In this document: piece after piece, positions 1 to 64,000 of the stretch
How positions within the stretch are numbered: the stretch's first letter is position 1
Layout: each line of letters opens with the position of its first letter
Assembly (NCBI RefSeq): GCF_036250695.1
Contig: NZ_CP109427.1
Span: forward strand, 2,976,001 to 3,040,000
Direction of reading: 5' to 3'
DNA: 64,000 nucleotides
Source: Streptomyces sp. NBC_01497
Lineage (GTDB): Bacteria > Actinomycetota > Actinomycetes > Streptomycetales > Streptomycetaceae
Notes under the pieces: model-generated
Told to the model about the DNA's origin: nothing
Databases searched by the model: none
The model's input: only the letters and a program-made list of their open reading frames with translations
Translations under genes and position numbers: made by a program

Positions 1-446
1 GGTGCTTACCCAGCTGCGCTTCGCCGCTCAACTCCCCCACCCGCGGGGGCCTCACCGGACTTCGGAAGGTGAACGGGCCGGTCCCCGGAGCCCGGGCGGT
101 GAGGGTTCGACGGCCGTCCGCCCGTTCAGGTCTTCAACCGCGAGGCCCCGCGACGGACCGACCGGCACTCAAGGCACCTCGCCGCCCGCACCCCGCGGCT
201 GTCCCTCGCACGGCGTGGCTGTTCCTCGCACCGCACCGCACCGCCCGCATCGCGTGGCTCTTCCTCGCACCGCGCAACCGCGCCCACCCGATCACCCGTG
301 CGTCCGCACGGGCACCGCGCCAACCCGGACGGTCGCGCTCGCGCTCCTGATCGCACCGGCGTTCTCGGCCCGGCGCCTCAGCCGAGTGTGACGAACCTCG
401 CCCGATCAGGGCCCACGGTCAGCCCACCGCGATCAGCCCAGCGCGG
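1..446. other. Intergenic stretch without a recognisable gene
   Basis: I see no gene here. The open frames have no family resemblance and no convincing ribosome binding site. Around 200-285 a short segment, GCGTGGCTGTTCCTCGCACC, recurs in near-identical form (GCGTGGCTCTTCCTCGCACC), which is a simple local duplication. The stretch is the downstream side of the PH-domain gene. Confidence 0.5.
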
Positions 447-1148
447 TCAGCCCACCGCGATCAGGATGATCAGCAGGATGGCGCCTGCCAGCGCCGGCGC
501 CAGCACCTCGTACGCCCAGCGCACCACCGGTGCGCCCTGCGCGGCGGCGTCGTCCCGCGCGACCGCGCGGTCCGCCAGCTCGCGCATCTCCATGATCGCC
601 CGGTCCGCCTGGGCGAGCTTGGTCTCGCTGTCGGCGGCCGAGAAGCTCAGCGCCGCCTGCCGGGAGCCCGAGGACGCCGGGGCGGAACGCTCCAGACGGC
701 TCATCCTGCGGTCCACGCGCTTGCGCTGGCGCAGGCTGACCGGGACGGCCCACATCTGGTACTTCGCACCGTCGTGCGTGAAGAGTTCCGTGCTGAAGCG
801 CGCCTTGATGTGCTTCATCGCACTCCACGGCACGGTGACCGTGCGGAACGGATTCCTGATCCGGACGTGGTCCTCGCCCGCGTAGACGGCCGGGCGGACC
901 GTGTACGCGATCAGCAGCGGCACCACGAACAGCAGCGCCGCGAGGGACAGCCACGGCGCGCGGCCACTGCCGGTGACCAGGGCGTCGATACCGAGCCAGA
1001 GCACCAGGGCCAGCACGAGGATGCCGCCCGCGATGCCACCGCCCGAGCGGTACACACGGTCGGCGTACGCGGGCGTACCGGGCGCCGGTGCCGGGGCGGC
1101 GGAGGCGGCCTGGTCGGCCTCGGGCTGCTGCTGTTCGGAACGTGCCAT
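447..1148 (-). CDS. PH-domain membrane protein
   Basis: A 233-residue protein with two hydrophobic segments near residues 35-55 and 63-80, then a PH-like stretch (RIRNPFRTVTVPWSAMKHI), a charged middle, and a last hydrophobic segment at the C-terminal end. This is the layout of the actinobacterial PH-domain (bPH2/YdbT-like) membrane proteins, which have no known enzymatic role. I start at ATG 1148 (MARSEQQQ). ATG 1154 is two codons upstream and equally possible. The gene is transcribed away from deoC, so the 1149-1354 region holds both promoters. Function is unknown; a membrane-stress or envelope role is only inference. Confidence 0.75.
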   Translation of the reverse strand: MARSEQQQPEADQAASAAPAPAPGTPAYADRVYRSGGGIAGGILVLALVLWLGIDALVTGSGRAPWLSLAALLFVVPLLIAYTVRPAVYAGEDHVRIRNPFRTVTVPWSAMKHIKARFSTELFTHDGAKYQMWAVPVSLRQRKRVDRRMSRLERSAPASSGSRQAALSFSAADSETKLAQADRAIMEMRELADRAVARDDAAAQGAPVVRWAYEVLAPALAGAILLIILIAVG

Positions 1149-1329
1149 ACCCATGATTCTGCCGCACGCGCGAGCGAACGGACGAGGACCGTTCATGGTC
1201 GTTATCGATCGGTTCGCCCCGCCGTTATCGTTTCGCTCGTCACGCCCGGCCGTTTTCGGGCGTCCGGGAGGGCCCCGGCCGGGCCTCCGGGGCCCTCCCG
1301 GACGAACCGTTCCACGCCTGTACAGACCG

Positions 1330-1341
1330 CTACGCGCGTAG
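1330..1341. promoter_or_regulatory. Nucleoside-regulon palindrome upstream of deoC
   Basis: Perfect 12-bp palindrome CTACGCGCGTAG. Its right end overlaps a possible -10 element (TAGATA, 1339-1344), 14 bases before the deoC GTG. The identical sequence lies upstream of add and of the nucleoside ABC operon, so I read it as a shared operator. Repressor binding here would cover the -10 region. Confidence 0.75.
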
Positions 1342-1354
1342 ATATGCTGCCCTG

Positions 1355-2314
1355 GTGACCATGTCCACCAGCACCCCACCCCCGCTCGCCGATGTCGCCG
1401 CATCGGACAGCACGCTGCGGCGCTTCCTGCACGGGCTGCCCGGCGTCGACCCCGTAGGCCTGGAGGCGCGCGCCGCCGCTCTCGGCACCCGGTCGATCAA
1501 GACCACCGCCAAGGCGTACGCGATCGATCTCGCCATCTCGATGATCGACCTGACCACCCTCGAAGGCGCCGACACGCCGGGGAAGGTCCGCTCGCTCGCC
1601 GCGAAGGCGCTGCGCCCTGACCCGTCGGACAGGACCGCGCCCATGACGGCCGCCGTCTGCGTGTACCCGGACATGGCCGCGACGGCCAGGGCCGCGCTGG
1701 GCGACGCCGACGTCAAGGTCGCGTCCGTCGCCACCGCCTTCCCGGCGGGCCGCGCCGCGCTCGACGTGAAGCTCGCCGACGTGCGCTCCGCCATCGACGC
1801 GGGCGCCGACGAGATCGACATGGTCATCGACCGGGGCGCGTTCCTCGCCGGGCACTACCTGAAGGTGTACGACGAGATCCGCGCCGTGCGGGCCCAGTGC
1901 GAGGGGCATGCCCGGCTGAAGGTCATCTTCGAGACCGGTGAGCTGTCGACGTACGACAACATCCGCCGCGCCTCCTGGCTCGGCATGCTCGCGGGCGCGG
2001 ACTTCATCAAGACCTCGACCGGCAAGGTCGCGACCAACGCGACCCCGGCGAACACCCTGCTGATGCTGGAGGCCGTGCGCGACTTCCGCGCCCAGACCGG
2101 CACCCAGGTCGGCGTGAAGCCGGCGGGCGGGATCCGCACCACGAAGGACGCGGTCAAGTACCTGGTGCTGATCAACGAGACGGTGGGCGCGGACTGGCTG
2201 GACAGCCACTGGTTCCGCTTCGGCGCGTCCTCCCTCCTCAACGACCTGCTGATGCAGCGTCAGAAGCTGCGCACCGGGCGCTACTCCGGTCCCGACTACG
2301 TGACGGTGGACTGA
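1355..2314 (+). CDS. deoC: Deoxyribose-phosphate aldolase
   Basis: A 319-residue class I aldolase that splits 2-deoxyribose 5-phosphate into glyceraldehyde 3-phosphate and acetaldehyde, the last step of deoxynucleoside catabolism. The Schiff-base lysine lies in DFIKTSTGK (K219) and the second active-site lysine in VKPAGGIR (K255). The length and the long N-terminal extension fit the eukaryote-like DeoC branch. GTG 1355 and ATG 1361 are both possible starts. The close spacing to a TAGATA box suggests a very short or absent leader. It is followed after 6 bases by an aldehyde dehydrogenase and is probably controlled through the palindrome at 1330-1341. Confidence 0.95.
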   Translation: MTMSTSTPPPLADVAASDSTLRRFLHGLPGVDPVGLEARAAALGTRSIKTTAKAYAIDLAISMIDLTTLEGADTPGKVRSLAAKALRPDPSDRTAPMTAAVCVYPDMAATARAALGDADVKVASVATAFPAGRAALDVKLADVRSAIDAGADEIDMVIDRGAFLAGHYLKVYDEIRAVRAQCEGHARLKVIFETGELSTYDNIRRASWLGMLAGADFIKTSTGKVATNATPANTLLMLEAVRDFRAQTGTQVGVKPAGGIRTTKDAVKYLVLINETVGADWLDSHWFRFGASSLLNDLLMQRQKLRTGRYSGPDYVTVD

Positions 2315-2320
2315 TACACC

Positions 2321-3799
2321 ATGGCATCGCCGCATCCCGACCCCAGTTCCGCACCGGCCGCCGGGCGTTCGCCGTTCGCGTACGCGCCCGCGCCCGAGTC
2401 GCGTTCCGTCGTCGACATCGCGCCCTCCTACGGGCTGTTCATCGACGGTGAGTTCACCGAGGCCGCCGACGGCAAGGTGTTCAAGACCCTCGCCCCGGCC
2501 ACCGAGGAAGTGCTCTCCGAGATCGCCCAGGCCGGCGAACAGGACGTCGAAAGGGCCGTACGAGCGGCCCGCCGCGCCTTCGAGAAGTGGTCCGCGCTGC
2601 CTGGCGCGGAACGCGCGAAGTACCTCTTCCGGATCGCCAGGATCCTCCAGGAGCGCGCCCGCGAGCTGGCCGTGCTGGAGACGCTGGACAACGGAAAGCC
2701 CATCAAGGAGACACGGGACTTCGACGTCCCGCAGGCCGCCGCGCACTTCTTCTACCACGCGGGCTGGGCCGACAAGCTGGAGCACGCCGGGTTCGGCCCC
2801 GCGCCGCGCCCGCTGGGGGTGGCCGCGCAGGTCATCCCGTGGAACTTCCCGCTGCTGATGCTGGCGTGGAAGATCGCGCCCGCCCTCGCCACCGGCAACA
2901 CGGTGGTGCTGAAGCCCGCCGAGACGACCCCGCTGTCCGCGCTGTTCTTCGCGGACGTGTGCCGCCAGGCAGGGCTGCCGAAGGGCGTCGTCAACATCGT
3001 GACGGGCGACGGCACGACGGGCGCGGCCCTGGTGGCCCACCCGGAGGTGGACAAGGTCGCGTTCACCGGCTCGACCGATGTCGGCAAGGCCATCGCACGG
3101 CAGGTCGCCGGCACCCGCAAGAAGGTCACGCTCGAACTCGGCGGCAAGGGCGCGAACATCGTCTTCGACGACGCGCCTCTCGACCAGGCGGTCGAGGGCA
3201 TCGTCACCGGGATCTTCTTCAACCAGGGCCAGGTGTGCTGCGCCGGTTCGCGGCTGCTGGTCCAGGAGTCGGTCGCGGACGAGCTGATCGAGTCGCTCAA
3301 GCGCCGGCTCGGCACTCTGCGGCTCGGCGACCCGCTCGACAAGAACACCGACATCGGCGCCATCAACTCGGCGCAGCAGCTGGCGAAGATCCGCGAGTTG
3401 ACGGAGATCGGCGCGGCCGAGGGCGCGGAGCGCTGGTCGCCGGAGTGCGAACTCCCGTCGTCCGGCTACTGGTTCCCGCCGACGCTGTTCACCGGTGTGG
3501 CGCAGGCGCACACCGTCGCGCAGGACGAGATCTTCGGCCCGGTGCTGTCGGTGCTGACGTTCCGCACCCCGGACGAGGCGGTCGCCAAGGCCAACAACAC
3601 CCCGTACGGGCTGTCCGCCGGTGTGTGGACGGAGAAGGGGTCGCGGATGCTCGCCGTCGCGGACCGGCTGCGCGCGGGCGTCGTCTGGGCGAACACATTC
3701 AACAAGTTCGACCCGACGTCGCCGTTCGGTGGCTACAAGGAGTCGGGTTACGGCCGCGAGGGCGGCCGCCACGGCCTGGAGGCGTACCTCGATGTCTGA
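2321..3799 (+). CDS. Aldehyde dehydrogenase (NAD(P)+-dependent), active
   Basis: A 492-residue ALDH-superfamily enzyme of normal length. The general-base glutamate is E272 in VTLELGGKGANIVF. The catalytic cysteine is probably C306 in NQGQVCCAGSR. The usual C-terminal ALDH blocks are present (EIFGPVLSV, SPFGGYKESGYGREGG). It starts 6 bases after deoC and its stop overlaps the next gene by 8 bases, so the three form one operon. From context it most likely oxidises the acetaldehyde released by DeoC. The substrate is inferred; the fold and the active residues are read from the sequence. Confidence 0.92.
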   Translation: MASPHPDPSSAPAAGRSPFAYAPAPESRSVVDIAPSYGLFIDGEFTEAADGKVFKTLAPATEEVLSEIAQAGEQDVERAVRAARRAFEKWSALPGAERAKYLFRIARILQERARELAVLETLDNGKPIKETRDFDVPQAAAHFFYHAGWADKLEHAGFGPAPRPLGVAAQVIPWNFPLLMLAWKIAPALATGNTVVLKPAETTPLSALFFADVCRQAGLPKGVVNIVTGDGTTGAALVAHPEVDKVAFTGSTDVGKAIARQVAGTRKKVTLELGGKGANIVFDDAPLDQAVEGIVTGIFFNQGQVCCAGSRLLVQESVADELIESLKRRLGTLRLGDPLDKNTDIGAINSAQQLAKIRELTEIGAAEGAERWSPECELPSSGYWFPPTLFTGVAQAHTVAQDEIFGPVLSVLTFRTPDEAVAKANNTPYGLSAGVWTEKGSRMLAVADRLRAGVVWANTFNKFDPTSPFGGYKESGYGREGGRHGLEAYLDV

Positions 3800-4697
3800 C
3801 AGCAGCGGCCAGGGCCGGCTGACGGTCCTCAAGACCTACAAGCTGTACGTGGGGGGCAAGTTCCCCCGCAGTGAGAGCGGCCGGGTGTACGAAGTGACGG
3901 ATGCCAAGGGCCGCTGGCTCGCCAACGCCCCCCTCTCCTCCCGCAAGGACGCCCGTGACGCGGTCGTCGCGGCGCGCAAGGCGGTCGGCGGCTGGTCGGG
4001 CGCCGCGGCGTACAACCGCGGGCAGGTCCTGTACCGGATCGCGGAGATGCTCCAGGGCCGCGCGGACCAGTTCACGCGCGAGGTCGCCGACGCGGAGGGG
4101 CTGTCCAAGTCGAAGGCGGCGGCCGTCGTCGAGGCGGCCATCGACCGCTGGGTCTGGTACGCGGGCTGGACCGACAAGATCGCCCAGGTGGTGGGCGGCG
4201 CGAACCCGGTGGCGGGGCCGTACTTCAACCACTCGGTGCCGGAGCCGACGGGCGTCGTCGCGGTGCTCGCGCCGCGCGAGTCGTCGCTGCTGGGCCTCGT
4301 GTCGGTGGTGGCGCCGGTCGTCGCGACCGGCAACACGGCCGTGGTGGTGGCGAGCGAGGACCGCCCGCTGCCCGCCCTGTCGCTGGCGGAGGTACTGGCG
4401 ACGTCGGACGTGCCGGGCGGCGTCGTGAACGTCCTGTCGGGACGTACGGCGGAGATCGCGGCGCCCCTCGCCGCGCACCAGGACGTCAACGGCATCGATC
4501 TGACGGGCGCGGACGCTGCGCTCGCCAAGGACCTGGAGATCGCGGCGGCGGACAACCTGAAGCGGGTGCTGCGTCCGGCGGGCACGGCCGCCGACTGGAC
4601 GGCCGACCCGGGGACGCGCCGCATGACGGCGTTCCTGGAGACGAAGACCGTCTGGCACCCCACGGGCGCGCTGGGCGTGGCGGGCTCGTCGTACTGA
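3792..4697 (+). CDS. Truncated aldehyde-dehydrogenase-like protein without catalytic cysteine
   Basis: A 301-residue protein that aligns with the N-terminal and NAD-binding part of ALDHs (RSESGRVYEV, PVVATGNTAVVVASE, VPGGVVNVLSG). It ends near where the catalytic domain begins. The ELGGK glutamate block and the GQxC cysteine are both absent. Its start ATG 3792 overlaps the upstream ALDH stop by 8 bases. The open frame is clean and the codon use normal, so it does not look like a decaying gene. It resembles the non-catalytic ALDH half of ALDH16-type proteins and may be a structural partner of the enzyme at 2321-3799, as in a split ALDH16. That role is inference. Confidence 0.8.
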   Translation: MSDSSGQGRLTVLKTYKLYVGGKFPRSESGRVYEVTDAKGRWLANAPLSSRKDARDAVVAARKAVGGWSGAAAYNRGQVLYRIAEMLQGRADQFTREVADAEGLSKSKAAAVVEAAIDRWVWYAGWTDKIAQVVGGANPVAGPYFNHSVPEPTGVVAVLAPRESSLLGLVSVVAPVVATGNTAVVVASEDRPLPALSLAEVLATSDVPGGVVNVLSGRTAEIAAPLAAHQDVNGIDLTGADAALAKDLEIAAADNLKRVLRPAGTAADWTADPGTRRMTAFLETKTVWHPTGALGVAGSSY

Positions 4698-4749
4698 CGT
4701 ATGACGTAATGACGTTCAGGAGCGGTGCGGCGGAGCAGCCGCCACCACG

Positions 4750-4789
4750 GGCGCGCGGCCCGGTCCTTCACGGGACCGGGCCGCGCGCC
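4750..4789. terminator. Strong hairpin terminator after the deoC operon
   Basis: A perfect 17-bp stem (GGCGCGCGGCCCGGTCC paired with its complement) with a 6-base loop. It lies between the deoC-ALDH operon and the convergent secreted-protein gene, so it could stop transcription from both sides. No T-run follows, as is usual in Streptomyces. Confidence 0.8.
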
Positions 4790-4899
4790 GTCGGCATCGG
4801 TGGGCCGGCGGGCCGTGACCGGAGGGCGTCGGTGACCTGACGGCCTGCCCCGTGCGGCGGCCGAGGCGCCCGACGGCCCGGGTGCCCACGCCCGGCAGT

Positions 4900-5286
4900 T
4901 CAGCCGCCGAGGAGGCTCGTGACCTGGCCGGTCACCGGGAGCGAGCCGAGGGCGCCGCCCTGGGTGACCGGGTCGGTGAGCGTCTTGGTGGACACCGGCT
5001 TGAAGTCCGCGATCTGTGTGCCCACTCCGTTGTCCAGCGGGTCCACGCCGGTCTTCGCCAGCGGGTCGAGCTGGAGGTTCGTCACGGGCAGCGCCGCGCC
5101 CTTCACCACGTTGCCGACGGCCCCGGTCAGCGCCTGCGCCGTCGCCCCCGACGCCTGCTGGGCGCTCGTGCCTGCGGCCTGGGCCGCCGCCCCGCTGAGC
5201 CCGAGCGCGGCGCCCGCTGCGGTGACGGTGAGGCCGACGCGCAGCATCGCGTGGCGTCGGGGTGTGGGAGCTGCGTGACGTGCCAT
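4900..5286 (-). CDS. Small secreted protein, unknown function
   Basis: A 128-residue protein with a twin-arginine-like start (TPRRHAMLRVGLTV), a hydrophobic core and a likely signal-peptidase site after AAQAAG. The mature part is short, low in charge and rich in Ala, Gly, Leu, Thr and Val, with LPVTNLQLDPL and GSLPVTGQVTSLLGG. No cysteines are visible in the mature part. It recalls the other small secreted protein at 8636-8977 in size and composition. ATG 5286 was chosen because the signal peptide begins there. I do not recognise a family with known function. Confidence 0.75.
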   Translation of the reverse strand: MARHAAPTPRRHAMLRVGLTVTAAGAALGLSGAAAQAAGTSAQQASGATAQALTGAVGNVVKGAALPVTNLQLDPLAKTGVDPLDNGVGTQIADFKPVSTKTLTDPVTQGGALGSLPVTGQVTSLLGG

Positions 5287-5417
5287 GGGGGTTTCCGTTC
5301 CGGTACGTGATGGGGTCAGTACGTACAGTAAGTGACGGCCGGGGCCGCTCACCACCTCTACGGCGGGCCGGTCCCCGGGGGTCCCCTGCGCGGGCGTATG
5401 CCTCACACTGGTGTTCC

Positions 5418-6095
5418 GTGACGCATCCGAACCCCCGCCCGACGCCCGTCCTCCTGCTCTCGGGCCCCTCGGGTTCCGGGAAGTCGTCCCTCGCCGCCCG
5501 TACCGGACTGCCGGTGCTGCGCCTTGACGACTTCTACAAGGAGGGCGACGACCCGACGCTGCCGCTCGTGCCGGACAGCGACGACATCGACTGGGACGCG
5601 CCGGGCTCGTGGGACGAGGACGCGGCGGTCGCGGCGGTCCTGGACCTCTACGGCAGCGGGCGTACGGACGTCCCCGTGTACGACATCGCGACCAGTTCGC
5701 GTACGGGCACGACGACCCTGGACGTGGGCGCGGCACCCGCGTTCCTCGCGGAGGGCGTCTTCGCGGCGGAGATCGTCGCCCGCTGCCGTGAACTGGGCGT
5801 ACTGTCCGACGCGTTGTGCCTGCGCGGCCGCCCGTGGACGACGTTCAGGCGGCGGCTGGCCCGCGACCTGCGCGAGGCCCGCAAGTCGGTGCCGTTCCTG
5901 CTGCGGCGCGGATGGCGGCTGATGCGCCTGGAGCCCGGCATCGTGGCGCACCAGGTGGGGCTGGGCGCCCACCCCTGCGGCGCCCCCGAGGCCCTGGACC
6001 GGATCGCGGCGGCGATCGCCGCCGCGAGCGCCCCGGACGCCACGGCCGGCACGGGCACCCGCACGGCGGCCCGGCCCGGCCGGGGCCTCGCCTAG
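5418..6095 (+). CDS. Uridine-kinase-like P-loop protein
   Basis: A 225-residue P-loop NTPase. The Walker A motif GPSGSGKS lies at residues 16-23. It is followed by LDDFYKEGDDPTLP, which resembles the substrate and Mg-binding segment of uridine kinases (DDFYK), and DIDWDAPGSW. A later FLAEGVFAAEIV block and an Arg-rich lid (FRRRLARDLREARKS) complete the kinase fold. The GTG 5418 start puts the P-loop near the N-terminus, as in this family. Location near nucleoside genes agrees with a nucleoside kinase role, but it carries no regulon palindrome. Substrate is unproven. Confidence 0.8.
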   Translation: MTHPNPRPTPVLLLSGPSGSGKSSLAARTGLPVLRLDDFYKEGDDPTLPLVPDSDDIDWDAPGSWDEDAAVAAVLDLYGSGRTDVPVYDIATSSRTGTTTLDVGAAPAFLAEGVFAAEIVARCRELGVLSDALCLRGRPWTTFRRRLARDLREARKSVPFLLRRGWRLMRLEPGIVAHQVGLGAHPCGAPEALDRIAAAIAAASAPDATAGTGTRTAARPGRGLA

Positions 6096-6154
6096 AGGGC
6101 CCTCGCGCAAGACCCGCACGCGCAGGACAGCGCCCCGGCACCCGAGCCGCACCT

Positions 6155-6220
6155 GGGCGCACCACGCACGGCGTCATCCCGGAGGCCGGGCGCACCACGC
6201 ACGGCGTCTTCCGGGAGGCC
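6155..6220. repeat. Two tandem copies of a 33-bp unit
   Basis: Positions 6155-6187 and 6188-6220 are near-identical 33-base units that begin GGGCGCACCACGCACGGCGT and differ at only a few bases. They lie in the 330-base gene-free stretch 6096-6425 between two convergent genes. I see nothing else in that stretch. Confidence 0.85.
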
Positions 6221-6425
6221 GGGCCCCTCATCGGCGAGACGGCGGGCCGCGCGGGCGCGGGGGCGACGGCGAGCGGATTCCCGCGACGGTGTCCACCGAA
6301 GGCCGGGCGCGCCGGCCCATGTCCGCGACAGCCATGCCTATGACCGGCCGCGCGCCCGTCGGCCCACCCCGGTCCCCCGGCAGCCGCGCCGAAGGGGCGG
6401 CCATCCGGCCACCCGTTCGGCCCGG

Positions 6426-7229
6426 CTACGACAGCGACCGGCCGAAACCCGCCGCGAGCGGCATCCGCAGCCCCACCGGGGGCGGCGCGGCGAGGGCGTC
6501 CTCCACGGGGCGGGAGTACGGCCGGGACAGCAGCGCCCCCATCGCGAAGTCCTTCGCCAGCGAGGTGACTTCGCGGTGGTAGTGGCGCAGCGCGTGACCG
6601 TCGGAGTGGACCTCGAAGCGGCAGGTGTCGCGGTTGGCCTTCTTCGCCCGCTCCGCCAGCCGGAACGACAACTCCGGGTCGGTGCGCCGGTCGTTGGTGC
6701 CGTGCACGATCAGCACCTGGCGCCCCACCAGTTGGCGCACCGGCTCGTCGGGCGCGGCGAGGTCGTCGTCGGGCAGCCAAGGGGCGATCGCCAGGACGGA
6801 GTTGACGGCTTCGTGGCCCGCGGCGCGCAGGGCGGCCCGGCCGCCCATCCCGTATCCGGCGAGGCACACCGGCACGTCCCCGTACCGCCGTCCGACCTCG
6901 TCGGCGGCCCAGGCGACGTCGGCGCACAGGGCCGCGTCCGGGCCGTTCCAGCCGCCGACGCGGTAGCGCACCACATGGACCATCACGCCCTCCCGGGCGC
7001 CCGCCCGCCCCAGCGACCGGGCGAGGGGTGCGAGCGTCGCGCGGGTGAGCGGTGACGGGCGCCGCGTGGAGGTCTCCGCGGCGGTGGGCAGAACGAGGAC
7101 GACGCCGCCCGTCGACGTACCGGCGGAGGGTGGGACGAGGGGCCGCCCCAGCCGGGGCAGGGGGCCGGTCCCGTCGCGTTCTGGTTGCTGCGGACGCTCC
7201 GTTGCGTCCTGGCCTGCCTGATGTCCCAT
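6426..7229 (-). CDS. Alpha/beta-hydrolase-fold protein lacking the nucleophilic serine
   Basis: A 267-residue dienelactone-hydrolase/acyl-peptidase-like fold. The nucleophile elbow reads AGYGMGG (residues 124-130), with Gly127 where the catalytic Ser should be (GxSxG). The acid and histidine positions seem to be kept (HGTNDRRTDP near 176-185, SDGHALRHYH near 209-218). It may therefore be a non-enzymatic fold or use another mechanism. It converges with the kinase-like gene and is divergent from add, with 114 bases between the two starts. Confidence 0.7.
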   Translation of the reverse strand: MGHQAGQDATERPQQPERDGTGPLPRLGRPLVPPSAGTSTGGVVLVLPTAAETSTRRPSPLTRATLAPLARSLGRAGAREGVMVHVVRYRVGGWNGPDAALCADVAWAADEVGRRYGDVPVCLAGYGMGGRAALRAAGHEAVNSVLAIAPWLPDDDLAAPDEPVRQLVGRQVLIVHGTNDRRTDPELSFRLAERAKKANRDTCRFEVHSDGHALRHYHREVTSLAKDFAMGALLSRPYSRPVEDALAAPPPVGLRMPLAAGFGRSLS

Positions 7230-7315
7230 AGCGGAACGATGTCAGACGCGCGCGTGGACTCCACCCTTCCGCGCGGTCACTGTTACGTATCGACACCTGT
7301 CGGACGGTGCTCGTT

Positions 7316-7327
7316 CTACGCGCGTAG
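7316..7327. promoter_or_regulatory. Nucleoside-regulon palindrome upstream of add
   Basis: Perfect palindrome CTACGCGCGTAG ending 16 bases before the add ATG. A likely -10 element (TAGATT, 7332-7337) follows directly, so the start of transcription may coincide with the ATG (leaderless mRNA). Confidence 0.75.
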
Positions 7328-7343
7328 GCGTTAGATTGGACGG

Positions 7344-8486
7344 ATGACGAGCCAGCCCGGTCAGACCACCCCTCCCCCGAGCGCGGACCAGATCCACCGC
7401 GCCCCCAAAGTGCTGCTGCACGACCACCTCGACGGCGGACTGCGGCCCGGCACGGTCATCGATCTCGCCCGGCAGGCCGGCTACGACGGCCTGCCGGAGA
7501 GCGACAGCGAGAAGCTGGGCATCTGGTTCCGCGAGGCCGCGGACTCGGGCTCGCTGGAACGCTACCTGGAGACGTTCGCCCACACCTGCGCCGTCATGCA
7601 GTCGCGGGACGCGCTGCTGAGGGTCGCGGCCGAGTGCGCCCAGGACCTCGCGGCGGACGGCGTCGTCTACGCCGAGGTGCGCTACGCGCCCGAACAGCAC
7701 CTGGAGGGCGGCCTGAGCCTCGAAGAGGTCGTCGAAGCGGTCAACGAGGGCTTCAGGGAGGGCGAGCGGCGCGCCCGGGCCGACGGCCACCGCATCAGGA
7801 TCGGCGCGCTCCTCACCGCGATGCGGCACGCGGCCCGCGCCCTGGAGATCGCCGAACTGGCCAATTCCTACCGGGATTCGGGCGTCGTCGGCTTCGACAT
7901 CGCGGGCGCGGAGGCCGGTTACCCGCCCACCCGCCACCTCGACGCCTTCGAGTACCTGAAGCGGGAGAACAACCACTTCACGATCCACGCGGGCGAGGCG
8001 TTCGGCCTGCCGTCGATCTGGCAGGCGCTGCAGTGGTGCGGTGCGGACCGCCTCGGCCACGGCGTGCGCATCATCGACGACATCGAGGTCGCCGAGGACG
8101 GCTCGGTGAAGCTCGGCCGGCTCGCGTCGTACGTGCGGGACAAGCGCATCCCGCTGGAACTGTGCCCCAGCTCCAACCTCCAGACGGGCGCCGCCACCTC
8201 GTACGCGGAGCACCCCATCGGGCTGCTGCGCCGGCTCCACTTCCGCGCCACCGTCAACACGGACAACCGGTTGATGTCGGGCACGAGCATGAGCCGCGAA
8301 TTCGGCGCACTGGTGGAGACCTTTGGGTACAGCCTCGACGACATGCAGTGGTTCACGGTCAATGCGATGAAATCAGCATTCATTCCTTTCGATGAACGTC
8401 TCGCCATGATCAATGACGTCATCAAGCCCGGCTACGCGGAACTCAAATCCGAATGGCTGTTCAGGCAGACGTCCGTGACCAGCTGA
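7344..8486 (+). CDS. add: Adenosine deaminase
   Basis: A 380-residue zinc hydrolase that converts (deoxy)adenosine to (deoxy)inosine. Metal and active-site motifs are present: HDHLDGG (H26, H28), TIHAGE (H215, E218), LGHGVR (H239) and NTDNRLMS (D307). The length suits the bacterial/actinobacterial Add group. ATG 7344 sits 6 bases after TAGATT, with only a poor GGACGG before it, so it may be leaderless. It stands alone as a transcription unit and carries the same palindrome as deoC and the nucleoside transporter operon. Confidence 0.95.
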
Positions 8487-8635
8487 TTCATCGCGAAGAA
8501 CGTCCATCACACCTATCCGTCGACGCTCCGGAACACGAATACGGAAGGGCGCCGGATATTTGCGGAGGACGAGCCGCGCTGACTAGATTTCAGAGCTGCT
8601 CGTTTTTCCACACCCCCACAAGGACGAAATCTCAG

Positions 8636-8977
8636 ATGAACAGGTCCGCTGTCAAGACCCTCGGTGCCGCCGTTCTCGGTGCCGCCTTCGCCGCCACCGC
8701 CGCCGGTTCGGCCTCCGCCGCCGTCGGCCCCCTCCCGGACACCGGCAAGGCACTCGAAACCGTCAACAAGCTGCCGGTGGACCAGCTCGCCAAGGAACTG
8801 CCGAACGCGGGCAACGACACGCTGACCGCGACCCGCGTCACCGGGGGCGTCGTCAACGAGACCGCTCCCCAGGTGCTCCAGGCCGCCCAGACGGCCAACC
8901 CGCTCGGCGCGCTGCTCGGCGGCCTGCCCGTCAACGGCCTCCAGAACGGCCTGCCTATCAACGGTCTCGGCCGCTGA
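8636..8977 (+). CDS. Small secreted protein, unknown function
   Basis: A 113-residue protein with a typical Sec signal peptide (MNRSAVKTLGAAVLGAAFAA, cleavage probably after ASA near residue 28). The mature chain of about 85 residues has few charges and ends in repeated hydrophobic/Gly/Asn turns (GLPVNGLQNGLPINGLGR). A strong AAGGACG ribosome site lies 9 bases before ATG 8636. Such small, abundant-looking exported proteins are common in Streptomyces and mostly unstudied. It resembles the protein at 4900-5286 in size and style. Confidence 0.8.
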   Translation: MNRSAVKTLGAAVLGAAFAATAAGSASAAVGPLPDTGKALETVNKLPVDQLAKELPNAGNDTLTATRVTGGVVNETAPQVLQAAQTANPLGALLGGLPVNGLQNGLPINGLGR

Positions 8978-9034
8978 GGCGCTGAGCCCCGCCACCACAT
9001 CGCCGCCCGGAGCGAGACCGCACCAGGCAGCACG

Positions 9035-9071
9035 ATGGGGCGCGCCCCGGTCGTTCCGGAGTGCGCCCCAT
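9035..9071. terminator. Hairpin after the secreted-protein gene
   Basis: Inverted repeat ATGGGGCGC / GCGCCCCAT with a 19-base loop, 58 bases after the stop of the small secreted protein. This is a plausible intrinsic terminator. Confidence 0.5.
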
Positions 9072-9235
9072 GCCGTCTTCCGCCGTATCCCCACCGGCAC
9101 CCGTCCCAGGCCCCGGCCCCCGGGCTCTGGCGAAACGCCCGGAGCTGCCCCTACGGGACCGGCCCCGCGCTGTGACCGGGCGGTACGGGAGTGGTGATCG
9201 CCCGCCTCCCGGGGTGGCCGCAGCCTGCCCTTTCG

Positions 9236-9439
9236 CTACCAGGCCGGCCGCTCCGACTTCTCGCCCGGCAGCAGCACCCACAGCGCCAGGTAGACCAGGA
9301 ACTGCGGCCCCGGCAGCAGGCACGACACCAGGAAGATCACGCGCATCGTCGTCGCGGACGTGCCGAAGCGCCGTGCCAGCGCTGCGCACACTCCGCCGAT
9401 CATGCGTCCGTCGCGGGGGCGGACAAGTGCACCGGCCAT
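9236..9439 (-). CDS. PspC-domain small membrane protein
   Basis: A 67-residue protein that is almost wholly a PspC domain: RPRDGRMIGGVCAALARRFG, then one hydrophobic segment (VIFLVSCLLPGPQFLVYLAL) and a WVLLPGE end. PspC proteins are membrane sensors or partners in envelope stress responses. ATG 9439 is preferred over an upstream ATG because GGAG lies 7 bases before it. No psp operon partner is visible beside it. Confidence 0.88.
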   Translation of the reverse strand: MAGALVRPRDGRMIGGVCAALARRFGTSATTMRVIFLVSCLLPGPQFLVYLALWVLLPGEKSERPAW

Positions 9440-9538
9440 GGTGGGCTCCTTCACGAGAGCTTCCGGGGAACCGTCCTTACGTCTGCGCGGCTCCCGATGA
9501 CTCCATGTTCGCCGGGTACCCCTTTTCCGCGCGTCGCT

Positions 9539-10219
9539 CTACGGAGCGAGGCCGACCCTGGGAATCGTCGGGGTGGGCCCCTGCGGGCCGTCACCCTCAG
9601 GTACGGCATCCGGGTCGTACACGTCGGCCCGTGGGTCGACCACGCCGTACGCATATCCGTTGACCCGCCCGGTACCTGGCCGCCGCGGGCCCGGGTCCGC
9701 GGCGGCGCGCTCCGCCGCGGCACCCGCGACGGCGGCTGAGCGTGCCGCGGCGGACGCGCGCAGGCCGCGGCGCAGGCGCGCCCGGCCGAGCGGCACGACG
9801 ACGGCGTGCGCCACCGCCACGCCCACCGTGTTGAGGATCAGCGAGTCGATGTCGAGCACCCGGCCCGGTACCCCGGTCTGGAGCAGCTGGATGGTCAGGG
9901 AGATCAGCACGCCCGCGCCGACCGTCCGGGTCAGCGATGCCCAGGGCGAGACCCAGAGCCTGCCGCTGACCACCGGAAGCAGTACTCCGAGCGGCGCGAG
10001 CAGCGCGAGGCCCTCGGCGACGCTGCGTACTCCGTGTGCCGTGCCGACGGCGAAGTCAGCCCTGATGCCGGCGAGGGGCCGCAGATTGGCGGCGGTCACC
10101 CAGGGGGCGTCGACGGGTCTCAACGTCAGCCACCCCACGATCAGCAGATGCATGAGGAGGAGGAGGGCTCCCGCCGTTCGCAGGCGGATGGCGGCACTGC
10201 CGCCCTTACCGTGACGCAC
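9539..10219 (-). CDS. VanZ-family membrane protein
   Basis: A 226-residue protein. Hydrophobic segments (LLLLMHLLIVGWL; LALLAPLGVLLPVV; VGAGVLISLTIQLLQ; ILNTVGVAVAHAVVV) and the VanZ signature GRVLDIDSLILNTVG are visible. The C-terminal 60 residues are a disordered Ala/Pro/Gly tail. VanZ proteins are linked to low-level glycopeptide (teicoplanin) resistance in some hosts, but most homologues are of unknown role. GTG 10219 is the start; AGAGGA lies close in front of it. Confidence 0.82.
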   Translation of the reverse strand: MRHGKGGSAAIRLRTAGALLLLMHLLIVGWLTLRPVDAPWVTAANLRPLAGIRADFAVGTAHGVRSVAEGLALLAPLGVLLPVVSGRLWVSPWASLTRTVGAGVLISLTIQLLQTGVPGRVLDIDSLILNTVGVAVAHAVVVPLGRARLRRGLRASAAARSAAVAGAAAERAAADPGPRRPGTGRVNGYAYGVVDPRADVYDPDAVPEGDGPQGPTPTIPRVGLAP

Positions 10220-10320
10220 GTTCCTCTAGACGCCCGGGCGGGCGCGCCTGGTTCCCCGTGAGAGCAGCGTCACTCCTGTGGCCGTACGCGGGCCCTCAGC
10301 AGGCCGCACGCAGGGTCTAC

Positions 10321-10360
10321 GCGGCCCGTACGCGGCCCGCACGCGCCGCGTACGGGCCGC
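10321..10360. terminator. Perfect 16-bp inverted repeat after afsQ3
   Basis: GCGGCCCGTACGCGGC pairs perfectly with GCCGCGTACGGGCCGC across an 8-base loop. It lies 40 bases beyond the afsQ3 stop, on the downstream side of the afsQ1-Q2-Q3 operon, which fits a transcription terminator. Confidence 0.75.
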
Positions 10361-10399
10361 TCGGGCCGCGGACGTCCTCCGGACGGCCTCGCCCCGCGC

Positions 10400-11101
10400 T
10401 CAGGGCGTCGCGGGCGCCATGGGTGCGGCACTCGGCGCGGCCGTGGGCACCGGGGCATCCGGGTCGGTCTTGACCCGGCGGTCGCAGGTGTAGTCCCGGG
10501 GCCGGTACGCACCGGGCCCGCCGAGAACCACCTGCCCACTGTCGTCACCCGCCGTGCGGCTCCCGGTGTCGTTCTCGACGAACGTGCAGACGATCTGCGC
10601 GAGCGCCGACTGCGGCAGGTCCTCGGGCTGGGTGGACAGCCGCAGCGCCCCGGCCGGGTCGCCGGGTCGCCCCGGCCTGACCAGCAGCGGTGGCTCCACG
10701 TACGTGGTGAAGCCGGCCTGGTGCTCCTGCGCCGACGGTTGCGCCTGCAACGCGTCGAGCAGCGCCTGCGCGAGCGGGACCCGCGCTGCGGCGGGCCGCC
10801 TCGGCACGGGCACCGTGCGTTCCACGGCCGTCAGCGCGGAGGCGCACACCAGGTAGACCCTGACCGGCACGGTGGTGGCGGCGGAGGGGGACTGGCTGAC
10901 GGCGTCCTTCTGGTCGACCTCGCAGGCCAGCCTGGACGGTGCCGCGCCCGCGTCGACCGGTACGGCCGTCGTCCGCACGCCGCACGCCGACAGCAGCACC
11001 GCGCACAGTGCCGCGCCGGCCACGAGCGCCGTCGTGCGCCCCCTGCCCGCGCGCCGCCGGGCACCCCCGGACGTCCCGCCGGGGCCGTTTTCGCCGTTCA
11101 C
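10400..11101 (-). CDS. afsQ3: AfsQ3-type lipoprotein
   Basis: A 233-residue lipoprotein. After a basic start comes a hydrophobic stretch and the lipobox LLSAC, so Cys is probably the lipidated residue (near 40). The exported part has few recognisable motifs and a Pro/Ala/Thr-rich end. Its GTG start overlaps the afsQ2 stop (GTGA), so translation is coupled to the sensor kinase. In S. coelicolor the gene in this position is afsQ3 (SCO4905). A role in modulating the AfsQ2 sensor at the membrane is plausible but inferred. Confidence 0.85.
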   Translation of the reverse strand: MNGENGPGGTSGGARRRAGRGRTTALVAGAALCAVLLSACGVRTTAVPVDAGAAPSRLACEVDQKDAVSQSPSAATTVPVRVYLVCASALTAVERTVPVPRRPAAARVPLAQALLDALQAQPSAQEHQAGFTTYVEPPLLVRPGRPGDPAGALRLSTQPEDLPQSALAQIVCTFVENDTGSRTAGDDSGQVVLGGPGAYRPRDYTCDRRVKTDPDAPVPTAAPSAAPMAPATP

Positions 11102-12783
11102 CGTGCCCGGCCCCCGCCGTCGTCCGGGGCCCGGCCCTGGTCACCGCTGCCGGTGCCGGTGCCGGTGCCCGTGCCGGAACCGGTGCCGGGGTCCCCGCCC
11201 GCATCGGTGTCGGGACCGTCGTCGGCCGGCCCCCCGCGCGGCAGCCGCAGCACGAACATGGCTCCCTGGCCGTCCGGGACGTTCGACGCCGTGATGGTGC
11301 CGCCGTGGATGTGCGCGTTCTCCATCGCGATCGAGAGGCCGAGCCCGCTGCCGTCGGAGCGCGGCCGGGACGCGGACGCCTTGTAGAACCGGTCGAAGAC
11401 GTGCGGCAGAACGGCCTCCGGAATACCCGGCCCGTTGTCCCGTACCGCGATGACGAGTTCCTCCCGGCCCGTGGCGGCCGTCTGCGTACGCACCGAGACG
11501 CGCACCCCCGCGCCGCCGTGCTTGAGGGCGTTGCCGATGAGGTTCGCGAGGATCACGTCGAGCCTGCGCGGGTCGAGGCGGGCCATGATGCCGCGCTCCG
11601 CGTCCAGGTCCACCGCGTCCAGCCAGGCCCGCGCGTCCAGACAGGCGGTGACCTGGTCGGCGACGTCCACCGAGTCCAGCACCAGCCGGGCGGTGCCCGC
11701 GTCGAATCGGGTCACCTCCATCAGGTTCTCCACCAGGTCACCGAGTCTGCGGGTCTCGCTGACCACGAGGGTCACGGCCGGGGCGATCATCGGGTCGAGG
11801 TTGTCGACCTCTTCCTCCAGCACCTCGGCCACGGCGGTGAGCGCGGTGAGCGGGGTCCGCAGCTCGTGCGACATGTCCGCGACGAAGCGGCGGCTGGACT
11901 CCTCCCGCGCGCTCATGTCCTCGACCTTCGTCTGGAGCGAGGCCGCGGCGTTGTTGAACGTACGCGACAGGTCGGCGAGTTCGTCGGTCCCGGTGACCCG
12001 CAGCCGGGTCTCGAACTTGCCCTCGCCGAGCTTGCGGGCGGCCTCACCGAGGCGCTGCACCGGCTTGAGGACCGTGCGCGCCGCGGCCTGCGCGATGATC
12101 GCGGCCCCGACCAGCGCGAGCGCGGCGGCGATCCCCAGCGACCAGGCGAGCGAGTCGAGGTCGGCCCGCTCCTGCGCCAGCGACTTGAACACGTAACCGG
12201 TCAGTCCGCCGTCGATGTGCGCCCCGCCGACCAGGTAGGGCGTGCCGTCGTGGTCCACCCGCTGCCAGAACAGGTGGTACGGGTACTTGTTCGCGGACGT
12301 GACCTTCTGCTTGCCCCCCACCGCGGCGCGCAGCGTGGCGGGCACCTCGGCCAGGGTGAAGGTGTCGGCGTCGGACGCGCCACTGATGGGCCGGCCGTCC
12401 TGGCCGGTGGCTATCAGCAGCACGTCGTACGCGTTGCCGTCGCCCGCCATCTGCCGCGCGGTGGTGCGCAGATCGCTCGCGTTCGGCCGGACCGGCAGGT
12501 CGGCGGCGCGGTTCTGCATCTGCTGGCGGAAGTCGTTGAGCGTGGCGTCCTGCGTACGGGTCAGCACCGCCTCGCGGTTGATCCAGTACGCGATGCCCGA
12601 CGCGGAGACCGCCGCGGTCAGCGCGACCGCCCCGACGACCAGCGCGAGGCGCAGTCGCAGGCTGCCCCAGCGCAGGCCGAGGTGGCCGAAGCGCCGCCCG
12701 CCGGAGGGGGCGCCGTCCTCGGCTCCCGTGCCGCGGGGCGGCTGCGGCTGCTGCGCGCCCTCACGGGCGTCGTCGTCCCTCAC
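11098..12783 (-). CDS. afsQ2: Sensor histidine kinase AfsQ2
   Basis: A membrane sensor kinase of about 561 residues. TM1 spans about 43-67, an extracytoplasmic sensor domain about 70-205 and TM2 about 211-235. A HAMP domain, the phospho-acceptor H306 in FVADMSHELRTPL, an N-box (NLIGNALKHGG) and G-boxes (RDNGPGIPE, GSGLGLSI) follow. The C-terminal tail is Asp/Gly/Thr-rich. AfsQ1/Q2 respond to nitrogen/glutamate-type conditions and adjust antibiotic production in S. coelicolor. GTG 12783 gives a start 16 bases after afsQ1. An in-frame ATG at 12831 would overlap afsQ1. Confidence 0.93.
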   Translation of the reverse strand: MRDDDAREGAQQPQPPRGTGAEDGAPSGGRRFGHLGLRWGSLRLRLALVVGAVALTAAVSASGIAYWINREAVLTRTQDATLNDFRQQMQNRAADLPVRPNASDLRTTARQMAGDGNAYDVLLIATGQDGRPISGASDADTFTLAEVPATLRAAVGGKQKVTSANKYPYHLFWQRVDHDGTPYLVGGAHIDGGLTGYVFKSLAQERADLDSLAWSLGIAAALALVGAAIIAQAAARTVLKPVQRLGEAARKLGEGKFETRLRVTGTDELADLSRTFNNAAASLQTKVEDMSAREESSRRFVADMSHELRTPLTALTAVAEVLEEEVDNLDPMIAPAVTLVVSETRRLGDLVENLMEVTRFDAGTARLVLDSVDVADQVTACLDARAWLDAVDLDAERGIMARLDPRRLDVILANLIGNALKHGGAGVRVSVRTQTAATGREELVIAVRDNGPGIPEAVLPHVFDRFYKASASRPRSDGSGLGLSIAMENAHIHGGTITASNVPDGQGAMFVLRLPRGGPADDGPDTDAGGDPGTGSGTGTGTGTGSGDQGRAPDDGGGRAR

Positions 12784-12799
12784 CTGCCGTGTCCGTGCA

Positions 12800-13477
12800 T
12801 CACGCAGGCGCGTCCAGCCGGTATCCCACACCGCGCACGGTGCGGATCAGCGTCGGCGAGCCCGGTACGTCCTCGACCTTGGCGCGCAGCCGCTGCACAC
12901 AGGCGTCGACCAGCCGTGAGTCGCCGAGGTAGTCGTGCTCCCACACGAGGCGCAGCAACTGCTGCCGGGACAGCGCCTGTCCTGGCCGCCTGCTCAGTTC
13001 GAGCAGTAGACGCAACTCGGTCGGCGTGAGCTGGAGATCCTCGCCGTTCTTGGTGACGGTCATCGCCGAACGGTCGATGACGAGGCTGCCGAACGTCGCG
13101 GAGTCCGTGGACTCGCGCTCGCCGCGGCGCAGCACGGCACGGATGCGCGCGTCGAGCACCCGGCCCTGCACGGGCTTGACGACATAGTCGTCGGCGCCGG
13201 ACTCCAGGCCCACCACCACGTCGATGTCGTCGCTGCGCGCGGTGAGCAGGATGATCGGCAACTGGTCCGTGCGCCGGATGCGCCTGCACACCTCGAAACC
13301 GTCGATGCCGGGCAGCATCACGTCCAGCACGATCAGATCGGGCCGCTGCTCCTTGAGCAGTTTCAGGCCGTCCTCTCCCGTCGCCGCGGTGGCCACCCGG
13401 TGGCCCTGGCGTGACAGCGAGAGTTCGAGAGCCGTGCGGATGGCGTCGTCGTCCTCGATCAGCAACAGGAAAGGCAC
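12800..13477 (-). CDS. afsQ1: Response regulator AfsQ1
   Basis: A 225-residue OmpR/PhoB-type regulator. The receiver has the acidic cluster EDDD, phospho-acceptor D52 in IVLDVMLPG, Thr/Ser switch LLTARSDD and Lys in DDYVVKPV. A winged-helix DNA-binding domain follows (LTPTELRLLLELSRRPG, RTVRGVGYRL). I choose GTG 13477, which gives the 225-residue length I recall for S. coelicolor AfsQ1; ATG 13486 is an alternative. It is divergent from sigQ, and a GTnAC-n6-GTnAC box in between fits AfsQ1 control of both. Confidence 0.95.
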   Translation of the reverse strand: MPFLLLIEDDDAIRTALELSLSRQGHRVATAATGEDGLKLLKEQRPDLIVLDVMLPGIDGFEVCRRIRRTDQLPIILLTARSDDIDVVVGLESGADDYVVKPVQGRVLDARIRAVLRRGERESTDSATFGSLVIDRSAMTVTKNGEDLQLTPTELRLLLELSRRPGQALSRQQLLRLVWEHDYLGDSRLVDACVQRLRAKVEDVPGSPTLIRTVRGVGYRLDAPA

Positions 13478-13615
13478 GTGGGCCATTCTGAACCATGCGG
13501 CGCCCGGAGTTCGACCGTCCGGGCGGCTCCACCTCAGCCGTCCCCGCCATCTCGGCCGGTTCGACACGGTTCCGCCACCCCTCCATCGCGCCTCAGGAGC
13601 CCGCTCCGTCCCCTG

Positions 13616-13631
13616 TGACAGCTCTGTGACA
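13616..13631. promoter_or_regulatory. AfsQ1-type binding box (GTGAC-n6-GTGAC)
   Basis: GTGAC AGCTCT GTGAC matches the AfsQ1 consensus GTnAC-n6-GTnAC known from S. coelicolor. It lies in the shared afsQ1/sigQ promoter region, 82 bases before the sigQ start, consistent with direct AfsQ1 regulation. Confidence 0.75.
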
Positions 13632-13713
13632 GTCGGGGGACAACGCGATGAAGTGGGTTCGGCAAGCTCCTCGGTGTAAGGAAAGACGAGGCTCCGACCG
13701 AGGGGGGCGCGGG

Positions 13714-14517
13714 ATGAACGCACTGCACGAGACGGCTGCGGGCGCGGTTGTCACGCGTCTGCACGACCTGGGGACCACGGAGAAGCCGGGCGGTGCGAAC
13801 GGACGGGGGTGCGTCCGCGCCGCCGCACGTCAGCACAAGCCGTCGTACATGAGCGTGGTCGACGCGGCCAGGGGCAACGGCGACCCCGTGTTCACGGGGG
13901 GCACGGGGACCGCCGGGGTTCACGGGGGCGGCACACAGGCCGGGGGGCCCGCAGGGCAGAGCGTGAACGGCCCGGCCGCCACGGACAGCGCGGACAACAC
14001 GGCCGCCTTCACCGCCTACGTCCAGGAGCGCCGCGCGTCCCTGTACGCGGCGGCCTACCACCTGACCGGCGACCGGTTCGAGGCGGAGGACCTGCTGCAG
14101 AGCGCGCTGTTCTCCACCTACCGGGCGTGGGACAGGATCAGCGACAAGGCCGCGGTCGGCGGCTACCTGCGCAGGACGATGACCAACCTGCACATCAGCG
14201 CGTGGCGCCGGCGCAAGCTCAACGAATACCCCACGGAGGAGCTGCCGGAGACGGCCGCGGGTACGGACGCGATGAGCGGCACGGAACTGCGCACGGTGCT
14301 CTGGCAGGCGCTGACCAGGCTGCCGGAGACCCAGCGCACGATGCTGGTGCTCCGCTACTACGAGGGCCGCACCGACCCGGAGATCGCGGACATCCTCGGC
14401 ATCAGCGTCGGCACGGTGAAGTCCAGCATCTGGCGCTCCCTGCGCCGGCTGCGGGACGACGAGGTCCTCAGCTTCGGCCGTGACGAGGAGGAGTCCTTCG
14501 GCGAGCTGGTCGCCTGA
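13714..14517 (+). CDS. sigQ: ECF sigma factor SigQ (SigE-family)
   Basis: A 267-residue sigma factor. The first 100 residues are Gly/Ala/Thr-rich and poorly structured. Sigma-2 follows (TAYVQERRASLYAAAYHLTG, AEDLLQSALFSTYRAW) and then sigma-4 (LPETQRTMLVLRYYEG, DPEIADILGISVGTVKS). The SigE-family style (SASP01/SigE50 class) is clear. It stands divergent from afsQ1 exactly as in S. coelicolor, where SigQ opposes the AfsQ output. ATG 13714 follows a GAGGGGGG ribosome site. The long N-terminal arm is unusual for an ECF factor. Confidence 0.9.
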   Translation: MNALHETAAGAVVTRLHDLGTTEKPGGANGRGCVRAAARQHKPSYMSVVDAARGNGDPVFTGGTGTAGVHGGGTQAGGPAGQSVNGPAATDSADNTAAFTAYVQERRASLYAAAYHLTGDRFEAEDLLQSALFSTYRAWDRISDKAAVGGYLRRTMTNLHISAWRRRKLNEYPTEELPETAAGTDAMSGTELRTVLWQALTRLPETQRTMLVLRYYEGRTDPEIADILGISVGTVKSSIWRSLRRLRDDEVLSFGRDEEESFGELVA

Positions 14518-14679
14518 CCGGCCCGTCCGGGGGCGGGGGGGAACCAGGGGGACGCGGACCGTTCGGGGGGACGGACCGCACAGCAGGAAAACGGGCCGGA
14601 AACGGGCCGGCAAGGGGCGGGGGGACGGGGGGACACGGGGGAAACACAGGGGGGAACACACGGGGGAACGAGAAAGCGT

Positions 14680-14716
14680 CGGAGCCGGACGGGCCGGGGG
14701 GTCCTGTCCGGCTCCG
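14680..14716. terminator. Hairpin terminator between sigQ and the DUF397 gene
   Basis: CGGAGCCGGAC pairs with GTCCGGCTCCG across a 15-base loop. It separates the convergent sigQ and DUF397 genes. The 14518-14680 stretch before it is G-run-rich spacer without a gene. Confidence 0.65.
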
Positions 14717-14750
14717 GCGTTTTCGCGGTGTGCCGCACCCCGGTCCCTCG

Positions 14751-14942
14751 TCAGAGAAGGTGGTCGGCCTTGCCCGCCTTGATGTCGGTGATCAGCGTGC
14801 GCAGCGCGTCCACGGAGTCGATGAGGTAGCGGCCCTCCTCACCGTTGACGGCTATGTAGGCGTTGCCGTCGGTGTCGGTGCCGAGGCGGAAGCAGTTGTT
14901 TCCTTCGCCGCAGAAGGGCGCTTCCCAGGTGATGTCAGGCAT
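14751..14942 (-). CDS. DUF397-like small protein
   Basis: A 63-residue protein in the position and size of the DUF397 (BldB/WhiJ-partner) proteins that accompany DUF5753 HTH regulators. It begins MPDITWEAPFCGEGNNCFRL and has an acidic middle (GTDTDGNAYIAVNGEE). It is a divergent member: the usual VRDS-P-GP core is replaced by a strand pattern ending IKAGKADHLL. It lies 10 bases after the regulator gene and is surely co-transcribed. In WhiJ-type systems the small partner is thought to relieve DNA binding by the HTH protein. Confidence 0.75.
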   Translation of the reverse strand: MPDITWEAPFCGEGNNCFRLGTDTDGNAYIAVNGEEGRYLIDSVDALRTLITDIKAGKADHLL

Positions 14943-14952
14943 GAAGGTCTCC

Positions 14953-15801
14953 TCAGAGCTGCTTCGCGATTCGGTGAACGAGATCCAGGGACTTCGACAC
15001 GCTCAGGCAATGCTGATCCATCCATGCAAGATGGGCACGGTACTTGGCGAGTTGGGCCTCCGCGTGGACGAACTCGGCACCGTGGGCGGTGTCCACCTGC
15101 GCGGTGTCCAACTCGCTGACGGCCCCTTCGGCATAGAGAAGGGCGTGTCCGGCACCCGGAAAGGCGCCGGCTGCGAACGGGATCACTCGAAGGGACACGT
15201 GGTCGCGTTCGGTCGCGGCGCACAGGTGGTCAAGTTGCTCGTGCGCGACCCTGCGTCCGCCGAACTGCATGAGCAGCGCCGCCTCGTGGACATACCCGTC
15301 GTACGGTCGGGCAATCTCCGCATCGAGGACGCGCTGTCGCTCCAGACGGTTCCGCACCCGCAGCTCGACCTCCTGGCGGGACAGAGGAGGCAGAACGGAG
15401 TCGAAGACGCTGCGCGCGTAGTCCTCGGTCTGCAGCAAACCCGGAACGTGCACGGTCTGCACGGTGAATATCCGCCGTGCGTGCCACTCAAGCTCGGCGA
15501 TATCGAGGAGTCCCCCCGATAGAATCCCCCGATAGCTCTCCCACCAGCCCGTTGCCGACTGCGCCAACTCGACCAGGGCGTCCACATATTGGGTGTCCGT
15601 CACATCGCAGTTGCAGGCGAGCGTCCGCAGTCGATCGGCGCTGATACCGCGAATGCCGGACTCCATGTTGGAGATCTTTCCGCGGTCCACGCCCAGCAAT
15701 CCGGCGGCGATCTCTGCCGACATCCCCGCCGCAGTGCGGATGCGGCGCAGCTCACTGCCCAGCCTTCGCTGGCGCTGGGTGGGTGTTGTCCTCTGGGGCA
15801 T
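14953..15801 (-). CDS. WhiJ-type HTH regulator (XRE HTH + DUF5753)
   Basis: A 282-residue protein. An XRE-type helix-turn-helix occupies about residues 14-70 (LRRIRTAAGMSAEIAAGLLG, ISNMESGIRG) and DUF5753 about 90-270 (VHVPGLLQTEDYARSVF, VRNRLERQRVL, LRVIPFAAGAFPG). Streptomyces carry many paralogues, each beside a DUF397 gene and often an anti-sigma-like ATPase. WhiJ is the studied member and represses development. ATG 15801 gives the usual length. The ATPase gene at 16054 is divergent. Confidence 0.9.
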   Translation of the reverse strand: MPQRTTPTQRQRRLGSELRRIRTAAGMSAEIAAGLLGVDRGKISNMESGIRGISADRLRTLACNCDVTDTQYVDALVELAQSATGWWESYRGILSGGLLDIAELEWHARRIFTVQTVHVPGLLQTEDYARSVFDSVLPPLSRQEVELRVRNRLERQRVLDAEIARPYDGYVHEAALLMQFGGRRVAHEQLDHLCAATERDHVSLRVIPFAAGAFPGAGHALLYAEGAVSELDTAQVDTAHGAEFVHAEAQLAKYRAHLAWMDQHCLSVSKSLDLVHRIAKQL

Positions 15802-16053
15802 GCCCTTCCCTTCACCCGGCAGGCTCCGTGTGCAGCGGACCGGGGCTCGTTCACCACTCCGTGGTCATTCTTCGTGACTACGTGGCAAATCTACCACCGC
15901 ATGCTCTACCGTCAGTCGTGCACCACCCACGCACAGTAGCGCCGGAAGCGCACCGCGCGAGCCTGCCCGTCCGCCCTGGGACGGGTGCGTCCGCGACCAG
16001 GGCGGTAGGCCACCGGCGATCTCGAACCCTCCCTCACCGCAAAGGAGTTCGCC

Positions 16054-16485
16054 ATGCCCGAAATCCCTCTCGTACCCGCCCACTGGCGCTTCCCCGCGCA
16101 CCCCGCCTCCGTGTCACGGGCCCGACACGCCGTGGCCGAGGCGCTCCCGAAGGACGTACGAACCCATCTCGGCTCCGACATCGAGCTGTTGACCTCCGAG
16201 CTGGTCACCAACGCCCTCCGCCACGGCACCCGCTCGGCGCACGAGGAGCTTGTCGAACTCGTCCTGTGGCCGGCCGAGGGGCACTACTGGGTGGCCGTCT
16301 CGGACCCCGGTTCCCACCCGCCGGGCGGTACCGGGACACCCGCCGTGGCGCACCCGGGCGCCGGTTCCGAGAACGGCCGGGGGCTGCTGCTCGTCGACCG
16401 GCTCGCCGCCGCCTGGACGGTGCGGCCACGACCCGTGCGCGGCATCTCCGTCATCGCGGGCCTGCCGCTCGCTGGGCATGGGTGA
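16054..16485 (+). CDS. ATP-binding protein of the anti-sigma (RsbW/HATPase) family
   Basis: A 143-residue GHKL-type ATPase. The N-box is ELVTNALRHG (near residue 50), a D-box follows (VSDPGSHPP) and a G-rich ENGRGLLLVDRLA box comes near 108-120. The size and motif order match the short ATP-binding proteins that accompany WhiJ/DUF397 pairs. A very good AAGGAG site lies 7 bases before ATG 16054. It completes the three-gene regulatory module with the genes at 14751-15801, although it is transcribed divergently. Its protein partner is unknown. Confidence 0.88.
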   Translation: MPEIPLVPAHWRFPAHPASVSRARHAVAEALPKDVRTHLGSDIELLTSELVTNALRHGTRSAHEELVELVLWPAEGHYWVAVSDPGSHPPGGTGTPAVAHPGAGSENGRGLLLVDRLAAAWTVRPRPVRGISVIAGLPLAGHG

Positions 16486-16570
16486 TCACTCGCGGCGAGG
16501 GACCCGGGCGGGCGCGCGGCCCCCTCGCCACGGAGCCGGCTCCGTCAACTCGCCTTCTCCCATGCCGAGA

Positions 16571-17512
16571 TCAGGAAGCGGACAGGCTCCGGCTGGTCGA
16601 CGTGCGGGCCGTGGCGCCCGCGCGGATGCGCTGGCCGAGGAAGAGGGCCGCGCGGTCCAGTGCCTCCTCGGCTTCGTCCAGGACACCGGCGAACGCCTGG
16701 AACACGTGCGGCACATCGGCGGTGACGTCCAGGATGACGTCCACCCCGGCCGCTCGCGCCCGTGCGGCGAGGCGCGTGGAGTCGTCCAGCAGGATCTCGT
16801 TGGTGCCCACCTGGATCAGCATCGGGGGGAAGCCGGTCAGGTCGGCGAGGACGGCGGGGCTGAGCAGGGGCTGACGGGGGTTCTGCCCCGCGAGGTACAT
16901 GGCTCCGGTCTGTTCCATGGACCTGCGGGTGAAGACCGGGTCGACGCCTTCCTTGGTCTCCATGGACTCACCCGTGCGGGTGGCGTCGACGCCCGCGGAG
17001 AACGTCAGGAGGGCGGCGGGCAGCGGGAGACCCGCGTCCCGGGCGGCCAGGCAGGTAGTGACGGCGAGGCCGCCACCGGCCGAGTCCCCGGCGAACGCGA
17101 TGGCCGAGGGGTCCTGACCGCTGTCGAGGAGGGCGCGGTAGGCGCTGAGCGTGTCGTCGATCGCGGCCGGGAACGGGTGTTCCGGCGCGAGCCGGTAGTC
17201 GACCGAGTACGCCTCGAACCCGGTCCTGACGACGAGTTGTCCCGTCAGCGACAGCGCGGACCGGGGGGAGCCGTACACCCAGCCGCCGCCGTGGAAGTAC
17301 AGGATCGTCCCGGCACGCGGCCCGTCGTCCGGCTCGACGCGCAGGGCCGGCCGGCCGCCGAGGGACGTCGGCGCGGTGCGGATGCCGTCCGGCACGTGCA
17401 TCCGGGCCATCAGCATCTCGAATCCGGCTCGGATCTCCTCGACCGGGAGGGGGCCTTCGGGTTCCGGCTGCCGCAGCATCGCATTGACCTGGGCGCGCTG
17501 TCGCTTGCTCAT
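16571..17512 (-). CDS. Alpha/beta-hydrolase, HSL-type esterase
   Basis: A 313-residue hormone-sensitive-lipase-family esterase. The oxyanion motif HGGGW, the nucleophile motif GDSAGGGLA and a C-terminal His (DVPHVFQAF) are visible. The acid is probably in VGTNEILLDDS. Substrate is likely a short-chain ester, but nothing in the context names it. ATG 17512 is preferred because GGGAG lies 9 bases before it. It is divergent from a MarR gene and shares with it two repeated operator-like elements, so it is probably the MarR target. Confidence 0.9.
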   Translation of the reverse strand: MSKRQRAQVNAMLRQPEPEGPLPVEEIRAGFEMLMARMHVPDGIRTAPTSLGGRPALRVEPDDGPRAGTILYFHGGGWVYGSPRSALSLTGQLVVRTGFEAYSVDYRLAPEHPFPAAIDDTLSAYRALLDSGQDPSAIAFAGDSAGGGLAVTTCLAARDAGLPLPAALLTFSAGVDATRTGESMETKEGVDPVFTRRSMEQTGAMYLAGQNPRQPLLSPAVLADLTGFPPMLIQVGTNEILLDDSTRLAARARAAGVDVILDVTADVPHVFQAFAGVLDEAEEALDRAALFLGQRIRAGATARTSTSRSLSAS

Positions 17513-17544
17513 GTTCTTTCTCCCGTCACAGGTGCATTCCACGG

Positions 17545-17562
17545 AACTATATGCCGTGGCAT
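17545..17562. promoter_or_regulatory. MarR operator-like repeat 1
   Basis: AACTATATGCCGTGGCAT contains the palindrome ATGCCGTGGCAT. A nearly identical copy lies 26 bases downstream at the marR start. Both are in the short esterase/marR intergenic region. Confidence 0.65.
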
Positions 17563-17570
17563 CTAACGTA

Positions 17571-17588
17571 AACTATATGCCGTGACAT
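17571..17588. promoter_or_regulatory. MarR operator-like repeat 2, overlapping the marR start codon
   Basis: AACTATATGCCGTGACAT repeats the first element with one change (GG to GA in its right half). It covers the GTG start at 17582, so binding here would occlude the start of the regulator gene itself. Confidence 0.6.
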
Positions 17589-18061
17589 CCACAACGAGCG
17601 GTGCGACGGCGGCCGACCTCCCGGGCTTCTTCGCCGACCTGGTCCGATGCGAGACGCGGCTGTACAACGCCCTCAACGACCGTCTCCGTGAGCGGCACAA
17701 GATCGTCACCTCGCAGTTCGAGGCGCTGCGCTACCTGCGCGACCACCCCGAGGCCCGGGTGGCGGACCTCGCCGCCGAATTCGCCATCGGCATCGGGGCG
17801 ACCAGCAAGACCATCGACCGTCTGGAGAAGCAGGGATGGGCCGTCCGGCTGCCGAACCCGTCCGATCGCCGGTCCTCGCTGCTGGCCCTGACCGACGACG
17901 GCTCACGACTGGTCGACGCGGCGGAGAAGACCTTCGCCGCGGCACTGGCCGAGCTGATCGGTGGCTCTCTCGACGGCGCCTCGGCGGCAGCCACCGCACA
18001 GGCCCTCGCGGAGTTGCGCTCCGCGCTGGAACGTCACCAGATCGGCACGCCCACGGGCTGA
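17582..18061 (+). CDS. MarR-family transcriptional regulator
   Basis: A 159-residue winged-helix regulator. The core is VTSQFEALRYLRDHPEARVADLAAEFAIG, IGATSKTIDRLEKQGW and the wing NPSDRRSSLLALTDDG. N- and C-terminal helices for dimerisation are present. GTG 17582 has no ribosome binding site; ACTATAT precedes it directly. The mRNA may be leaderless, or the start lies elsewhere. Binding to the repeats at 17545 and 17571 would give autoregulation and control of the esterase gene. Confidence 0.9.
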   Translation: MTSTTSGATAADLPGFFADLVRCETRLYNALNDRLRERHKIVTSQFEALRYLRDHPEARVADLAAEFAIGIGATSKTIDRLEKQGWAVRLPNPSDRRSSLLALTDDGSRLVDAAEKTFAAALAELIGGSLDGASAAATAQALAELRSALERHQIGTPTG

Positions 18062-18103
18062 CGGGCATCGCCCCGGCGTGCAGGGCGGTCCGGCCGAGGC
18101 CCC

Positions 18104-18192
18104 GTCAGGCCGTCAGGCCGTCAGGCCGTCAGGCCGTCAGGCCGTCAGGCCACGACGCCCCCACGCCGTCACCGCCGTCAGGCCGTCAGGCC
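18104..18192. repeat. Eight-base tandem repeats GTCAGGCC (6 + 2 copies)
   Basis: Six exact copies of GTCAGGCC run from 18104 to 18151, and two more from 18177 to 18192. They fill the space between the convergent marR and LysR genes (18062-18201), which holds nothing else I recognise. The copy number may vary between strains. Confidence 0.9.
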
Positions 18193-18201
18193 GTGGGCCC
18201 G

Positions 18202-19194
18202 TCACGCCGTCACCAGACCGCCCCTGCGGGACAGCAGGAAGCGCTTGAAGGCGGTCACCGGGGGCGTGTCGTGGTGGCCCTCCAGCCAGGCCACGCCGAT
18301 CTCGCGGGCCGCGCGCGGCGCGGTGACCGTCAGTTCCACGACCCCCGGGCGTGCGAAAGCCGGTGGGGGCAGCAGCGCCACCCCGAGCCCGGCGGCGACC
18401 AGGCCGCGCAGCGTCTCGGCCTCCTCACCCTCGAAGGCGATCCGCGGCCGGAAGCCCGCCTTCGCGCACAGGTCGTCGGTGATGCGGCGCAACCCGTAGC
18501 CGGGCTCCAGGGTCACGAACGCCTCCTCGGCGGCCTCCGCGAGCCGTACGCGCCGGCGCCGCGCGAGCCGGTGGTCGGCGGGCACGACGAGACGCAGCCG
18601 CTGCTCGTCCAGCCGGTGGGCGACGAGGCCGGGCTCGTCGGGTACCGGCGAGGTGAGGCACAGGTCGAGTTCACCGGCGCGCAGCCGCTCCAGCATCGCC
18701 TCCCCGTACGTCTGCACGAGCTGGAACCTGATCCGCGGATGGTCGGCGCGGAACTCGCGCAGCAGGCCCGGCACGGTCTCGGAGCCCATCGTGTGCAGGA
18801 AGCCGAAGGCGACCTTGCCCGTCGCCGGGTCCGCGTCGGCCCGCAGGGACTCGGCCGCGCGCCCGATGTCGGCGAGCGCGCTCTCCACGGCGCCGAGGAA
18901 CGAGCGGCCCTCGCGCGTGAGCGCCACCGTGCGGCCCTTGCGGTCGAACAGGGCGACGCCGAGGTCCTGCTCCAGACGGACGATGGCGCGGGACAGAGTG
19001 GACTGCGGGACGCCCGTGTCCAGTGCGGCCCTGGTGACATGTTCGTGGCGGGCGACCTGGGCGAAGTAGGCGAGGCGGGGCGCGAGGACGACCGGCCAGT
19101 CCCGCCCGTTCGTGGCCCGGTCCACCCGCCATTCGATGCGGTTCTCGTCACTTCTCGGTCCGTTCCGCGGCTCGGACCTCGGTTCATGCTCCAC
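18202..19194 (-). CDS. LysR-family transcriptional regulator
   Basis: A LysR-type regulator of about 330 residues. The N-terminal winged HTH is FAQVARHEHVTRAALDTGVP then QSTLSRAIVRLEQDLGVALF with FDRKGRTVALTREG. A periplasmic-binding-protein-like effector domain follows (GKVAFGFLHTMGSETVPGLL, GLGVALLPPPAF). I choose GTG 19194 so that the palindrome at 19213-19233 stays upstream. ATG 19221 and 19230 are alternatives inside or beside the palindrome. It is divergent from an MFS exporter gene, the usual arrangement for a LysR and its target. Confidence 0.88.
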   Translation of the reverse strand: MEHEPRSEPRNGPRSDENRIEWRVDRATNGRDWPVVLAPRLAYFAQVARHEHVTRAALDTGVPQSTLSRAIVRLEQDLGVALFDRKGRTVALTREGRSFLGAVESALADIGRAAESLRADADPATGKVAFGFLHTMGSETVPGLLREFRADHPRIRFQLVQTYGEAMLERLRAGELDLCLTSPVPDEPGLVAHRLDEQRLRLVVPADHRLARRRRVRLAEAAEEAFVTLEPGYGLRRITDDLCAKAGFRPRIAFEGEEAETLRGLVAAGLGVALLPPPAFARPGVVELTVTAPRAAREIGVAWLEGHHDTPPVTAFKRFLLSRRGGLVTA

Positions 19195-19212
19195 GGGAAC
19201 GATTGTCCCCGA

Positions 19213-19233
19213 CTGATGCATTGGACGCATCAG
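19213..19233. promoter_or_regulatory. LysR-type operator palindrome
   Basis: CTGATGC-N7-GCATCAG, a perfect 7-bp inverted repeat with a 7-base spacer, containing a T-N11-A core. It lies in the LysR/MFS intergenic region, 23 bases before the MFS start. Confidence 0.65.
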
Positions 19234-19256
19234 GACCGCGTTCGTACGTTCCTTGT

Positions 19257-20516
19257 ATGGCCTCTGTCAGTACCCTGGCGCCGGCGGCGCCCGCACTCCT
19301 GTCCCCCGGACGCCCCGGCTACCGGCGGCTGAGCCTGGCGCTGTTCGTCGCGGGGATCGCGACCTTCGCGCTGCTGTACTCGACGCAGGCCCTGCTGCCC
19401 GCAGTCTCCGACGCGCTGCGGGTCTCCCCCGGCGACGCGAGCTGGACGGTCGCGGCGGCGACCGGCGCGCTGGCCCTGGCCGTGGTGCCGCTGAGCGCAC
19501 TGTCGGAACGCTTCGGCAGGCGCTCGATGATGACCGCGTCGCTGGTGGTGGCGGTGGCCGTCGGACTCGCGGTGCCGTTCGCGCCCAACCTGACGGTCCT
19601 GATCGTGCTGCGGGCCGTGCAGGGCGCGGCGCTCGCGGGGCTGCCGGCATCCGCGATGGCGTTCCTCGCGGAGGAGGTCGAGGCGGGCGCGCTGGTCTCA
19701 GCGATCGGCCTGTTCGTCGCCGGCAACAGCATCGGCGGCATGAGCGGCCGGATCTTCACCGGCTGGATAGCGCAGGCCTGGGGGTGGCGCGTGGCGCTCG
19801 GGGCGGTGGGACTCCTCGCGGTGGCGTGCGCGGTGATCTTCCGGATCATGGTGCCGAAGGCGCGTAACTTCACGCCACGGCCGCTGTCACTCGCCGGTTT
19901 CGGACGGACGGTCGGCAGGCACCTCGCCAATCCGCTGCTGCTGCGCCTGTACGGGATCGGCGCGCTGTTCATGGTGGTCTTCGGCGGGGTCTACACGGTG
20001 ATCGGATACCGGCTGACGGGCGCGCCGTTCAGCCTGCCGCAGGGCATCGTCGGGTCCGTCTTCGTGGTGTACCTCGTCGGTACGTTCGCCTCGGCGTCCT
20101 CGGGCCGGGTCGTCGCGCTCCTCGGCCGGCGCGGGGCCCTGTACGCGGCTCTCGTCACCACGTCGGCGGGGCTGCTGGTGACGCTGATGAACTCGCTGGC
20201 CGCCGTCATCGTGGGGCTCGTACTGATCACGGCGGGGTTCTTCACGGGGCACGCGGTGGCGTCGTCGTCGGTCAGCCGTACGGTGACGCAGGCACGCGCG
20301 CAGGCCTCGGCGCTCTACCAGGCCGCCTACTACCTGGGCAGCAGCGCGGGCGGGGCGATCGGCGCGGCGGCCTTCCACTCGGCGGGGTGGGCCGCGACCG
20401 TCGGGATGGGCCTGGTCGCGATGGCGGGCGTGGCGGGGCTGACGCTGTACGGCACGGTCGCCGCCCGGCGGATCACGCGGCGCTCGCGCGAGCCGGGACA
20501 CGCCCCGGCGCTCTGA
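19257..20516 (+). CDS. MFS transporter, YnfM-like
   Basis: A 419-residue major facilitator with about 12 hydrophobic segments. It has the loop 2-3 signature (SERFGRRSMM) and YSTQALLPAVSD near TM1, typical of the YnfM/arabinose-exporter-like group. The first 17 residues are a Pro/Ala-rich cytoplasmic arm. Export of a small organic solute or drug is likely but not specified. ATG 19257 was chosen because TM1 follows closely. The end of the frame (residues 410-419) lies in a 33-bp sequence duplicated just downstream. Confidence 0.88.
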   Translation: MASVSTLAPAAPALLSPGRPGYRRLSLALFVAGIATFALLYSTQALLPAVSDALRVSPGDASWTVAAATGALALAVVPLSALSERFGRRSMMTASLVVAVAVGLAVPFAPNLTVLIVLRAVQGAALAGLPASAMAFLAEEVEAGALVSAIGLFVAGNSIGGMSGRIFTGWIAQAWGWRVALGAVGLLAVACAVIFRIMVPKARNFTPRPLSLAGFGRTVGRHLANPLLLRLYGIGALFMVVFGGVYTVIGYRLTGAPFSLPQGIVGSVFVVYLVGTFASASSGRVVALLGRRGALYAALVTTSAGLLVTLMNSLAAVIVGLVLITAGFFTGHAVASSSVSRTVTQARAQASALYQAAYYLGSSAGGAIGAAAFHSAGWAATVGMGLVAMAGVAGLTLYGTVAARRITRRSREPGHAPAL

Positions 20517-20553
20517 GGACGCGAGCCGGGACACGTCCCGGCGCTCTGAGGAA
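20488..20553. repeat. Tandem 33-bp duplication spanning the MFS stop codon
   Basis: The 33-base unit 20488-20520 (starting GCGAGCCGGGACACG and containing the MFS TGA) is repeated at 20521-20553 with about two changes. The second copy is non-coding. Confidence 0.85.
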
Positions 20554-20689
20554 GGGCAGGCGCAGGACACCGGTGCGCGGGCCGGTCGCCGGGGGCGATT
20601 TCCGCGAGAAGCCGCGCCTGTCAGTGGGCTGCGGTAGCTTCCGGAGGAGGGGCTCCCGAACGGGCGCCAGGGGGCTACTGGGGTGAGCG

Positions 20690-21676
20690 ATGTCTGAGAC
20701 GGCGACGACGCAGGATCTCGATTCCCGGCTGGAGCAGCACCGCAGGGAGCTGACCGGTTACTGCTACCGGATGCTCGGCTCGCTGTTCGAGGCCGAGGAC
20801 GCGGTGCAGGACACGATGGTGCGGGCCTGGCGCGCCATGGACAAGTTCGAGGGCCGTTCCTCCCTGCGGTCCTGGCTGTACCGCATCGCGACGAACGTGT
20901 GCCTCGACATGCTCAGCGCCGGCAACCGCAGGGCCCGCCCGATGGATCTCACGGGACCGACACCGGTGGCTCAGGCGCAGCTCACGGCGCGTCCCGAGCT
21001 GACGTGGCTGGAGCCCGCCCCGGACGGCCGGGTCCTGCCGTCGGTGGCCGACCCGGCCGAGGCGGCCGTGGAGCGCGAGAGCATCCGGCTCGCGTTCATG
21101 GCGGCGCTCCAGCACCTGCCGCCGAAACAGCGCGCGGTGCTGATCCTGCGCGAGGTGCTGGCCTGGAAGGCGAGCGAGGTCGCGGAGCTGCTGGAGACGA
21201 GCGTCGCCTCCGTGAACAGCGCGCTCCAGCGCGCGCGGGCGACGCTCGCGGAGGCCGCGCCCGCCGAGACGGACACGGCGGACGAACTGGACGAGGAGCA
21301 GCGGGAACTGCTCGACCGGTACGTGGCCGCCTTCGAGGGCTACGACATGAAGGCGCTGACCGCGCTGCTGCACGAGGACGCGACGCTGTCCATGCCCCCG
21401 TACGACCTGTGGCTGCGGGGCCACGAGAACATCGTGGGCTGGATGGAGGGTGTGGGCTCGGTCTGCCGGGGCTCGCGCCTGGTGCCCGTGGTGGCGAACG
21501 GGACGCCCGCGTTCGCGCACTACCACCCCGCGGAAGACGGCGACGGGTTCACGCCATGGGCACTGATGATCATGGAGATCGAGGACGGGAAGATCCTGGG
21601 GATCAATTCGTTCCTCGACACGCCGCGGTGGTTCCGGCTGTTCGAGCTCCCGATGCGGCTGCCCGCAGGAAGCTGA
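20690..21676 (+). CDS. ECF sigma factor with C-terminal SnoaL-like domain
   Basis: A 328-residue sigma-70 factor. Sigma-2 is near residues 15-85 (GYCYRMLGSLFEAEDAVQDT, LRSWLYRIATNVCLD) and sigma-4 near 135-190 (LQHLPPKQRAVLILREVLAW, SEVAELLETSVASVNSALQRAR). A SnoaL/NTF2-like domain follows (about 200-325, YVAAFEGYDMKALTALLHED). This is the ECF group with a fused NTF2-like domain (TIGR02960-like), which usually lacks a classical anti-sigma and in which the extra domain governs activity. No partner gene is adjacent, in line with that. Confidence 0.9.
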   Translation: MSETATTQDLDSRLEQHRRELTGYCYRMLGSLFEAEDAVQDTMVRAWRAMDKFEGRSSLRSWLYRIATNVCLDMLSAGNRRARPMDLTGPTPVAQAQLTARPELTWLEPAPDGRVLPSVADPAEAAVERESIRLAFMAALQHLPPKQRAVLILREVLAWKASEVAELLETSVASVNSALQRARATLAEAAPAETDTADELDEEQRELLDRYVAAFEGYDMKALTALLHEDATLSMPPYDLWLRGHENIVGWMEGVGSVCRGSRLVPVVANGTPAFAHYHPAEDGDGFTPWALMIMEIEDGKILGINSFLDTPRWFRLFELPMRLPAGS

Positions 21677-21802
21677 GCACCGGACCCGGACCCGGCCGGC
21701 CTGAAATGGACACCGGCCGGGGGGTCGCGTACCGGCCGAGGGTGCTGCCCACCGGCGGACGGAGTCGCCTACGTGCCGAGGCAGTTGACCACCCGCCGAC
21801 TC

Positions 21803-21890
21803 AGTCGCGTACGGGCCGGCGGAGTTGACCACCACCGGCCGACGGAGTTGACCACCGGCGGACGCAGTCGCGTACGGGCCGGCGGAGTTG
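21803..21890. repeat. Pair of 25-bp direct repeats in spacer DNA
   Basis: A 25-base unit starting AGTCGCGTACGGGCCGGCGG occurs at 21803-21827 and again at 21866-21890. Looser related copies (GGAGTTGACCACC, CCGGCGGACG) fill 21740-21890, between convergent sigma and P450 genes. Confidence 0.75.
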
Positions 21891-21899
21891 CGTACCGTT

Positions 21900-21943
21900 C
21901 GCCCGACCCGACCCGACCGCAGGACCGGCGGCCGGGTCGGGCG
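21900..21943. terminator. Hairpin between convergent sigma factor and P450 genes
   Basis: CGCCCGACCCG pairs with CGGGTCGGGCG, 11 bp, loop 22 bases. It lies 27 bases beyond the P450 stop and could serve both convergent genes. Confidence 0.5.
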
Positions 21944-21969
21944 GAGCGGGGTACTCGCCCTCGGCCGTG

Positions 21970-23241
21970 TCAGGCAGTGGCCGGGGCAGGCGCGCGGTGC
22001 AGGTGGACGGGGAGTTCGCGGTGCCCGTTGGAGATGAAGGACTCCTGCGGCTTCAGCTCGGCCGCCGGCAGCGCGAGTTCCATGTCGGGAAAACGTTCGA
22101 AGAGGGCGGGCAGCGCGATGCGCCCCTCCAGCCGGGCCAGTTCGGCCCCCAGGCAGAAGTGCGTGCCGTAGCCGAAGGCCAGGTGCTCCCTGCGGGTCTC
22201 CCGGGTGATGTCGAACCGCTCGGGGTGCTCGCCGTGGACGGCCGGGTCGCGGTTGATGCCGGCGTAGTTGATGACGATGGGGTCGCCCTGTCGGAAGGTC
22301 AGGCCGCTCTCCTCGTCCTCGACGTCCTCGACGGCGAAGCGCATCAGCATGCTCGCCAGGGGTGCCTCGTGGCGCACGATCTCCTCCACGGCGTCCCCCC
22401 ACGAGGCCGTGCCCGCCCTGAGGAGGGCGAGCTGGTCGGGGTGGCCGAGCAGGTCGGCGACGGCGTGGTCGAAGAGGTTGACCGTCGTCTCGTGGCCGGC
22501 GCCGATCAGCAGGACGAGGCTGTCGAGGAGTTCCTGCTGGCTCAGGCCGGTGCCGGTCTCGTCGTCGCGGGCCTCGATCAGCTCGCTGGTGACGTCGTCG
22601 CCCGGGTTCTCGCGCTTGGCGTCGACCAGCGCCGTCAGGGCCGCGTACACGGCCATGGCGTTGGCCCCCGCCTCCTCGGCCGGGACATCGGTGGCGAACA
22701 GGCCGCCCACGGTGGTGCGGAAGGTCTCGTGCATCTCCTCGGGCACGCCGAGGAGCATGTTGACCACGCGCAGAGGCAGCAGCCAGGCGAACCGGGCCCG
22801 CAGGTCCACGGGGCCCTCGTGCGGGGTGTCGAGGTCGTCGATCAGTTCCTTGACGATGGCCTCGATGGCCGGCTGCAGCGCCCGTACCCGCCGGGCGGTG
22901 AAGGCGGGGCCTATGAGCCTGCGGAGCCGGGTGTGCTCGGACCCGTAGGCGCTGAGGGCGTTGCGCACGTCGACCCAGATCCGCAGCGGCCAGTCCTCGG
23001 CGACCTCTCCGCGTATGTACGCGGGCCAGTGCTGGTGCGCGTCCTTCGACACCCGGGGGTCGGTCAGCAGCCGCTTGGCGAGCGCCGCGTCCACGACGGA
23101 CCAGGCGGTGATCCCGCCGGGCAGCTCTACCTGGACGGCCGGGCCGCCGGCTCGGATCCGGGTGCTTTCGGCATGAATGTCGTGCGCTGCGGGATCGATG
23201 CGGAACGGGCAGCCTGAGACGGTGGCCGGCTGGGTGTCCAT
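21970..23241 (-). CDS. Cytochrome P450, CYP154-like
   Basis: A 423-residue bacterial P450. The I-helix oxygen motif is LLIGAGHETTVN, the K-helix EXXR is EIVR in VEEIVRHEAP, and the heme loop is FGYGTHFCLGAELARLE with ligand C363. The N-terminal WPAYIRGEVAEDWPL and C-terminal FISNGHRELPV resemble CYP154 enzymes. Those are usually paired with CYP157 and follow conservons, as here. ATG 23241 lies 115 bases inside the end of the preceding P450 frame. The redox partner and substrate are unknown. Confidence 0.9.
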   Translation of the reverse strand: MDTQPATVSGCPFRIDPAAHDIHAESTRIRAGGPAVQVELPGGITAWSVVDAALAKRLLTDPRVSKDAHQHWPAYIRGEVAEDWPLRIWVDVRNALSAYGSEHTRLRRLIGPAFTARRVRALQPAIEAIVKELIDDLDTPHEGPVDLRARFAWLLPLRVVNMLLGVPEEMHETFRTTVGGLFATDVPAEEAGANAMAVYAALTALVDAKRENPGDDVTSELIEARDDETGTGLSQQELLDSLVLLIGAGHETTVNLFDHAVADLLGHPDQLALLRAGTASWGDAVEEIVRHEAPLASMLMRFAVEDVEDEESGLTFRQGDPIVINYAGINRDPAVHGEHPERFDITRETRREHLAFGYGTHFCLGAELARLEGRIALPALFERFPDMELALPAAELKPQESFISNGHRELPVHLHRAPAPATA

Positions 23242-24536
23242 GACGTCGCTCCTTGGTGTGGTGGTGCGGACGGGTCGGCGTGCGGGTTGACCACGGGGAG
23301 CGCGGTCCATCCCGAGTGGAAGGTGCCGGGCCTGCGGACGAGGTCCGCGCGGTCGACGGCGAGGCTCAGGTCGGGGAGCCGGTCGAGGATGCGCTCGACG
23401 GCGGTCTCGGTGATCACCCTCGCCAGGTCGACCGCGGGGCAGGCGTGCGCGCCGGCGCTGAAGGCGAGATGGGCGCGGTTGCCCGCGCGCCGGAAACGGG
23501 CGAGCGCCGGGTCGCTGTTGGCCGCGGCGAAGCTGACCAGGACGGGCACGCCGGGTTCGAGGCGCACGCCCTCGTACGTCTCGGGCACGCGCGCGTACAC
23601 CGGCGAGTAGTTGGCGATCGGCGGGTCCTCCCAGAGAACCTGGTCCATGGCCTCGGCCACCGAGTGCACGCCCTCGTAGACGCTGCCGCTGAACGCCGGG
23701 TCGTCGATCATCAGCAGCAGCGCGTTGGCGATCAGGTTGGAGCTCGGGGTGGAGCCGGCGCCCGCGACGAGCATGATCTGCTGGATCATCTCCGTGTCGG
23801 TCAGCCGGGCGGGGTGGGCGAGCAGCCAGGACGTCGCGTCGCCGCTCGGCTCCGCGCGGCGCAGGGTGATCAGTTCGAGGCAGCAGGAGACGATCTCGCG
23901 GTTGGCGGCGGCGGCGTCCGCTCCCGCGTCGAACAGCTTGCCGATGGCGGTGATGAGGCGCAGTCCCAGGTCGGGCGGGCAGCCGAACATCTCGATGATG
24001 ACCTGGATCGGCAGCGGGTCCGCGAAGGCCGTGACGAGGTCGAACTCCTCGCGTTCGGCGACGGCGTCGATCAGTGTGTCGGCGATCCGCACCACGGCGC
24101 CCTCCAGCGCGTGGCTGTCGACCAGTTCGACGGTGTCGGTGATGGTCTTGCGCAGCCGGGTGTGCGGCGCGCCGTCCAGCCACAGGGCGTTGTCGCGGGG
24201 CTGCATCATCGACACGGCCGGGGTGCCCTCGGGGATCTGCCCCGAGGACAGCGCCACCCAGTGGTTCGGGTCCTTGGCGAACAGGTCGGGGGTGTGCCGC
24301 AACAGGTGCAGGGCCGCGCGGTAGGTGGTGGTGAGGTAGGCGTACGCGCCGTTGTCGAACTCGACCGGCACGATCGGCCCGCGCGCCCTGAGCTTCGCGT
24401 AGGTGGCCCCCGGGTCCGCGGTGAACTCGGGACCGTGGATCTTCAGGATCTCGCCGAGTTCGCCGTCGGCGGCCTGCGCGGAGAACGGGCATACGGCGGG
24501 GGGCAGTTCAGGGCTCACGGGGTGGTTGCTGGGCAT
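23127..24536 (-). CDS. Cytochrome P450, CYP157-like, without EXXR
   Basis: A 469-residue P450 of the conservon-linked CYP157 type. The I-helix is MLVAGAGSTPSSN. The K-helix reads MDQVLWEDPP, so the invariant EXXR is replaced (Q299-V-L-W302), as known for CYP157 (S. coelicolor CYP157C1 has EQSLW there). The heme loop is FSAGAHACPAVDLAR; C366 is present but the Gly after it is Pro. The last 38 codons overlap the CYP154-like gene in another frame and look non-homologous (Ser/Pro-rich), so the frame may have lost its ancestral stop. Confidence 0.88.
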   Translation of the reverse strand: MPSNHPVSPELPPAVCPFSAQAADGELGEILKIHGPEFTADPGATYAKLRARGPIVPVEFDNGAYAYLTTTYRAALHLLRHTPDLFAKDPNHWVALSSGQIPEGTPAVSMMQPRDNALWLDGAPHTRLRKTITDTVELVDSHALEGAVVRIADTLIDAVAEREEFDLVTAFADPLPIQVIIEMFGCPPDLGLRLITAIGKLFDAGADAAAANREIVSCCLELITLRRAEPSGDATSWLLAHPARLTDTEMIQQIMLVAGAGSTPSSNLIANALLLMIDDPAFSGSVYEGVHSVAEAMDQVLWEDPPIANYSPVYARVPETYEGVRLEPGVPVLVSFAAANSDPALARFRRAGNRAHLAFSAGAHACPAVDLARVITETAVERILDRLPDLSLAVDRADLVRRPGTFHSGWTALPVVNPHADPSAPPHQGATSWTPSRPPSQAARSASIPQRTTFMPKAPGSEPAARPSR

Positions 24537-24930
24537 CGGGCGCGCTCCGGGGAGGGGTTTTGGTCGGTACGCGTGACGCGGGGTGGGGCCGCGACCGCGA
24601 GCACCGCGTGACGGTGCGTCAGTGAGGGCTGGGGAGGTGGGTCACGGCGCGTTGCGGACCGGGCGCACCCGCGTCGGACCGGGGCCGGCACGCGCTCGGG
24701 TCGGCCGCGTGCCGGCCGGCCCCGGGCGGCACGTTCGCGCCGGGCCCGCGCGGCCGTACGGGCCCGGCGCGGCACCGGCTCCGGTGGCGGGGCGGCCGGT
24801 GTGCGCGGTGGACCCGCACATCCGGTGCGCCCGACGTACTCGCCGGAGCCGTGCGGACCAGGAGCCGCACCGGACGCACCGGTGTTCGGGGCGGACCGGG
24901 CCCGGTCCGAAGGCACCGCACGGCGCGGAG
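24537..24930. other. 394-base gap between conservon GTPase and P450 genes
   Basis: No gene is seen. The stretch is extremely GC-rich with several short inverted repeats (for example GTGCGG/CCGCAC at 24851-24870). It may hold an own promoter or an attenuator for the two P450 genes. I cannot name an element. Confidence 0.4.
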
Positions 24931-25533
24931 TCACACGGGCGCCGGCGCCAACGCGATCAGGTACGCGACGAGTTCGACGAGCGCGCCCTTGGCGCTCGCG
25001 TGGTCGCGCGCGTCGCAGAGCACGAGCGGGGTGTCGATCTCCAGGTCCATGGCGTCCCTGAGCTGTTCGAGCCCGTACTCCGGCGCACCGTCGAAGCGGT
25101 TGACGGCCACCGCGTACGGCAGGCCCAGCTCCTCCATCAGGCCGATGACGGGGTAACTGTCCCCGAGCCTGCGGGTGTCGGCGAGGACGAGGGCTCCGAG
25201 GGCGCCGCGCGCGAGGTCGCCCACCACCGACCAGAACCGCTGCTGGCCGGGCGCGCCGAACAGGTACAGCACCAGGTCGTCGCTGAGCGACATGCGGCCG
25301 AAGTCCATGGCGACGGTGGTGGTCGTCTTGTGCGGCACACCGCTCAGGTCGTCGGTGCCGATGCTCGCGGCCGTCATCACCTCTTCGGTGAGCAGCGGCC
25401 GGATGGCCGAGAGAGTCTTGACGTACGTGGTCTTGCCGACCCCGAAGTGCCCGGCGACAAGGACCTTGACCGTCGTCTCGTCGCCCCGCAGATGGGTTCC
25501 CGCGGCGGATTCATAGTGCTTGGAGTCCAGCAA
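24931..25533 (-). CDS. cvnD: Conservon GTP-binding protein CvnD
   Basis: A 200-residue small GTPase of the conservon (MglA/Ras-like) family. P-loop GHFGVGKTT at residues 28-36, G3-like FGAPGQQRF, G4 NRFD (Asn-Arg instead of NKxD) and CDARDH in the G5 position. The start is TTG 25533 with a good GGAGGCGG ribosome site. It overlaps the DUF742 gene by 23 bases. Conservons are thought to form membrane-linked G-protein-like complexes that receive a signal through CvnA. The downstream P450 genes are typical partners. Confidence 0.92.
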   Translation of the reverse strand: MLDSKHYESAAGTHLRGDETTVKVLVAGHFGVGKTTYVKTLSAIRPLLTEEVMTAASIGTDDLSGVPHKTTTTVAMDFGRMSLSDDLVLYLFGAPGQQRFWSVVGDLARGALGALVLADTRRLGDSYPVIGLMEELGLPYAVAVNRFDGAPEYGLEQLRDAMDLEIDTPLVLCDARDHASAKGALVELVAYLIALAPAPV

Positions 25534-25873
25534 GGACCGCCTCCAGAAGTTCTCGGTCGGCCCGCTGGGCCTTCAGGATCGTGGACCGGGTGGTGATGTG
25601 CCCGGTCTCCATCAGGTCGGCGAGCACGATGCGCAGCACACTGAGGGGCAGCCGGAGATGGCTGCCGATCTCGGCCACCGACAGGGCGCCGGGCGTGCAC
25701 AGTTCGAGCACCGCGAGCTGCTCCGGTGTGAGGTTCGCGCGCGACAGGTCCTGGTGGAGGATCTTGACGAGTGTGACCTGGTCGAAGGTGTTGCGGCTCG
25801 GCGCCGACCGGCCGCCCGTCACCACGTACGGGCGGACCAGTCCGCTCTCCCGCCCCGGGCGGGCGCGCGTCAT
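25511..25873 (-). CDS. cvnC: Conservon DUF742 protein CvnC
   Basis: A 120-residue DUF742 protein: RPYVVTGGRSAP near the start, then a winged-helix-like region (LTPEQLAVLELC, SVAEIGSHLRLPLSVLRIVLADL). DUF742 is found only in conservons and binds CvnD in the known systems. ATG 25873 overlaps the CvnB stop as ATGA, and its 3' end runs 23 bases into CvnD, so the three genes are co-translated. Confidence 0.92.
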   Translation of the reverse strand: MTRARPGRESGLVRPYVVTGGRSAPSRNTFDQVTLVKILHQDLSRANLTPEQLAVLELCTPGALSVAEIGSHLRLPLSVLRIVLADLMETGHITTRSTILKAQRADRELLEAVLAGLQAL

Positions 25874-26295
25874 GAACCAGTACCCGTGGCGACTCGCGGG
25901 GCGATCCCGAGCTGCTTGCCGAGGCGGTCCACGGTTTCCTCCATCGCGTAGGAGACGTTCTCGACGTCCGCGTCGGCGTCGGCGGCGAGCGCCAGGTAAC
26001 TGCCGTCGCCCGCGGCCATCACGAACAGGTACCCGGTGCGGTACTGGATCATCGTCATCTCCCAGGCCCCGTCGCTGTCCGCGAACTGGGCGGCCTCCCG
26101 GCTCAGCGCCTGCATGCCGGACACCGCCGCGGCCATCCGGTCCGCCATGTCCCGCTCGGTGTCCCTGGACGTCGCGGACATCAGACCGTCCGCCGAGAGC
26201 AGGATCGCGCGCAACGTGTGCGGTGTGCGCAGGAGTTCGTCGAGGATCCAGCCCAAGTCGCCGACCGCCTTGGGGGTGGAGGTGGAGTGGGTCAT
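25870..26295 (-). CDS. cvnB: Conservon roadblock/LC7 protein CvnB
   Basis: A 141-residue roadblock/LC7-domain protein: LGWILDELLRTPHTLRAILLSADGL, then SGMQALSREAAQ and TGYLFVMAAGDGSYLAL. In conservons it is thought to regulate the GTPase CvnD, like MglB with MglA. It starts at ATG 26295, four bases overlapping the CvnA stop. Confidence 0.92.
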   Translation of the reverse strand: MTHSTSTPKAVGDLGWILDELLRTPHTLRAILLSADGLMSATSRDTERDMADRMAAAVSGMQALSREAAQFADSDGAWEMTMIQYRTGYLFVMAAGDGSYLALAADADADVENVSYAMEETVDRLGKQLGIAPRVATGTGS

Positions 26296-27980
26296 TGGTC
26301 TGTGGTCCTCTCGTCGGTGTTCCGGCGCTCCCGCGCACTGCGGATGCCTCGCGCGAAGGCCCCCACGGTGCGGCTGGAGTTGATGGGCGGCTGGGCCGGG
26401 GACACGCCCTCGGCCAGGGACGGGCGCACGGAGCGGCGGCGCCGCTGCGGCAGGCCGTCGGGGCGGGTGCGCGGCGGCTCGTCGTCCGAGGGCCGCGCGG
26501 GCTCGGTCGCCCGGGGGCCGGGGACGCTCTCCTGGCGGGGACCGGTGCCGGCCGGGCGGCCGGCCTGGGGGCGGCTCCCGCCGGCCAGCGGCTCTTCGGG
26601 GCGCCCGTGGGCGGGCAGGTCCGCCGCGCCGTCGCCGGTCCGGGCGGAGGCGGGGACTCCGGCCGGCCCCTCGGCCTCCCCGCCGGTCCGCTCCTCGGAG
26701 CCCACCTCGTGGGAGTCCCCGGCGGACACCGGGTCCGGGGCTCCGCTCTCCTCGTCGTCATCCGAGACGCGGGGGCACCGGGTGGGCAGCGGAGGGGCGT
26801 CCTGCTGGGGGGCGCGCCCGGTGCCGGACTCCTCGGCGGGAGCCGGGCGCTCCGCCTCCGCCGGCTCGTCGCGCCGGCCCGGAGGCGTGCTGTCCAGGGT
26901 GGTGAGAAGGGCGGAGGGCAGGAAGACCCCGGCCCGTACGCCGCCGTAGATGGACTCCTGGTCGACACTGACCCGGAAGCCGTACCTGCGGGCGAGCACG
27001 CCGACGGCGGGGAAGCCGAACTTGGGGCGGCTGCCCATCCTGGTCAGGCGCACCTCCTCGTCCCCCGACAACTGCGCGCGGGCCTGCTCCCGCACCTCGC
27101 GGGTGAGGCCGACACCCGAGTCGTCGATCATCACGGTGACGCCGTTGTGTCCCTGCACGAACCAGACCTGCACGTCGGAACCGGGTTCCGAGTGCCGGGC
27201 CGCGTTGTCGAGCAGCTCGGCCACGGCGAGCACCACCGGCTCCACCGCCTGGCTGACGACGCGGTACGAGGGAGCGCCGGTGATCTTGATGCGGTCGTAG
27301 TCGCGGATCTTGGAGACGCCTCCGCGCACCACGTCGAGCAGCGGGGAGCTGCGCCGCTGCCGTCCCGGCCAGGAGCCGGTGAGCACGTTGATGATCTGCG
27401 TACGACGGACGAGCTGGTTGCTCGCGTGGTCGATGGCGGTGGCGTCGGCGAGCACACCGGGGTCGTCGTGCCGCTCCAGCATGGCGTCGATGGCGTTGGT
27501 GGTGTCGTTCAGCAGGGCCTGCATGGAGCGGGTGACCGTGGAGACGACCGCCTTCGCGCCGTCCTCGGCGCGGCCCGCGACCATGGTGGCCGCCTGCCGG
27601 ACCTGCTGGAGGGCGTCCTCGCGCCGGTCGGCGAAGGAGCTGCCACCCGCGGCCGTGGTCCCGAGCGGCGGCGGGAAATCGGCCTCGCGGCCTTCCCACA
27701 GGGCCTGCACGAGGGCGGGCACCTGGCGCTCCGCCATGTGCCGGTCCTCGGCGTCACGCAGGTCGAACTCGCGCTTGAGCGCGCGATGACGTTCCTCGAC
27801 GGACCGGTGCAGGTCCTCCGTGATGCGGATCCGGTCCTCAGCGGCGCGGGCCCTCTTCTCGGCGCGGCGGGCGGCGCCACGTGCGCGAAGGGCCACCACG
27901 ACGGTGACGACGAGGGCGACCGCCAGGACGGCGGCCACGATCAGCGACCAGGAGACCGAGTCCTGTGGGGGTGGGTTCAT
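26292..27980 (-). CDS. cvnA: Conservon sensor-like membrane ATPase CvnA
   Basis: A 562-residue histidine-kinase-like protein. One TM segment lies near residues 8-30 and a coiled coil near 34-70 (Arg/Glu-rich). A central helical region leads to a GHKL ATPase domain with N-box ELLDNAARHSEPGS and G-boxes DDSGVGL and KFGFPAVGVLARRYG. The last 200 residues are a Pro/Glu/Arg-rich disordered tail. No conserved phospho-acceptor His box is evident, as in other CvnA proteins. ATG 27980 has a GAGG site. It heads the cvnA-B-C-D operon. Confidence 0.9.
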   Translation of the reverse strand: MNPPPQDSVSWSLIVAAVLAVALVVTVVVALRARGAARRAEKRARAAEDRIRITEDLHRSVEERHRALKREFDLRDAEDRHMAERQVPALVQALWEGREADFPPPLGTTAAGGSSFADRREDALQQVRQAATMVAGRAEDGAKAVVSTVTRSMQALLNDTTNAIDAMLERHDDPGVLADATAIDHASNQLVRRTQIINVLTGSWPGRQRRSSPLLDVVRGGVSKIRDYDRIKITGAPSYRVVSQAVEPVVLAVAELLDNAARHSEPGSDVQVWFVQGHNGVTVMIDDSGVGLTREVREQARAQLSGDEEVRLTRMGSRPKFGFPAVGVLARRYGFRVSVDQESIYGGVRAGVFLPSALLTTLDSTPPGRRDEPAEAERPAPAEESGTGRAPQQDAPPLPTRCPRVSDDDEESGAPDPVSAGDSHEVGSEERTGGEAEGPAGVPASARTGDGAADLPAHGRPEEPLAGGSRPQAGRPAGTGPRQESVPGPRATEPARPSDDEPPRTRPDGLPQRRRRSVRPSLAEGVSPAQPPINSSRTVGAFARGIRSARERRNTDERTTDQ

Positions 27981-28654
27981 CAGATCCTCAAGCGGACGAT
28001 CGGGGGCACGGGAGGGGTGCGGCTCCACGGACGGACAACACCCGCCCGTCAGACAGGGCCTGGCGGATCGTCGGAAGCGCTCGCACACGGTGGGGGGACG
28101 GACACAGGCGGGATGCTACCGATCAACGGGCGCGCCCCAAAGGCCGGTAGCGGCACTTCGTGCCGATGGCAGCCGCCGCCGGGCACCGCACAAACATGCG
28201 GATTCATACGCGGGCCGCCCCCTAACGGCACCGCCATCCCATGTCCGGCCTGGCCTGACGTACCGCCGGGGATAGAAAGATCACATCGGCGAATCGGCCA
28301 GTTCATTACGCCAGTTGGCTGGAAATCGACGTGATGAAAACTTCGCGTTCCGGCGCGTCCGTCAACACCGGCACTCCCGTATGGAGCCCTCGAACGGCCT
28401 CCACGGCCCGGCCTTGTCCTCAACCCCCGTCTGAAAAGCACCCGTTGTCACGGTCCTGCGACACGTCACCGCCACCGGATCGACCCCGGATCGCCTGGGA
28501 ATCAGCACAGCGCCACCCCCGGATCAGCACTCCGACGGCCCTGCGTCACCGCTGGACCGGCACCGGACCGGCACACCCGCACGGGCGCTCCCACGGCACC
28601 GGGCTCGACCGGTTCCCACGGCCGGAAACGGGCCGGGCCCCCCGCGCCCCGCCG
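27981..28654. other. Gap upstream of cvnA without a clear gene
   Basis: Some 670 bases between cvnA and the STAS gene. It must hold the cvnA promoter. An open frame on the plus strand near 28331-28810 is Pro/Arg/His-rich, has no family resemblance and runs antisense into the STAS gene, so I do not call it. Confidence 0.5.
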
Positions 28655-29005
28655 TTACGTCCCGCCGCCGGGCCCCGCTCCCGCTCCCGCCTCCCCCGTC
28701 CCCTGCGTCACGAGGAAACCGAGCCCGACGGTGTGCAGCAGGCCGACCAGCTCGATCCCCGCGCCCCGCACGACGGTCCGGCAGCCGAGCCGCGCGGCCG
28801 TCAGCCGTAGCCGCGCCAGCGCCTCGACGGCCAGGAGGTCCGCGCCGACCCTCCCGTCGACCCTGATCTCCACCAGCGCTCCCCCGCCGTCCACCCGCGC
28901 GGCCAGGCCGGCGCACAACGCTCCCGTGCCGCCCGCCGCGAGCGGCCAGGACAGGTGCACGACGATCCGGTCGGTGTCTGCCACACGGGAAAGGACCGCC
29001 GCCAC
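28655..29005 (-). CDS. STAS-domain protein
   Basis: A 116-residue single STAS-like fold: DRIVVHLSWPLAAGGTGALC, GGALVEIRVDGRVGADLLAVEALAR and HTVGLGFLVTQG. The Asp/Ser phospho-site of true anti-anti-sigma factors is not obvious (RVGADLLAV where DxS would be). The start is GTG 29005 with a weak ribosome site. It may bind an anti-sigma-type ATPase, but no such partner is adjacent. Confidence 0.65.
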   Translation of the reverse strand: MAAVLSRVADTDRIVVHLSWPLAAGGTGALCAGLAARVDGGGALVEIRVDGRVGADLLAVEALARLRLTAARLGCRTVVRGAGIELVGLLHTVGLGFLVTQGTGEAGAGAGPGGGT

Positions 29006-29048
29006 GACGGAAACTCATCGTGGTCGCGGTCCAGGGAGACGCGAGGCC

Positions 29049-29639
29049 TCAGGAGACAGGGAACTCCGAGGTGTCGATGTCGCAGTCGAAGGGGGAGGGG
29101 AGCATCAGCTTCTCGCCGTACTCGCCCACGAGGAGTGTGCGATACGTCCCGTCGGCAGGATCGCCGTAGAGCGTGAAGGTGGGGCGGGCCGAGTGCCAGG
29201 AGTCCAGCAGCAGGTAGAGCGGCACCCCGGCCGCTGCACAACCATTGACCTCGGCGATGCGGTCGTGGTCGGCGTTGGACTCGGACGTGATCTCCACGAC
29301 GAGTTCGGCGCGATGGGCGGGGATGGAGTAGCCGGGGCCCGCGAGCTCCCCCAGGTCCGCCACCAGCAGGTCAGAGACGTAGAGCCCCTTCTTGCTCGGG
29401 ACAGTGACCCCCTGGGTCTGGAAGACGCCACACCCCTTCGGCTTCACGGCATACAGCACTTCTTGCACGAGGTGCGCAATCAGGTTGTGGTGGTTGGACG
29501 GCGGTGGTGCCAGGGTGATGATCCCCTCGATGATCTCCACCGTGCAGCCCTCTGGTGCGTCCGTGCCCTCCCAGAGGCGGACGATCTCGTCCCAGCCCTG
29601 CCCGTGCGAGGCTCCGGGCTCGGCGGCGAGTGCGCTCAT
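29049..29639 (-). CDS. Uma2-family (DUF820) PD-(D/E)XK-fold protein
   Basis: A 196-residue protein of the Uma2 family: CTVEIIEGIITLAPPPSNHH, VSDLLVADLG (the acidic PD-like position) and ELVVEITSESN with E-x-T. It has the core of the PD-(D/E)XK nuclease fold. Streptomyces carry dozens of copies and their role is unknown. ATG 29639 follows AAGGAG by 7 bases. It lies downstream of deoA on the same strand but is separated by 138 bases, so it is probably separate. Confidence 0.88.
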   Translation of the reverse strand: MSALAAEPGASHGQGWDEIVRLWEGTDAPEGCTVEIIEGIITLAPPPSNHHNLIAHLVQEVLYAVKPKGCGVFQTQGVTVPSKKGLYVSDLLVADLGELAGPGYSIPAHRAELVVEITSESNADHDRIAEVNGCAAAGVPLYLLLDSWHSARPTFTLYGDPADGTYRTLLVGEYGEKLMLPSPFDCDIDTSEFPVS

Positions 29640-29777
29640 GGCGGTCTCCTTCTTGGTCATCACCGAGGCCGGCATGCCGAACGGGACCGGCGCAGGTCCA
29701 CCGATCCCGTTCACCCAGACGTGTCATTCGCATATGCCGGGGGCTGAAACGTCCAGCTCAGTGCAGCTCAGTAAGGC

Positions 29778-31064
29778 TCAGCCGATCCGCTCCCGCACCA
29801 CCGGTGTCCGCTCGTACGGCGTCCCGGGCGCTGCCACGTCATAGGCGCCGCCGAGAGCCTGAAGCGCGTACGCGAACTTCTCCGGAGTGTCCGTGTGCAG
29901 CGTCAGCAGCGGCTCGCCCGCACGGACCTCGTCGCCCGGCTTGGCATGCAGTTCGACGCCCGCGCCTGCCTGCACCGCGTCCTCCTTGCGGGCGCGGCCC
30001 GCGCCGAGGCGCCAGGCCGCCACACCGACGTCGTACGCGTCGAGGCGGGAGAGCACACCGGTGGCGGGAGCGGTGATCACGTGCCGCTCGGCGGCCACCG
30101 GCAGCGCGGCGTCCGGGTCGCCGCCCTGCGCCGCGACCATGCGGCGCCACACGTCCATCGCCGCGCCGTTCGCGAGCGCCTTCTCCGGGTCGGCGTCGGG
30201 CAGGCCCGCCGCGTCGAGCATCTCCCGGGCCAGCGCGAGCGTCAGCTCCACCACATCGGCGGGACCGCCACCGGCCAGGACCTCGACGGACTCCCGTACC
30301 TCCAGCGCGTTGCCGGCCGTCAGGCCGAGCGGCGTCGCCATGTCCGTGAGCAGGGCGACGGTCCGTACGCCGTGGTCCGTGCCGAGAGAGACCATGGTGG
30401 ACGCGAGCTCCCGCGCGTCCTCGATCGTCTTCATGAACGCGCCCGAGCCGACCTTCACGTCCAGGACGAGCGAACCCGTGCCCTCCGCGATCTTCTTGGA
30501 CATGATCGAGGAAGCGATCAGCGGGATCGCCTCGACCGTGCCGGTCACGTCCCGCAGCGCGTACAGCTTCTTGTCGGCGGGGGCGAGCCCGTCCCCGGCC
30601 GCGCAGATGACCGCGCCGGTGGTGTCGAGGACGCGCATCATCTCGTCGTTGCTGAGCGAGGCGCGCCAGCCGGGGATCGACTCCAGCTTGTCGAGGGTGC
30701 CCCCGGTGTGCCCGAGGCCCCGGCCGCTGAGCTGCGGGACGGCCGCGCCGCAGGCCGCGACGAGCGGCGCGAGCGGCAGGGTGATCTTGTCGCCGACACC
30801 GCCGGTGGAGTGCTTGTCGGCGGTGGGCCGGGACAGCGCGGCGAAGTCCATCCGCTCGCCCGAGGCGATCATCGCGGCCGTCCAGCGCGCGATCTCGGTC
30901 CGGTTCATGCCGTTGAGCAGGATCGCCATCGCCAGTGCGGACATCTGCTCGTCCGCGACCGCTCCGCGCGTGTACGCGTCGATCACCCAGTCGATCTGTT
31001 CCGGGGTCAGTTCGCCCTTGTCGCGCTTGGTGCGGATCACCGAGATGACGTCCATGTCACTCAT
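29778..31064 (-). CDS. deoA: Thymidine phosphorylase
   Basis: A 428-residue pyrimidine nucleoside phosphorylase that splits (deoxy)thymidine/uridine with phosphate to the base and (deoxy)ribose 1-phosphate. Motifs: KHSTGGVGDKITLPL, SGRGLGHTGGTLDKLES (phosphate/nucleoside binding signature), MSKKIAEGTGSLVLDVKVGSGAF and the C-terminal lid (GVLSRLDAYDVGVAAWRLG). ATG 31064 overlaps the cdd stop; ATG 31055 is an alternative. It is the last gene of the ABC-cdd-deoA operon. Its product feeds DeoC after phosphopentomutase action. Confidence 0.95.
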   Translation of the reverse strand: MSDMDVISVIRTKRDKGELTPEQIDWVIDAYTRGAVADEQMSALAMAILLNGMNRTEIARWTAAMIASGERMDFAALSRPTADKHSTGGVGDKITLPLAPLVAACGAAVPQLSGRGLGHTGGTLDKLESIPGWRASLSNDEMMRVLDTTGAVICAAGDGLAPADKKLYALRDVTGTVEAIPLIASSIMSKKIAEGTGSLVLDVKVGSGAFMKTIEDARELASTMVSLGTDHGVRTVALLTDMATPLGLTAGNALEVRESVEVLAGGGPADVVELTLALAREMLDAAGLPDADPEKALANGAAMDVWRRMVAAQGGDPDAALPVAAERHVITAPATGVLSRLDAYDVGVAAWRLGAGRARKEDAVQAGAGVELHAKPGDEVRAGEPLLTLHTDTPEKFAYALQALGGAYDVAAPGTPYERTPVVRERIG

Positions 31065-31516
31065 TTCTGGTTCTGGTTCCTTCGGGAATCGTCCGGCGCG
31101 GGGGCGCCGGGGCCGCTCGTGAGGTGGTCCGGGCCGAACGCCTGCGGCAGCATCTCGTCGAGCGTGCGCAGCCCGTCCGGGGTCTCCAGGACGAGCGCCG
31201 GGCCGCCGAACTCGTACAGCAGCTGGCGGCACCTGCCGCACGGCACCAGCACCGCACCCGTGCCGTCGACGCAGGTGAAGTGCGTGAGCCGGCCGCCGCC
31301 CGAGAGCTGGAGCGCGGAGACGAGTCCGCACTCCGCGCACAGGCCGATGCCGTACGAGGCGTTCTCGACGTTGCACCCGGCGACCGTGCGGCCGTCGTCG
31401 ACGAGGGCCGCCGCGCCGACCGGGTAGCGCGAGTAGGGGGCGTACGCGTGGGACATCGCCGCGCGCGCCGCCTCCCGCAGCGCCGGCCAGTCGGGCGTGA
31501 CGGCCGCGCCCGTCAC
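31061..31516 (-). CDS. cdd: Cytidine deaminase
   Basis: A 151-residue zinc cytidine deaminase (homotetrameric type). Motifs: YPVGAAALVDDGR, CNVENASYGIGLCAE (Cys/Glu of the active site) and VPCGRCRQLLYEFG (two zinc cysteines). It turns (deoxy)cytidine into (deoxy)uridine for DeoA. GTG 31516 overlaps the upstream permease stop (GTGA) and its own stop overlaps deoA (ATGA), showing tight coupling. The last 20 residues are a short unstructured tail. Confidence 0.94.
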   Translation of the reverse strand: MTGAAVTPDWPALREAARAAMSHAYAPYSRYPVGAAALVDDGRTVAGCNVENASYGIGLCAECGLVSALQLSGGGRLTHFTCVDGTGAVLVPCGRCRQLLYEFGGPALVLETPDGLRTLDEMLPQAFGPDHLTSGPGAPAPDDSRRNQNQK

Positions 31517-32811
31517 GACCCCTGGCCCTTTCTGTACCGCAGGCCGTCCGCCTTCGGCATCCGCAGCCGCTGGGCCGACAGGGACAGCACCAGCAGGGTC
31601 ACCACGTACGGTGTCGCGCCGACGAAGTCGTCCGGCACCGTGTCGGTCAGGAGGTACCACACCAGGATCAGCGCGGCCATCGCCCCGCTCACGATCGCCT
31701 GGACCGTCGCCTTCTTGTACGCCTTCCATATGCCCAGCAGTACCAGCAGGACCACGAGGAGCAGCAGCAACGCGTGGACGGTGTCGCCGCCGTTGCGCAG
31801 TTGGAGTGCGTCGGAGAAGCCGAACAGACCCGCGCCCATGGCGAGCCCGCCGGGCCGCCAGTTGCCGAAGATCATCGCCGCGAGGCCGATGTAGCCGCGC
31901 CCGCCGGTCTGGCCCTCCAGGTAGAAGTGCGAGGAGACCATGGCGAGGAACGCGCCGCCGAAGCCGGCGAGGCCGCCGGAGATCGCGACGCCCATGTACT
32001 TGTACGAGTAGACGTTGACGCCGAGCGACTCCGCGGCGACCGGGTTCTCACCGACGGAACGCAGCCGCAGGCCGAACGAGGTGCGCCACAGGACCAGCCA
32101 GGTCGCGACGAACAGCGCCGCCGCGAGGATCGTCAGGATCGACAGGTTGGTGAAGACGCCGCCGACGATGCCCGCGAGGTCCGAGATCAGGAACCAGTGG
32201 TGGTTCGCCACCGAGTTCAGACCGCTCGACACCCCGGGCACGGTGAACTGCGGCAACGCGTCGACCGGTGGCGACTGCTTGGGGTTGCCGCCCTTGTCCA
32301 GCGCGGAGCCGTGGTTGAAGAACAGCTTCGCCAGGTACTGCGTGACGCCCTGCGCGAGCAGGGTGATGGCGACACCGGAGACGATGTGGTCGACGCCGAA
32401 GGTGACGGTGACGACCGCGTGCAGCAGGCCGCCCAGCACACCGAACGCGATGCCCGCGAGCAGGCCGAGCCAGGGGCTCGACTGCCAGCCGACCCAGCCG
32501 GCGCCGAAGGTGCCGAGGATCATCATGCCTTCGAGGCCGATATTGACGACGCCGGCGCGCTCCGACCACAGGCCGGCGAGGCCGGCCATGCCGATCGGCA
32601 CGGCGAGGCCGAGCGCGGCGGCGATCTGGCCCTCGGAGTCGAGCTGCTCCGCGCCGGTCAGGACGCGGACCGCCGAGATGAGGACGAGCGCGGCGGCGAC
32701 GATCAGCAGGATCTTCGCGACCGAGAGCCGGCCGCGGCCGGCCCGCTTGCCGCCGCCGGCCGCCTCGGGCGCCGTGGGCGGCGGGGTGGCGGCGGTGGTC
32801 GTGGCGGTCAT
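31513..32811 (-). CDS. Nucleoside ABC transporter permease 2 (YufQ/NupC-type)
   Basis: A 432-residue permease of the BPD_transp_2 family with about 10 hydrophobic segments. It holds LWSERAGVVNIGLEGMMILG, the family signature for the second nucleoside permease, and VGENPVAAESLGVNV in the coupling region. The first 25 residues are a Thr/Pro/Ala arm. It overlaps the upstream permease by 4 bases (ATGA). It forms the membrane channel with permease 1. Confidence 0.92.
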   Translation of the reverse strand: MTATTTAATPPPTAPEAAGGGKRAGRGRLSVAKILLIVAAALVLISAVRVLTGAEQLDSEGQIAAALGLAVPIGMAGLAGLWSERAGVVNIGLEGMMILGTFGAGWVGWQSSPWLGLLAGIAFGVLGGLLHAVVTVTFGVDHIVSGVAITLLAQGVTQYLAKLFFNHGSALDKGGNPKQSPPVDALPQFTVPGVSSGLNSVANHHWFLISDLAGIVGGVFTNLSILTILAAALFVATWLVLWRTSFGLRLRSVGENPVAAESLGVNVYSYKYMGVAISGGLAGFGGAFLAMVSSHFYLEGQTGGRGYIGLAAMIFGNWRPGGLAMGAGLFGFSDALQLRNGGDTVHALLLLLVVLLVLLGIWKAYKKATVQAIVSGAMAALILVWYLLTDTVPDDFVGATPYVVTLLVLSLSAQRLRMPKADGLRYRKGQGS

Positions 32812-33935
32812 CGCGCCACCTCCAGCTTCTCGTCGGTGACGGCCTGGGCGGCGAGTTCGGCGCCGACGCGCTGCTGCTGACGGCTCAGGCCGAAGCGGCG
32901 CACGAGTTCGTAGGCGATCACGACGCACAGGACGATCACGCCCTGGATGACGCCGAGGATCTCCTTGTCGTAGCCGATGAGTTCCAGATGGCCCGTGGTG
33001 CGTTCCAGATAGCCCCACAGGAGCGAGGCGATGGCGATGCCGACCGGGTTGTTACGGCCGAGCAGCGCGATGGCGATGCCGGTGAAGCCGACGCCCAGCG
33101 GGAAGTCGTTGCTGAACGCGTGGCTGTCGTTGAGGAGGGTCGGCATGCCGACGAGCCCGGCGATCGCACCGGAGATCACCATGCTGGTGACGATCATCTT
33201 CTTCACGCCGACACCGCTGGCCTCGGCGGCGCTCTCGGACTGGCCGACGGTGCGCAGGTCGAAGCCGAAGCGCGTACGGCCGAGGACGAACCAGTAGGCG
33301 ACGCCGACCAGCGCGGCGATCACGATGAAGCCCCACAGGTCGCCGGCCGGGCCGGCGTTGAAGGTGAAGAACCAGGACGACTTCGGCAGGTTCTTGGTGG
33401 ACACCAGCGTGCCCGCGTCGTCCAGCTGCCCGAGCTTGCCGGGTTGCAGGAGGTAGGCGATGACGGCGGTCGCGATGGAGTTCAGCATGATCGTGGAAAT
33501 GACCTCGCTGACCCCCCGGGAGGTCTTGAGGATGCCCGCGATGCCGGACCACATGGCCCCGACCACCATCGCGACCAGGATGATCACGATGATCTGGAGC
33601 GGACCCGGCAGGTGCAGGGCGCCACCGACGACCGCGGCGAAGAAGGCCGCGATGCGGTACTGGCCGTCGACACCGATGTTGAACAGGTTCATCCGGAAGC
33701 CGATGGCGACCGCGACACCCGCGAGGTAGTACGTCGTCGCCTTGTTCAGGATGTAGATCTGGCTGTCGCTCGCGGAGCCGTACGACAGCATGTCGTTGAA
33801 CGCCTCGAACGGGTTCTTGCCGGTGGCGAGGATGACCAGCGCGGTCACGACGAGCGCCGCGACGACGGCGAGGACGGGGGCCGCGAGGGCGAGGAGCAGC
33901 CGTTCCTTGTCGACACGGGCGGTGAGCTTGTTCAT
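32808..33935 (-). CDS. Nucleoside ABC transporter permease 1 (YufP/NupB-type)
   Basis: A 375-residue BPD_transp_2 permease. It contains AIGFRMNLFNIGVDGQYRIAA (characteristic of the first nucleoside permease) and the cytoplasmic coupling segment VGQSESAAEASGVGV. About 9 TM segments. ATG 33935 overlaps the ATPase stop by 4 bases. It works with the ATPase at 33932-35593 and the BMP lipoprotein at 35869-36930. Confidence 0.92.
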   Translation of the reverse strand: MNKLTARVDKERLLLALAAPVLAVVAALVVTALVILATGKNPFEAFNDMLSYGSASDSQIYILNKATTYYLAGVAVAIGFRMNLFNIGVDGQYRIAAFFAAVVGGALHLPGPLQIIVIILVAMVVGAMWSGIAGILKTSRGVSEVISTIMLNSIATAVIAYLLQPGKLGQLDDAGTLVSTKNLPKSSWFFTFNAGPAGDLWGFIVIAALVGVAYWFVLGRTRFGFDLRTVGQSESAAEASGVGVKKMIVTSMVISGAIAGLVGMPTLLNDSHAFSNDFPLGVGFTGIAIALLGRNNPVGIAIASLLWGYLERTTGHLELIGYDKEILGVIQGVIVLCVVIAYELVRRFGLSRQQQRVGAELAAQAVTDEKLEVAR

Positions 33936-35593
33936 GCGTCGTCGCCGCCTTCCGGGGTGGCCTGGGCGGGGATGCCCGCGGCCTCGTGGTCCAGGTGGCC
34001 GCTGGCGGCACCGGTCATCGCGGAGCCCAGCTCCTCGGGGGTGATGGTGGCCGGGTCGGCGTCGGCGACCAGACGGCCGCGGTACATGACCCGGAGCGTG
34101 TCGGACAGGCCGATCAGCTCGTCCAGGTCGGCGGAGATGAGCAGCACCGCGAGGCCCTCCCGGCGTGCCTCCCTGATCTGGTCCCAGATCTGGGCCTGCG
34201 CGCCGACGTCCACGCCGCGCGTGGGGTGCGCGGCGATCAGCAGCTTGGGGTGGTGGCTCATCTCGCGGCCGACGATCAGCTTCTGCTGGTTGCCGCCGGA
34301 CAGTGAGGCCGCGGTGACCTCGATACCGGGGGTGCGTACGTCGTACTCCTGGATGATCCGCTCGGTGTCGAGCCGGGCGGCGCGCCCGTCGAGCAGGCCG
34401 CGCCGGGAGTTGGGCGTCTCGGTGACGTGCCCGAGGATGCGGTTCTCCCACAGGGGCGCTTCCAGCAGCAGGCCGTGCCGGTGCCGGTCCTCGGGGATGT
34501 AGCCGACGCCGCTCTCGCGGCGCTTGCGGGTCGGTGCCGTGGAGATGTCCGTACCGGCGAGGACGACCGTGCCGGAGTCGGGGGTGCGCATGCCCATGAC
34601 GGCCTCGACCAGTTCGGCCTGGCCGTTGCCCTCCACACCGGCGATGCCGAGCACTTCGCCCTGGTGGATCGTGAAGTCGATGCCGCCGAGCACCTCGCGG
34701 ACGAAGCCGTCGGAGTCCGTGGCGGTCAGCCTGAGGCCGCTGACGCTGAGCGCGGGCGTGTCGGTGACGGTCGACTCGCGGGTCTCGGGCGAGGGCAGTT
34801 CGCTGCCGACCATCAGTTCGGCGAGCTGCCGGGAGGTGGTCGTCGTGGGGTCGGCGGTGCCGACGGTGGTGCCGCGCCGGATGACGGTGATCTCGTCGGC
34901 GACGGAGAGCACCTCGCCCAGTTTGTGCGAGATGAAGATGACGGTGAGGCCCTCGGACTTGAGGCCGCGCAGGTTGTCGAAGAGCGCGTCGACCTCCTGC
35001 GGGACCAGGACCGCGGTGGGCTCATCGAGGATCAGCGTGCGGGCGCCCCGGTAGAGGACCTTGAGGATCTCGACGCGCTGCCGGTCGGCGACGCCGAGTT
35101 CCTCGACGAGGACGTCGGGACGGACGTTCAGGCCGTACGCGTCGGAGATCTCCACGATCCTGGCGCGGGCCCGGCCGCCGATGCCGTACAGCTTCTCGCT
35201 GCCGAGGGCGACGTTCTCCAGGACGGTGAGGTTGTCGGCGAGCATGAAGTGCTGGTGCACCATGCCGATGCCGCGGGCTATGGCGTCCGCCGGGCTGCCG
35301 AAGGACACCTCGGCGCCGTCGACCGTGATGGTGCCCTCGTCCGGCTTCTGCATGCCGTAGAGGATCTTCATCAGGGTCGACTTGCCGGCGCCGTTCTCGC
35401 CGCACAGGGCGTGGACGGTGCCCTTGCGGACGGTGATGTCGATGTCGCTGTTGGCGACGACACCGGGGAACCGCTTGGTGATGCCGCGGAGTTCGACCGC
35501 GACGGCGCGGTCCGCGGCGGCCGCGGTGCCGGTGGCCGCGGCGCCCGGGGTGCCGGGCGGGCCGTCGGGAGTGGGAGGGCGTGACGCGTTGAT
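33932..35593 (-). CDS. Nucleoside ABC transporter ATPase, duplicated domains
   Basis: An ATPase of about 553 residues with two ABC cassettes. The first has Walker A GENGAGKST and Walker B LILDEPTAVL. The second has a degenerate Walker A (GVEGNGQAE), signature LSGGNQQKL and LIAAHPTRGVDVG, as is normal for the YufO/NupA type. The start is unclear: the ribosome site AAGGAG is followed 8 bases later by ATC (35593), not ATG or GTG, in frame. The nearest upstream in-frame GTG is 35674. It heads the operon with two permeases, cdd and deoA, under the palindrome at 35693. Confidence 0.92.
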   Translation of the reverse strand: MNASRPPTPDGPPGTPGAAATGTAAAADRAVAVELRGITKRFPGVVANSDIDITVRKGTVHALCGENGAGKSTLMKILYGMQKPDEGTITVDGAEVSFGSPADAIARGIGMVHQHFMLADNLTVLENVALGSEKLYGIGGRARARIVEISDAYGLNVRPDVLVEELGVADRQRVEILKVLYRGARTLILDEPTAVLVPQEVDALFDNLRGLKSEGLTVIFISHKLGEVLSVADEITVIRRGTTVGTADPTTTTSRQLAELMVGSELPSPETRESTVTDTPALSVSGLRLTATDSDGFVREVLGGIDFTIHQGEVLGIAGVEGNGQAELVEAVMGMRTPDSGTVVLAGTDISTAPTRKRRESGVGYIPEDRHRHGLLLEAPLWENRILGHVTETPNSRRGLLDGRAARLDTERIIQEYDVRTPGIEVTAASLSGGNQQKLIVGREMSHHPKLLIAAHPTRGVDVGAQAQIWDQIREARREGLAVLLISADLDELIGLSDTLRVMYRGRLVADADPATITPEELGSAMTGAASGHLDHEAAGIPAQATPEGGDDA

Positions 35594-35692
35594 GGCGCAC
35601 TCTCCTTGGTGGTAAGGAGGGGTGGGGAGGGGGTGCGTTCGGTGACGCCCCCAGCCTACGGCCGGGGTTGCCACCCGAGCGTCAACTCCCCA

Positions 35693-35704
35693 CTACGCGC
35701 GTAG
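35693..35704. promoter_or_regulatory. Nucleoside-regulon palindrome upstream of the ABC-cdd-deoA operon
   Basis: Perfect palindrome CTACGCGCGTAG, about 100 bases before the ATPase coding region. It is identical to the copies at deoC and add. A TTGACG hexamer lies next to it on the operon strand. Confidence 0.75.
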
Positions 35705-35768
35705 AGTTGACACTTCATCATGGCCGGTGGCCGGAGATCCGGCGGGCACCTGCCAGGCATGGCACCGG

Positions 35769-35805
35769 CCCGGCGGAGGGGCTGGGAAACGGCCCCTCCG
35801 CCGGG
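35769..35805. terminator. Second hairpin terminator after the BMP gene
   Basis: CCCGGCGGAGGGGC pairs perfectly with GCCCCTCCGCCGGG (14 bp, loop 9). It lies 64 bases beyond the BMP stop on its downstream side and separates it from the ABC operon promoter. Confidence 0.75.
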
Positions 35806-35829
35806 CCCGCGTGACGATCGGTCGCGGCG

Positions 35830-35860
35830 GGCGCGGGGCCGCGTGAAGCGGCCCCGCGCC
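35830..35860. terminator. First hairpin terminator after the BMP gene
   Basis: GGCGCGGGGCCGC pairs perfectly with GCGGCCCCGCGCC (13 bp, loop GTGAA), just 9 bases after the BMP stop. The two hairpins form a tandem terminator, so the BMP gene is a separate transcription unit. Confidence 0.8.
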
Positions 35861-35868
35861 GACGCGGG

Positions 35869-36930
35869 TCACGGGGTCGTCTTGACCTTGACCGTGCCGT
35901 CGACGATCTTCTTCTTCGCGGCGTCGATCTTCGCCTGGATGTCCTTGATGTAGCCGCCGCTGGTGGTCAGCGAGACACCGTTCTTGGCCAGCGAGTACGT
36001 GTTGGTGCCGGTCAGCGGCTTCTTGTTGTGGACCGACTGCACCAGGTCGTACACGCCGACGTCGACGTTCTTCACGACCGAGGTCAGGATCGACGTCTTG
36101 TACTGCGCCAGCGAGGCCTGCTGGTACTGGTCGGAGTCGACGCCGATCGCCCAGGCGCCCTTCTTGCCGTGGACGGCCTCGATCGAGCCCGAGCCGGAGG
36201 AGCCGGCCGCCGCGAAGACCACGTCCGCGCCCTTGTCGAGCATGCCCTGCGCCGCCGCCTGGCCCTTGTCGGGGCTGGCGAAGCCGGAGGTGTCGGAGCC
36301 GTGCGACAGGTACTGCACGTCCACCTTGACCTTCGGGTTGGTGTCGTGCACGCCCTGCGTGTAACCGGCCTCGAACTTCTTGATCAGCGGGACGTCCACA
36401 CCACCGATGAAGCCGACCTGGTCCGTCTTCGTCTTCAGCGCGGCGGCCACACCGCCGAGGTAGGAGCTCTGCTCCTCCGTGAAGACGATGCTGTCGACGT
36501 TCTTCGCGTCGACGGAGGAGTCCACGATGCCGAAGGTCGTGTTCGGGTACTTCTCCGCGGCCTGCTTCATCGAGTTCGCGTACGCGTAACCGATGCCGAC
36601 GACCGGGTTGTAGCCGGCCTCCGCGAGCTGCGAGAGACGGTCGAGGCGGTCGGCCTCGGTGTCCGTCGTCTTCGCTGTCAGTTCCTTGACCGAGCCGCCG
36701 AACTGCGTCTTGGCCTTGTCGATGCCGCGCGCGGCGGAGTCGTTGAAGGAGTGGTCACCACGACCACCGACGTCGTACGCGACGCCGACCTTGACGCCGC
36801 CCGCCTTGCCCGAGGAGGCCGACGAGTCGTCCTGGGCCTTCTGTTCCGACGTACTGCCGCAGGCGGCGAGAGACAGCGCGAGCGCGGCGGAGGCTATCCC
36901 CGACGCGGCGACTTTGGTTACCCGGCGCAA
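35869..36930 (-). CDS. bmpA: BMP-family nucleoside-binding lipoprotein
   Basis: A 353-residue solute-binding lipoprotein. The lipobox is LAAC with C24 as lipidated residue, followed by a Ser/Asp/Gln linker. The BMP/PnrA domain starts at KVGVAYDVGGRGDHSFND, with TDTEADRLDRLSQLAEAGYN and VGFIGGVDVPLIKKFEAGY as further blocks. PnrA-like proteins bind purine/pyrimidine nucleosides. The start is TTG 36930, with AAGGGA before it. It is transcribed ahead of the ABC operon, with its own operator-like site and terminators, and should deliver substrate to that transporter. Confidence 0.94.
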   Translation of the reverse strand: MRRVTKVAASGIASAALALSLAACGSTSEQKAQDDSSASSGKAGGVKVGVAYDVGGRGDHSFNDSAARGIDKAKTQFGGSVKELTAKTTDTEADRLDRLSQLAEAGYNPVVGIGYAYANSMKQAAEKYPNTTFGIVDSSVDAKNVDSIVFTEEQSSYLGGVAAALKTKTDQVGFIGGVDVPLIKKFEAGYTQGVHDTNPKVKVDVQYLSHGSDTSGFASPDKGQAAAQGMLDKGADVVFAAAGSSGSGSIEAVHGKKGAWAIGVDSDQYQQASLAQYKTSILTSVVKNVDVGVYDLVQSVHNKKPLTGTNTYSLAKNGVSLTTSGGYIKDIQAKIDAAKKKIVDGTVKVKTTP

Positions 36931-36990
36931 GAGGGTGGTCCCTTCAAACTGACCGAAGCGCCTCTTCCGGCGCTGGTTTCGCCGCGATCG

Positions 36991-37002
36991 TAACGCGCGT
37001 AG
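36991..37002. promoter_or_regulatory. Imperfect nucleoside-regulon palindrome upstream of bmpA
   Basis: On the gene strand this reads CTACGCGCGTTA, one mismatch away from the perfect palindrome found at deoC, add and the ABC operon. A TACGAT sequence overlaps its end in a good -10 position, 50 bases or so before the TTG start. Confidence 0.6.
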
Positions 37003-37068
37003 ATGTCAGATAAAGGCCCCTACGGAAGCTGTTATCGGATCGTCGCGAACGGCAGGTGTCCACTTCGG

Positions 37069-38292
37069 TCACAGCCGGTTGCCGTCGATCAACGCGGCGG
37101 CCGTGAAGAGCTCCACGCCCACCGTGATCGCCTGCTCGTCGACGTCGAAGTCGCCCCGGTGGAGGTCGTACCTGGCGCCGTCGCCCGGGGGGCGGACACC
37201 GAGGCGCGCCATGGCGCCCGGCACCTCCTCCAGGTACCAGGAGAAGTCCTCGCCGCCGAGGCTCTGTTCGGTGTCCTCCACGGCGTCGGCCCCGCGCCGC
37301 ACGGCGTGCGCCGCGCGCAGCAGCTCGGTCATGGCCGCGTCGTTGACGACGGGCGGGACGCCCCGCACGTAGGTGACCTCGGTCTTCGCATGGTGCAGCG
37401 CGGCCACCTCGTCGACGGCCGCGTGCACCAGGTCGGGTGCCTCGTGCCAAGCGGCGAGGTCCAGGCAGCGCACCGTGCCCGACAGCTCCGCGTGCTGGGG
37501 GATGACGTTGGCGGTGTGCCCGGAGGTGATCCGGCCCCACGTCAGCGCCAGCCCGGAACGGGCGTCGACACGGCGGGCCAGCAGCGCCGGCACCTCGGTG
37601 GCGACCTTCGCGGCCGCGGTGACCAGGTCCGTGGTCAGGTGCGGGCGGGCAGTGTGGCCGCCGGGGCCGTCGAGGGCGATCTCCAGCCGGTCGCAGGCGG
37701 AGGTGATGGGGCCGACACGCAGGCCGATCCGGCCGGCGTCGACCTTCGGGTCGCAGTGCACGGCGAGGATCCGCCCGACGCCGTCGAGGACGCCGGACTC
37801 GATCGCCTCGGAGGCTCCGCCGGGCAGGACCTCCTCGGCGGGCTGGAAGATCAGCCGCACCGCGTGCGGCAGCAGCCCCTGCCGATGGAGGTCCGCGAGT
37901 ACCAGCCCGGCGCCGAGGACGACCGCCGTGTGCACGTCGTGTCCGCAGGCGTGCGCGCGGTCCGGCACGGTCGAGCGGTACGGGACGGTCGTCTTGGTGT
38001 CCGGAATGGGCAGCGCGTCGATGTCGGCGCGGAGCGCGAGCAGGGGACGGGCGGGGTCCGGGATGCCGATGTCGCACATGATGCCGGTGCCCATGGACAG
38101 GACATGGGGTCTGAGACCGGCCTGTTCCAGCCGTTGCCTGATGGCGCCCGTGGTCCGCGCTTCCTGGTGTCCCAGCTCGGGGTGCATGTGCAGGTCCCGC
38201 CGGAAGGCGATCAGCTCCGCGCGCAGGGCCGCGGACACCACGCCCGGAAGTGCGGCTTCGCCGGGCAGCTCGGCGTCGGGCTCGTGCGACAT
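37069..38292 (-). CDS. M20-family amidohydrolase
   Basis: A 407-residue metallo-amidohydrolase of the IAA-amino-acid hydrolase/hippurate hydrolase type. Zinc-ligand blocks: RRDLHMHPELGHQE, ACGHDVHTAVVLG, FQPAEEVLPGG and GGEDFSWYLEEVPG. It probably removes an acyl group from an amino acid or related amide. I prefer ATG 38292, which has AGGTGAG about 8 bases before it; GTG 38304 is an alternative. It lies upstream of bmpA on the same strand with 138 bases between, but it has no visible regulon site. Confidence 0.9.
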   Translation of the reverse strand: MSHEPDAELPGEAALPGVVSAALRAELIAFRRDLHMHPELGHQEARTTGAIRQRLEQAGLRPHVLSMGTGIMCDIGIPDPARPLLALRADIDALPIPDTKTTVPYRSTVPDRAHACGHDVHTAVVLGAGLVLADLHRQGLLPHAVRLIFQPAEEVLPGGASEAIESGVLDGVGRILAVHCDPKVDAGRIGLRVGPITSACDRLEIALDGPGGHTARPHLTTDLVTAAAKVATEVPALLARRVDARSGLALTWGRITSGHTANVIPQHAELSGTVRCLDLAAWHEAPDLVHAAVDEVAALHHAKTEVTYVRGVPPVVNDAAMTELLRAAHAVRRGADAVEDTEQSLGGEDFSWYLEEVPGAMARLGVRPPGDGARYDLHRGDFDVDEQAITVGVELFTAAALIDGNRL

Positions 38293-38539
38293 CGTCTGGC
38301 TCACCTGTTGAAGGGTAGGCCCCTGAAGGGATCAACCACGTACCGTTCGGGAAAATTTCAGCCACAGGAGCGAACGGGTCCGCTCCCTGGGCGCATAACC
38401 CGGGCCAGGATTGGGTAAACCGCGCTGCCATGCCGGACGGGCGGGCGCCGGCCCCGGGGGGACGCGTCCCCTCGCCGCGGAGCCGCACGGCAGCCCCTCA
38501 CGCCTCCCCGCGGCCGACCCCCGGACCCTGCCCGTGTCC

Positions 38540-39949
38540 TCACCGCCCGGGTCCGAGGCCCACCGCCGCCAGCCAGGGCAGCAGGCCCCCGGTGTCCTCG
38601 CCCGCCCAGCCCACGTATCCGTCGGGGCGGATCAGGAACAGGCCCCTGCCGTACGCGGCGCCCGGGACCGGATCGTCGTGGACCCGCACGGCGGCCGGCA
38701 GGCCGTCCGGGAGCGGGGCGTCCGTGCCCGCGCGCACCAGCGTGAAGTGCGGTCCGCGCAGGACGTCGAAGAGCGTCGTGCCGTCGGCGAGGAGGTGGTC
38801 GGGCGCCCGGTCCCCCGCCACCAGCGCGCCCGCCGCACCCGACGCCAGCGGGCCGCCCCGGTAGTTCAGCCCGAGCTGCCGGGTGGCCGCGCCCCGGCGC
38901 TGTTCGCCGCGGTGGATGCGGGTGGACAGGCCGAGCATCTCGGCGGCGACCGGGCGCCGCTCCTGTTCGTAGGTGTCCAGCAGATCGGCGGGCGCACCGC
39001 GCCGCAGGACCTGGCCCAGCTTCCAGCCCAGGTTGTACGCGTCCTGGATGCTGGTGTTGAGCCCCTGGCCGCCCGCGGGCGAGTGGATGTGTGCGGCGTC
39101 GCCCGCGAGGAGGACCCGGCCCTGCCGGAAGCGGTCGGCGAGGGCCGCGCGCACCCGGAAGTCCGAGGCCCAGAGCACGTCGGTGACGTCCGCCGCGGCC
39201 AGGTGCGTGCGGGCCGCGATCAGGGCCCGTACGCCCTCGGGTGAGACGTCCGGCGCGGTACCCGGCGCGTACGCGGCGGCGAGCTGGAAGTCGTCCGTGT
39301 GGGGCAGTGGGCAGAGCGTGACGAACCGCCCGTCGTCCTCACGGAAGACGTGCCAGTTGCGGCGGTCGAGGGACCGTACGCGCACGTCCGCGACGATCAT
39401 CGGTGCGGGGTCGACGCTCTCGCCCCGCATCCCGGTGCCGAGCAGCGTCCGTACGGTGCTGCGGCCGCCGTCGGCCGCCACGGCGTACGCGGCCCGGACC
39501 CGCTCGCCGGTGTCGAGCGTGGCGGTGACGCCGTCGGCGTCCTGGTCGAGGCCGGTCAGGGCGGTGCCGAAGTCGACGGAGCCGCCGAGGGCGGTGAGCC
39601 GGTCGTGGAGGATCGCGGTGGTGCGGTACTGGGGGACGATCCACGGCGTCGCGTAGGGGGCGTCCTCGGTGGGCGCGACGTCGTCGAACATCCGGTACTC
39701 GCCCTGCCGTTCGCCGCCCGCCCAGACCATGTTGACGGGGGCGGGGCCGCCGGCGGCGAGCATCCGGCCCGCGACGCCGAGGTCGTCCAGCACTTCGAGC
39801 GTGCGGGGCTGGATCCCCTTGCCGCGCGAGCCGGGGAACAGGCCGTCGGCCCGCTCCACGATCCGTACGGACACCCCGCGGCGCCGCAGGTCGCAGCCGA
39901 GCGTGAGGCCGGTCGGACCGGCGCCCACCACCAGGACGTCCACAGCCAC
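38540..39949 (-). CDS. FAD-dependent monooxygenase (PHBH-type class A)
   Basis: A flavoprotein hydroxylase of about 469 residues. Rossmann FAD motif VVGAGPTGLTLG at the start, the DG-like motif AADGGRSTVR, and the GD motif LLAGDAAHIHSPAGGQGLN. A thioredoxin-like C-terminal domain (about 380-469) follows, as in polyketide/rifampicin hydroxylases. Likely substrates are aromatic drugs or polyketides. I choose GTG 39949, which has AAGGA before it and leaves two TetR boxes in the promoter; ATG 39976 is the alternative. It is divergent from the TetR gene, its likely repressor. Confidence 0.9.
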   Translation of the reverse strand: MAVDVLVVGAGPTGLTLGCDLRRRGVSVRIVERADGLFPGSRGKGIQPRTLEVLDDLGVAGRMLAAGGPAPVNMVWAGGERQGEYRMFDDVAPTEDAPYATPWIVPQYRTTAILHDRLTALGGSVDFGTALTGLDQDADGVTATLDTGERVRAAYAVAADGGRSTVRTLLGTGMRGESVDPAPMIVADVRVRSLDRRNWHVFREDDGRFVTLCPLPHTDDFQLAAAYAPGTAPDVSPEGVRALIAARTHLAAADVTDVLWASDFRVRAALADRFRQGRVLLAGDAAHIHSPAGGQGLNTSIQDAYNLGWKLGQVLRRGAPADLLDTYEQERRPVAAEMLGLSTRIHRGEQRRGAATRQLGLNYRGGPLASGAAGALVAGDRAPDHLLADGTTLFDVLRGPHFTLVRAGTDAPLPDGLPAAVRVHDDPVPGAAYGRGLFLIRPDGYVGWAGEDTGGLLPWLAAVGLGPGR

Positions 39950-39955
39950 CCCGTC

Positions 39956-39970
39956 CTTAACGTCGTTAAG
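39956..39970. promoter_or_regulatory. TetR operator 1
   Basis: Perfect palindrome CTTAACG-T-CGTTAAG. With its near-copy 35 bp away it fills the space between the monooxygenase and tetR genes. Confidence 0.75.
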
Positions 39971-39990
39971 TTCCATGGGGAGACCCTGCG

Positions 39991-40005
39991 TTTAACGCCG
40001 TTAAG
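39991..40005. promoter_or_regulatory. TetR operator 2
   Basis: TTTAACG-C-CGTTAAG, the same palindrome with one outer mismatch, 31 bases before the tetR GTG. The 35-bp centre spacing puts both on nearly the same DNA face (about 3.3 turns). Confidence 0.7.
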
Positions 40006-40035
40006 TTGTCAAGTGGATGCGGATAGATTGGCGGG

Positions 40036-40695
40036 GTGGCTGCTCCCCGACTCGACCGCGCGCTCGTCGCCCGCACCGCCCTGGACCTGCTCAGCGACCT
40101 GGGCCTCGACGGACTGACGCTGCGCGCCATCGCCACCGAACTCGGCGTGAAGGCACCCGCCCTGTACTGGCACTTCAAGGACAAGCAGGCCCTGCTGGAC
40201 GAGATGGCGACCGAGATGATGCGGCGCATGTTCACCGACCCCCCCGGCGAGGAGCCCCCGGACGACCGGGACTGGCGGGAAATGATCACGCGGTCGATGG
40301 GCGGCCTGCGCGATCACCTGCTGCGCTACCGGGACGGCGCGAAGGTCTACAGCGGCAGCCGGTTCACCGACACGGCGTACGCGGGCGCCATGGACGCGTC
40401 CCTCGGAGTGCTCGTCGCGGGCGGCTTCACCCCGGCACGCGCGGCGCGCGCCTGGGTGACCGCCTACCACTACACGATCGGCTTCGTCATCGAGGAGCAG
40501 TCGCTCGCGTCCGCCCCGGACCGCGCGTCCCTGGACCTCGCGGTCCGGGCCGAGCGCCTCGCCCGCTACCCGCTGGCGGCGCAGGCCGGCTATGAACTCT
40601 TCGACCATCAGGACGAGGGCTTCGACGCCGGCCTGGCGGCGGTGGTGGCGGGCATCGAGATCACCCTGCTGCCGAAGGACGCCGAACGGCCCTGA
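40036..40695 (+). CDS. TetR-family repressor
   Basis: A 219-residue TetR regulator with HTH TLRAIATELGVKAPALYWHFKDKQAL and a TetR-class C-terminal ligand domain (WREMITRSMGGLRDHLLRYR, HYTIGFVIEEQS). The class resembles the tetracycline repressor itself (TetR_C). GTG 40036 is the first good start. It is divergent from the FAD monooxygenase with two TTAACG palindromes between, so it probably represses that gene and itself. Confidence 0.92.
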   Translation: MAAPRLDRALVARTALDLLSDLGLDGLTLRAIATELGVKAPALYWHFKDKQALLDEMATEMMRRMFTDPPGEEPPDDRDWREMITRSMGGLRDHLLRYRDGAKVYSGSRFTDTAYAGAMDASLGVLVAGGFTPARAARAWVTAYHYTIGFVIEEQSLASAPDRASLDLAVRAERLARYPLAAQAGYELFDHQDEGFDAGLAAVVAGIEITLLPKDAERP

Positions 40696-40970
40696 GGCGC
40701 GATGCCGTCCCGTCGGCCGTGGACGCCGTGGGGTCCTCGCACCCCTCGGGCCGATCGCTTCACGCCACGGACGCGGACGGCGCGGCGGCAGCCTCACGGC
40801 CCGGCATCGCGGCCCCACGGTGCGCACGTCACGACGGCCGTGTCCGCACCGCCGCCCGGGCGTGCGCGTGGCGCCCGCCGGGCTGCGCGGGCGCCTGGCG
40901 CGAACGCAACCGGCCCCGGGGGACAAGTACGGGGTGAGACTGTCGTGCGACGGTCGGAGACGGAGGTTCC

Positions 40971-41582
40971 GTGGAACCGGAACACGACGCGTACGGCGAC
41001 GGCGGGGGCGACAGCGACGGCGTGAGTGACGCCCAACTGGCCATGGCCGCCCGCGATCCGGCGGCGTTCACGCCCCTGGTGAAGAAGCATTCGGCGGCCC
41101 TGCACGGCTACTTCGCGCGGCGGATGCCCGGCGCGGCGGACGACCTGCTGGCCGAGGCGTGGCTGCAGGCGTTCGCCGCACGGCGCACGTTCGACGCCTC
41201 GCGCGGATCGGCGCGGGGCTGGCTGTTCGGAGTGGCCCGCAACGTCCTCGCGGGTCACGTGCGACGGTCGTCGCGGACAGCCGAGGTCGCACTGGGCGCA
41301 GCGGTGAGCGACCCCTGGCAGGCGGTGGACCAGCGGCTGGACGCGGCGGCCCTGGCACCGGAACTGCGCAGGGCGCTCGCCGAACTCCCCGCGGCGGAAC
41401 GGGAGGTGATGCTCCTCGTCAGCTGGGAGCAACTGACGCCGGCCGAGGCGGCCGCGGCGGTGGGAATCCCGACCGGAACGGCCCGTTCGCGCCTGCACCG
41501 GGCCCGGGGCAGATTGCGCGAGCGGCTCGGCGCGCCCCGCCTCGCGGGGCGGGGCCTGAGCGTGACGGGAGACCTGGCATGA
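40971..41582 (+). CDS. ECF sigma factor
   Basis: A 203-residue ECF factor. Sigma-2: FTPLVKKHSAALHGYFARR, ADDLLAEAWLQAF, GWLFGVARNVLAGHVRRSSR. Sigma-4: LAELPAAEREVMLLVSWEQL, AEAAAAVGIPTGTARSRLHRAR. The acidic N-terminus (EPEHDAYGDGGGD) is low complexity. GTG 40971 follows GGAGG by 4 bases. Its stop overlaps the start of the next gene (ATGA), typical of a sigma factor with a membrane regulator. Confidence 0.92.
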   Translation: MEPEHDAYGDGGGDSDGVSDAQLAMAARDPAAFTPLVKKHSAALHGYFARRMPGAADDLLAEAWLQAFAARRTFDASRGSARGWLFGVARNVLAGHVRRSSRTAEVALGAAVSDPWQAVDQRLDAAALAPELRRALAELPAAEREVMLLVSWEQLTPAEAAAAVGIPTGTARSRLHRARGRLRERLGAPRLAGRGLSVTGDLA

Positions 41583-42520
41583 GTACGTACGAGGCGGAGG
41601 AGAGCGGCATGACGGAGCGGCAGGCGCTGTTGGACTTCCCCGGCACCGAGGCACTGCGGGCGGCGGGCCGCACCGAGCCCCCGTCGGCAGGGACGATGAC
41701 CCGGGTGCTGGCGGCCGTCGAAGAGGCCGTACGGGAGGAGGCGGCGCGGTCCCCGCGCGTGAAGGGGCAGAAGACCGCCGTGGTGAGGCCGTTGCGCAGG
41801 CGCAACCGCGTCCTGGCCGTCCTGGCGGCCGCCGCGGTCGCGGCCGGCGTCACGGTGACGTGCCTGAACACGGGAGGGACGGCGGCGGGTACGCGGCACG
41901 GGACGCAGACACAGTCCGCGTCGGTCTTCCTGGACCACGTCGCCGAGGTCGCCGCCACCCGGTCGGCCGGCTCGGGGAAGTACTGGAAGACCCGCACCAA
42001 GACCGGTGAGCTGTACATCTCGCGGTCCATGGACATGACCTACGTCGTCCCCGGCAAGAGCTTCGACGGCAAGCCGTCCCGCAAGGGGCACTTCCCCGGC
42101 TGGGACGTCGGCTCGAAGACCCTCGACTGGAACGGTCTGGACACGCTGACCACCGACCCGACGGCGCTGCGCCGGCTGATGCTGAGCACGAAGAAGGGTC
42201 CCTGGGAGGAGGACGCGGGCACGGTCGCCTTCGAGCAGGCCGGCCTCCTGCTCAGCGAGTCGCCCGCCGGCCCGAAACTGCGCGCGGGGGTCTTCAAGGC
42301 GCTGGCGGGGCTGACGGGCGTGACCAACGTCGGCACCGTCAAGGACGCGGACGGACGCAGCGGGACGGGGCTCGCCTACCACGGGGGCATCGGCACCACC
42401 GAGCTGATCATCGACCCGAGGACCAGCACGCTCCTCGAACTCGACACGCCCTGGAAGAGTGAGAAGGACGACCGCACGGCGACGTTCCTGCCGGCCGGTC
42501 TGACCGACACGATCAGCTGA
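41579..42520 (+). CDS. Membrane-anchored sigma-factor partner (CU044_5270-like)
   Basis: A 313-residue protein with a cytoplasmic N-terminal region of about 80 residues (TERQALLDFPGTEALRAAGR, TMTRVLAAVEEAVR), one TM segment near 83-102 (VLAVLAAAAVAAGVTVTCL) and an external domain ending AYHGGIGTTELIIDPRTSTLL. This is the layout of CU044_5270-type proteins that follow ECF genes in actinobacteria and probably act as their anti-sigma factor. No zinc-binding (ZAS) motif is visible. Translation is coupled to the sigma gene by ATGA. Confidence 0.8.
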   Translation: MSTYEAEESGMTERQALLDFPGTEALRAAGRTEPPSAGTMTRVLAAVEEAVREEAARSPRVKGQKTAVVRPLRRRNRVLAVLAAAAVAAGVTVTCLNTGGTAAGTRHGTQTQSASVFLDHVAEVAATRSAGSGKYWKTRTKTGELYISRSMDMTYVVPGKSFDGKPSRKGHFPGWDVGSKTLDWNGLDTLTTDPTALRRLMLSTKKGPWEEDAGTVAFEQAGLLLSESPAGPKLRAGVFKALAGLTGVTNVGTVKDADGRSGTGLAYHGGIGTTELIIDPRTSTLLELDTPWKSEKDDRTATFLPAGLTDTIS

Positions 42521-42529
42521 AGCGCACGA

Positions 42530-42577
42530 CACGCCCACGGGGCACGGTCCCCGATGGGACCGTGCGCCGTGGGCGTG
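42530..42577. terminator. Long hairpin terminator after the ECF operon
   Basis: CACGCCCACGG, then GCACGGTCCC, pair with GGGACCGTGC and CCGTGGGCGTG, over 20 bp in all with one G:G mismatch and a 4-base loop. It lies 10 bases after the stop. Confidence 0.85.
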
Positions 42578-42599
42578 GGTTTTCCCTGCCCCGGCCGGA

Positions 42600-42688
42600 C
42601 TCGGAAACCCCCGAGGGCTCGGAAACCCCGAGGGCTCGGAAACCCCGGCGGCCTCGGAAACCGCGCCGGCCTCGGAATCCCCGGCGGC
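42600..42688. repeat. Five-copy minisatellite with 17-18 bp unit
   Basis: Five tandem units that start CTCGGAA at 42600, 42618, 42635, 42653 and 42671. The last three end in CGGC and the first two in GAGGG. The rest of the gap up to 43090 holds no gene I can support. Confidence 0.85.
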
Positions 42689-43090
42689 CCCGGCGACGAC
42701 CTCCACCGGTCAAGGGCAGGCCCCGGCGCCCCCAACACGACCTCACCGAAGCCGAGTTCACCATCAACCCACAGCGGAAGCCCGCCGACCATGATCGGTC
42801 GGGGCACGGCTCACGGGTCCTGCCGTCGGGCCCGGGCGAGGCCGGGACGGTCGCGGGCCCGGGCAGCGCGGGTGGTCCGCGGGTAAGGCTCGACCCGGCG
42901 AACGGACGGTCCGGACGAGCCCACCGCGCCCATCCCCTGACCGGATCAGCCGCCATTACCCCGCTTTTAACCGCCCGGCCTGCCAGGTTTCATCCCCCGC
43001 CGTTCCGTGTTCACTTTCGCGTCGTCCGTGTTTCTTACGGTGCTCCGACCCCGTACGACTTTCCTCGCGGGGCAGCGACCTTGGAGCAGC

Positions 43091-44620
43091 ATGACTATGG
43101 CCCGCAACCTCCGGCCCGGAACGCGTGGCGAGGGTGGGAAGGCCGCACCGCCCGACGCGGTCCCCGCGGCAACCGTGCCGCCGACCACCCTCGCCGAGTG
43201 CCTGAGCGCCTGCGCCGCGCACAGCGGCAAGCTCGTGGCGGGCCTCGACCGCCGGCGCATCGAACTGGCCGAACGGCTCCGCGCCGCACTGGCCCTGTAC
43301 GCGACGGCGCCGATGCCTCCGCCGGCTCCCGCGGCGGCCGGCGCGGGTGCGACGAGCGGGCTGTTCCGCCGCGCCGCGAGGACACCGGCGGCGGGCAGCG
43401 GGCCCGCGCTGTCCCCCGCATTGCTCGATGCCCTGCTGGAGGTGGGCAGCAAGGCGCTGGAGTGCCCCTACGACGACGAGCGCCGCCTCGCCCTGCTCAT
43501 ATCGGCCGCGGTGCTCACCGAACGCAAGGGCTCCCGCGCGGGCTGGCGGCTGCGCGCCCGGGCCCTGGAGGCCGCGGGCGACGAGGCGGCCTCGATCGCC
43601 GCGTACCAGAACTACCTGGACCGCACCTCCGAGGACGGCTTCGGCATCGTCTCCAAGGTGGCCGGCCTGCGGATCGCCGGACAGCGCCAGGCCGAGATGC
43701 TGGAGGTGCTGGAGCGCGAGTGCCCCACGGCCTCCGCGCACGCGGACGGACCCGCCACCGACACCTGGGCCGAGGGCCTCGCCCTCAACGACGCGGGCGA
43801 CTGGGCGGGCGCCGAGCCGCGCCTCGTCGGCGCGCTCCTCGCCATGGCGCGGCACGACAGCCACGCCGACGACTTCCAGCTGGCCATGGGCGACTACCTG
43901 GACCTGCGCATCCGGCAGCACGACGGCAGCGCCGCGGACCTGCGCGAGCTGATCGGCCTCTACGCGGACCAGCGCAGGAACCGGATGCGCGGCCCGATCG
44001 ACGACCCGACGTTCGGCGACACGGCGTGGCTGAGTCTCGGCGAGTTCCGCAACTGGATCGCCGGTAAATCGATCTGCCTGATAGCCAACTCGGGGAGCGT
44101 CGGCAGGAGTTCGCTCGGCCCGGAAATCGACTCGTACGACCTGGTGGTGCGGTTCAACTCGTATCGGATCGACGCGCCGGCGACCGGTGCCCGCACCGAC
44201 ATCCACGCCTCCATCCACAAGCACAGCTTCAACTGGGACCAGAAGGTCACGACCCGGCTCGTCTTCGGCGGCGTCCCCGGCGACTGGATGTACTCCCTGC
44301 GCAACCGCCTGGTGCCCGGCGCGCAGCGCTACCTCGGCGACGACTCACTGCGCTGGCCGCTGCGCAACATCGGCCGGGTCGGGGCCAACGCCTGGCCCTC
44401 CATCCCCACCACCGGCTTCAACATGCTGTGGCTGCTCGACTTCCTCGACGTCAGCCCGACGCTCGACCTCTTCGGCTTCGACTTCTACGAGAGCGGCGCC
44501 TACCGCCTGAAGGAAGCCATGCGCCAGCCCATCACCTCGGTGCACGAGTACCGGGGCGAGAAGACCTGGGTGATGGAGCGCGCCACCAGCGTGACAGAGA
44601 CAAGGATTTCTTTGCGATGA
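43091..44620 (+). CDS. GT29-type sialyltransferase-like protein
   Basis: A 509-residue two-part protein. Residues 1-320 are helical with TPR-like repeats (LRARALEAAGDEAASIAAYQ, ADDFQLAMGDYLDLR). From about 326 a sialyl-motif-L-like block appears: KSICLIANSGSVGRSSLGPE, then DSYDLVVRFNSYRID and TGARTDIHASI. This matches GT29 sialyltransferases (NSGSLxxSxxGxxID...VRFN). GT29 enzymes use CMP-sialic acid or CMP-Kdn, which the genes at 55.8-58 kb can make. ATG 43091 has GGAG 4 bases before it. It overlaps the next gene by 4 bases (ATGA), so the two work together. Confidence 0.82.
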   Translation: MTMARNLRPGTRGEGGKAAPPDAVPAATVPPTTLAECLSACAAHSGKLVAGLDRRRIELAERLRAALALYATAPMPPPAPAAAGAGATSGLFRRAARTPAAGSGPALSPALLDALLEVGSKALECPYDDERRLALLISAAVLTERKGSRAGWRLRARALEAAGDEAASIAAYQNYLDRTSEDGFGIVSKVAGLRIAGQRQAEMLEVLERECPTASAHADGPATDTWAEGLALNDAGDWAGAEPRLVGALLAMARHDSHADDFQLAMGDYLDLRIRQHDGSAADLRELIGLYADQRRNRMRGPIDDPTFGDTAWLSLGEFRNWIAGKSICLIANSGSVGRSSLGPEIDSYDLVVRFNSYRIDAPATGARTDIHASIHKHSFNWDQKVTTRLVFGGVPGDWMYSLRNRLVPGAQRYLGDDSLRWPLRNIGRVGANAWPSIPTTGFNMLWLLDFLDVSPTLDLFGFDFYESGAYRLKEAMRQPITSVHEYRGEKTWVMERATSVTETRISLR

Positions 44621-46980
44621 CCACCGCCGCGCTCCCCGCCGAAGCCCTCTCCGCGGACGCCCCGCTGCACGCCACGAGCCTCACCGGCAAACGCAGAATC
44701 GCCTTCGCCAGCTTCGTGGACGAGAACTACCTGCCCGGCTTCCTCACCCTCCTGCGCAGCCTGGCCCTGTCGAACCCGGCCGTCTGTGAGGACTTCCTCG
44801 TCCTCCACGAGGATCTGCGCCCCGCCTCCATAGCCCGCATACGCGCCCTGCACCCGCGCATCAGGATGCTGCGGGTCGACGCCGGTCACTACGACTCGTA
44901 CGCGAAGGGCGACCAGCACAACTACCTGGTGCGCAAGGCGTACTTCATCCTCGACGTCTTCCGCGTCCGGGACTACGACACGATCATCACGCTCGACACC
45001 GACATGGTGGTCCTCGGCGAGCTGGACGAACTACTGGAACTGCGCGAGGGGATCGCCGCCGTACCGCAGTTCTTCTACGGTCAGCACAAGCTCAACAGCG
45101 GCCTGCTGGTCATCCAGCGCGAGTACCTGACCGACGAGTTCTGTGCCCGGCTCGACGCCGTCGGCCGCAGCGGCGACTACGAGCTCGACAAGCATGACCA
45201 GGGCATCCTCAACTCCGTCCTGGACGGTGGCTTCGTCCGGCTCGACTCCCGGTTCAACTTCGTCAAACGGCGCCTCTCCGGCGACCTGCCGGTGCCCGAC
45301 GACACCGCGATCCTGCACTTCACCGGCCGCCACAAGCCGTGGCAGGGCGGGGAGGCGGGCTACGCCAAGGCCGAGGAGCGCTGGCGGTCCTACGAACTGT
45401 CCGACGACCAGTTCCGCAGCACGTACATGAACCTGCCGAAGACGCTCCACCACGACCTCGTGGTGCACCTCGGCACGCCGCACGTCGCCCGCACCGGGAA
45501 CCTGGACGGCGCGCGGCGCCTGGCGCAGACGCACCTCGACGCGGGCGAGTACCGGCAGGCCGCCGCCGCGCTCGGCTCGGTGCACATACCCGTCGACGAG
45601 GCGTTCCCGCACGAGGTCTACGGGCGCGCGCTGATGAGCCTGTCCCGCTACAAGGAGGCCGAAGCGCACCTCCTGCTCGCCACGTCCGTGCCGACCCGGG
45701 CGGCGAGCGCCTTCGGCCGGCTCGCCCAGATGGCCTGGATCAACGGCGACGACACCTCGGCGCACGCCTACGCGACGGACGGCCTCGGGATCGACCCCAC
45801 CCACCGCGCCAGCCGCCTGATGAGGGAGCGCACCCATCCCCGCCCGCCGGTCCAGGAGGGCCCCCCGGACGAGCAACTGGCCCACGTGGCCTTCTACATG
45901 CCCCAGCAGGGCAACGCGGGCGACAAGCTGCTCCCGGAGTCCGTACGCCTCACCTTCGGCCAGGACACCGGCCCCCGCCGCTGGCACTCCGTCCACGCGC
46001 ACCGGCTGTTCGACGAGGCCGCGCTCGCAGCGGTCAACGAGCGGCGCGGCGTGGTCATCGGCGGCGGCGGCCTGTTCATCCCGGACACCGCGCCGAACGG
46101 CAACAGCGGCTGGCAGTGGAACGTCACGGACGACGCGATGGACCGGATCGACGTGCCGGTGATCGTGTACGCCGTGGGCTTCAACGCGTTCGACGGCCAG
46201 TCCTACGGCTTCGACCGGTTCCGCACCTCGCTGACCAAGCTGGTGGAGCGTGCGGCCTTCTTCGGGCTGCGCAACCACGGATCCATCGAGAAGGTCCGGG
46301 CCCTGCTCCCCGCCGGCCTGCGGGACAAGGTGCGCTACCAGCCCTGCCCGACGACGGTCACCCGGCAACTGGTCGACGGCTGGAGCGACCCGGCGCGCCG
46401 GGACGACACCGTACTCATCAACGCGGCGTACGACCGGGCGGGGCTGCGGTTCGGCCACGACTACGGCTACTTCCTCGCGCAGATGGCCGAAGCCGTACGG
46501 GCCATCGGCGAGCACGCCGAGGTCAAGTGCGTCGCGCACGCGCTGGACGACGAACGCATCGCGTTCGACCTGCGGCGTGAGCACGGCATCTCGCTTCCCG
46601 TGGTGCCGCTGTACGACGCCGACAACGACGCGATCCGCGCCGAGTTCGCCCGGACGAAGCTCGTCATCGGGATGCGCGGCCACGCGACGATGATCCCGTT
46701 CGGCTGCGGCACACCGGTCATCAGCCTGATCTCGCACCCGAAGATGGCGTACTTCCTCGCCGACATCGACCGCCCCGGCTGGGGCGTCTCGGTCCACGAC
46801 AGACATCTCGGCCGACGGCTCACCGACCTCGCGGTGTCCCTGCTGGACGACCACGGCGCGGCGGTCGCCGACGTCCACGGCCGTCAGCAGGAACTGTGGA
46901 AGATCACCCAGTCCAACGGCGCGGACATCGCCGCCACGCTGTCGCCCCCGAACCGGGGGCTGACACCGCGCGTGGGGTGA
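44617..46980 (+). CDS. GT8 glycosyltransferase / polysaccharide pyruvyltransferase fusion
   Basis: A 787-residue fusion. Residues about 28-270 are a GT8 retaining glycosyltransferase with the metal motif DTD (D127, D129 in TLDTDMVVL) and NSGLLVIQRE. About 300-400 is a TPR-like linker (AAAALGSVHIPVDEAFPHEV, YKEAEAHLLLATSVP). About 423-780 is a pyruvyltransferase (PF04230) domain: AFYMPQQGNAGDKLL, VVIGGGGLFIPDTAPNG, FFGLRNHGSIEKV, GMRGHATMIPFGCGTPVISL. It probably adds a sugar and a pyruvyl ketal to the same polymer. ATG 44617 overlaps the GT29-like gene stop. Confidence 0.88.
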   Translation: MTTAALPAEALSADAPLHATSLTGKRRIAFASFVDENYLPGFLTLLRSLALSNPAVCEDFLVLHEDLRPASIARIRALHPRIRMLRVDAGHYDSYAKGDQHNYLVRKAYFILDVFRVRDYDTIITLDTDMVVLGELDELLELREGIAAVPQFFYGQHKLNSGLLVIQREYLTDEFCARLDAVGRSGDYELDKHDQGILNSVLDGGFVRLDSRFNFVKRRLSGDLPVPDDTAILHFTGRHKPWQGGEAGYAKAEERWRSYELSDDQFRSTYMNLPKTLHHDLVVHLGTPHVARTGNLDGARRLAQTHLDAGEYRQAAAALGSVHIPVDEAFPHEVYGRALMSLSRYKEAEAHLLLATSVPTRAASAFGRLAQMAWINGDDTSAHAYATDGLGIDPTHRASRLMRERTHPRPPVQEGPPDEQLAHVAFYMPQQGNAGDKLLPESVRLTFGQDTGPRRWHSVHAHRLFDEAALAAVNERRGVVIGGGGLFIPDTAPNGNSGWQWNVTDDAMDRIDVPVIVYAVGFNAFDGQSYGFDRFRTSLTKLVERAAFFGLRNHGSIEKVRALLPAGLRDKVRYQPCPTTVTRQLVDGWSDPARRDDTVLINAAYDRAGLRFGHDYGYFLAQMAEAVRAIGEHAEVKCVAHALDDERIAFDLRREHGISLPVVPLYDADNDAIRAEFARTKLVIGMRGHATMIPFGCGTPVISLISHPKMAYFLADIDRPGWGVSVHDRHLGRRLTDLAVSLLDDHGAAVADVHGRQQELWKITQSNGADIAATLSPPNRGLTPRVG

Positions 46981-47001
46981 GTCCGCGCCGGGGCGCAGGG
47001 G

Positions 47002-47187
47002 TGGTGGGCCGACGCCGCGGGCGGGCCCGCCACCCCGCCCACGAACGACTGCGTCGAGGTGGCAGCCGGACAACTCCGGGACATGCTCCCCGTACGCGAC
47101 TCCGCGAACCCGACCGGCCCGGCCGTCGTTCTCGACCCCGGCGCCTGGACCGCGTTCCTCACCGGTGTGCAGCGCGACCACCTCGTC
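47002..47187 (+). pseudogene. Remnant of a DUF397 gene
   Basis: In the frame that continues past the GT8 gene stop lie WWADAAGGPATPPTNDCVEV and then LPVRDSANPTGPAVVLDPGA and WTAFLTGVQR. This is the DUF397 pattern (W...CVEVA...VRDS..P.GP...F....W.AF..G). No start codon precedes the first half in frame; only an internal GTG (47059) is available. The protein is therefore probably broken. No WhiJ-type partner is adjacent. The remaining stretch to 47526 holds a hairpin and the promoter of the next gene. Confidence 0.55.
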
Positions 47188-47201
47188 CGATGCGAGGGTG
47201 A

Positions 47202-47240
47202 GGCAGGGCCCCGGCCCCCACCAGGGTCGGGGCCCTTGCC
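47202..47240. terminator. Hairpin between the GT8/pyruvyltransferase and eCIS-core genes
   Basis: GGCAGGGCCCCG pairs with CGGGGCCCTTGCC with one bulged T and a 14-base loop. It separates the GT29/GT8 unit from the next gene. Confidence 0.6.
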
Positions 47241-47526
47241 GTACCCGGACATCGTCGCGGGCCGCCCCGTCGCGCGGGGAAAGTCGTCAAGGCCGCCGCC
47301 GGACTCCGGGGTCAACAACACGTGACGCCGGCCGTCACGTCGCACCGGACCGGCGCGGTGCGGATGCACACGGGTCCCCGGACAGGCCGGACGACGATGC
47401 CGCGTTGTCCGGTCGATGTGCCCGATGGTCCGGCACCGCTGCACTTTTTGACCTCCCGTGGGCGCCCGGACTGCGCCTAGATTTTCCTCGGATGCTCCGG
47501 TCGCATCCGACGACGGAGGTACGCAG

Positions 47527-49737
47527 ATGACCCGCAAGGAACCCGCGAACCAGGCCCGCGGGGTCACCGGCGGCCACTCGCCGCTGCTGAGGTCCGACGC
47601 GGCCCGGGGCCCCGCGCCGCAGGACCCGGGCGGGCTCCTGGCGCTGCAGCGCTCGGCGGGCAACGCCGCGGTGGTGCAGATGCTGCGCCATCTCGACGCC
47701 ACCGGTCCGACGGGGACCGAGGCCGAGCCCGACATGGGCAGCGTCGTGAAGAAGGTGATCTCCGGGAGCGGGCAGCCGTTGCGGACGGCGCAGCGCAAGA
47801 AGGCCGAGTCCGTCTTCAACGAGAACTTCTCCGGGGTCCGCCTGCACACGGACGCGGCCGCGCAGCGCTCCGCGGCCGTCCTCCAGGCACGTGCCTACAC
47901 GGTCGGCGACAACATCGTCAGTGGCACCGCCGAGATCGACGACAGGACTCTCTTCCACGAGCTGACGCACGTCTCGGACCAGCGCAAGGGGCCCGTCGCG
48001 GGCACCGACCACGGCGACGGGACGGTCAGGTCGAGCCCGGACGACCCGTTCGAGAGGAAGGCCGCGGCGAACGAGCGTCTCGCCGACGGTCCCTCCGCGC
48101 CGGAACACCACGCGGGGGACGGGCACGCCCACGGCACGACCGTGCAGCGCGCGCCGGCCGGGCCCGCGACCGTGCAGCGCGCGCCGGCCGGCGACGGCAC
48201 GGAACAGGGCAAGGAGACCGAGGGGAGCGAGCACGTGCGCCGCCGTGTGCTCGTCGTCTGCGACGAGAGCGGCCAGGGCCTCGGCGGTGTGCCCGTCTTC
48301 AACATGGAGATGGTCAAGGGCCTCCAGCACGACAACGAGGTCACCCTGCTCACGGTGAACAACCGCGAGAGCTACGACCACTCCAAGACGGTGCGGCAGC
48401 ACGGCGGCGCCCGAGTGATCAATGTCCTCGTGCCCGAGCTGAAGGCGGGCCGCGAACGCCTGGTCCAGCTGGTGGCGAGCAAACCGCCGCAGGCGTACGG
48501 ACTCCCCGCCGCGCGGGACGCGTTCGACATCATCATCGGCCACTCGCGGTTCTCCGGCCCCGCCGCCGAGCTGATGTGTTTCGGGTGGTACCCCGGCGCC
48601 CGCCTGGTGCACTTCCTGCACACGAGTCCGGTGCGTCTGGACAAGGTCAACGACAAGCCCGGCACGGGCGCCCAGAAGGCGAGGACCGAACGCCAGGTGA
48701 TGCGCGAGGCCGACCTGGTCTCCGGGGTGGGCCCCTTGCTGACGCAGGAGGCGGAACGGCTGTCGCAGCAGATCTTCCGGGTGGCGGCCCTGCACGAGTT
48801 CGTGCCGGGGACCGAGATCAACTCTCCCCTGACCCACTCGGCTCCCGGCCCGCGCAGGCTCGATCTGCTCCTGCCGGGCCGCGCGACCGACGCGATCAAG
48901 GGCGTCCGGGCTGCGGTGACGGCCATCGGGATGCTGCGCCGTCCCCAGTCGATGGGCGGATACGGCCTCGACGTCAGGCTGACGATCCGGGGCGGCCCGG
49001 ACCCGAAGGAGGCCCCCGACGAGTACGGGAAGTGGCAGAGCCTCGTCACCAGCCTCGGTGCGGGGGGCGTCACGCTGCTGCCCTTCACCCCCGACGCCGA
49101 GAAGCTGAACAGGGACCGCCAGGGCAAGGACGCGGTGATCATGCCGTCCCTGCACGAGGGGTTCGGCCTGGTCGCCACTGAGGGTGCCGGGAACGGCATC
49201 CCCGTCCTGGTGAACGGGGAGAGCGGCGCCGCCCAGTTCCTGGCGCAGTTCCAGGGCCTGACCGGGCACATGACGGTCGACGCCCCGTACAACGTCGACC
49301 GGGAGACGGGCAAGGAGGTCGAGGGAGGCGACGAGCGGCGCGCCCGGGCGTGGGCAGAGGCCATCGCGAGGCTGCAGAGCAGGCTGCCCGCCGCCCAGCA
49401 GGACGCCGCCCAGCTCCACCAGGTCCTCACGCACTACACCTGGCGGCACGCGGCCCAGGCCCTCGTCGAGGCGACGATGGCGACCGTCCCGGGCAGTGGG
49501 CCGAACCACGGCGCCATCACCCGGCAGGGCCCCGACGGCACTGTGGAGCACGTCGGGCGGCGCACGGAATGGACTCCCACCGAGCGCTGGGACGGCTCGA
49601 CCCCCGAGCCGAGCACCCGGAGGCCGAGCGAGCAGGAACTCCTGCAGCGTCTCGCCGTCATACGCCAGACCCTGGACCTGCGCACGGATGTGGGTGCGCA
49701 GGAGACCAGGCGGGCCAGGAGGACCGGCACCATGTGA
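47527..49737 (+). CDS. eCIS-core (DUF4157) / GT4-type glycosyltransferase fusion
   Basis: A 736-residue protein. An N-terminal LLALQRSAGNAAVVQML block is typical of DUF4157 proteins. DUF4157 (eCIS core) follows, about residues 75-160, with SVFNENFSGVRLHTDAAAQR and the metallopeptidase-like HELTH at 144-148. A spacer repeats TVQRAPAG twice. A GT-B glycosyltransferase occupies about 238-660: RRRVLVVCDESGQGLGG at the start and the GT4 E-x7-E motif EGFGLVATE (E544, E552). DUF4157 marks contractile-injection-system cargo. A GGAGG site lies 8 bases before ATG 47527. No injection genes are in the window. Confidence 0.85.
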   Translation: MTRKEPANQARGVTGGHSPLLRSDAARGPAPQDPGGLLALQRSAGNAAVVQMLRHLDATGPTGTEAEPDMGSVVKKVISGSGQPLRTAQRKKAESVFNENFSGVRLHTDAAAQRSAAVLQARAYTVGDNIVSGTAEIDDRTLFHELTHVSDQRKGPVAGTDHGDGTVRSSPDDPFERKAAANERLADGPSAPEHHAGDGHAHGTTVQRAPAGPATVQRAPAGDGTEQGKETEGSEHVRRRVLVVCDESGQGLGGVPVFNMEMVKGLQHDNEVTLLTVNNRESYDHSKTVRQHGGARVINVLVPELKAGRERLVQLVASKPPQAYGLPAARDAFDIIIGHSRFSGPAAELMCFGWYPGARLVHFLHTSPVRLDKVNDKPGTGAQKARTERQVMREADLVSGVGPLLTQEAERLSQQIFRVAALHEFVPGTEINSPLTHSAPGPRRLDLLLPGRATDAIKGVRAAVTAIGMLRRPQSMGGYGLDVRLTIRGGPDPKEAPDEYGKWQSLVTSLGAGGVTLLPFTPDAEKLNRDRQGKDAVIMPSLHEGFGLVATEGAGNGIPVLVNGESGAAQFLAQFQGLTGHMTVDAPYNVDRETGKEVEGGDERRARAWAEAIARLQSRLPAAQQDAAQLHQVLTHYTWRHAAQALVEATMATVPGSGPNHGAITRQGPDGTVEHVGRRTEWTPTERWDGSTPEPSTRRPSEQELLQRLAVIRQTLDLRTDVGAQETRRARRTGTM

Positions 49738-49788
49738 TGCGGGAGCGCCGCCGGGCGTGCGGGGCGGGCTCATGGAGGCCGGGCGCGG

Positions 49789-49814
49789 CCCGGCGCGCTC
49801 AGCCGCGCGCCGGG
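49789..49814. terminator. Hairpin between convergent eCIS-core and acyltransferase genes
   Basis: CCCGGCGCGC pairs with GCGCGCCGGG (10 bp, 6-base loop). It overlaps the acyltransferase stop codon region and can serve both genes. Confidence 0.55.
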
Positions 49815-51169
49815 CGGGAGGCTCGTCCCGCCGAGCGCGCCGCGTCCGTCAGCCGGGAGCGCAGCCGGGGCGTCAGCGGGCGTTCCACCACGCGGTGCAG
49901 GAGGTACGCCAGGAGCAGCATCGCCAGCACCGTCAGGGGGAGGGTGGCACCGGCCGGGAGGCCCAGGGTGCGGTGCAGGCCGCCGATGACCACCCAGCCG
50001 AGGTGTTCGTGGACCAGGTAGAAGGGGTACGTGAGCGCGCCGGCGGTCGTCAGCCAGCGCCAGTCGGCCCAGCGCAGGCGGTCCAGCGCGATGGCGGCGA
50101 CCGCCGCGAAACCCAGTGCGACGATCGCGATGATGACCACGGTGTGCCGGTAGCCGAAGTGGCTGGTGGGGTGCCAGAGGTCCGCGACGGCGTAGTGCTG
50201 GCCCAGCAGGAAGCCGACGGCGGCGAGCCCCCAGCCGAGGGGGTCGCGGTGGTCGCGGTGCACCAGGTAGAGCCCCATCCCGCCGACGAAGAACGGCGCG
50301 TAGTGGGACATGAGGACCTGGTCGAGCAGCGCCGAGTGCGCGGCGTCGGCGAGGACCGCGCCGAGCGTCCACAGCGCGCCGAACAGGACGACCCGCCGGC
50401 GCGTCACCCCGGGGAGGACGACACACACCGCGAACAGCGCGTAGAAGCGGATCTCGGCCCACAGGGTCCAGTCGACACCGATGACCCGCTCACCGCCCGC
50501 CGGCATCTGCAGGAGGGTCAGGTTCAGCAGGGCGTCGCTCGTCGACACCGCCTCGTACACCACGCCCGGCAGGGCGAAGACGGCGGTGATGAGGAGGACC
50601 GCGCACCAGTACGCGGGCATCAGCCGGGACACGCGCGAGGCGAAGAACGCGGCGAGCGAACGGCCCCAGCCGCTCATGCAGATCACGAACCCGCTGATGA
50701 CGAAGAAGATCTGCACACCGAGCGGTCCGTACGCGAACCACTGGTGCAGTGACGGGAACTGGGTGGCGGGCGAGGTCCCCCACGCCGTGCTGACGTCGCC
50801 CTCGCGGCCCCCGTAGTGGTACGCCGCCACCATGAGCGCCGCGACCAGCCGCAGCCCGTCGAGGGCGCGCAGCCGCGCCGGCCGGGCACCGCGCGGCCGG
50901 CCGCCGGGACCGGGTCCCGTTCCTCCCGGCGCCCGGCCGGCCGGCGGCGTACGGTCCCCGGCCGGCGTCACCGGGCCGCCGGGGAGGGGCGTCGCGGCCC
51001 GCGCCGCACCTGCGGGGGTGCCGGTGCCCGCGCCCGTGGTCGTGCTGCTGCCCGCGTCCACGTTCATGTCCCTGTCCGTGTTCGTCTTCGTGCCCGTGCC
51101 GTTGACCGCGTTGCCGCGCGCGTTCCCGTCCGTGTTCGTGCCCGTGCTCGCGTGCGGAGCGGACGTCAC
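49799..51169 (-). CDS. Acyltransferase family 3 (OafA/YrhL-like)
   Basis: A 456-residue membrane O-acyltransferase. The first 90 residues are a Thr/Gly/Pro-rich cytoplasmic arm. The membrane part begins LRALDGLRLVAALMVAAYHY, where the catalytic His is in the AYHYGG block. A second signature is QIFFVISGFVICMSGWGRSL, and about 10 TM segments follow to a basic tail. It probably transfers acetyl groups to a surface glycan, fitting its place in the glycan region. I take GTG 51169 as start, with AAGGGA before it; an upstream GTG/ATG is possible. Confidence 0.85.
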   Translation of the reverse strand: MTSAPHASTGTNTDGNARGNAVNGTGTKTNTDRDMNVDAGSSTTTGAGTGTPAGAARAATPLPGGPVTPAGDRTPPAGRAPGGTGPGPGGRPRGARPARLRALDGLRLVAALMVAAYHYGGREGDVSTAWGTSPATQFPSLHQWFAYGPLGVQIFFVISGFVICMSGWGRSLAAFFASRVSRLMPAYWCAVLLITAVFALPGVVYEAVSTSDALLNLTLLQMPAGGERVIGVDWTLWAEIRFYALFAVCVVLPGVTRRRVVLFGALWTLGAVLADAAHSALLDQVLMSHYAPFFVGGMGLYLVHRDHRDPLGWGLAAVGFLLGQHYAVADLWHPTSHFGYRHTVVIIAIVALGFAAVAAIALDRLRWADWRWLTTAGALTYPFYLVHEHLGWVVIGGLHRTLGLPAGATLPLTVLAMLLLAYLLHRVVERPLTPRLRSRLTDAARSAGRASRPARG

Positions 51170-51658
51170 CGGATTCCCTTCGCCTCGGCACCGCTGGGAC
51201 CGGGACTGCGGGCTCGTACGCCCGGCAGGCGGCCGGTGTGTTTCCCGGCCCGTACGCCCGGCCCGTACGCCCCGCTCGGGCACCCGGGTCACAAGCCCGG
51301 CCGGCGACCCGACAGGTGACCTGGCGCGTTCCCCGGCCCCGGCCGAGTCCCGCCGGTTCCCGTCGCTCCCCCGCCACGCTAGGGGCCAGGCGCCCCCCGC
51401 CCAAGCGCGGAAGGGGCATTGCGCAGGGACGTCACAGCACGTTCATCCGCCCTTTCACCAGGCGATTCGTCACCACGGCCACCGGCCGCCGGGCATCGCC
51501 GCCGTCGCGGGCGCGGGCGGGGGCACTTGAGCGGGCCGCCCCGCTGCAGCCGTGCGCCGTTGCCCCGGCGATCTCCGGGGCACGGATCATGCGTCGCTGG
51601 GGAGAGCCTTCACCGGGGTCCTCGCGGGTTCTGGTGCGACGGGACGAGGGGGCGCGCG

Positions 51659-51850
51659 GTGGACCGACTGCGCGACGCCCACGGCTTCACGTCCGGTGAA
51701 CCGGCCGAGTTCCGGGCCACGGTGGAACACCCGGACTTCACCGACCTGTGCCTCGCCGACATCGCCGCCCGGGGTCACCGTCCGCCCCGGCGAGCCGCAC
51801 GGGAGCGCCGACGAGGCCCCGCAGCACCCGCGCTCCGGCGGCTGCGGGAC
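51659..51850 (+). pseudogene. Possible frameshifted short gene, unknown
   Basis: From GTG 51659, with AGGGGG 6 bases before it, there is a stretch with strong coding bias: VDRLRDAHGFTSGEPAEFRA, then TVEHPDFTDLCLADIAA. Near 51770 the good codon pattern moves into the neighbouring frame (GVTVRPGEPHGSADEAPQ). This looks like one protein broken by a single-base shift. I recognise no family. It ends in a 9-bp tandem repeat (CTGCGGGAC x4, 51842-51877). The rest of the gap from 51170 shows nothing. Confidence 0.3.
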
Positions 51851-51885
51851 CTGCGGGACCTGCGGGGCCTGCGGGCCGGGCGCGG

Positions 51886-53277
51886 TCAGGCCTTGGCCTC
51901 CCCCGCCGCCAGCCGCTTCAGCGACCTGACCCGGCGCACGACTCCCCGCACCCGTGCGTTGCGCGGGATGAACGCCATCCGGGCCGGCACTCCGCCCGGC
52001 AGGTCGAGCACCGTGAGGCGGCGGCGCTTGAAGTAGCGCAGCGCGTCCGGGCTCTGATGGGCGCGCAGGTACTCCACCGCCGGCTCCCGCAGGTCCGGGT
52101 TGATCTTCGGCTGCATCGCGAAGCCCACCGCCGCGAGGAGCCCCGTCAGACCGTCCGAGGCGGCATCGAGGCGCTGCGCCTCTACGGCCGCGCTGTCGCC
52201 CACGTCGGGCAGCAGCTCGTGGCAGATCGTCACGGGCACCCGGTTGCTGTTCTCGTACGGGGCGAGCCGTTCGAGCAGCAGGCCCGTGCCGGCGCGCGCG
52301 ACGCGGAGCCCGTAGAACGACGCCGCGGTGAACAGCGCCGTGGAGAAGCATCCGACGACGAGGCCCGGCCGCAGCCGCTGGTAGAGCACCTCGGCGATGA
52401 CCGGCGCGTCGACGATGGTGAGCTCCACGCCGAGCCGCTCCGCCTCCTCCTCCAGGCGGCGGGAGAAGCGCGCGGGAGCCGTGGGGTGCGGCTTGAAGAC
52501 GACGCGGCGGTGGCCGAGCCCGTGGGCGCCGCGCAACATCGTCAGATGCAGTTCCTCCTCCTCGTCGGAGGTGAGGATGGACAGCGCGGAGAGGTACTGG
52601 CCCAGCAGGAGCGCCGGGCGCCCGGCGGCCGGTGTGCCGTCGTCGTCCGGCCCGGGCGGGGCGTCGGGGACGCCCGGCAGCTCCGGGGCGTCGCCACCGA
52701 TCTCGGCGAGGACCTTGAGGAACACCTCGGTGGGTACGACCACCGGCTCGGCGCCGAACTCCCGCAGCAGCATGGGCCGCAGGCCGGGGACGAGGTCGAG
52801 GTGCAGGACACGGCCGATCCGGGTGCCGATCAGCGGCGGGATCTTGTTGCGGGTGGGCCCGTAACTCATCAGCCCGTCCGCGTAGATGTCGATGGCGGCC
52901 CCGGTGAAGATGTCCGTGACGGCCAGCGCGGGCACCACCTGGATCGACTCGGCCACGAGGTGCACGGGGTCGTCGCCGAGGTTCCACAGCAGCCGCAGGT
53001 GGCGTTCCCACAGCACGACGTCGTCGGGGCGCGGGGACCAGGCGCCGGGGTGGAAGGGGTGGATGGCCTCGTTCCACGACAGGACCTCGTCGAAGCGGTC
53101 CCTCAGGCGCTCGAAGCCGGACATCTCGTCGAGCCCGGGCGTGGCCTCGGGGTTGGCCGCGTTGTTGGACACGAGCAGGATGGTGCGGCGGGCCGGTTCG
53201 AAGCATTCGGCGTCCAGGGCGGCCGCCAGCGTGGCGGCGCCGTAGAGGGTGGACGCGAGGAAGATGCGGGTGGTCAT
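51886..53277 (-). CDS. Polysialyltransferase-like protein (PF07388-type)
   Basis: A 463-residue protein resembling alpha-2,8-polysialyltransferases: MTTRIFLASTLYGAATLAAA, RRTILLVSNNAANPE and IDIYADGLMSYGPTRNKIP (the HP-type and donor-site region cannot be assigned exactly). The C-terminal part contains HRRVVFKPHPTAPARF and YQRLRPGLVVGCFSTALFTA, the usual KPHP and S/T-T end motifs of the family. It probably elongates a Kdn or sialic-acid chain from CMP-sugar at the inner membrane. ATG 53277 overlaps the GT2 stop (ATGA). Confidence 0.82.
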   Translation of the reverse strand: MTTRIFLASTLYGAATLAAALDAECFEPARRTILLVSNNAANPEATPGLDEMSGFERLRDRFDEVLSWNEAIHPFHPGAWSPRPDDVVLWERHLRLLWNLGDDPVHLVAESIQVVPALAVTDIFTGAAIDIYADGLMSYGPTRNKIPPLIGTRIGRVLHLDLVPGLRPMLLREFGAEPVVVPTEVFLKVLAEIGGDAPELPGVPDAPPGPDDDGTPAAGRPALLLGQYLSALSILTSDEEEELHLTMLRGAHGLGHRRVVFKPHPTAPARFSRRLEEEAERLGVELTIVDAPVIAEVLYQRLRPGLVVGCFSTALFTAASFYGLRVARAGTGLLLERLAPYENSNRVPVTICHELLPDVGDSAAVEAQRLDAASDGLTGLLAAVGFAMQPKINPDLREPAVEYLRAHQSPDALRYFKRRRLTVLDLPGGVPARMAFIPRNARVRGVVRRVRSLKRLAAGEAKA

Positions 53278-54323
53278 GCGGCTGCCTCCGCGGGAGCCTG
53301 GCGGCGGCGCAGCTTGACGAGCTGGCTCGCACGCCGGTGGTCGAGAGAGGTCAGGGTGTCGTCCAGTACGTCCTGCGGCATTCTGCGCAGGGCGGCGGCG
53401 CTCATCGTCTTCAGCTGCCGGGCGACGCCGGGCTCGAACCGTTCGATCTGGCCCAGGTGGTGGGTGATGATCGCGCAGTAGGTGCGGACGGCCTTCGGCA
53501 TCAGCCGGTCCGCCTCCGCGTCCGTCGACGTCTCGCGCAGCAACTGGTCGAAGGCGGCGATGAAGTCGAGCTGGCGGGTGTCGCCGATCTGGGTGAGCGA
53601 GGACTCGACCCCGCGCCGGTAGTAGTAGCCGAGGTGGTTGACCGCGGCGCAGGACTCGGCCTCCCGGTGCAGCTTCCAGATCCAGGGCCGGTCCTCGGCG
53701 GTGTGCAGACCCTCGGGGAAGGCCATCAGGCCCGCGTCGTAGAGCCGCCGGTGGAACAGTCCGGCCCACGAGTACGGGTAGTCGACGGACGTGGAGCGGG
53801 TGTCGGGCAGGATCAGGTCGCGGGGACGCAGGACGGTGCCGCGCGGGCCGATCGGCGCGCGGTAGACGGTGCGCGCGCGGGCCGTGCAGCGGACCTGGTC
53901 GGTGCGGATGAAGTCCACACCCAGTCTCTCGATCTCGCCGACGAGCGCCGGCAGGTAGCCGCGCGCCAGCCAGTCGTCACCGTCGAGAAATGTCAGGTAC
54001 TCCCCGCTCGCGGCGTTCAGGCCCGTGTTGCGCGCGGTGCCGATACTGCTGTTCTTCTCGTGTCTGATCTGGCGTACCTCGCAGCGGAATTCCCGTGCGA
54101 AATCTGCCACCGCTTCGGACGAGCCGTCGGTGGAGCAGTCGTCCACGAAAACGACCTCGTCGTTCTCGCTGACGTTCGCACGCAGGCTTCGCAGTGCTTC
54201 GGTGATGAAAGGCCGCACATTGAAGTACGGCACGATGACGGAGAGCTTGACCACTCCGGGGACGCTAGGGGCTGTCCCGGCTCGGTTACCCAAGATCCGG
54301 CGTACGGCAGGTGAACGGCGCAT
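53274..54323 (-). CDS. GT2-family glycosyltransferase
   Basis: A 349-residue GT-A inverting glycosyltransferase. The domain begins VVKLSVIVPYFNVRPFITEA, with VFVDDCSTDGSSE and the metal motif FLDGDDWLARG (DGDD). A basic C-terminal tail follows. ATG 54323 is chosen because AAGGA lies 6-7 bases before it. Co-translated with the polysialyltransferase-like gene, and divergent from the DUF6716-like gene. Likely role: a sugar transfer in polymer or linker synthesis; acceptor unknown. Confidence 0.88.
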   Translation of the reverse strand: MRRSPAVRRILGNRAGTAPSVPGVVKLSVIVPYFNVRPFITEALRSLRANVSENDEVVFVDDCSTDGSSEAVADFAREFRCEVRQIRHEKNSSIGTARNTGLNAASGEYLTFLDGDDWLARGYLPALVGEIERLGVDFIRTDQVRCTARARTVYRAPIGPRGTVLRPRDLILPDTRSTSVDYPYSWAGLFHRRLYDAGLMAFPEGLHTAEDRPWIWKLHREAESCAAVNHLGYYYRRGVESSLTQIGDTRQLDFIAAFDQLLRETSTDAEADRLMPKAVRTYCAIITHHLGQIERFEPGVARQLKTMSAAALRRMPQDVLDDTLTSLDHRRASQLVKLRRRQAPAEAAA

Positions 54324-54396
54324 GTCGGAATCCTTAATCACCCCTCGAAGTGGCCGCTTTCCCCATTCGTAGACGTTCTGTTAACCCTTTATTGCC

Positions 54397-55776
54397 ATGG
54401 AGTTGGGCCGCCGCCCGACATGGCTTTCTAACGTCCAGGACGTGCCATCACGTACCAGCCACGCGGTCAGGGTCGCCGTACTCGCCGATTCCGACACCCG
54501 GTGGAAGTGGGGCGCGCTCACCGCGCGCCGCATCGTCCCCGGGGGCCGCACCGTCGAGCTCAGCGGCTTCCTCCTGCGCGGCCGCGCCACGCCCACCGCC
54601 CGCCAACTGGCCGAGGTGGGGGCGGAGGCGAGCGATGTCCGGGAGATCACCGGGAACGCCTTCCTCTCCTTCCTCGCCGAGGAGCAGGACGAGCGGGGCG
54701 GGTACGACCTGATCGTCCTCGCCCTCGTCGGCGGCGGGGTGCAGGCGATGCTGCACGGCATCGCCGCGCTGGACCTCGCCCGGCGGCCCGTCGTCGTCAC
54801 CGGCTACGTCGGGGTCGTCTACGAGAAGCTCGCCGACGGGCTCCTGCTGCGGCACGGTGCCGATGTCGTCCTCGCCAACTCCCGGCACGACGCGCACCGC
54901 TTCCGTGACGTGTACGAGGGCGTCGGCGCCGACGCGTCGTGCGTGACCGAGGCGGCCCTGCCGTTCCTCGGCGGCGCCCGCTACGAGCCGGTGGAGGGCC
55001 GCGACACGGTCGTCTTCGCGGCGCAGCCGTCCGTACCGGTGACGCGCGAGGACCGCGCGTACGTCCTGCGGCGGCTGATCGAGCACGCCCGGCTGCACCC
55101 GCGCCGCGAGGTGCTGCTGAAGCTGCGCAGCAAGGTCGGCGAACAGACCACCCACGTCGAGGAGTTCCCCTACCAGCGGCTCGCGGAGAAGGTGCCCGGC
55201 GGGCTGCCGTCCAACTTCCGCCTCGTGTACGGGAACATGGGCGACGTCCTGGACGGCACGGACCTCCTCGTGACGGTCTCCTCGACGGCCGCGCTCGAAG
55301 CGCTGCACCGGCGCATCCCCACCGCGATCCTCACCGACCTCGGGATCCGCGAGCCCCTCGGCAACCACCACTTCGTCGGCTCCGGCTGCCTCGCCTCCTT
55401 CGACCACCTGGACAGCGGGCAGAAGCCGCGCGCCGACGCGGTCTGGGCGGACCGGCAGGGCGTCGCCGCGGACGGCTCGTACGCGGCGGCCTTCGACCAG
55501 GCCCGCGCCCGGGTGGCGACACTGCTCGACGATCCCGCACTCCCGCCCATCGCCCCCTACTACACCCGCACCACGGCCCCCGGCTACCTGCCGCAGCTGC
55601 TCGCCAGACACCGCCTCGACCCGGACGGCCGGCCGCTCGCGCCGGGTGCCGCGCCGGCCGGCTCGTCCGGCATGCGCCGGGCCGTGCGCCAGGCCGTACG
55701 CGGCGCCGCGCGCGGCGCGTACCGCCACGGCGTGCAGCGCGTCGCGCCCGTCATCCGCCGGATGGGCGAGCTGTGA
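54397..55776 (+). CDS. DUF6716-like putative glycosyltransferase
   Basis: A 459-residue protein beginning the conserved region with RVAVLADSDTRWKWGALTAR, as in the DUF6716 family, which is found in actinobacterial surface-glycan clusters. Middle blocks include VVVTGYVGVVYEKLADGLLL and SRHDAHRFRDVYEGVGADA; the C-terminal region LVTVSSTAALEALHRRIPTA recalls the donor-site of GT-B/polysialyltransferase folds. No catalytic residues can be assigned. Neither start is strong: ATG 54397 and GTG 54442 are both possible. It is followed by the CMP-sugar synthetase gene after 38 bases. Confidence 0.78.
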   Translation: MELGRRPTWLSNVQDVPSRTSHAVRVAVLADSDTRWKWGALTARRIVPGGRTVELSGFLLRGRATPTARQLAEVGAEASDVREITGNAFLSFLAEEQDERGGYDLIVLALVGGGVQAMLHGIAALDLARRPVVVTGYVGVVYEKLADGLLLRHGADVVLANSRHDAHRFRDVYEGVGADASCVTEAALPFLGGARYEPVEGRDTVVFAAQPSVPVTREDRAYVLRRLIEHARLHPRREVLLKLRSKVGEQTTHVEEFPYQRLAEKVPGGLPSNFRLVYGNMGDVLDGTDLLVTVSSTAALEALHRRIPTAILTDLGIREPLGNHHFVGSGCLASFDHLDSGQKPRADAVWADRQGVAADGSYAAAFDQARARVATLLDDPALPPIAPYYTRTTAPGYLPQLLARHRLDPDGRPLAPGAAPAGSSGMRRAVRQAVRGAARGAYRHGVQRVAPVIRRMGEL

Positions 55777-55814
55777 AGGAAGCCGGCCGTACCCCACGAA
55801 CCCACGGAGCAGAC

Positions 55815-57032
55815 ATGACCGTCCTCGCCGTGATCCCCGCACGCGGGGGATCGAAGGGCGTGCCCGCGAAGAACCTCGCCCAGGTCGGCGGCGTACCCCT
55901 GGTGGTGCGGGCCGTACGGGCCTGCCGGGCGTCGCGCAAGGTCACCGACGTGGTCGTCTCCACCGACGACCCGGCGATCGCCGACGCGGCACGCGCGGCG
56001 GGCGCCGAGATCGTGCTGCGGCCCGCCGCGATCGCCGGGGACACGGCGACCAGCGAGGCGGCCGTGCTGCACGCGATGGACGCCTTCGAGGCGATGCGCG
56101 CCGTCACGGTCGACGTGGTGCTGCTGGTGCAGTGCACCAGCCCCTTCATCACCGCCGAGGACATGGACGGGGTGGCGGGCGCCATCACGGACGAAGGCGC
56201 CGACACGGCCCTGACGGTCGCGCCGACCCACGGTTTCATCTGGCGCGAGGGCGGCGCGACGAGCGCCGAGGTGGACGGCTACGGCGTCAACCACGACAAG
56301 TCCAACCGGCCGCGCCGCCAGGACCGCCCCCAGGAGTACCTGGAGACGGGCGCCGCGTACGCCATGCGCGCCGACGGCTTCCGCGAGGTGGGCCACCGCT
56401 TCTTCGGCCGTACGAAGCTGGTGGAGACCGACGCGGCGCGCGTCCTGGAGATCGACGACCCGCACGACCTGGCCCGCTCCCGCGCGCTCGCGCCGCTGCT
56501 CGACCCGGCGGTGCTGCCGGGACTCCAGGACGTGGACGCGGTCGTCCTCGACTTCGACGGCACGCAGACCGACGACAAGGTCTACGTCGACTCGGAGGGC
56601 CGCGAGATGGTCGCCGTGCACCGCGGCGACGGTCTCGGTGTGGCCGCGCTGCGCAAGTCCGGCCTGGAACTGCTGGTGCTCTCCACCGAGCAGAACCCGG
56701 TCGTCGCGGCCCGCGCCAGAAAGCTCAAGGTGCCGGTACTGCACGGCATCGACCGAAAAGATCTCGCACTGAAGCAATGGTGCGACGAGCACGGGGTCAC
56801 ACCCGAACGGGTGCTCTACGTCGGCAACGACGTGAACGACCTCCCGTGCTTCGGACTCGTCGGCTGGCCCGTGGCCGTCGCGAGTGCCCATGACGCCGTT
56901 CGCGCAGCCGCGCGCGCCGTCACCACGACCCCGGGCGGCGAAGGGGCGATCCGCGAGATCGCCGGCTGGCTGCTGGGGCCGGGGCTGCATGTCCCCGCTC
57001 CGCACCTTCCCCCCACCCACGCCCACAACTAA
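55815..57032 (+). CDS. CMP-nonulosonate synthetase / HAD phosphatase fusion
   Basis: A 405-residue fusion. Residues 1-225 are a NeuA-type cytidylyltransferase: VIPARGGSKGVPAKN (CTP binding), LVQCTSPFITAEDM and YLETGAAYAM. From about 240 a HAD phosphatase like KdsC/KDO-8P phosphatase follows: DFDGTQTDDKVYVDSEGREM (D246, D248) and YVGNDVNDLPCFGLVG. Together they would remove a phosphate and activate Kdn or a sialic acid as its CMP-sugar. ATG 55815 has GGAG at 55806. It is 9 bases before the NeuB-like gene. Confidence 0.92.
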   Translation: MTVLAVIPARGGSKGVPAKNLAQVGGVPLVVRAVRACRASRKVTDVVVSTDDPAIADAARAAGAEIVLRPAAIAGDTATSEAAVLHAMDAFEAMRAVTVDVVLLVQCTSPFITAEDMDGVAGAITDEGADTALTVAPTHGFIWREGGATSAEVDGYGVNHDKSNRPRRQDRPQEYLETGAAYAMRADGFREVGHRFFGRTKLVETDAARVLEIDDPHDLARSRALAPLLDPAVLPGLQDVDAVVLDFDGTQTDDKVYVDSEGREMVAVHRGDGLGVAALRKSGLELLVLSTEQNPVVAARARKLKVPVLHGIDRKDLALKQWCDEHGVTPERVLYVGNDVNDLPCFGLVGWPVAVASAHDAVRAAARAVTTTPGGEGAIREIAGWLLGPGLHVPAPHLPPTHAHN

Positions 57033-57041
57033 GGACAGTTC

Positions 57042-57968
57042 ATGAACACCGACGCCTCTTCCCGCCTGCGCAAGCTGGGTTCGCGCACGGCCGGACCCGG
57101 TCGTCCCGTCTTTGTCACGGGTGAGATCGGGATCAACCACAACGGCGAGCTCGACAACGCGATCGCGCTGATCGACGTCGCCGCCGAGGCCGGCTGCGAC
57201 GCGGTCAAGTTCCAGAAGCGCACGCCGGAGATCTGCACCCCGCGCGACCAGTGGGACATCGAGCGCGACACCCCCTGGGGCCGGATGAAGTACATCGACT
57301 ACCGCCACCGCGTGGAGTTCGGCGAGGACGAGTACCGCGCCATCGACGAGCACTGCAAGGAGAAGGGCATCGCCTGGTTCGCCTCCCCGTGGGACACCGA
57401 GGCGGTCGCGTTCCTGGAGAAGTTCGAGTCGATCCCCGCGCACAAGGTCGCCTCGGCGTCCCTGACCGACGACGAGCTGCTGCGCGCGCTGCGCGCCACC
57501 GGCCGTACGGTCATCCTCTCGACCGGCATGTCGACGCCGAAGCAGATCCGGCACGCCGTCGAGGTGCTCGGCAGCGAGAACATCCTGCTGTGCCACGCCA
57601 CCTCGACGTACCCGGCGAAGGCCGAGGAGCTCAACCTGCGGGTCATCAACACCCTGCAGAACGAGTTCCCGAACGTCCCGATCGGCTACAGCGGCCACGA
57701 GACGGGCCTGCAGACCACGCTCGCCGCGGTCGCCCTCGGCGCCACCTTCGTCGAGCGCCACATCACCCTGGACCGCGCGATGTGGGGCTCCGACCAGGCC
57801 GCGTCCGTCGAGCCGCAGGGCCTCACGCGCCTCGTGCGCGACATCCGCACCATCGAGGCGTCCCTCGGTGACGGCGTGAAGAAGGTCTACGAGTCCGAGC
57901 TCGGCCCGATGAAGAAGCTCCGCCGTGTCGCGGGCGTCGTGGCCGAGGCCGACGCGGCGCAGGACTGA
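57042..57968 (+). CDS. NeuB-like nonulosonic-acid synthase, no SAF domain
   Basis: A 308-residue NeuB-type aldolase that condenses PEP with a sugar (for Kdn, mannose or mannose-6-phosphate). Motifs: VTGEIGINHNGELDNAIALI, DAVKFQKRTPEICTP, GIAWFASPWDTEAVAFLEKF and IGYSGHETG. The C-terminal SAF/antifreeze-like domain of bacterial NeuB (which reaches about 345 residues) is absent, and the protein ends after KKLRRVAGVVAEAD. AAGGA precedes ATG 57042. It lies between the synthetase and the last glycosyltransferase in one operon. Confidence 0.9.
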   Translation: MNTDASSRLRKLGSRTAGPGRPVFVTGEIGINHNGELDNAIALIDVAAEAGCDAVKFQKRTPEICTPRDQWDIERDTPWGRMKYIDYRHRVEFGEDEYRAIDEHCKEKGIAWFASPWDTEAVAFLEKFESIPAHKVASASLTDDELLRALRATGRTVILSTGMSTPKQIRHAVEVLGSENILLCHATSTYPAKAEELNLRVINTLQNEFPNVPIGYSGHETGLQTTLAAVALGATFVERHITLDRAMWGSDQAASVEPQGLTRLVRDIRTIEASLGDGVKKVYESELGPMKKLRRVAGVVAEADAAQD

Positions 57969-57979
57969 CGGCGCGGGCC

Positions 57980-59062
57980 ATGCCGAGTCCGAGCGGGGAA
58001 CGAGCCCCGCGCCGCCGCGACCTCCGCGCCCGAACGGCGATCGCGTTCGTGGAGAGCCCCGTCCAGCTGCTGAACGTGCTGGAGTGGGCGAGGACGGGTG
58101 GGAGGGGCGACGACCTGACCGTTGTCGTGCTCTCACCCACCGACCCGATGTCGCGCGGCCAGCTCCGCAGGATGGCCGAGCTGGCCCGCGACGAGGGCTG
58201 CACGGTGCGCTGGCAGGAGGCGAGGGGCGGCGCGGGGGCCCCGCTCAAGACGGTGCGCCAACTGGCGCCCCTGCTGCACCGGTCGGGCCGGATCGTGATC
58301 GGCGATCCGTTCTCCCGGTATGTGCAGCTGCTGCTCACGATGGCCGGCGGCAAGAGGCTGACCGTCGTCGACGACGGCACGGCGACGATGGAGTTCATCG
58401 GTCAGCTCGCGCGCGGCGAACGCCTGGTGCGCTGGCACCGGCGCGGCGGCCCCCGCGGGCCCCGTGAGCTCGTCCTCGCCCCCGTCACGGCGGCGGCCCG
58501 CCGCCGCCTGACCCCGACCGACGCCCGTTCGGTGGAGGTGTTCACCTCGATGCCGGTGCAGGAGGTGCCGCGAGGCATCGACGTGACGGAGAACCGCTTC
58601 GAGTGGACCCGCGCCACGTTCGGCCCGCCGAAGATCCTCGACGGCGCCGACCTCGTCGGCACCTCGCTGGTGGAGACGGGCGTCGTGGACGACGCGCAGT
58701 ACACCGAGGCGGTCACGTCCCTGGCGCGCGAGCACCGCGCCATCCGCTACTTCGCGCACCGCCGCGAGAACGCCGAGAAGCTGCACGCGCTGCACGCGGC
58801 GACCGGTCTGGAGATCGTCCGCCCCGACCTGCCCCTGGAGCTGGTGGCCCGCCGGGGCCCGATCAGCAGGACCATCCTCAGTTTCCCGTCCACGGTCGTG
58901 CACACCCTGCCGCTGGCCCTCGCGGGCACCGGGGTGAAGGTCGCGGTCTGCGACATCGCCCCGGAGTGGCTCAGGGCCAACGCGTCCCCGCGCGCGCAAG
59001 GCTTCCTGTCGGGCGTGACCAGCGCGGCGAAGGACGTCCACCGGCTGGTGACACCGGCGTAA
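57980..59062 (+). CDS. Polysialyltransferase/GT52-like protein
   Basis: A 360-residue protein starting with the block IAFVESPVQLLNVLEWARTG. The SPxQ motif is found in GT52 and polysialyltransferase-like enzymes. Further blocks: GRIVIGDPFSRYVQLLL, GGKRLTVVDDGTATMEFI, IRYFAHRRENAEKLHAL and SFPSTVVHTLPLALAGTGVK (donor-binding end region). It begins 11 bases after the NeuB-like gene, so it belongs to the same operon. It likely transfers Kdn or sialic acid from CMP-sugar; linkage unknown. Confidence 0.8.
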   Translation: MPSPSGERAPRRRDLRARTAIAFVESPVQLLNVLEWARTGGRGDDLTVVVLSPTDPMSRGQLRRMAELARDEGCTVRWQEARGGAGAPLKTVRQLAPLLHRSGRIVIGDPFSRYVQLLLTMAGGKRLTVVDDGTATMEFIGQLARGERLVRWHRRGGPRGPRELVLAPVTAAARRRLTPTDARSVEVFTSMPVQEVPRGIDVTENRFEWTRATFGPPKILDGADLVGTSLVETGVVDDAQYTEAVTSLAREHRAIRYFAHRRENAEKLHALHAATGLEIVRPDLPLELVARRGPISRTILSFPSTVVHTLPLALAGTGVKVAVCDIAPEWLRANASPRAQGFLSGVTSAAKDVHRLVTPA

Positions 59063-59082
59063 GGGCGCGACGGTGCCGCGCG

Positions 59083-59124
59083 AGGCCCCCGGGGTGTGCC
59101 GCACGGCACCGCCCCCGGGGGTCT
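59083..59124. terminator. Hairpin after the nonulosonate operon
   Basis: CCCCCGGGG and GTGCC pair with GGCAC and CCCCCGGGGG around a 4-base loop, with an internal mismatch. It lies about 20 bases after the last glycosyltransferase stop. Confidence 0.5.
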
Positions 59125-59336
59125 CCGTGTCCGTGCGGGGTCCCCTCCGCACGCGCGGGCCGCGGCTGACGCCCCGCGCTCCGCGCCCGGACGGACGCGG
59201 CGAGCCTCCGGACGGCCCGGCCGGGCTGGGCGCTGCCGGCGGTCCCCGGAGCACTGTCCCGCCGCGCACCCCGGAGAAGACCTAAAATTCGGCAGTCAAC
59301 TCCCGGTAACCGCTCGGCACAGAAGGAACACGGATC

Positions 59337-61307
59337 ATGACAAGCGAGACGCACGAGTTCCAGGTGGAGGCGCGCCAGCTTCTCCAGATGATGATCCACT
59401 CGATCTACTCGAACAAGGACGTGTTCCTGCGCGAGCTCGTGTCCAACGCGTCCGACGCGCTCGACAAGCTGCGCCTCGAAGCGCTGCGCGACGGGGATCT
59501 CGGCGCGGACGTGTCCGACCTGCACGTCGCCATCGAGTCCGACCCGGCCGCCCGCACCCTGACCGTGCGCGACAACGGCATCGGCATGTCGCGCGAGGAC
59601 GTCGTGGCGCTGATCGGGACGATCGCCAACTCCGGCACCGCGGCGTTCCTCAAGGACCTCAGGGCGGCCGAGGACTCCGCGACGGCGGACGGACTGATCG
59701 GCCAGTTCGGCGTGGGCTTCTACGCCAGCTTCATGGTGGCCGACGAGGTCACGCTGGTCACCCGGCTCGCGGGCGAGTCCGTGGGTACGCGGTGGACCTC
59801 GACCGGCGAGGGCACGTACACCGTCGAGGACGCGGTCGACGCCCCGCAGGGCACGGCGGTCACGCTGCACCTCAAGGCCGAGGACAGCGAGGACGGCCTG
59901 CACGACTACACCTCCCGGTGGAAGATCAAGGAGATCGTCAAGCGGTACTCGGACTTCATCACCTGGCCCATCCGGATGGCCGCGGAGCCGGTGGCCGCGG
60001 ACACCGACGCCGACCCGGACGCCGACGGCGGGGACGGGGCGAGCGAGGCCGGGGACCGGGAAGCGGGCACCGCCCCGCCCGCGCCCGAGGTCCTCAACTC
60101 GATGAAGGCCCTGTGGGCCCGCTCGCGCGACGACGTCACGGACGACGAGTACCACGAGCTGTACAAGCACATCAGCCACGACTGGAACGACCCGCTGGAG
60201 ACCATCCGCCTCCAGGCCGAGGGCACGTTCGAGTACCAGGCCCTGCTGTTCATCCCGTCCCACGCGCCGCACGACCTGTTCGCGCAGGACCACGCGCGGG
60301 GCGTCCAGCTGTATGTGAAGCGCGTGTTCATCATGGACAACTGCGAGGCGCTGATGCCGCCGTATCTGCGCTTCGTGAAGGGCGTCGTCGACGCGGCGGA
60401 CCTCTCGCTCAACGTGTCGCGCGAGATCCTGCAGCAGGACCGGCAGATCCAGCTGATGCACCGGCGCCTGGCGAAGAAGGTCCTGTCGACCGTCAAGGAC
60501 ATGCAGGCGAAGGAACCGGAGCGCTACGCCACGTTCTGGCGGGAGTTCGGGCGCGCCCTGAAGGAGGGCCTGCTCAGCGACTTCGAGAACCAGGAGACCA
60601 TCCTGAAGGTGTCCTCGTTCGCCTCCACGCACGACACGGAGAAGCCGACCACGCTGGCGCAGTACGTGGAACGCATGAAGGACGGCCAGGAGCACATCTT
60701 CCACCTCACGGGCGAGTCCCGGCAGGCGATGGAGAACTCGCCGCACCTGGAGGCGTTCCGCGCCAAGGGTATCGAGGTGCTGCTGCTGAGCGACCCGGTC
60801 GACGAGGTGTGGGTCGAGGCCGTGCCGCAGTTCGCCGGCAAGCAGCTGCGGTCCGTCGCCAAGGGCGAGGTCGACCTCGGGACCGAGGAGGAGAAGCAGG
60901 AGGCCGAAACCGAACGCGAGCAGTTGCAGGAGGAGTTCCAGGGCCTGCTGGCCTGGATGACGGAGCGGCTGGGTGAGAGCGTCAAGGAGGTACGGCTCTC
61001 CACCCGTCTGACGGTGTCCCCCGCCTGCATCGTCTCCGACGCGCACGACGTGACACCGGCGTTGGAGAACATGTACCGCGTCATGGGCCGGCCGGTCCCC
61101 CAGGTCAAGCGGATCCTCGAACTCAACCCGGGCCACCCGCTGGTGACGGGCCTCAACAAGGCCCACGCGGGGGGCGGGGACACCACCAACCTCGCGGAGA
61201 CGACGGAACTCCTGCACGGAATGGCCCTGCTGGCCGAGGGCGGCGAGCTCGCGGACGCGCCGCGCTTCGTGAGGCTGCTGGCGGACCGCCTGGAGCGCAC
61301 GCTCTGA
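59337..61307 (+). CDS. htpG: Molecular chaperone HtpG (Hsp90)
   Basis: A 656-residue Hsp90. The N-terminal GHKL ATPase has [39 protein letters not shown] and [15 protein letters not shown]. The middle domain includes [20 protein letters not shown] and [17 protein letters not shown] run of about 30 mostly Asp/Ala/Gly/Glu residues (near 219-252) between the N and middle domains resembles the charged linker of eukaryotic Hsp90, usually absent or short in bacteria. AAGGA lies before ATG 59337. It is a single transcription unit. Confidence 0.95.
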
Positions 61308-61434
61308 CGTCGCCCGCCCTTCCCGGGAGAGGTCTCGGGAGGGGCCGCCGCCGGGGTTCGGCCGGGACCGGCCGAGCGCGCCGCGAGGCTCCGCCGCCCC
61401 GCGCGGGGGCGGCGCCGTGTGGGCGGTGAGGGTT

Positions 61435-61460
61435 TCGGGGACCGCGGGCGCGGTCCCCGA
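61435..61460. terminator. Bidirectional hairpin terminator between htpG and the mutase gene
   Basis: TCGGGGACCGC pairs perfectly with GCGGTCCCCGA across GGGC. It lies between the convergent htpG and mutase genes. Confidence 0.75.
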
Positions 61461-61472
61461 CCCCCCGCGGCG

Positions 61473-63071
61473 TCAGAAGACGTTCGCCGGCACGTAGGTG
61501 CCCCAGATCTCGCGCAGGGCGTTGCAGACCTCGCCCACCGTCGCCCGGGCCTTGAGCGCCGTCTTCATCGGGTAGAGGACGTTGTCCTCGCCGTTCGCGG
61601 CCTTGCGCAGGTCGGCCAGGGCCGCGTCGACCGCCGCCTGGTCCCGTCCCACCCGCAGGTCGGCGAGGCGCCCGGCCTGCTGGGCCTCGATGGCCGGGTC
61701 GACGCGCAGCGGCTCGTACGGCTCCTCCGCGTCCAGCTGGTAGCGGTTGACGCCGACGACGACCCGCTCGCCGCTGTCCGTCTCCTGGGCGATCGCGTAC
61801 GCGCTGCGCTCGATCTCGTTCTTCTGGAAGCCGTGTTCGATCGCGTCGACCGCGCCACCGAGGTCCTCGACGCGCTCCATCAGCGCGAGCGCCGCCGCCT
61901 CCACCTCGTCCGTCATCTTCTCGACGACGTAACTGCCCGCGAACGGGTCGACGGTCGCGGTGACGTCCGTCTCGTAGGCGAGGACCTGCTGCGTGCGCAG
62001 CGCCAGCCGGGCGGACTTGTCGGTCGGCAGGGCGATCGCCTCGTCGAACGAGTTCGTGTGCAGCGACTGCGTACCGCCGAGCACGGCCGCGAGGCCCTGC
62101 ACCGCGACCCGTACGAGATTGACCTCCGGCTGCTGCGCGGTGAGCTGCACGCCCGCCGTCTGGGTGTGGAAACGCAGCATCAGCGACTTGGGGTTCTTCG
62201 CCCCGAACTCGTCCCGCATCACCCGCGCCCAGATCCGCCGTGCCGCCCGGAACTTGGCGACCTCTTCGAGGATCGTCGTACGGGCGACGAAGAAGAACGA
62301 CAGGCGCGGCGCGAAGTCGTCCACGTCCATCCCGGCCGCGACGGCGGTCCGCACGTACTCGATGCCGTCGGCGAGGGTGAACGCGATCTCCTGCGCGGGC
62401 GTGGCACCGGCCTCCGCCATGTGGTAGCCGGAGATGGAGATGGTGTTCCAGCGGGGGATCTCCGCCCGGCAGTACTTGAAGATGTCCGCGATCAGCCGCA
62501 GCGAGGGCTTCGGCGGGAAGATGTACGTGCCCCGCGCGATGTACTCCTTGAGCACGTCGTTCTGGATCGTGCCGGTCAGCTGGTCCGCCGGTACGCCCTG
62601 CTCCTCCGCGACCAGTTGGTACATGAGCAGCAGCAGCGCGGCGGGCGCGTTGATCGTCATCGAGGTGGAGACCTTGTCCAGCGGGATCCCGCCGAACAGC
62701 ACCCGCATGTCGTCCACCGAGTCGATGGCCACGCCGACCTTGCCGACCTCGCCCGACGCGATCGCCGCGTCGCTGTCGTGGCCCATCTGGGTGGGCAGGT
62801 CGAAGGCGACGGACAGCCCCATCGTGCCGTTCGCGATGAGCTGCTTGTACCGGGCGTTGGACTCGGTGGCCGTGCCGAAGCCGGCGTACTGCCGCATCGT
62901 CCAGGGCCGCCCCGTGTACATCGACGGGTAGACACCGCGCGTGTAGGGGTACGCACCGGGCTCGCCCAGCTTCTCGGCCGGATCCCACGCGCTCAGGTCG
63001 CCCGGCCCGTAGACCGGCGCCACGGGGAATCCGCTCTCGGTCACTCGTTCGCCGCCGGGCTCGCGCGCCAT
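61473..63071 (-). CDS. Methylmalonyl-CoA-mutase-type large subunit (B12 domain absent)
   Basis: A 532-residue acyl-CoA mutase TIM-barrel subunit. [18 protein letters not shown] carries Y62, equivalent to Tyr89 of P. shermanii MCM, and [10 protein letters not shown] carries R180, equivalent to Arg207. Isobutyryl-CoA mutase has Phe/Gln there, so a succinyl/methylmalonyl-CoA substrate is likely. [13 protein letters not shown] holds H217 (His244). It ends before a cobalamin-binding domain, so a separate small subunit must supply B12. ATG 63071 follows GGGAGG by 8 bases. Confidence 0.92.
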
Positions 63072-63474
63072 GGTTCGTGCCTCCCTGGGAGCTCGTGTGG
63101 ACGGCGTCGTCCACCTGAAGGGGACGGTGCCGGGCCCAGCCGGGCCGTCAGCGTCCTTGCGGCGGACTGTAGCCGCGCGGGTGGGAGGCTTGGAGGGCCA
63201 CACGCTGGGACCTTGCTCACAGCTCGGGAGGCGCTTCGCCACCGGCGGGGAGGGAAGAGGCGCGGACGGGACCGGGGGAACGTGCCCCGTCCGCGCCTGT
63301 GCGCCGAGCCGAAGGTACGGGGGGAACCCCCGGCTCTGTGCGCTGCCGATGACCAGTCGGCTCACTCTCTACTGCGTCACACCGCGGAAAAACGTCACAC
63401 CCTTCTGCCCGGCGGCTGAAAGCCCCAGGTCGCGCACGGCAGTACCACCGCGGGGGCGTCGTGCGCCCCGCGCG
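63072..63474. other. Gap upstream of the mutase gene
   Basis: 403 bases that should hold the mutase promoter and the 3' end of the last gene. I see no cobalamin-riboswitch-like architecture and no gene. Confidence 0.4.
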
Positions 63475-64000
63475 TCATCGGCGTGCGGCCCCGGGCGCCG
63501 CGGACGACGGGTCCCCCGACGACGCGCCGGTGGGGGACGAAGTGGCGCCCCCCGTCGAGCCGGACGCGCCGCCGGAGGGTGTCACGGACGGCGAGCCACC
63601 GTGCTGGCCGTACGGCGTCGCGGAGGAGCTGCCGCCGGGCGACGGTGGGCCGGACCCCTCCCCACCACCGGGGTCGTGCACACCGAAGCCACCGCTCGGG
63701 CTCGAACTCGGGCCCGTGGAAGCGCCGGCGGGGTGCCCGCCGTGGGTGTGCCCGCCATGCGCGTGCCCGCCGTCGAGGAGGCGGGCGCAGAACGCGGCGG
63801 CGCCGGACGGCCCCTTCGCCACGCGCAGCAGCATGTCCTTGCGGCGGTGGTCCAGTGTGCCGTCCCGCAGGCCCTGGCAGGCCTCGACGGCCGCCACGTA
63901 CCAGGCGGACGGCGTGCCCGCACCGGAATCCGCCGCGCTCGGCGAGGATCGGCCGGCCGCCGGGGCCGACCCCGACGCGGAGGGGGAAGGCCCCGGCCCG
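63475..64000 (-). CDS. Partial Ser/Gly/Pro-rich protein, 5' end beyond the window
   Basis: The frame is open to the window edge, so the start lies outside. The visible part has a compact helical segment, AWYVAAVEACQGLRDGTLDH, RRKDMLLRVAKG and AFCARLLDG, with two conserved-looking Cys. It is followed by an about 90-residue tail rich in His/Gly, then Ser/Gly/Pro/Thr (GGHAHGGHTHGGHP). The helical segment resembles short C-terminal domains of actinobacterial proteins of unknown role encoded beside sigma factors. The His/Gly tail might bind metal. Not recognised further. Confidence 0.55.
   Translation of the reverse strand, partial: GPGPSPSASGSAPAAGRSSPSAADSGAGTPSAWYVAAVEACQGLRDGTLDHRRKDMLLRVAKGPSGAAAFCARLLDGGHAHGGHTHGGHPAGASTGPSSSPSGGFGVHDPGGGEGSGPPSPGGSSSATPYGQHGGSPSVTPSGGASGSTGGATSSPTGASSGDPSSAAPGAARR

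Follow-up and report, generated by a model that had tools for sequence, protein, structure and literature searches.

A gene in the Streptomyces sp. NBC_01497 window (the whole stretch of DNA that was analysed, 64,000 nucleotides) encodes a protein in which a DUF4157 domain, the eCIS core domain, is joined to a GT4-conflict glycosyltransferase domain. We consider it moderately probable that this protein is an orphan cargo of a contractile injection system (CIS), wherein the core domain would provide docking and the GT4 domain would modify a target in the cytoplasm. Features that support a cargo function, as judged from sequences, include the completeness of both domains, the presence of a CIS in the same genome, the co-occurrence of core and sheath genes in the genus, invariant residues, the pattern of selection, and the placement of most fusions in one main clade. 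Counted against it are the distance of the gene from the CIS genes, an N-terminus that is only a partial fit, a ricin-lectin protein that is encoded in the CIS cluster, DUF4157 proteins that occur outside of CISs, a relative (P0017) that has no core domain, and the lack of a significant PDB fold match for the core domain.

Domain organization of the fusion protein

An earlier note on this DNA had proposed the union of DUF4157 and GT4 domains, and this is confirmed by Pfam matches above the curated cut-offs for both (Table 1). The start codon is an ATG with GGAGG located just 5′ of it, and the frame has a GC content at third positions of 0.93. A mechanical ORF call opens earlier, at a GTG at 47458; the ATG matches the start of most relatives in the alignment; P0014, P0015 and P0020 begin later. 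The designation ‘eCIS core domain-containing protein’ is already in use in NCBI entries.

Table 1. Features of the fusion gene (window positions) and of the CIS cluster in the same genome
Feature	Position	Strand	Evidence
Whole gene, DUF4157 (eCIS core)–GT4-conflict fusion, 736 codons, from ATG to the end of the stop codon	47527..49737	+	frame list, translation, Pfam
Low-confidence (disordered) leader with LQRSAGNAAVV, residues 1-66; predicted helix 35-56	47527..47724	+	AlphaFold
eCIS core domain PF13699, residues 84-155; HELTH 144-148	47776..47991	+	Pfam, model
Linker, mostly disordered, residues 187-236; two VQRAPAG stretches	48085..48234	+	sequence, AlphaFold
GT-B glycosyltransferase GT4-conflict PF20706, residues 242-646	48250..49464	+	Pfam, alignment, structure comparison
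C-terminal tail, residues 647-736; W682, W688 and G690 partly conserved in fusions	49465..49734	+	alignment
CIS cluster: AAA-WHD ATPase, ricin-lectin protein, sheath, tube, CIS_tube-LysM, spike hub (Phage_base_V, Phage_GPD), gp25, baseplate J, Tail_P2_I	C1:2,804,070-2,820,835		profile matches

AlphaFold models both the core domain and the GT4 domain with good confidence. The core domain (mean pLDDT 87.6) scores 63.4 bits against a Pfam cut-off of 22 and covers positions 1-78 of the 79-position profile. Its best fold match in the PDB is a metallopeptidase zymogen (E 1.9), such that the fold search gave no significant match, and a sequence profile search of the PDB returned a single chain with an E value of 0.71. 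The lack of a significant PDB match does not count against the Pfam assignment.

The GT4-conflict domain matches its profile over the full length (positions 1-385 of 385) with 288.6 bits against a cut-off of 26. The E-x7-E motif reads EGFGLVATE and begins at residue 544. Residues R452, K458, E544 and E552, together with those of the HExxH motif, are invariant in all 21 aligned fusions among the matches listed. We take E-x7-E and the basic residues at 452 and 458 to have the catalytic and phosphate-binding roles of their counterparts in GT4 enzymes. The description of this half in the earlier note as a complete-looking GT-B enzyme with E-x7-E is thus borne out by the full-length profile match, the GT-B fold and the presence of catalytic residues. 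Judged from its sequence and predicted structure, the domain is an intact-looking retaining GT-B enzyme with a fold like that of MshA, an enzyme of mycothiol biosynthesis (PDB 3c4q). However, the protein scores only 37.7 bits with the NCBIfam MshA model, far under the cut-off of 462.5. MshA uses a UDP-sugar donor, and the similarity suggests a donor of the same kind for the fusion, although it is too remote to decide the matter.

Both the LQRSAGNAAVV leader and the two VQRAPAG spacers that had been pointed out beforehand are present. They had also been read as marks of CIS cargo. According to pattern counts, such elements are typical of DUF4157 proteins in these bacteria, and as marks of loading they are putative. 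Among the matches listed, a strict leader pattern, which misses LQRSIGN-type leaders, was found in 19 of 21 fusions, in 30 of 48 other DUF4157 proteins and in one of 51 GT4 proteins without DUF4157, the last being P0017, which is nested among the fusions. At least one VQR occurs in 21/21, 47/48 and 14/51 proteins of these same groups, and HExxH in all 21 fusions and all 48 other DUF4157 proteins, again among the matches listed. The N-terminus of the fusion is hydrophilic (mean −0.45 over 50 residues) and disordered, carries a charge of +1 at residues 6-21 and has no aromatic residue in its first eight positions. By sequence, this corresponds only in part to the signal-peptide-like loading traits described for eCIS toxins (PMC11297309).

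Contractile injection systems in the genome and the genus

The earlier note had treated the lack of a CIS cluster in every carrier genome as grounds to abandon its proposal. Instead, all seven fusion genomes examined have a sheath gene. In the genome of the window there is one sheath match (C1:2,809,213), located 214 kb from the fusion gene (C1:3,023,527) in a cluster that includes the main structural genes of a CIS, and the sheath is present in all six of the other full-fusion genomes (G199, G200, G201, G202, G204 and G205). In this survey of 13 genome entries, G133 and G203 have identical coordinates and are counted as one genome. As a rough control, genomes encoding GT4 proteins without DUF4157 were divided, with the sheath found in G207 and G209 and absent from G206 and G208.

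The count of seven out of seven carries little weight alone because sheath genes are common in the genus, being present in 129 of 199 genomes. The eCIS core is present in 128 of these 199 genomes. Sheath and core occur together in 126 genomes, three have the sheath only and 68 have neither, and therefore DUF4157 is a reliable pointer to the possession of a CIS in this genus, even when its gene is distant. The eCIS core without a sheath was seen in two of the 128 core-bearing genomes. Elsewhere, DUF4157 has been described outside of CISs, both in T6SS effectors (PMC6899460) and beside ripC in mycobacteria (PMC12067865).

Almost all published eCIS toxins are encoded no more than ten genes away from the last core gene (PMC11297309), a distance that is usual rather than strictly defining. 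At 214 kb from the sheath, the fusion gene lies outside of this reach. Other DUF4157 genes are similarly dispersed: in 20 genomes (at most five contigs each, chosen such that all sheath and core matches are listed), 17 of 33 eCIS core matches reside within 25 kb of a sheath gene, and the remaining 16 lie at distances above 200 kb or on a different contig. We suggest that such orphan DUF4157 genes belong to the cargo repertoire. Apart from the fusion, the window's genome has no eCIS core match; in each of the six further genomes with the fusion, there are between one and five additional matches.

The CIS of the window's genome has no need of the fusion as cargo, because an effector-type ricin-lectin protein is already encoded within the cluster. 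This protein (L003:11487-12899) is located directly upstream of the sheath gene and resembles, in a comparison by domain only, the published Streptomyces CIS effector of the Sco4257/4258 ricin-lectin type (PMC10066040). A ricin-lectin-like frame is also found beside the sheath gene in loci L061, L064 and L065, and in L081 and L086 there is an intervening eCIS core frame. Two further genes of this region deserve mention. A 1,168-residue frame within the cluster (L003:16221-19724) contains VQR in several places and matches no Pfam family, and a serpin-like protein (PF00079, E 2.5e-21) is encoded a few kilobases upstream of the cluster (L003:3367-4758).

Gene neighbourhood of the fusion

The surface-glycan genes that the earlier note placed around the fusion are real. 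The gene is flanked by genes for a GT8 plus pyruvyl transferase protein, an acyltransferase, an alpha-2,8-polysialyltransferase, a GT2 enzyme, a DUF6716 protein and NeuB. Window positions 43007-59062 make up a nonulosonic-acid-type glycan region, with NeuB, the alpha-2,8-polysialyltransferase, a weak match to GT29 sialyltransferases, the GT8-pyruvyl transferase fusion and DUF6716.

These neighbours raise the option, also put forward in the earlier note as a self-acting glycosyltransferase, that the protein is a housekeeping surface-glycan enzyme of this NeuB/polysialyltransferase-like region that uses its core domain for docking. In favour of this option, the glycan genes and their order are kept in one of the seven other loci that encode relatives (L006 of L006-L012), from Streptomyces sp. 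8L. Even there, however, 5.8 kb with five predicted frames that have no counterpart in the window separates the upstream glycan genes from the fusion, and the other six loci differ in their neighbours: L007 and L012 share another context, and L008, L009, L010 and L011 each have a context of their own. Moreover, a gap of 546 bp separates the upstream frame from the start of the fusion gene, the gene that follows is convergent with it, and other GT4-conflict proteins are toxin-like or linked to conflict systems. Because only L006 retains the glycan genes, we regard this context as local and reject the surface-glycan function as the main reading; we consider it very unlikely.

A search of the seven relatives' loci with eleven proteins of the window genome's own CIS gave no match. 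Likewise, no neighbour that might serve as an immunity-like partner is conserved across the eight loci (the window and L006-L012) among frames of at least 60 codons, a threshold that might let a very small partner escape notice. Beyond the two shared contexts there were only scattered matches, with 25-47% identity and in unlike places. These involve TetR-like frames of L006, L007, L011, L012 and the window, an FAD monooxygenase that the window has in common with L011, and frames shared by L007 and L008 and by L008 and L009.

The orphan location of the gene, away from the CIS, would also suit a cytosolic defence protein, in which DUF4157 senses an incoming phage tail or an injection device of foreign origin. 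The GT4 domain would then modify this target or kill the cell, with no loading into a CIS. Such a function would be in keeping with the prediction that GT4-conflict domains are effectors of counter-invader systems (PMC8195603), and with the co-elution of a DUF4157 protein with baseplate proteins (PMC11126660). However, PADLOC yielded no model that matches the fusion or its eight window neighbours, no neighbour is conserved across unlike loci, and the eCIS core tracks the possession of a CIS, given that a sheath is present in 126 of 128 core-bearing genomes. We therefore judge a defence function to be unlikely.

Proposed mode of action

If the fusion is indeed a CIS cargo, its leader and DUF4157 domain would direct it to the spike or baseplate, as is suggested by the behaviour of other DUF4157 proteins, and it would thereby be loaded in the tube. 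DUF4157 proteins have been reported as cargo in the tube of AlgoCIS (PMC8894135), and a DUF4157 effector of S. davawensis co-elutes with baseplate proteins (PMC11126660). Firing of the CIS would then release the fusion, and its GT4 domain would be expected to transfer a sugar from a nucleotide-sugar to some molecule in the cytoplasm that it reaches, disabling that molecule. The Streptomyces CIS is described as cytoplasmic and as required for stress-induced death of the producer (PMC10066040). Given this, and since there is no conserved immunity-like neighbour, the likeliest place of action would be the producer's own hypha or colony, and delivery into competitors would come second.

Homologues, tree and selection

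Among the 120 matches listed of 512 homologues (7,992 candidates scored), 21 proteins including the query have both domains, and these come from Streptomyces, Streptacidiphilus, Streptantibioticus and Kutzneria. A search of the genus by protein covered five candidates per genome. A tree of GT4 domains was built from 77 rows after P0030 and P0069 were dropped, as their aligned domains were too short. In this tree, 20 of the 21 fusions among the matches listed are held by a single clade (support 99/90). This clade has 23 rows and includes P0017, P0023 and P0024, which lack a DUF4157 match, P0024 being a partial record. P0032, which has a long branch, is the only fusion outside of the main clade. 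We do not argue that the fusions all go back to one event, as the tree needs two label changes and a single origin appears in 6% of bootstrap trees. A mobile plasmid gene was likewise dismissed: none of 25 plasmid records covers 80% of the query, and among the 20 of these matches that were listed, only the DUF4157 part is matched.

Simple Nei-Gojobori estimates of dN/dS, made for two pairs over short stretches with no significance test, are 0.16 for the core domain, 0.27 for the GT4 domain and 0.98 for the linker when comparing the window with L006, and 0.24, 0.36 and 0.71, respectively, when comparing L007 with L012. On these sequence estimates, the core and GT4 domains are under purifying selection and the linker is near-neutral.

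That the core domain has the lowest dN/dS and always retains HExxH among the matches listed, next to a near-neutral linker, might also be expected of a self-processing proenzyme. Its DUF4157 part would act as a zinc protease and cleave the VQR linker to release the GT4 domain, with any link to a CIS being secondary. A precedent of sorts is VgrG2b, a DUF4157-type protein whose catalytic site is needed for antibacterial activity (PMC6899460). By contrast, the metalloprotease motifs are dispensable for the effect of Cgo1 (PMC8894135), and the structure comparison of the core domain described above gave no significant match to a protease. Self-processing of this kind seems to us distinctly unlikely.

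The relative from S. griseoviridis (P0017, L010:9863-11749) bears on the cargo reading in two ways. It has kept the leader, VQR and GT4 domain and has lost the core domain in frame, and it nests within the fusion clade. The only eCIS core match in this genome adjoins the sheath gene (G203 C19: core 129260, sheath 127375) and belongs to a frame of 323 residues, which has a leader of this kind and two VQR stretches. The loss of the core domain together with a separate core frame beside the sheath fits a core domain that is supplied in trans. Supply of DUF4157 in trans has been proposed for eCIS toxins (PMC11297309), and in S. lividans the small DUF4157 protein Sle2 binds the cargo Sle1 (PMC13277306). 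This is a single case known from sequence. It also makes clear that a protein can keep its GT4 part after the core domain is lost.

Relation to known systems

The proposal in the earlier note of a CIS-cargo architecture with a glycosyltransferase stands with regard to the cargo-type architecture, the intact-looking GT4 domain and the CIS in the genome. Its claim of a new toxin or modifier class was overstated, because the GT4-conflict domain was predicted as an effector of conflict systems in 2021 (Kaur 2021, PMC8195603) and a glycosyltransferase payload of Afp has been published (PMC4518317, PMC10598620). DUF4157 is, in turn, an established mark of eCIS-associated proteins (Geller 2021, PMC8213781). 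No description of a DUF4157-GT4 fusion was found in searches of the open-access literature, where a tabulated mention in supplements is possible, and in the two papers that mention DUF4157, contractile injection and glycosyltransferases together, the glycosyltransferase passages are unrelated. Thus, the parts are known, and it is their combination, not found in print, that we regard as new.

The glycosyltransferase Afp18 of Yersinia has a fold of class GT-A. It belongs to a phage-tail-like injection system, as is proposed for the fusion, but it is a Rho-modifying enzyme unlike the GT4 domain, the two being set apart by description rather than by sequence comparison (Jank 2015, PMC4518317; PMC10598620). 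The eCIS-associated DUF4157 toxins (PMC8213781, PMC11297309) have in common with the fusion an N-terminal DUF4157 domain, a linker, a C-terminal enzyme domain and a CIS in the genome. Unlike them, the fusion has a GT4 glycosyltransferase as its enzyme and a gene that is 214 kb from the CIS, and it is a putative toxin. The string ‘glycosyl’ is absent from the main text of PMC8213781, and in the main text of PMC11297309 it occurs only in the title of a cited Yersinia paper and within a GPI word. Sle1/Sle2 of S. lividans (PMC13277306) and Tme of S. davawensis (PMC11126660) are likewise Streptomyces CIS cargo tied to DUF4157, but their cargo parts are described as tape-measure-like or nuclease and their genes reside in the CIS cluster.

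The GT4-conflict domains of Kaur 2021 (PMC8195603) share with the fusion the full-length profile, the retaining GT-B fold and the catalytic residues, and PF20706 itself would seem, from its family name, to rest on that study. There the domains are coupled to STAND NTPases, ternary systems, AP-GTPases or giant secreted toxins, whereas in the fusion the partner is DUF4157; the terms ‘eCIS’ and ‘DUF4157’ are absent from the main text of that paper. The fusion, being conserved and having an enzyme part that can be identified, offers a handle on whether DUF4157 loads a defined payload and on the payloads of Streptomyces CISs. The same holds for the possible toxicity of the GT4-conflict domain, hitherto an effector by prediction, and for the target that it would glycosylate.

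A giant GT4 protein in the same genome

The genome of the window also carries an open frame of 9,706 residues (G000:C1:4646678-4675798, which runs from 6678 of L072 into L073 to 15798). The predicted protein has an N-terminal WXG100-like domain (PF25547, E 2e-23) and seven GT4-conflict domains that are 49-53% identical to that of the fusion, all with PSLHEGFGLVATE. Giant secreted toxins of actinobacteria with GT4 domains have been described (Kaur 2021, PMC8195603, with no mention of WXG), and therefore the 9,706-residue protein probably belongs with them. That one genome encodes both this protein and the fusion is in favour of an effector role for the GT4 module. More tentatively, and with rather less confidence than we place in the cargo reading itself, sugar transfer by GT4-conflict domains could be a shared warhead of actinobacterial conflict that reaches its targets by two unrelated delivery routes in one genome, as CIS cargo and as a WXG100-type giant protein. 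DUF4157 would then be an exchangeable loading adaptor, acting in cis in the fusions and in trans in S. griseoviridis.

In the GT4 tree, six of the seven copies in the giant protein, which are arranged in series, are mutually close and group tightly together with P0035. The remaining copy is placed beside the fusion clade with support of 95/76, and this is not a firm branch.
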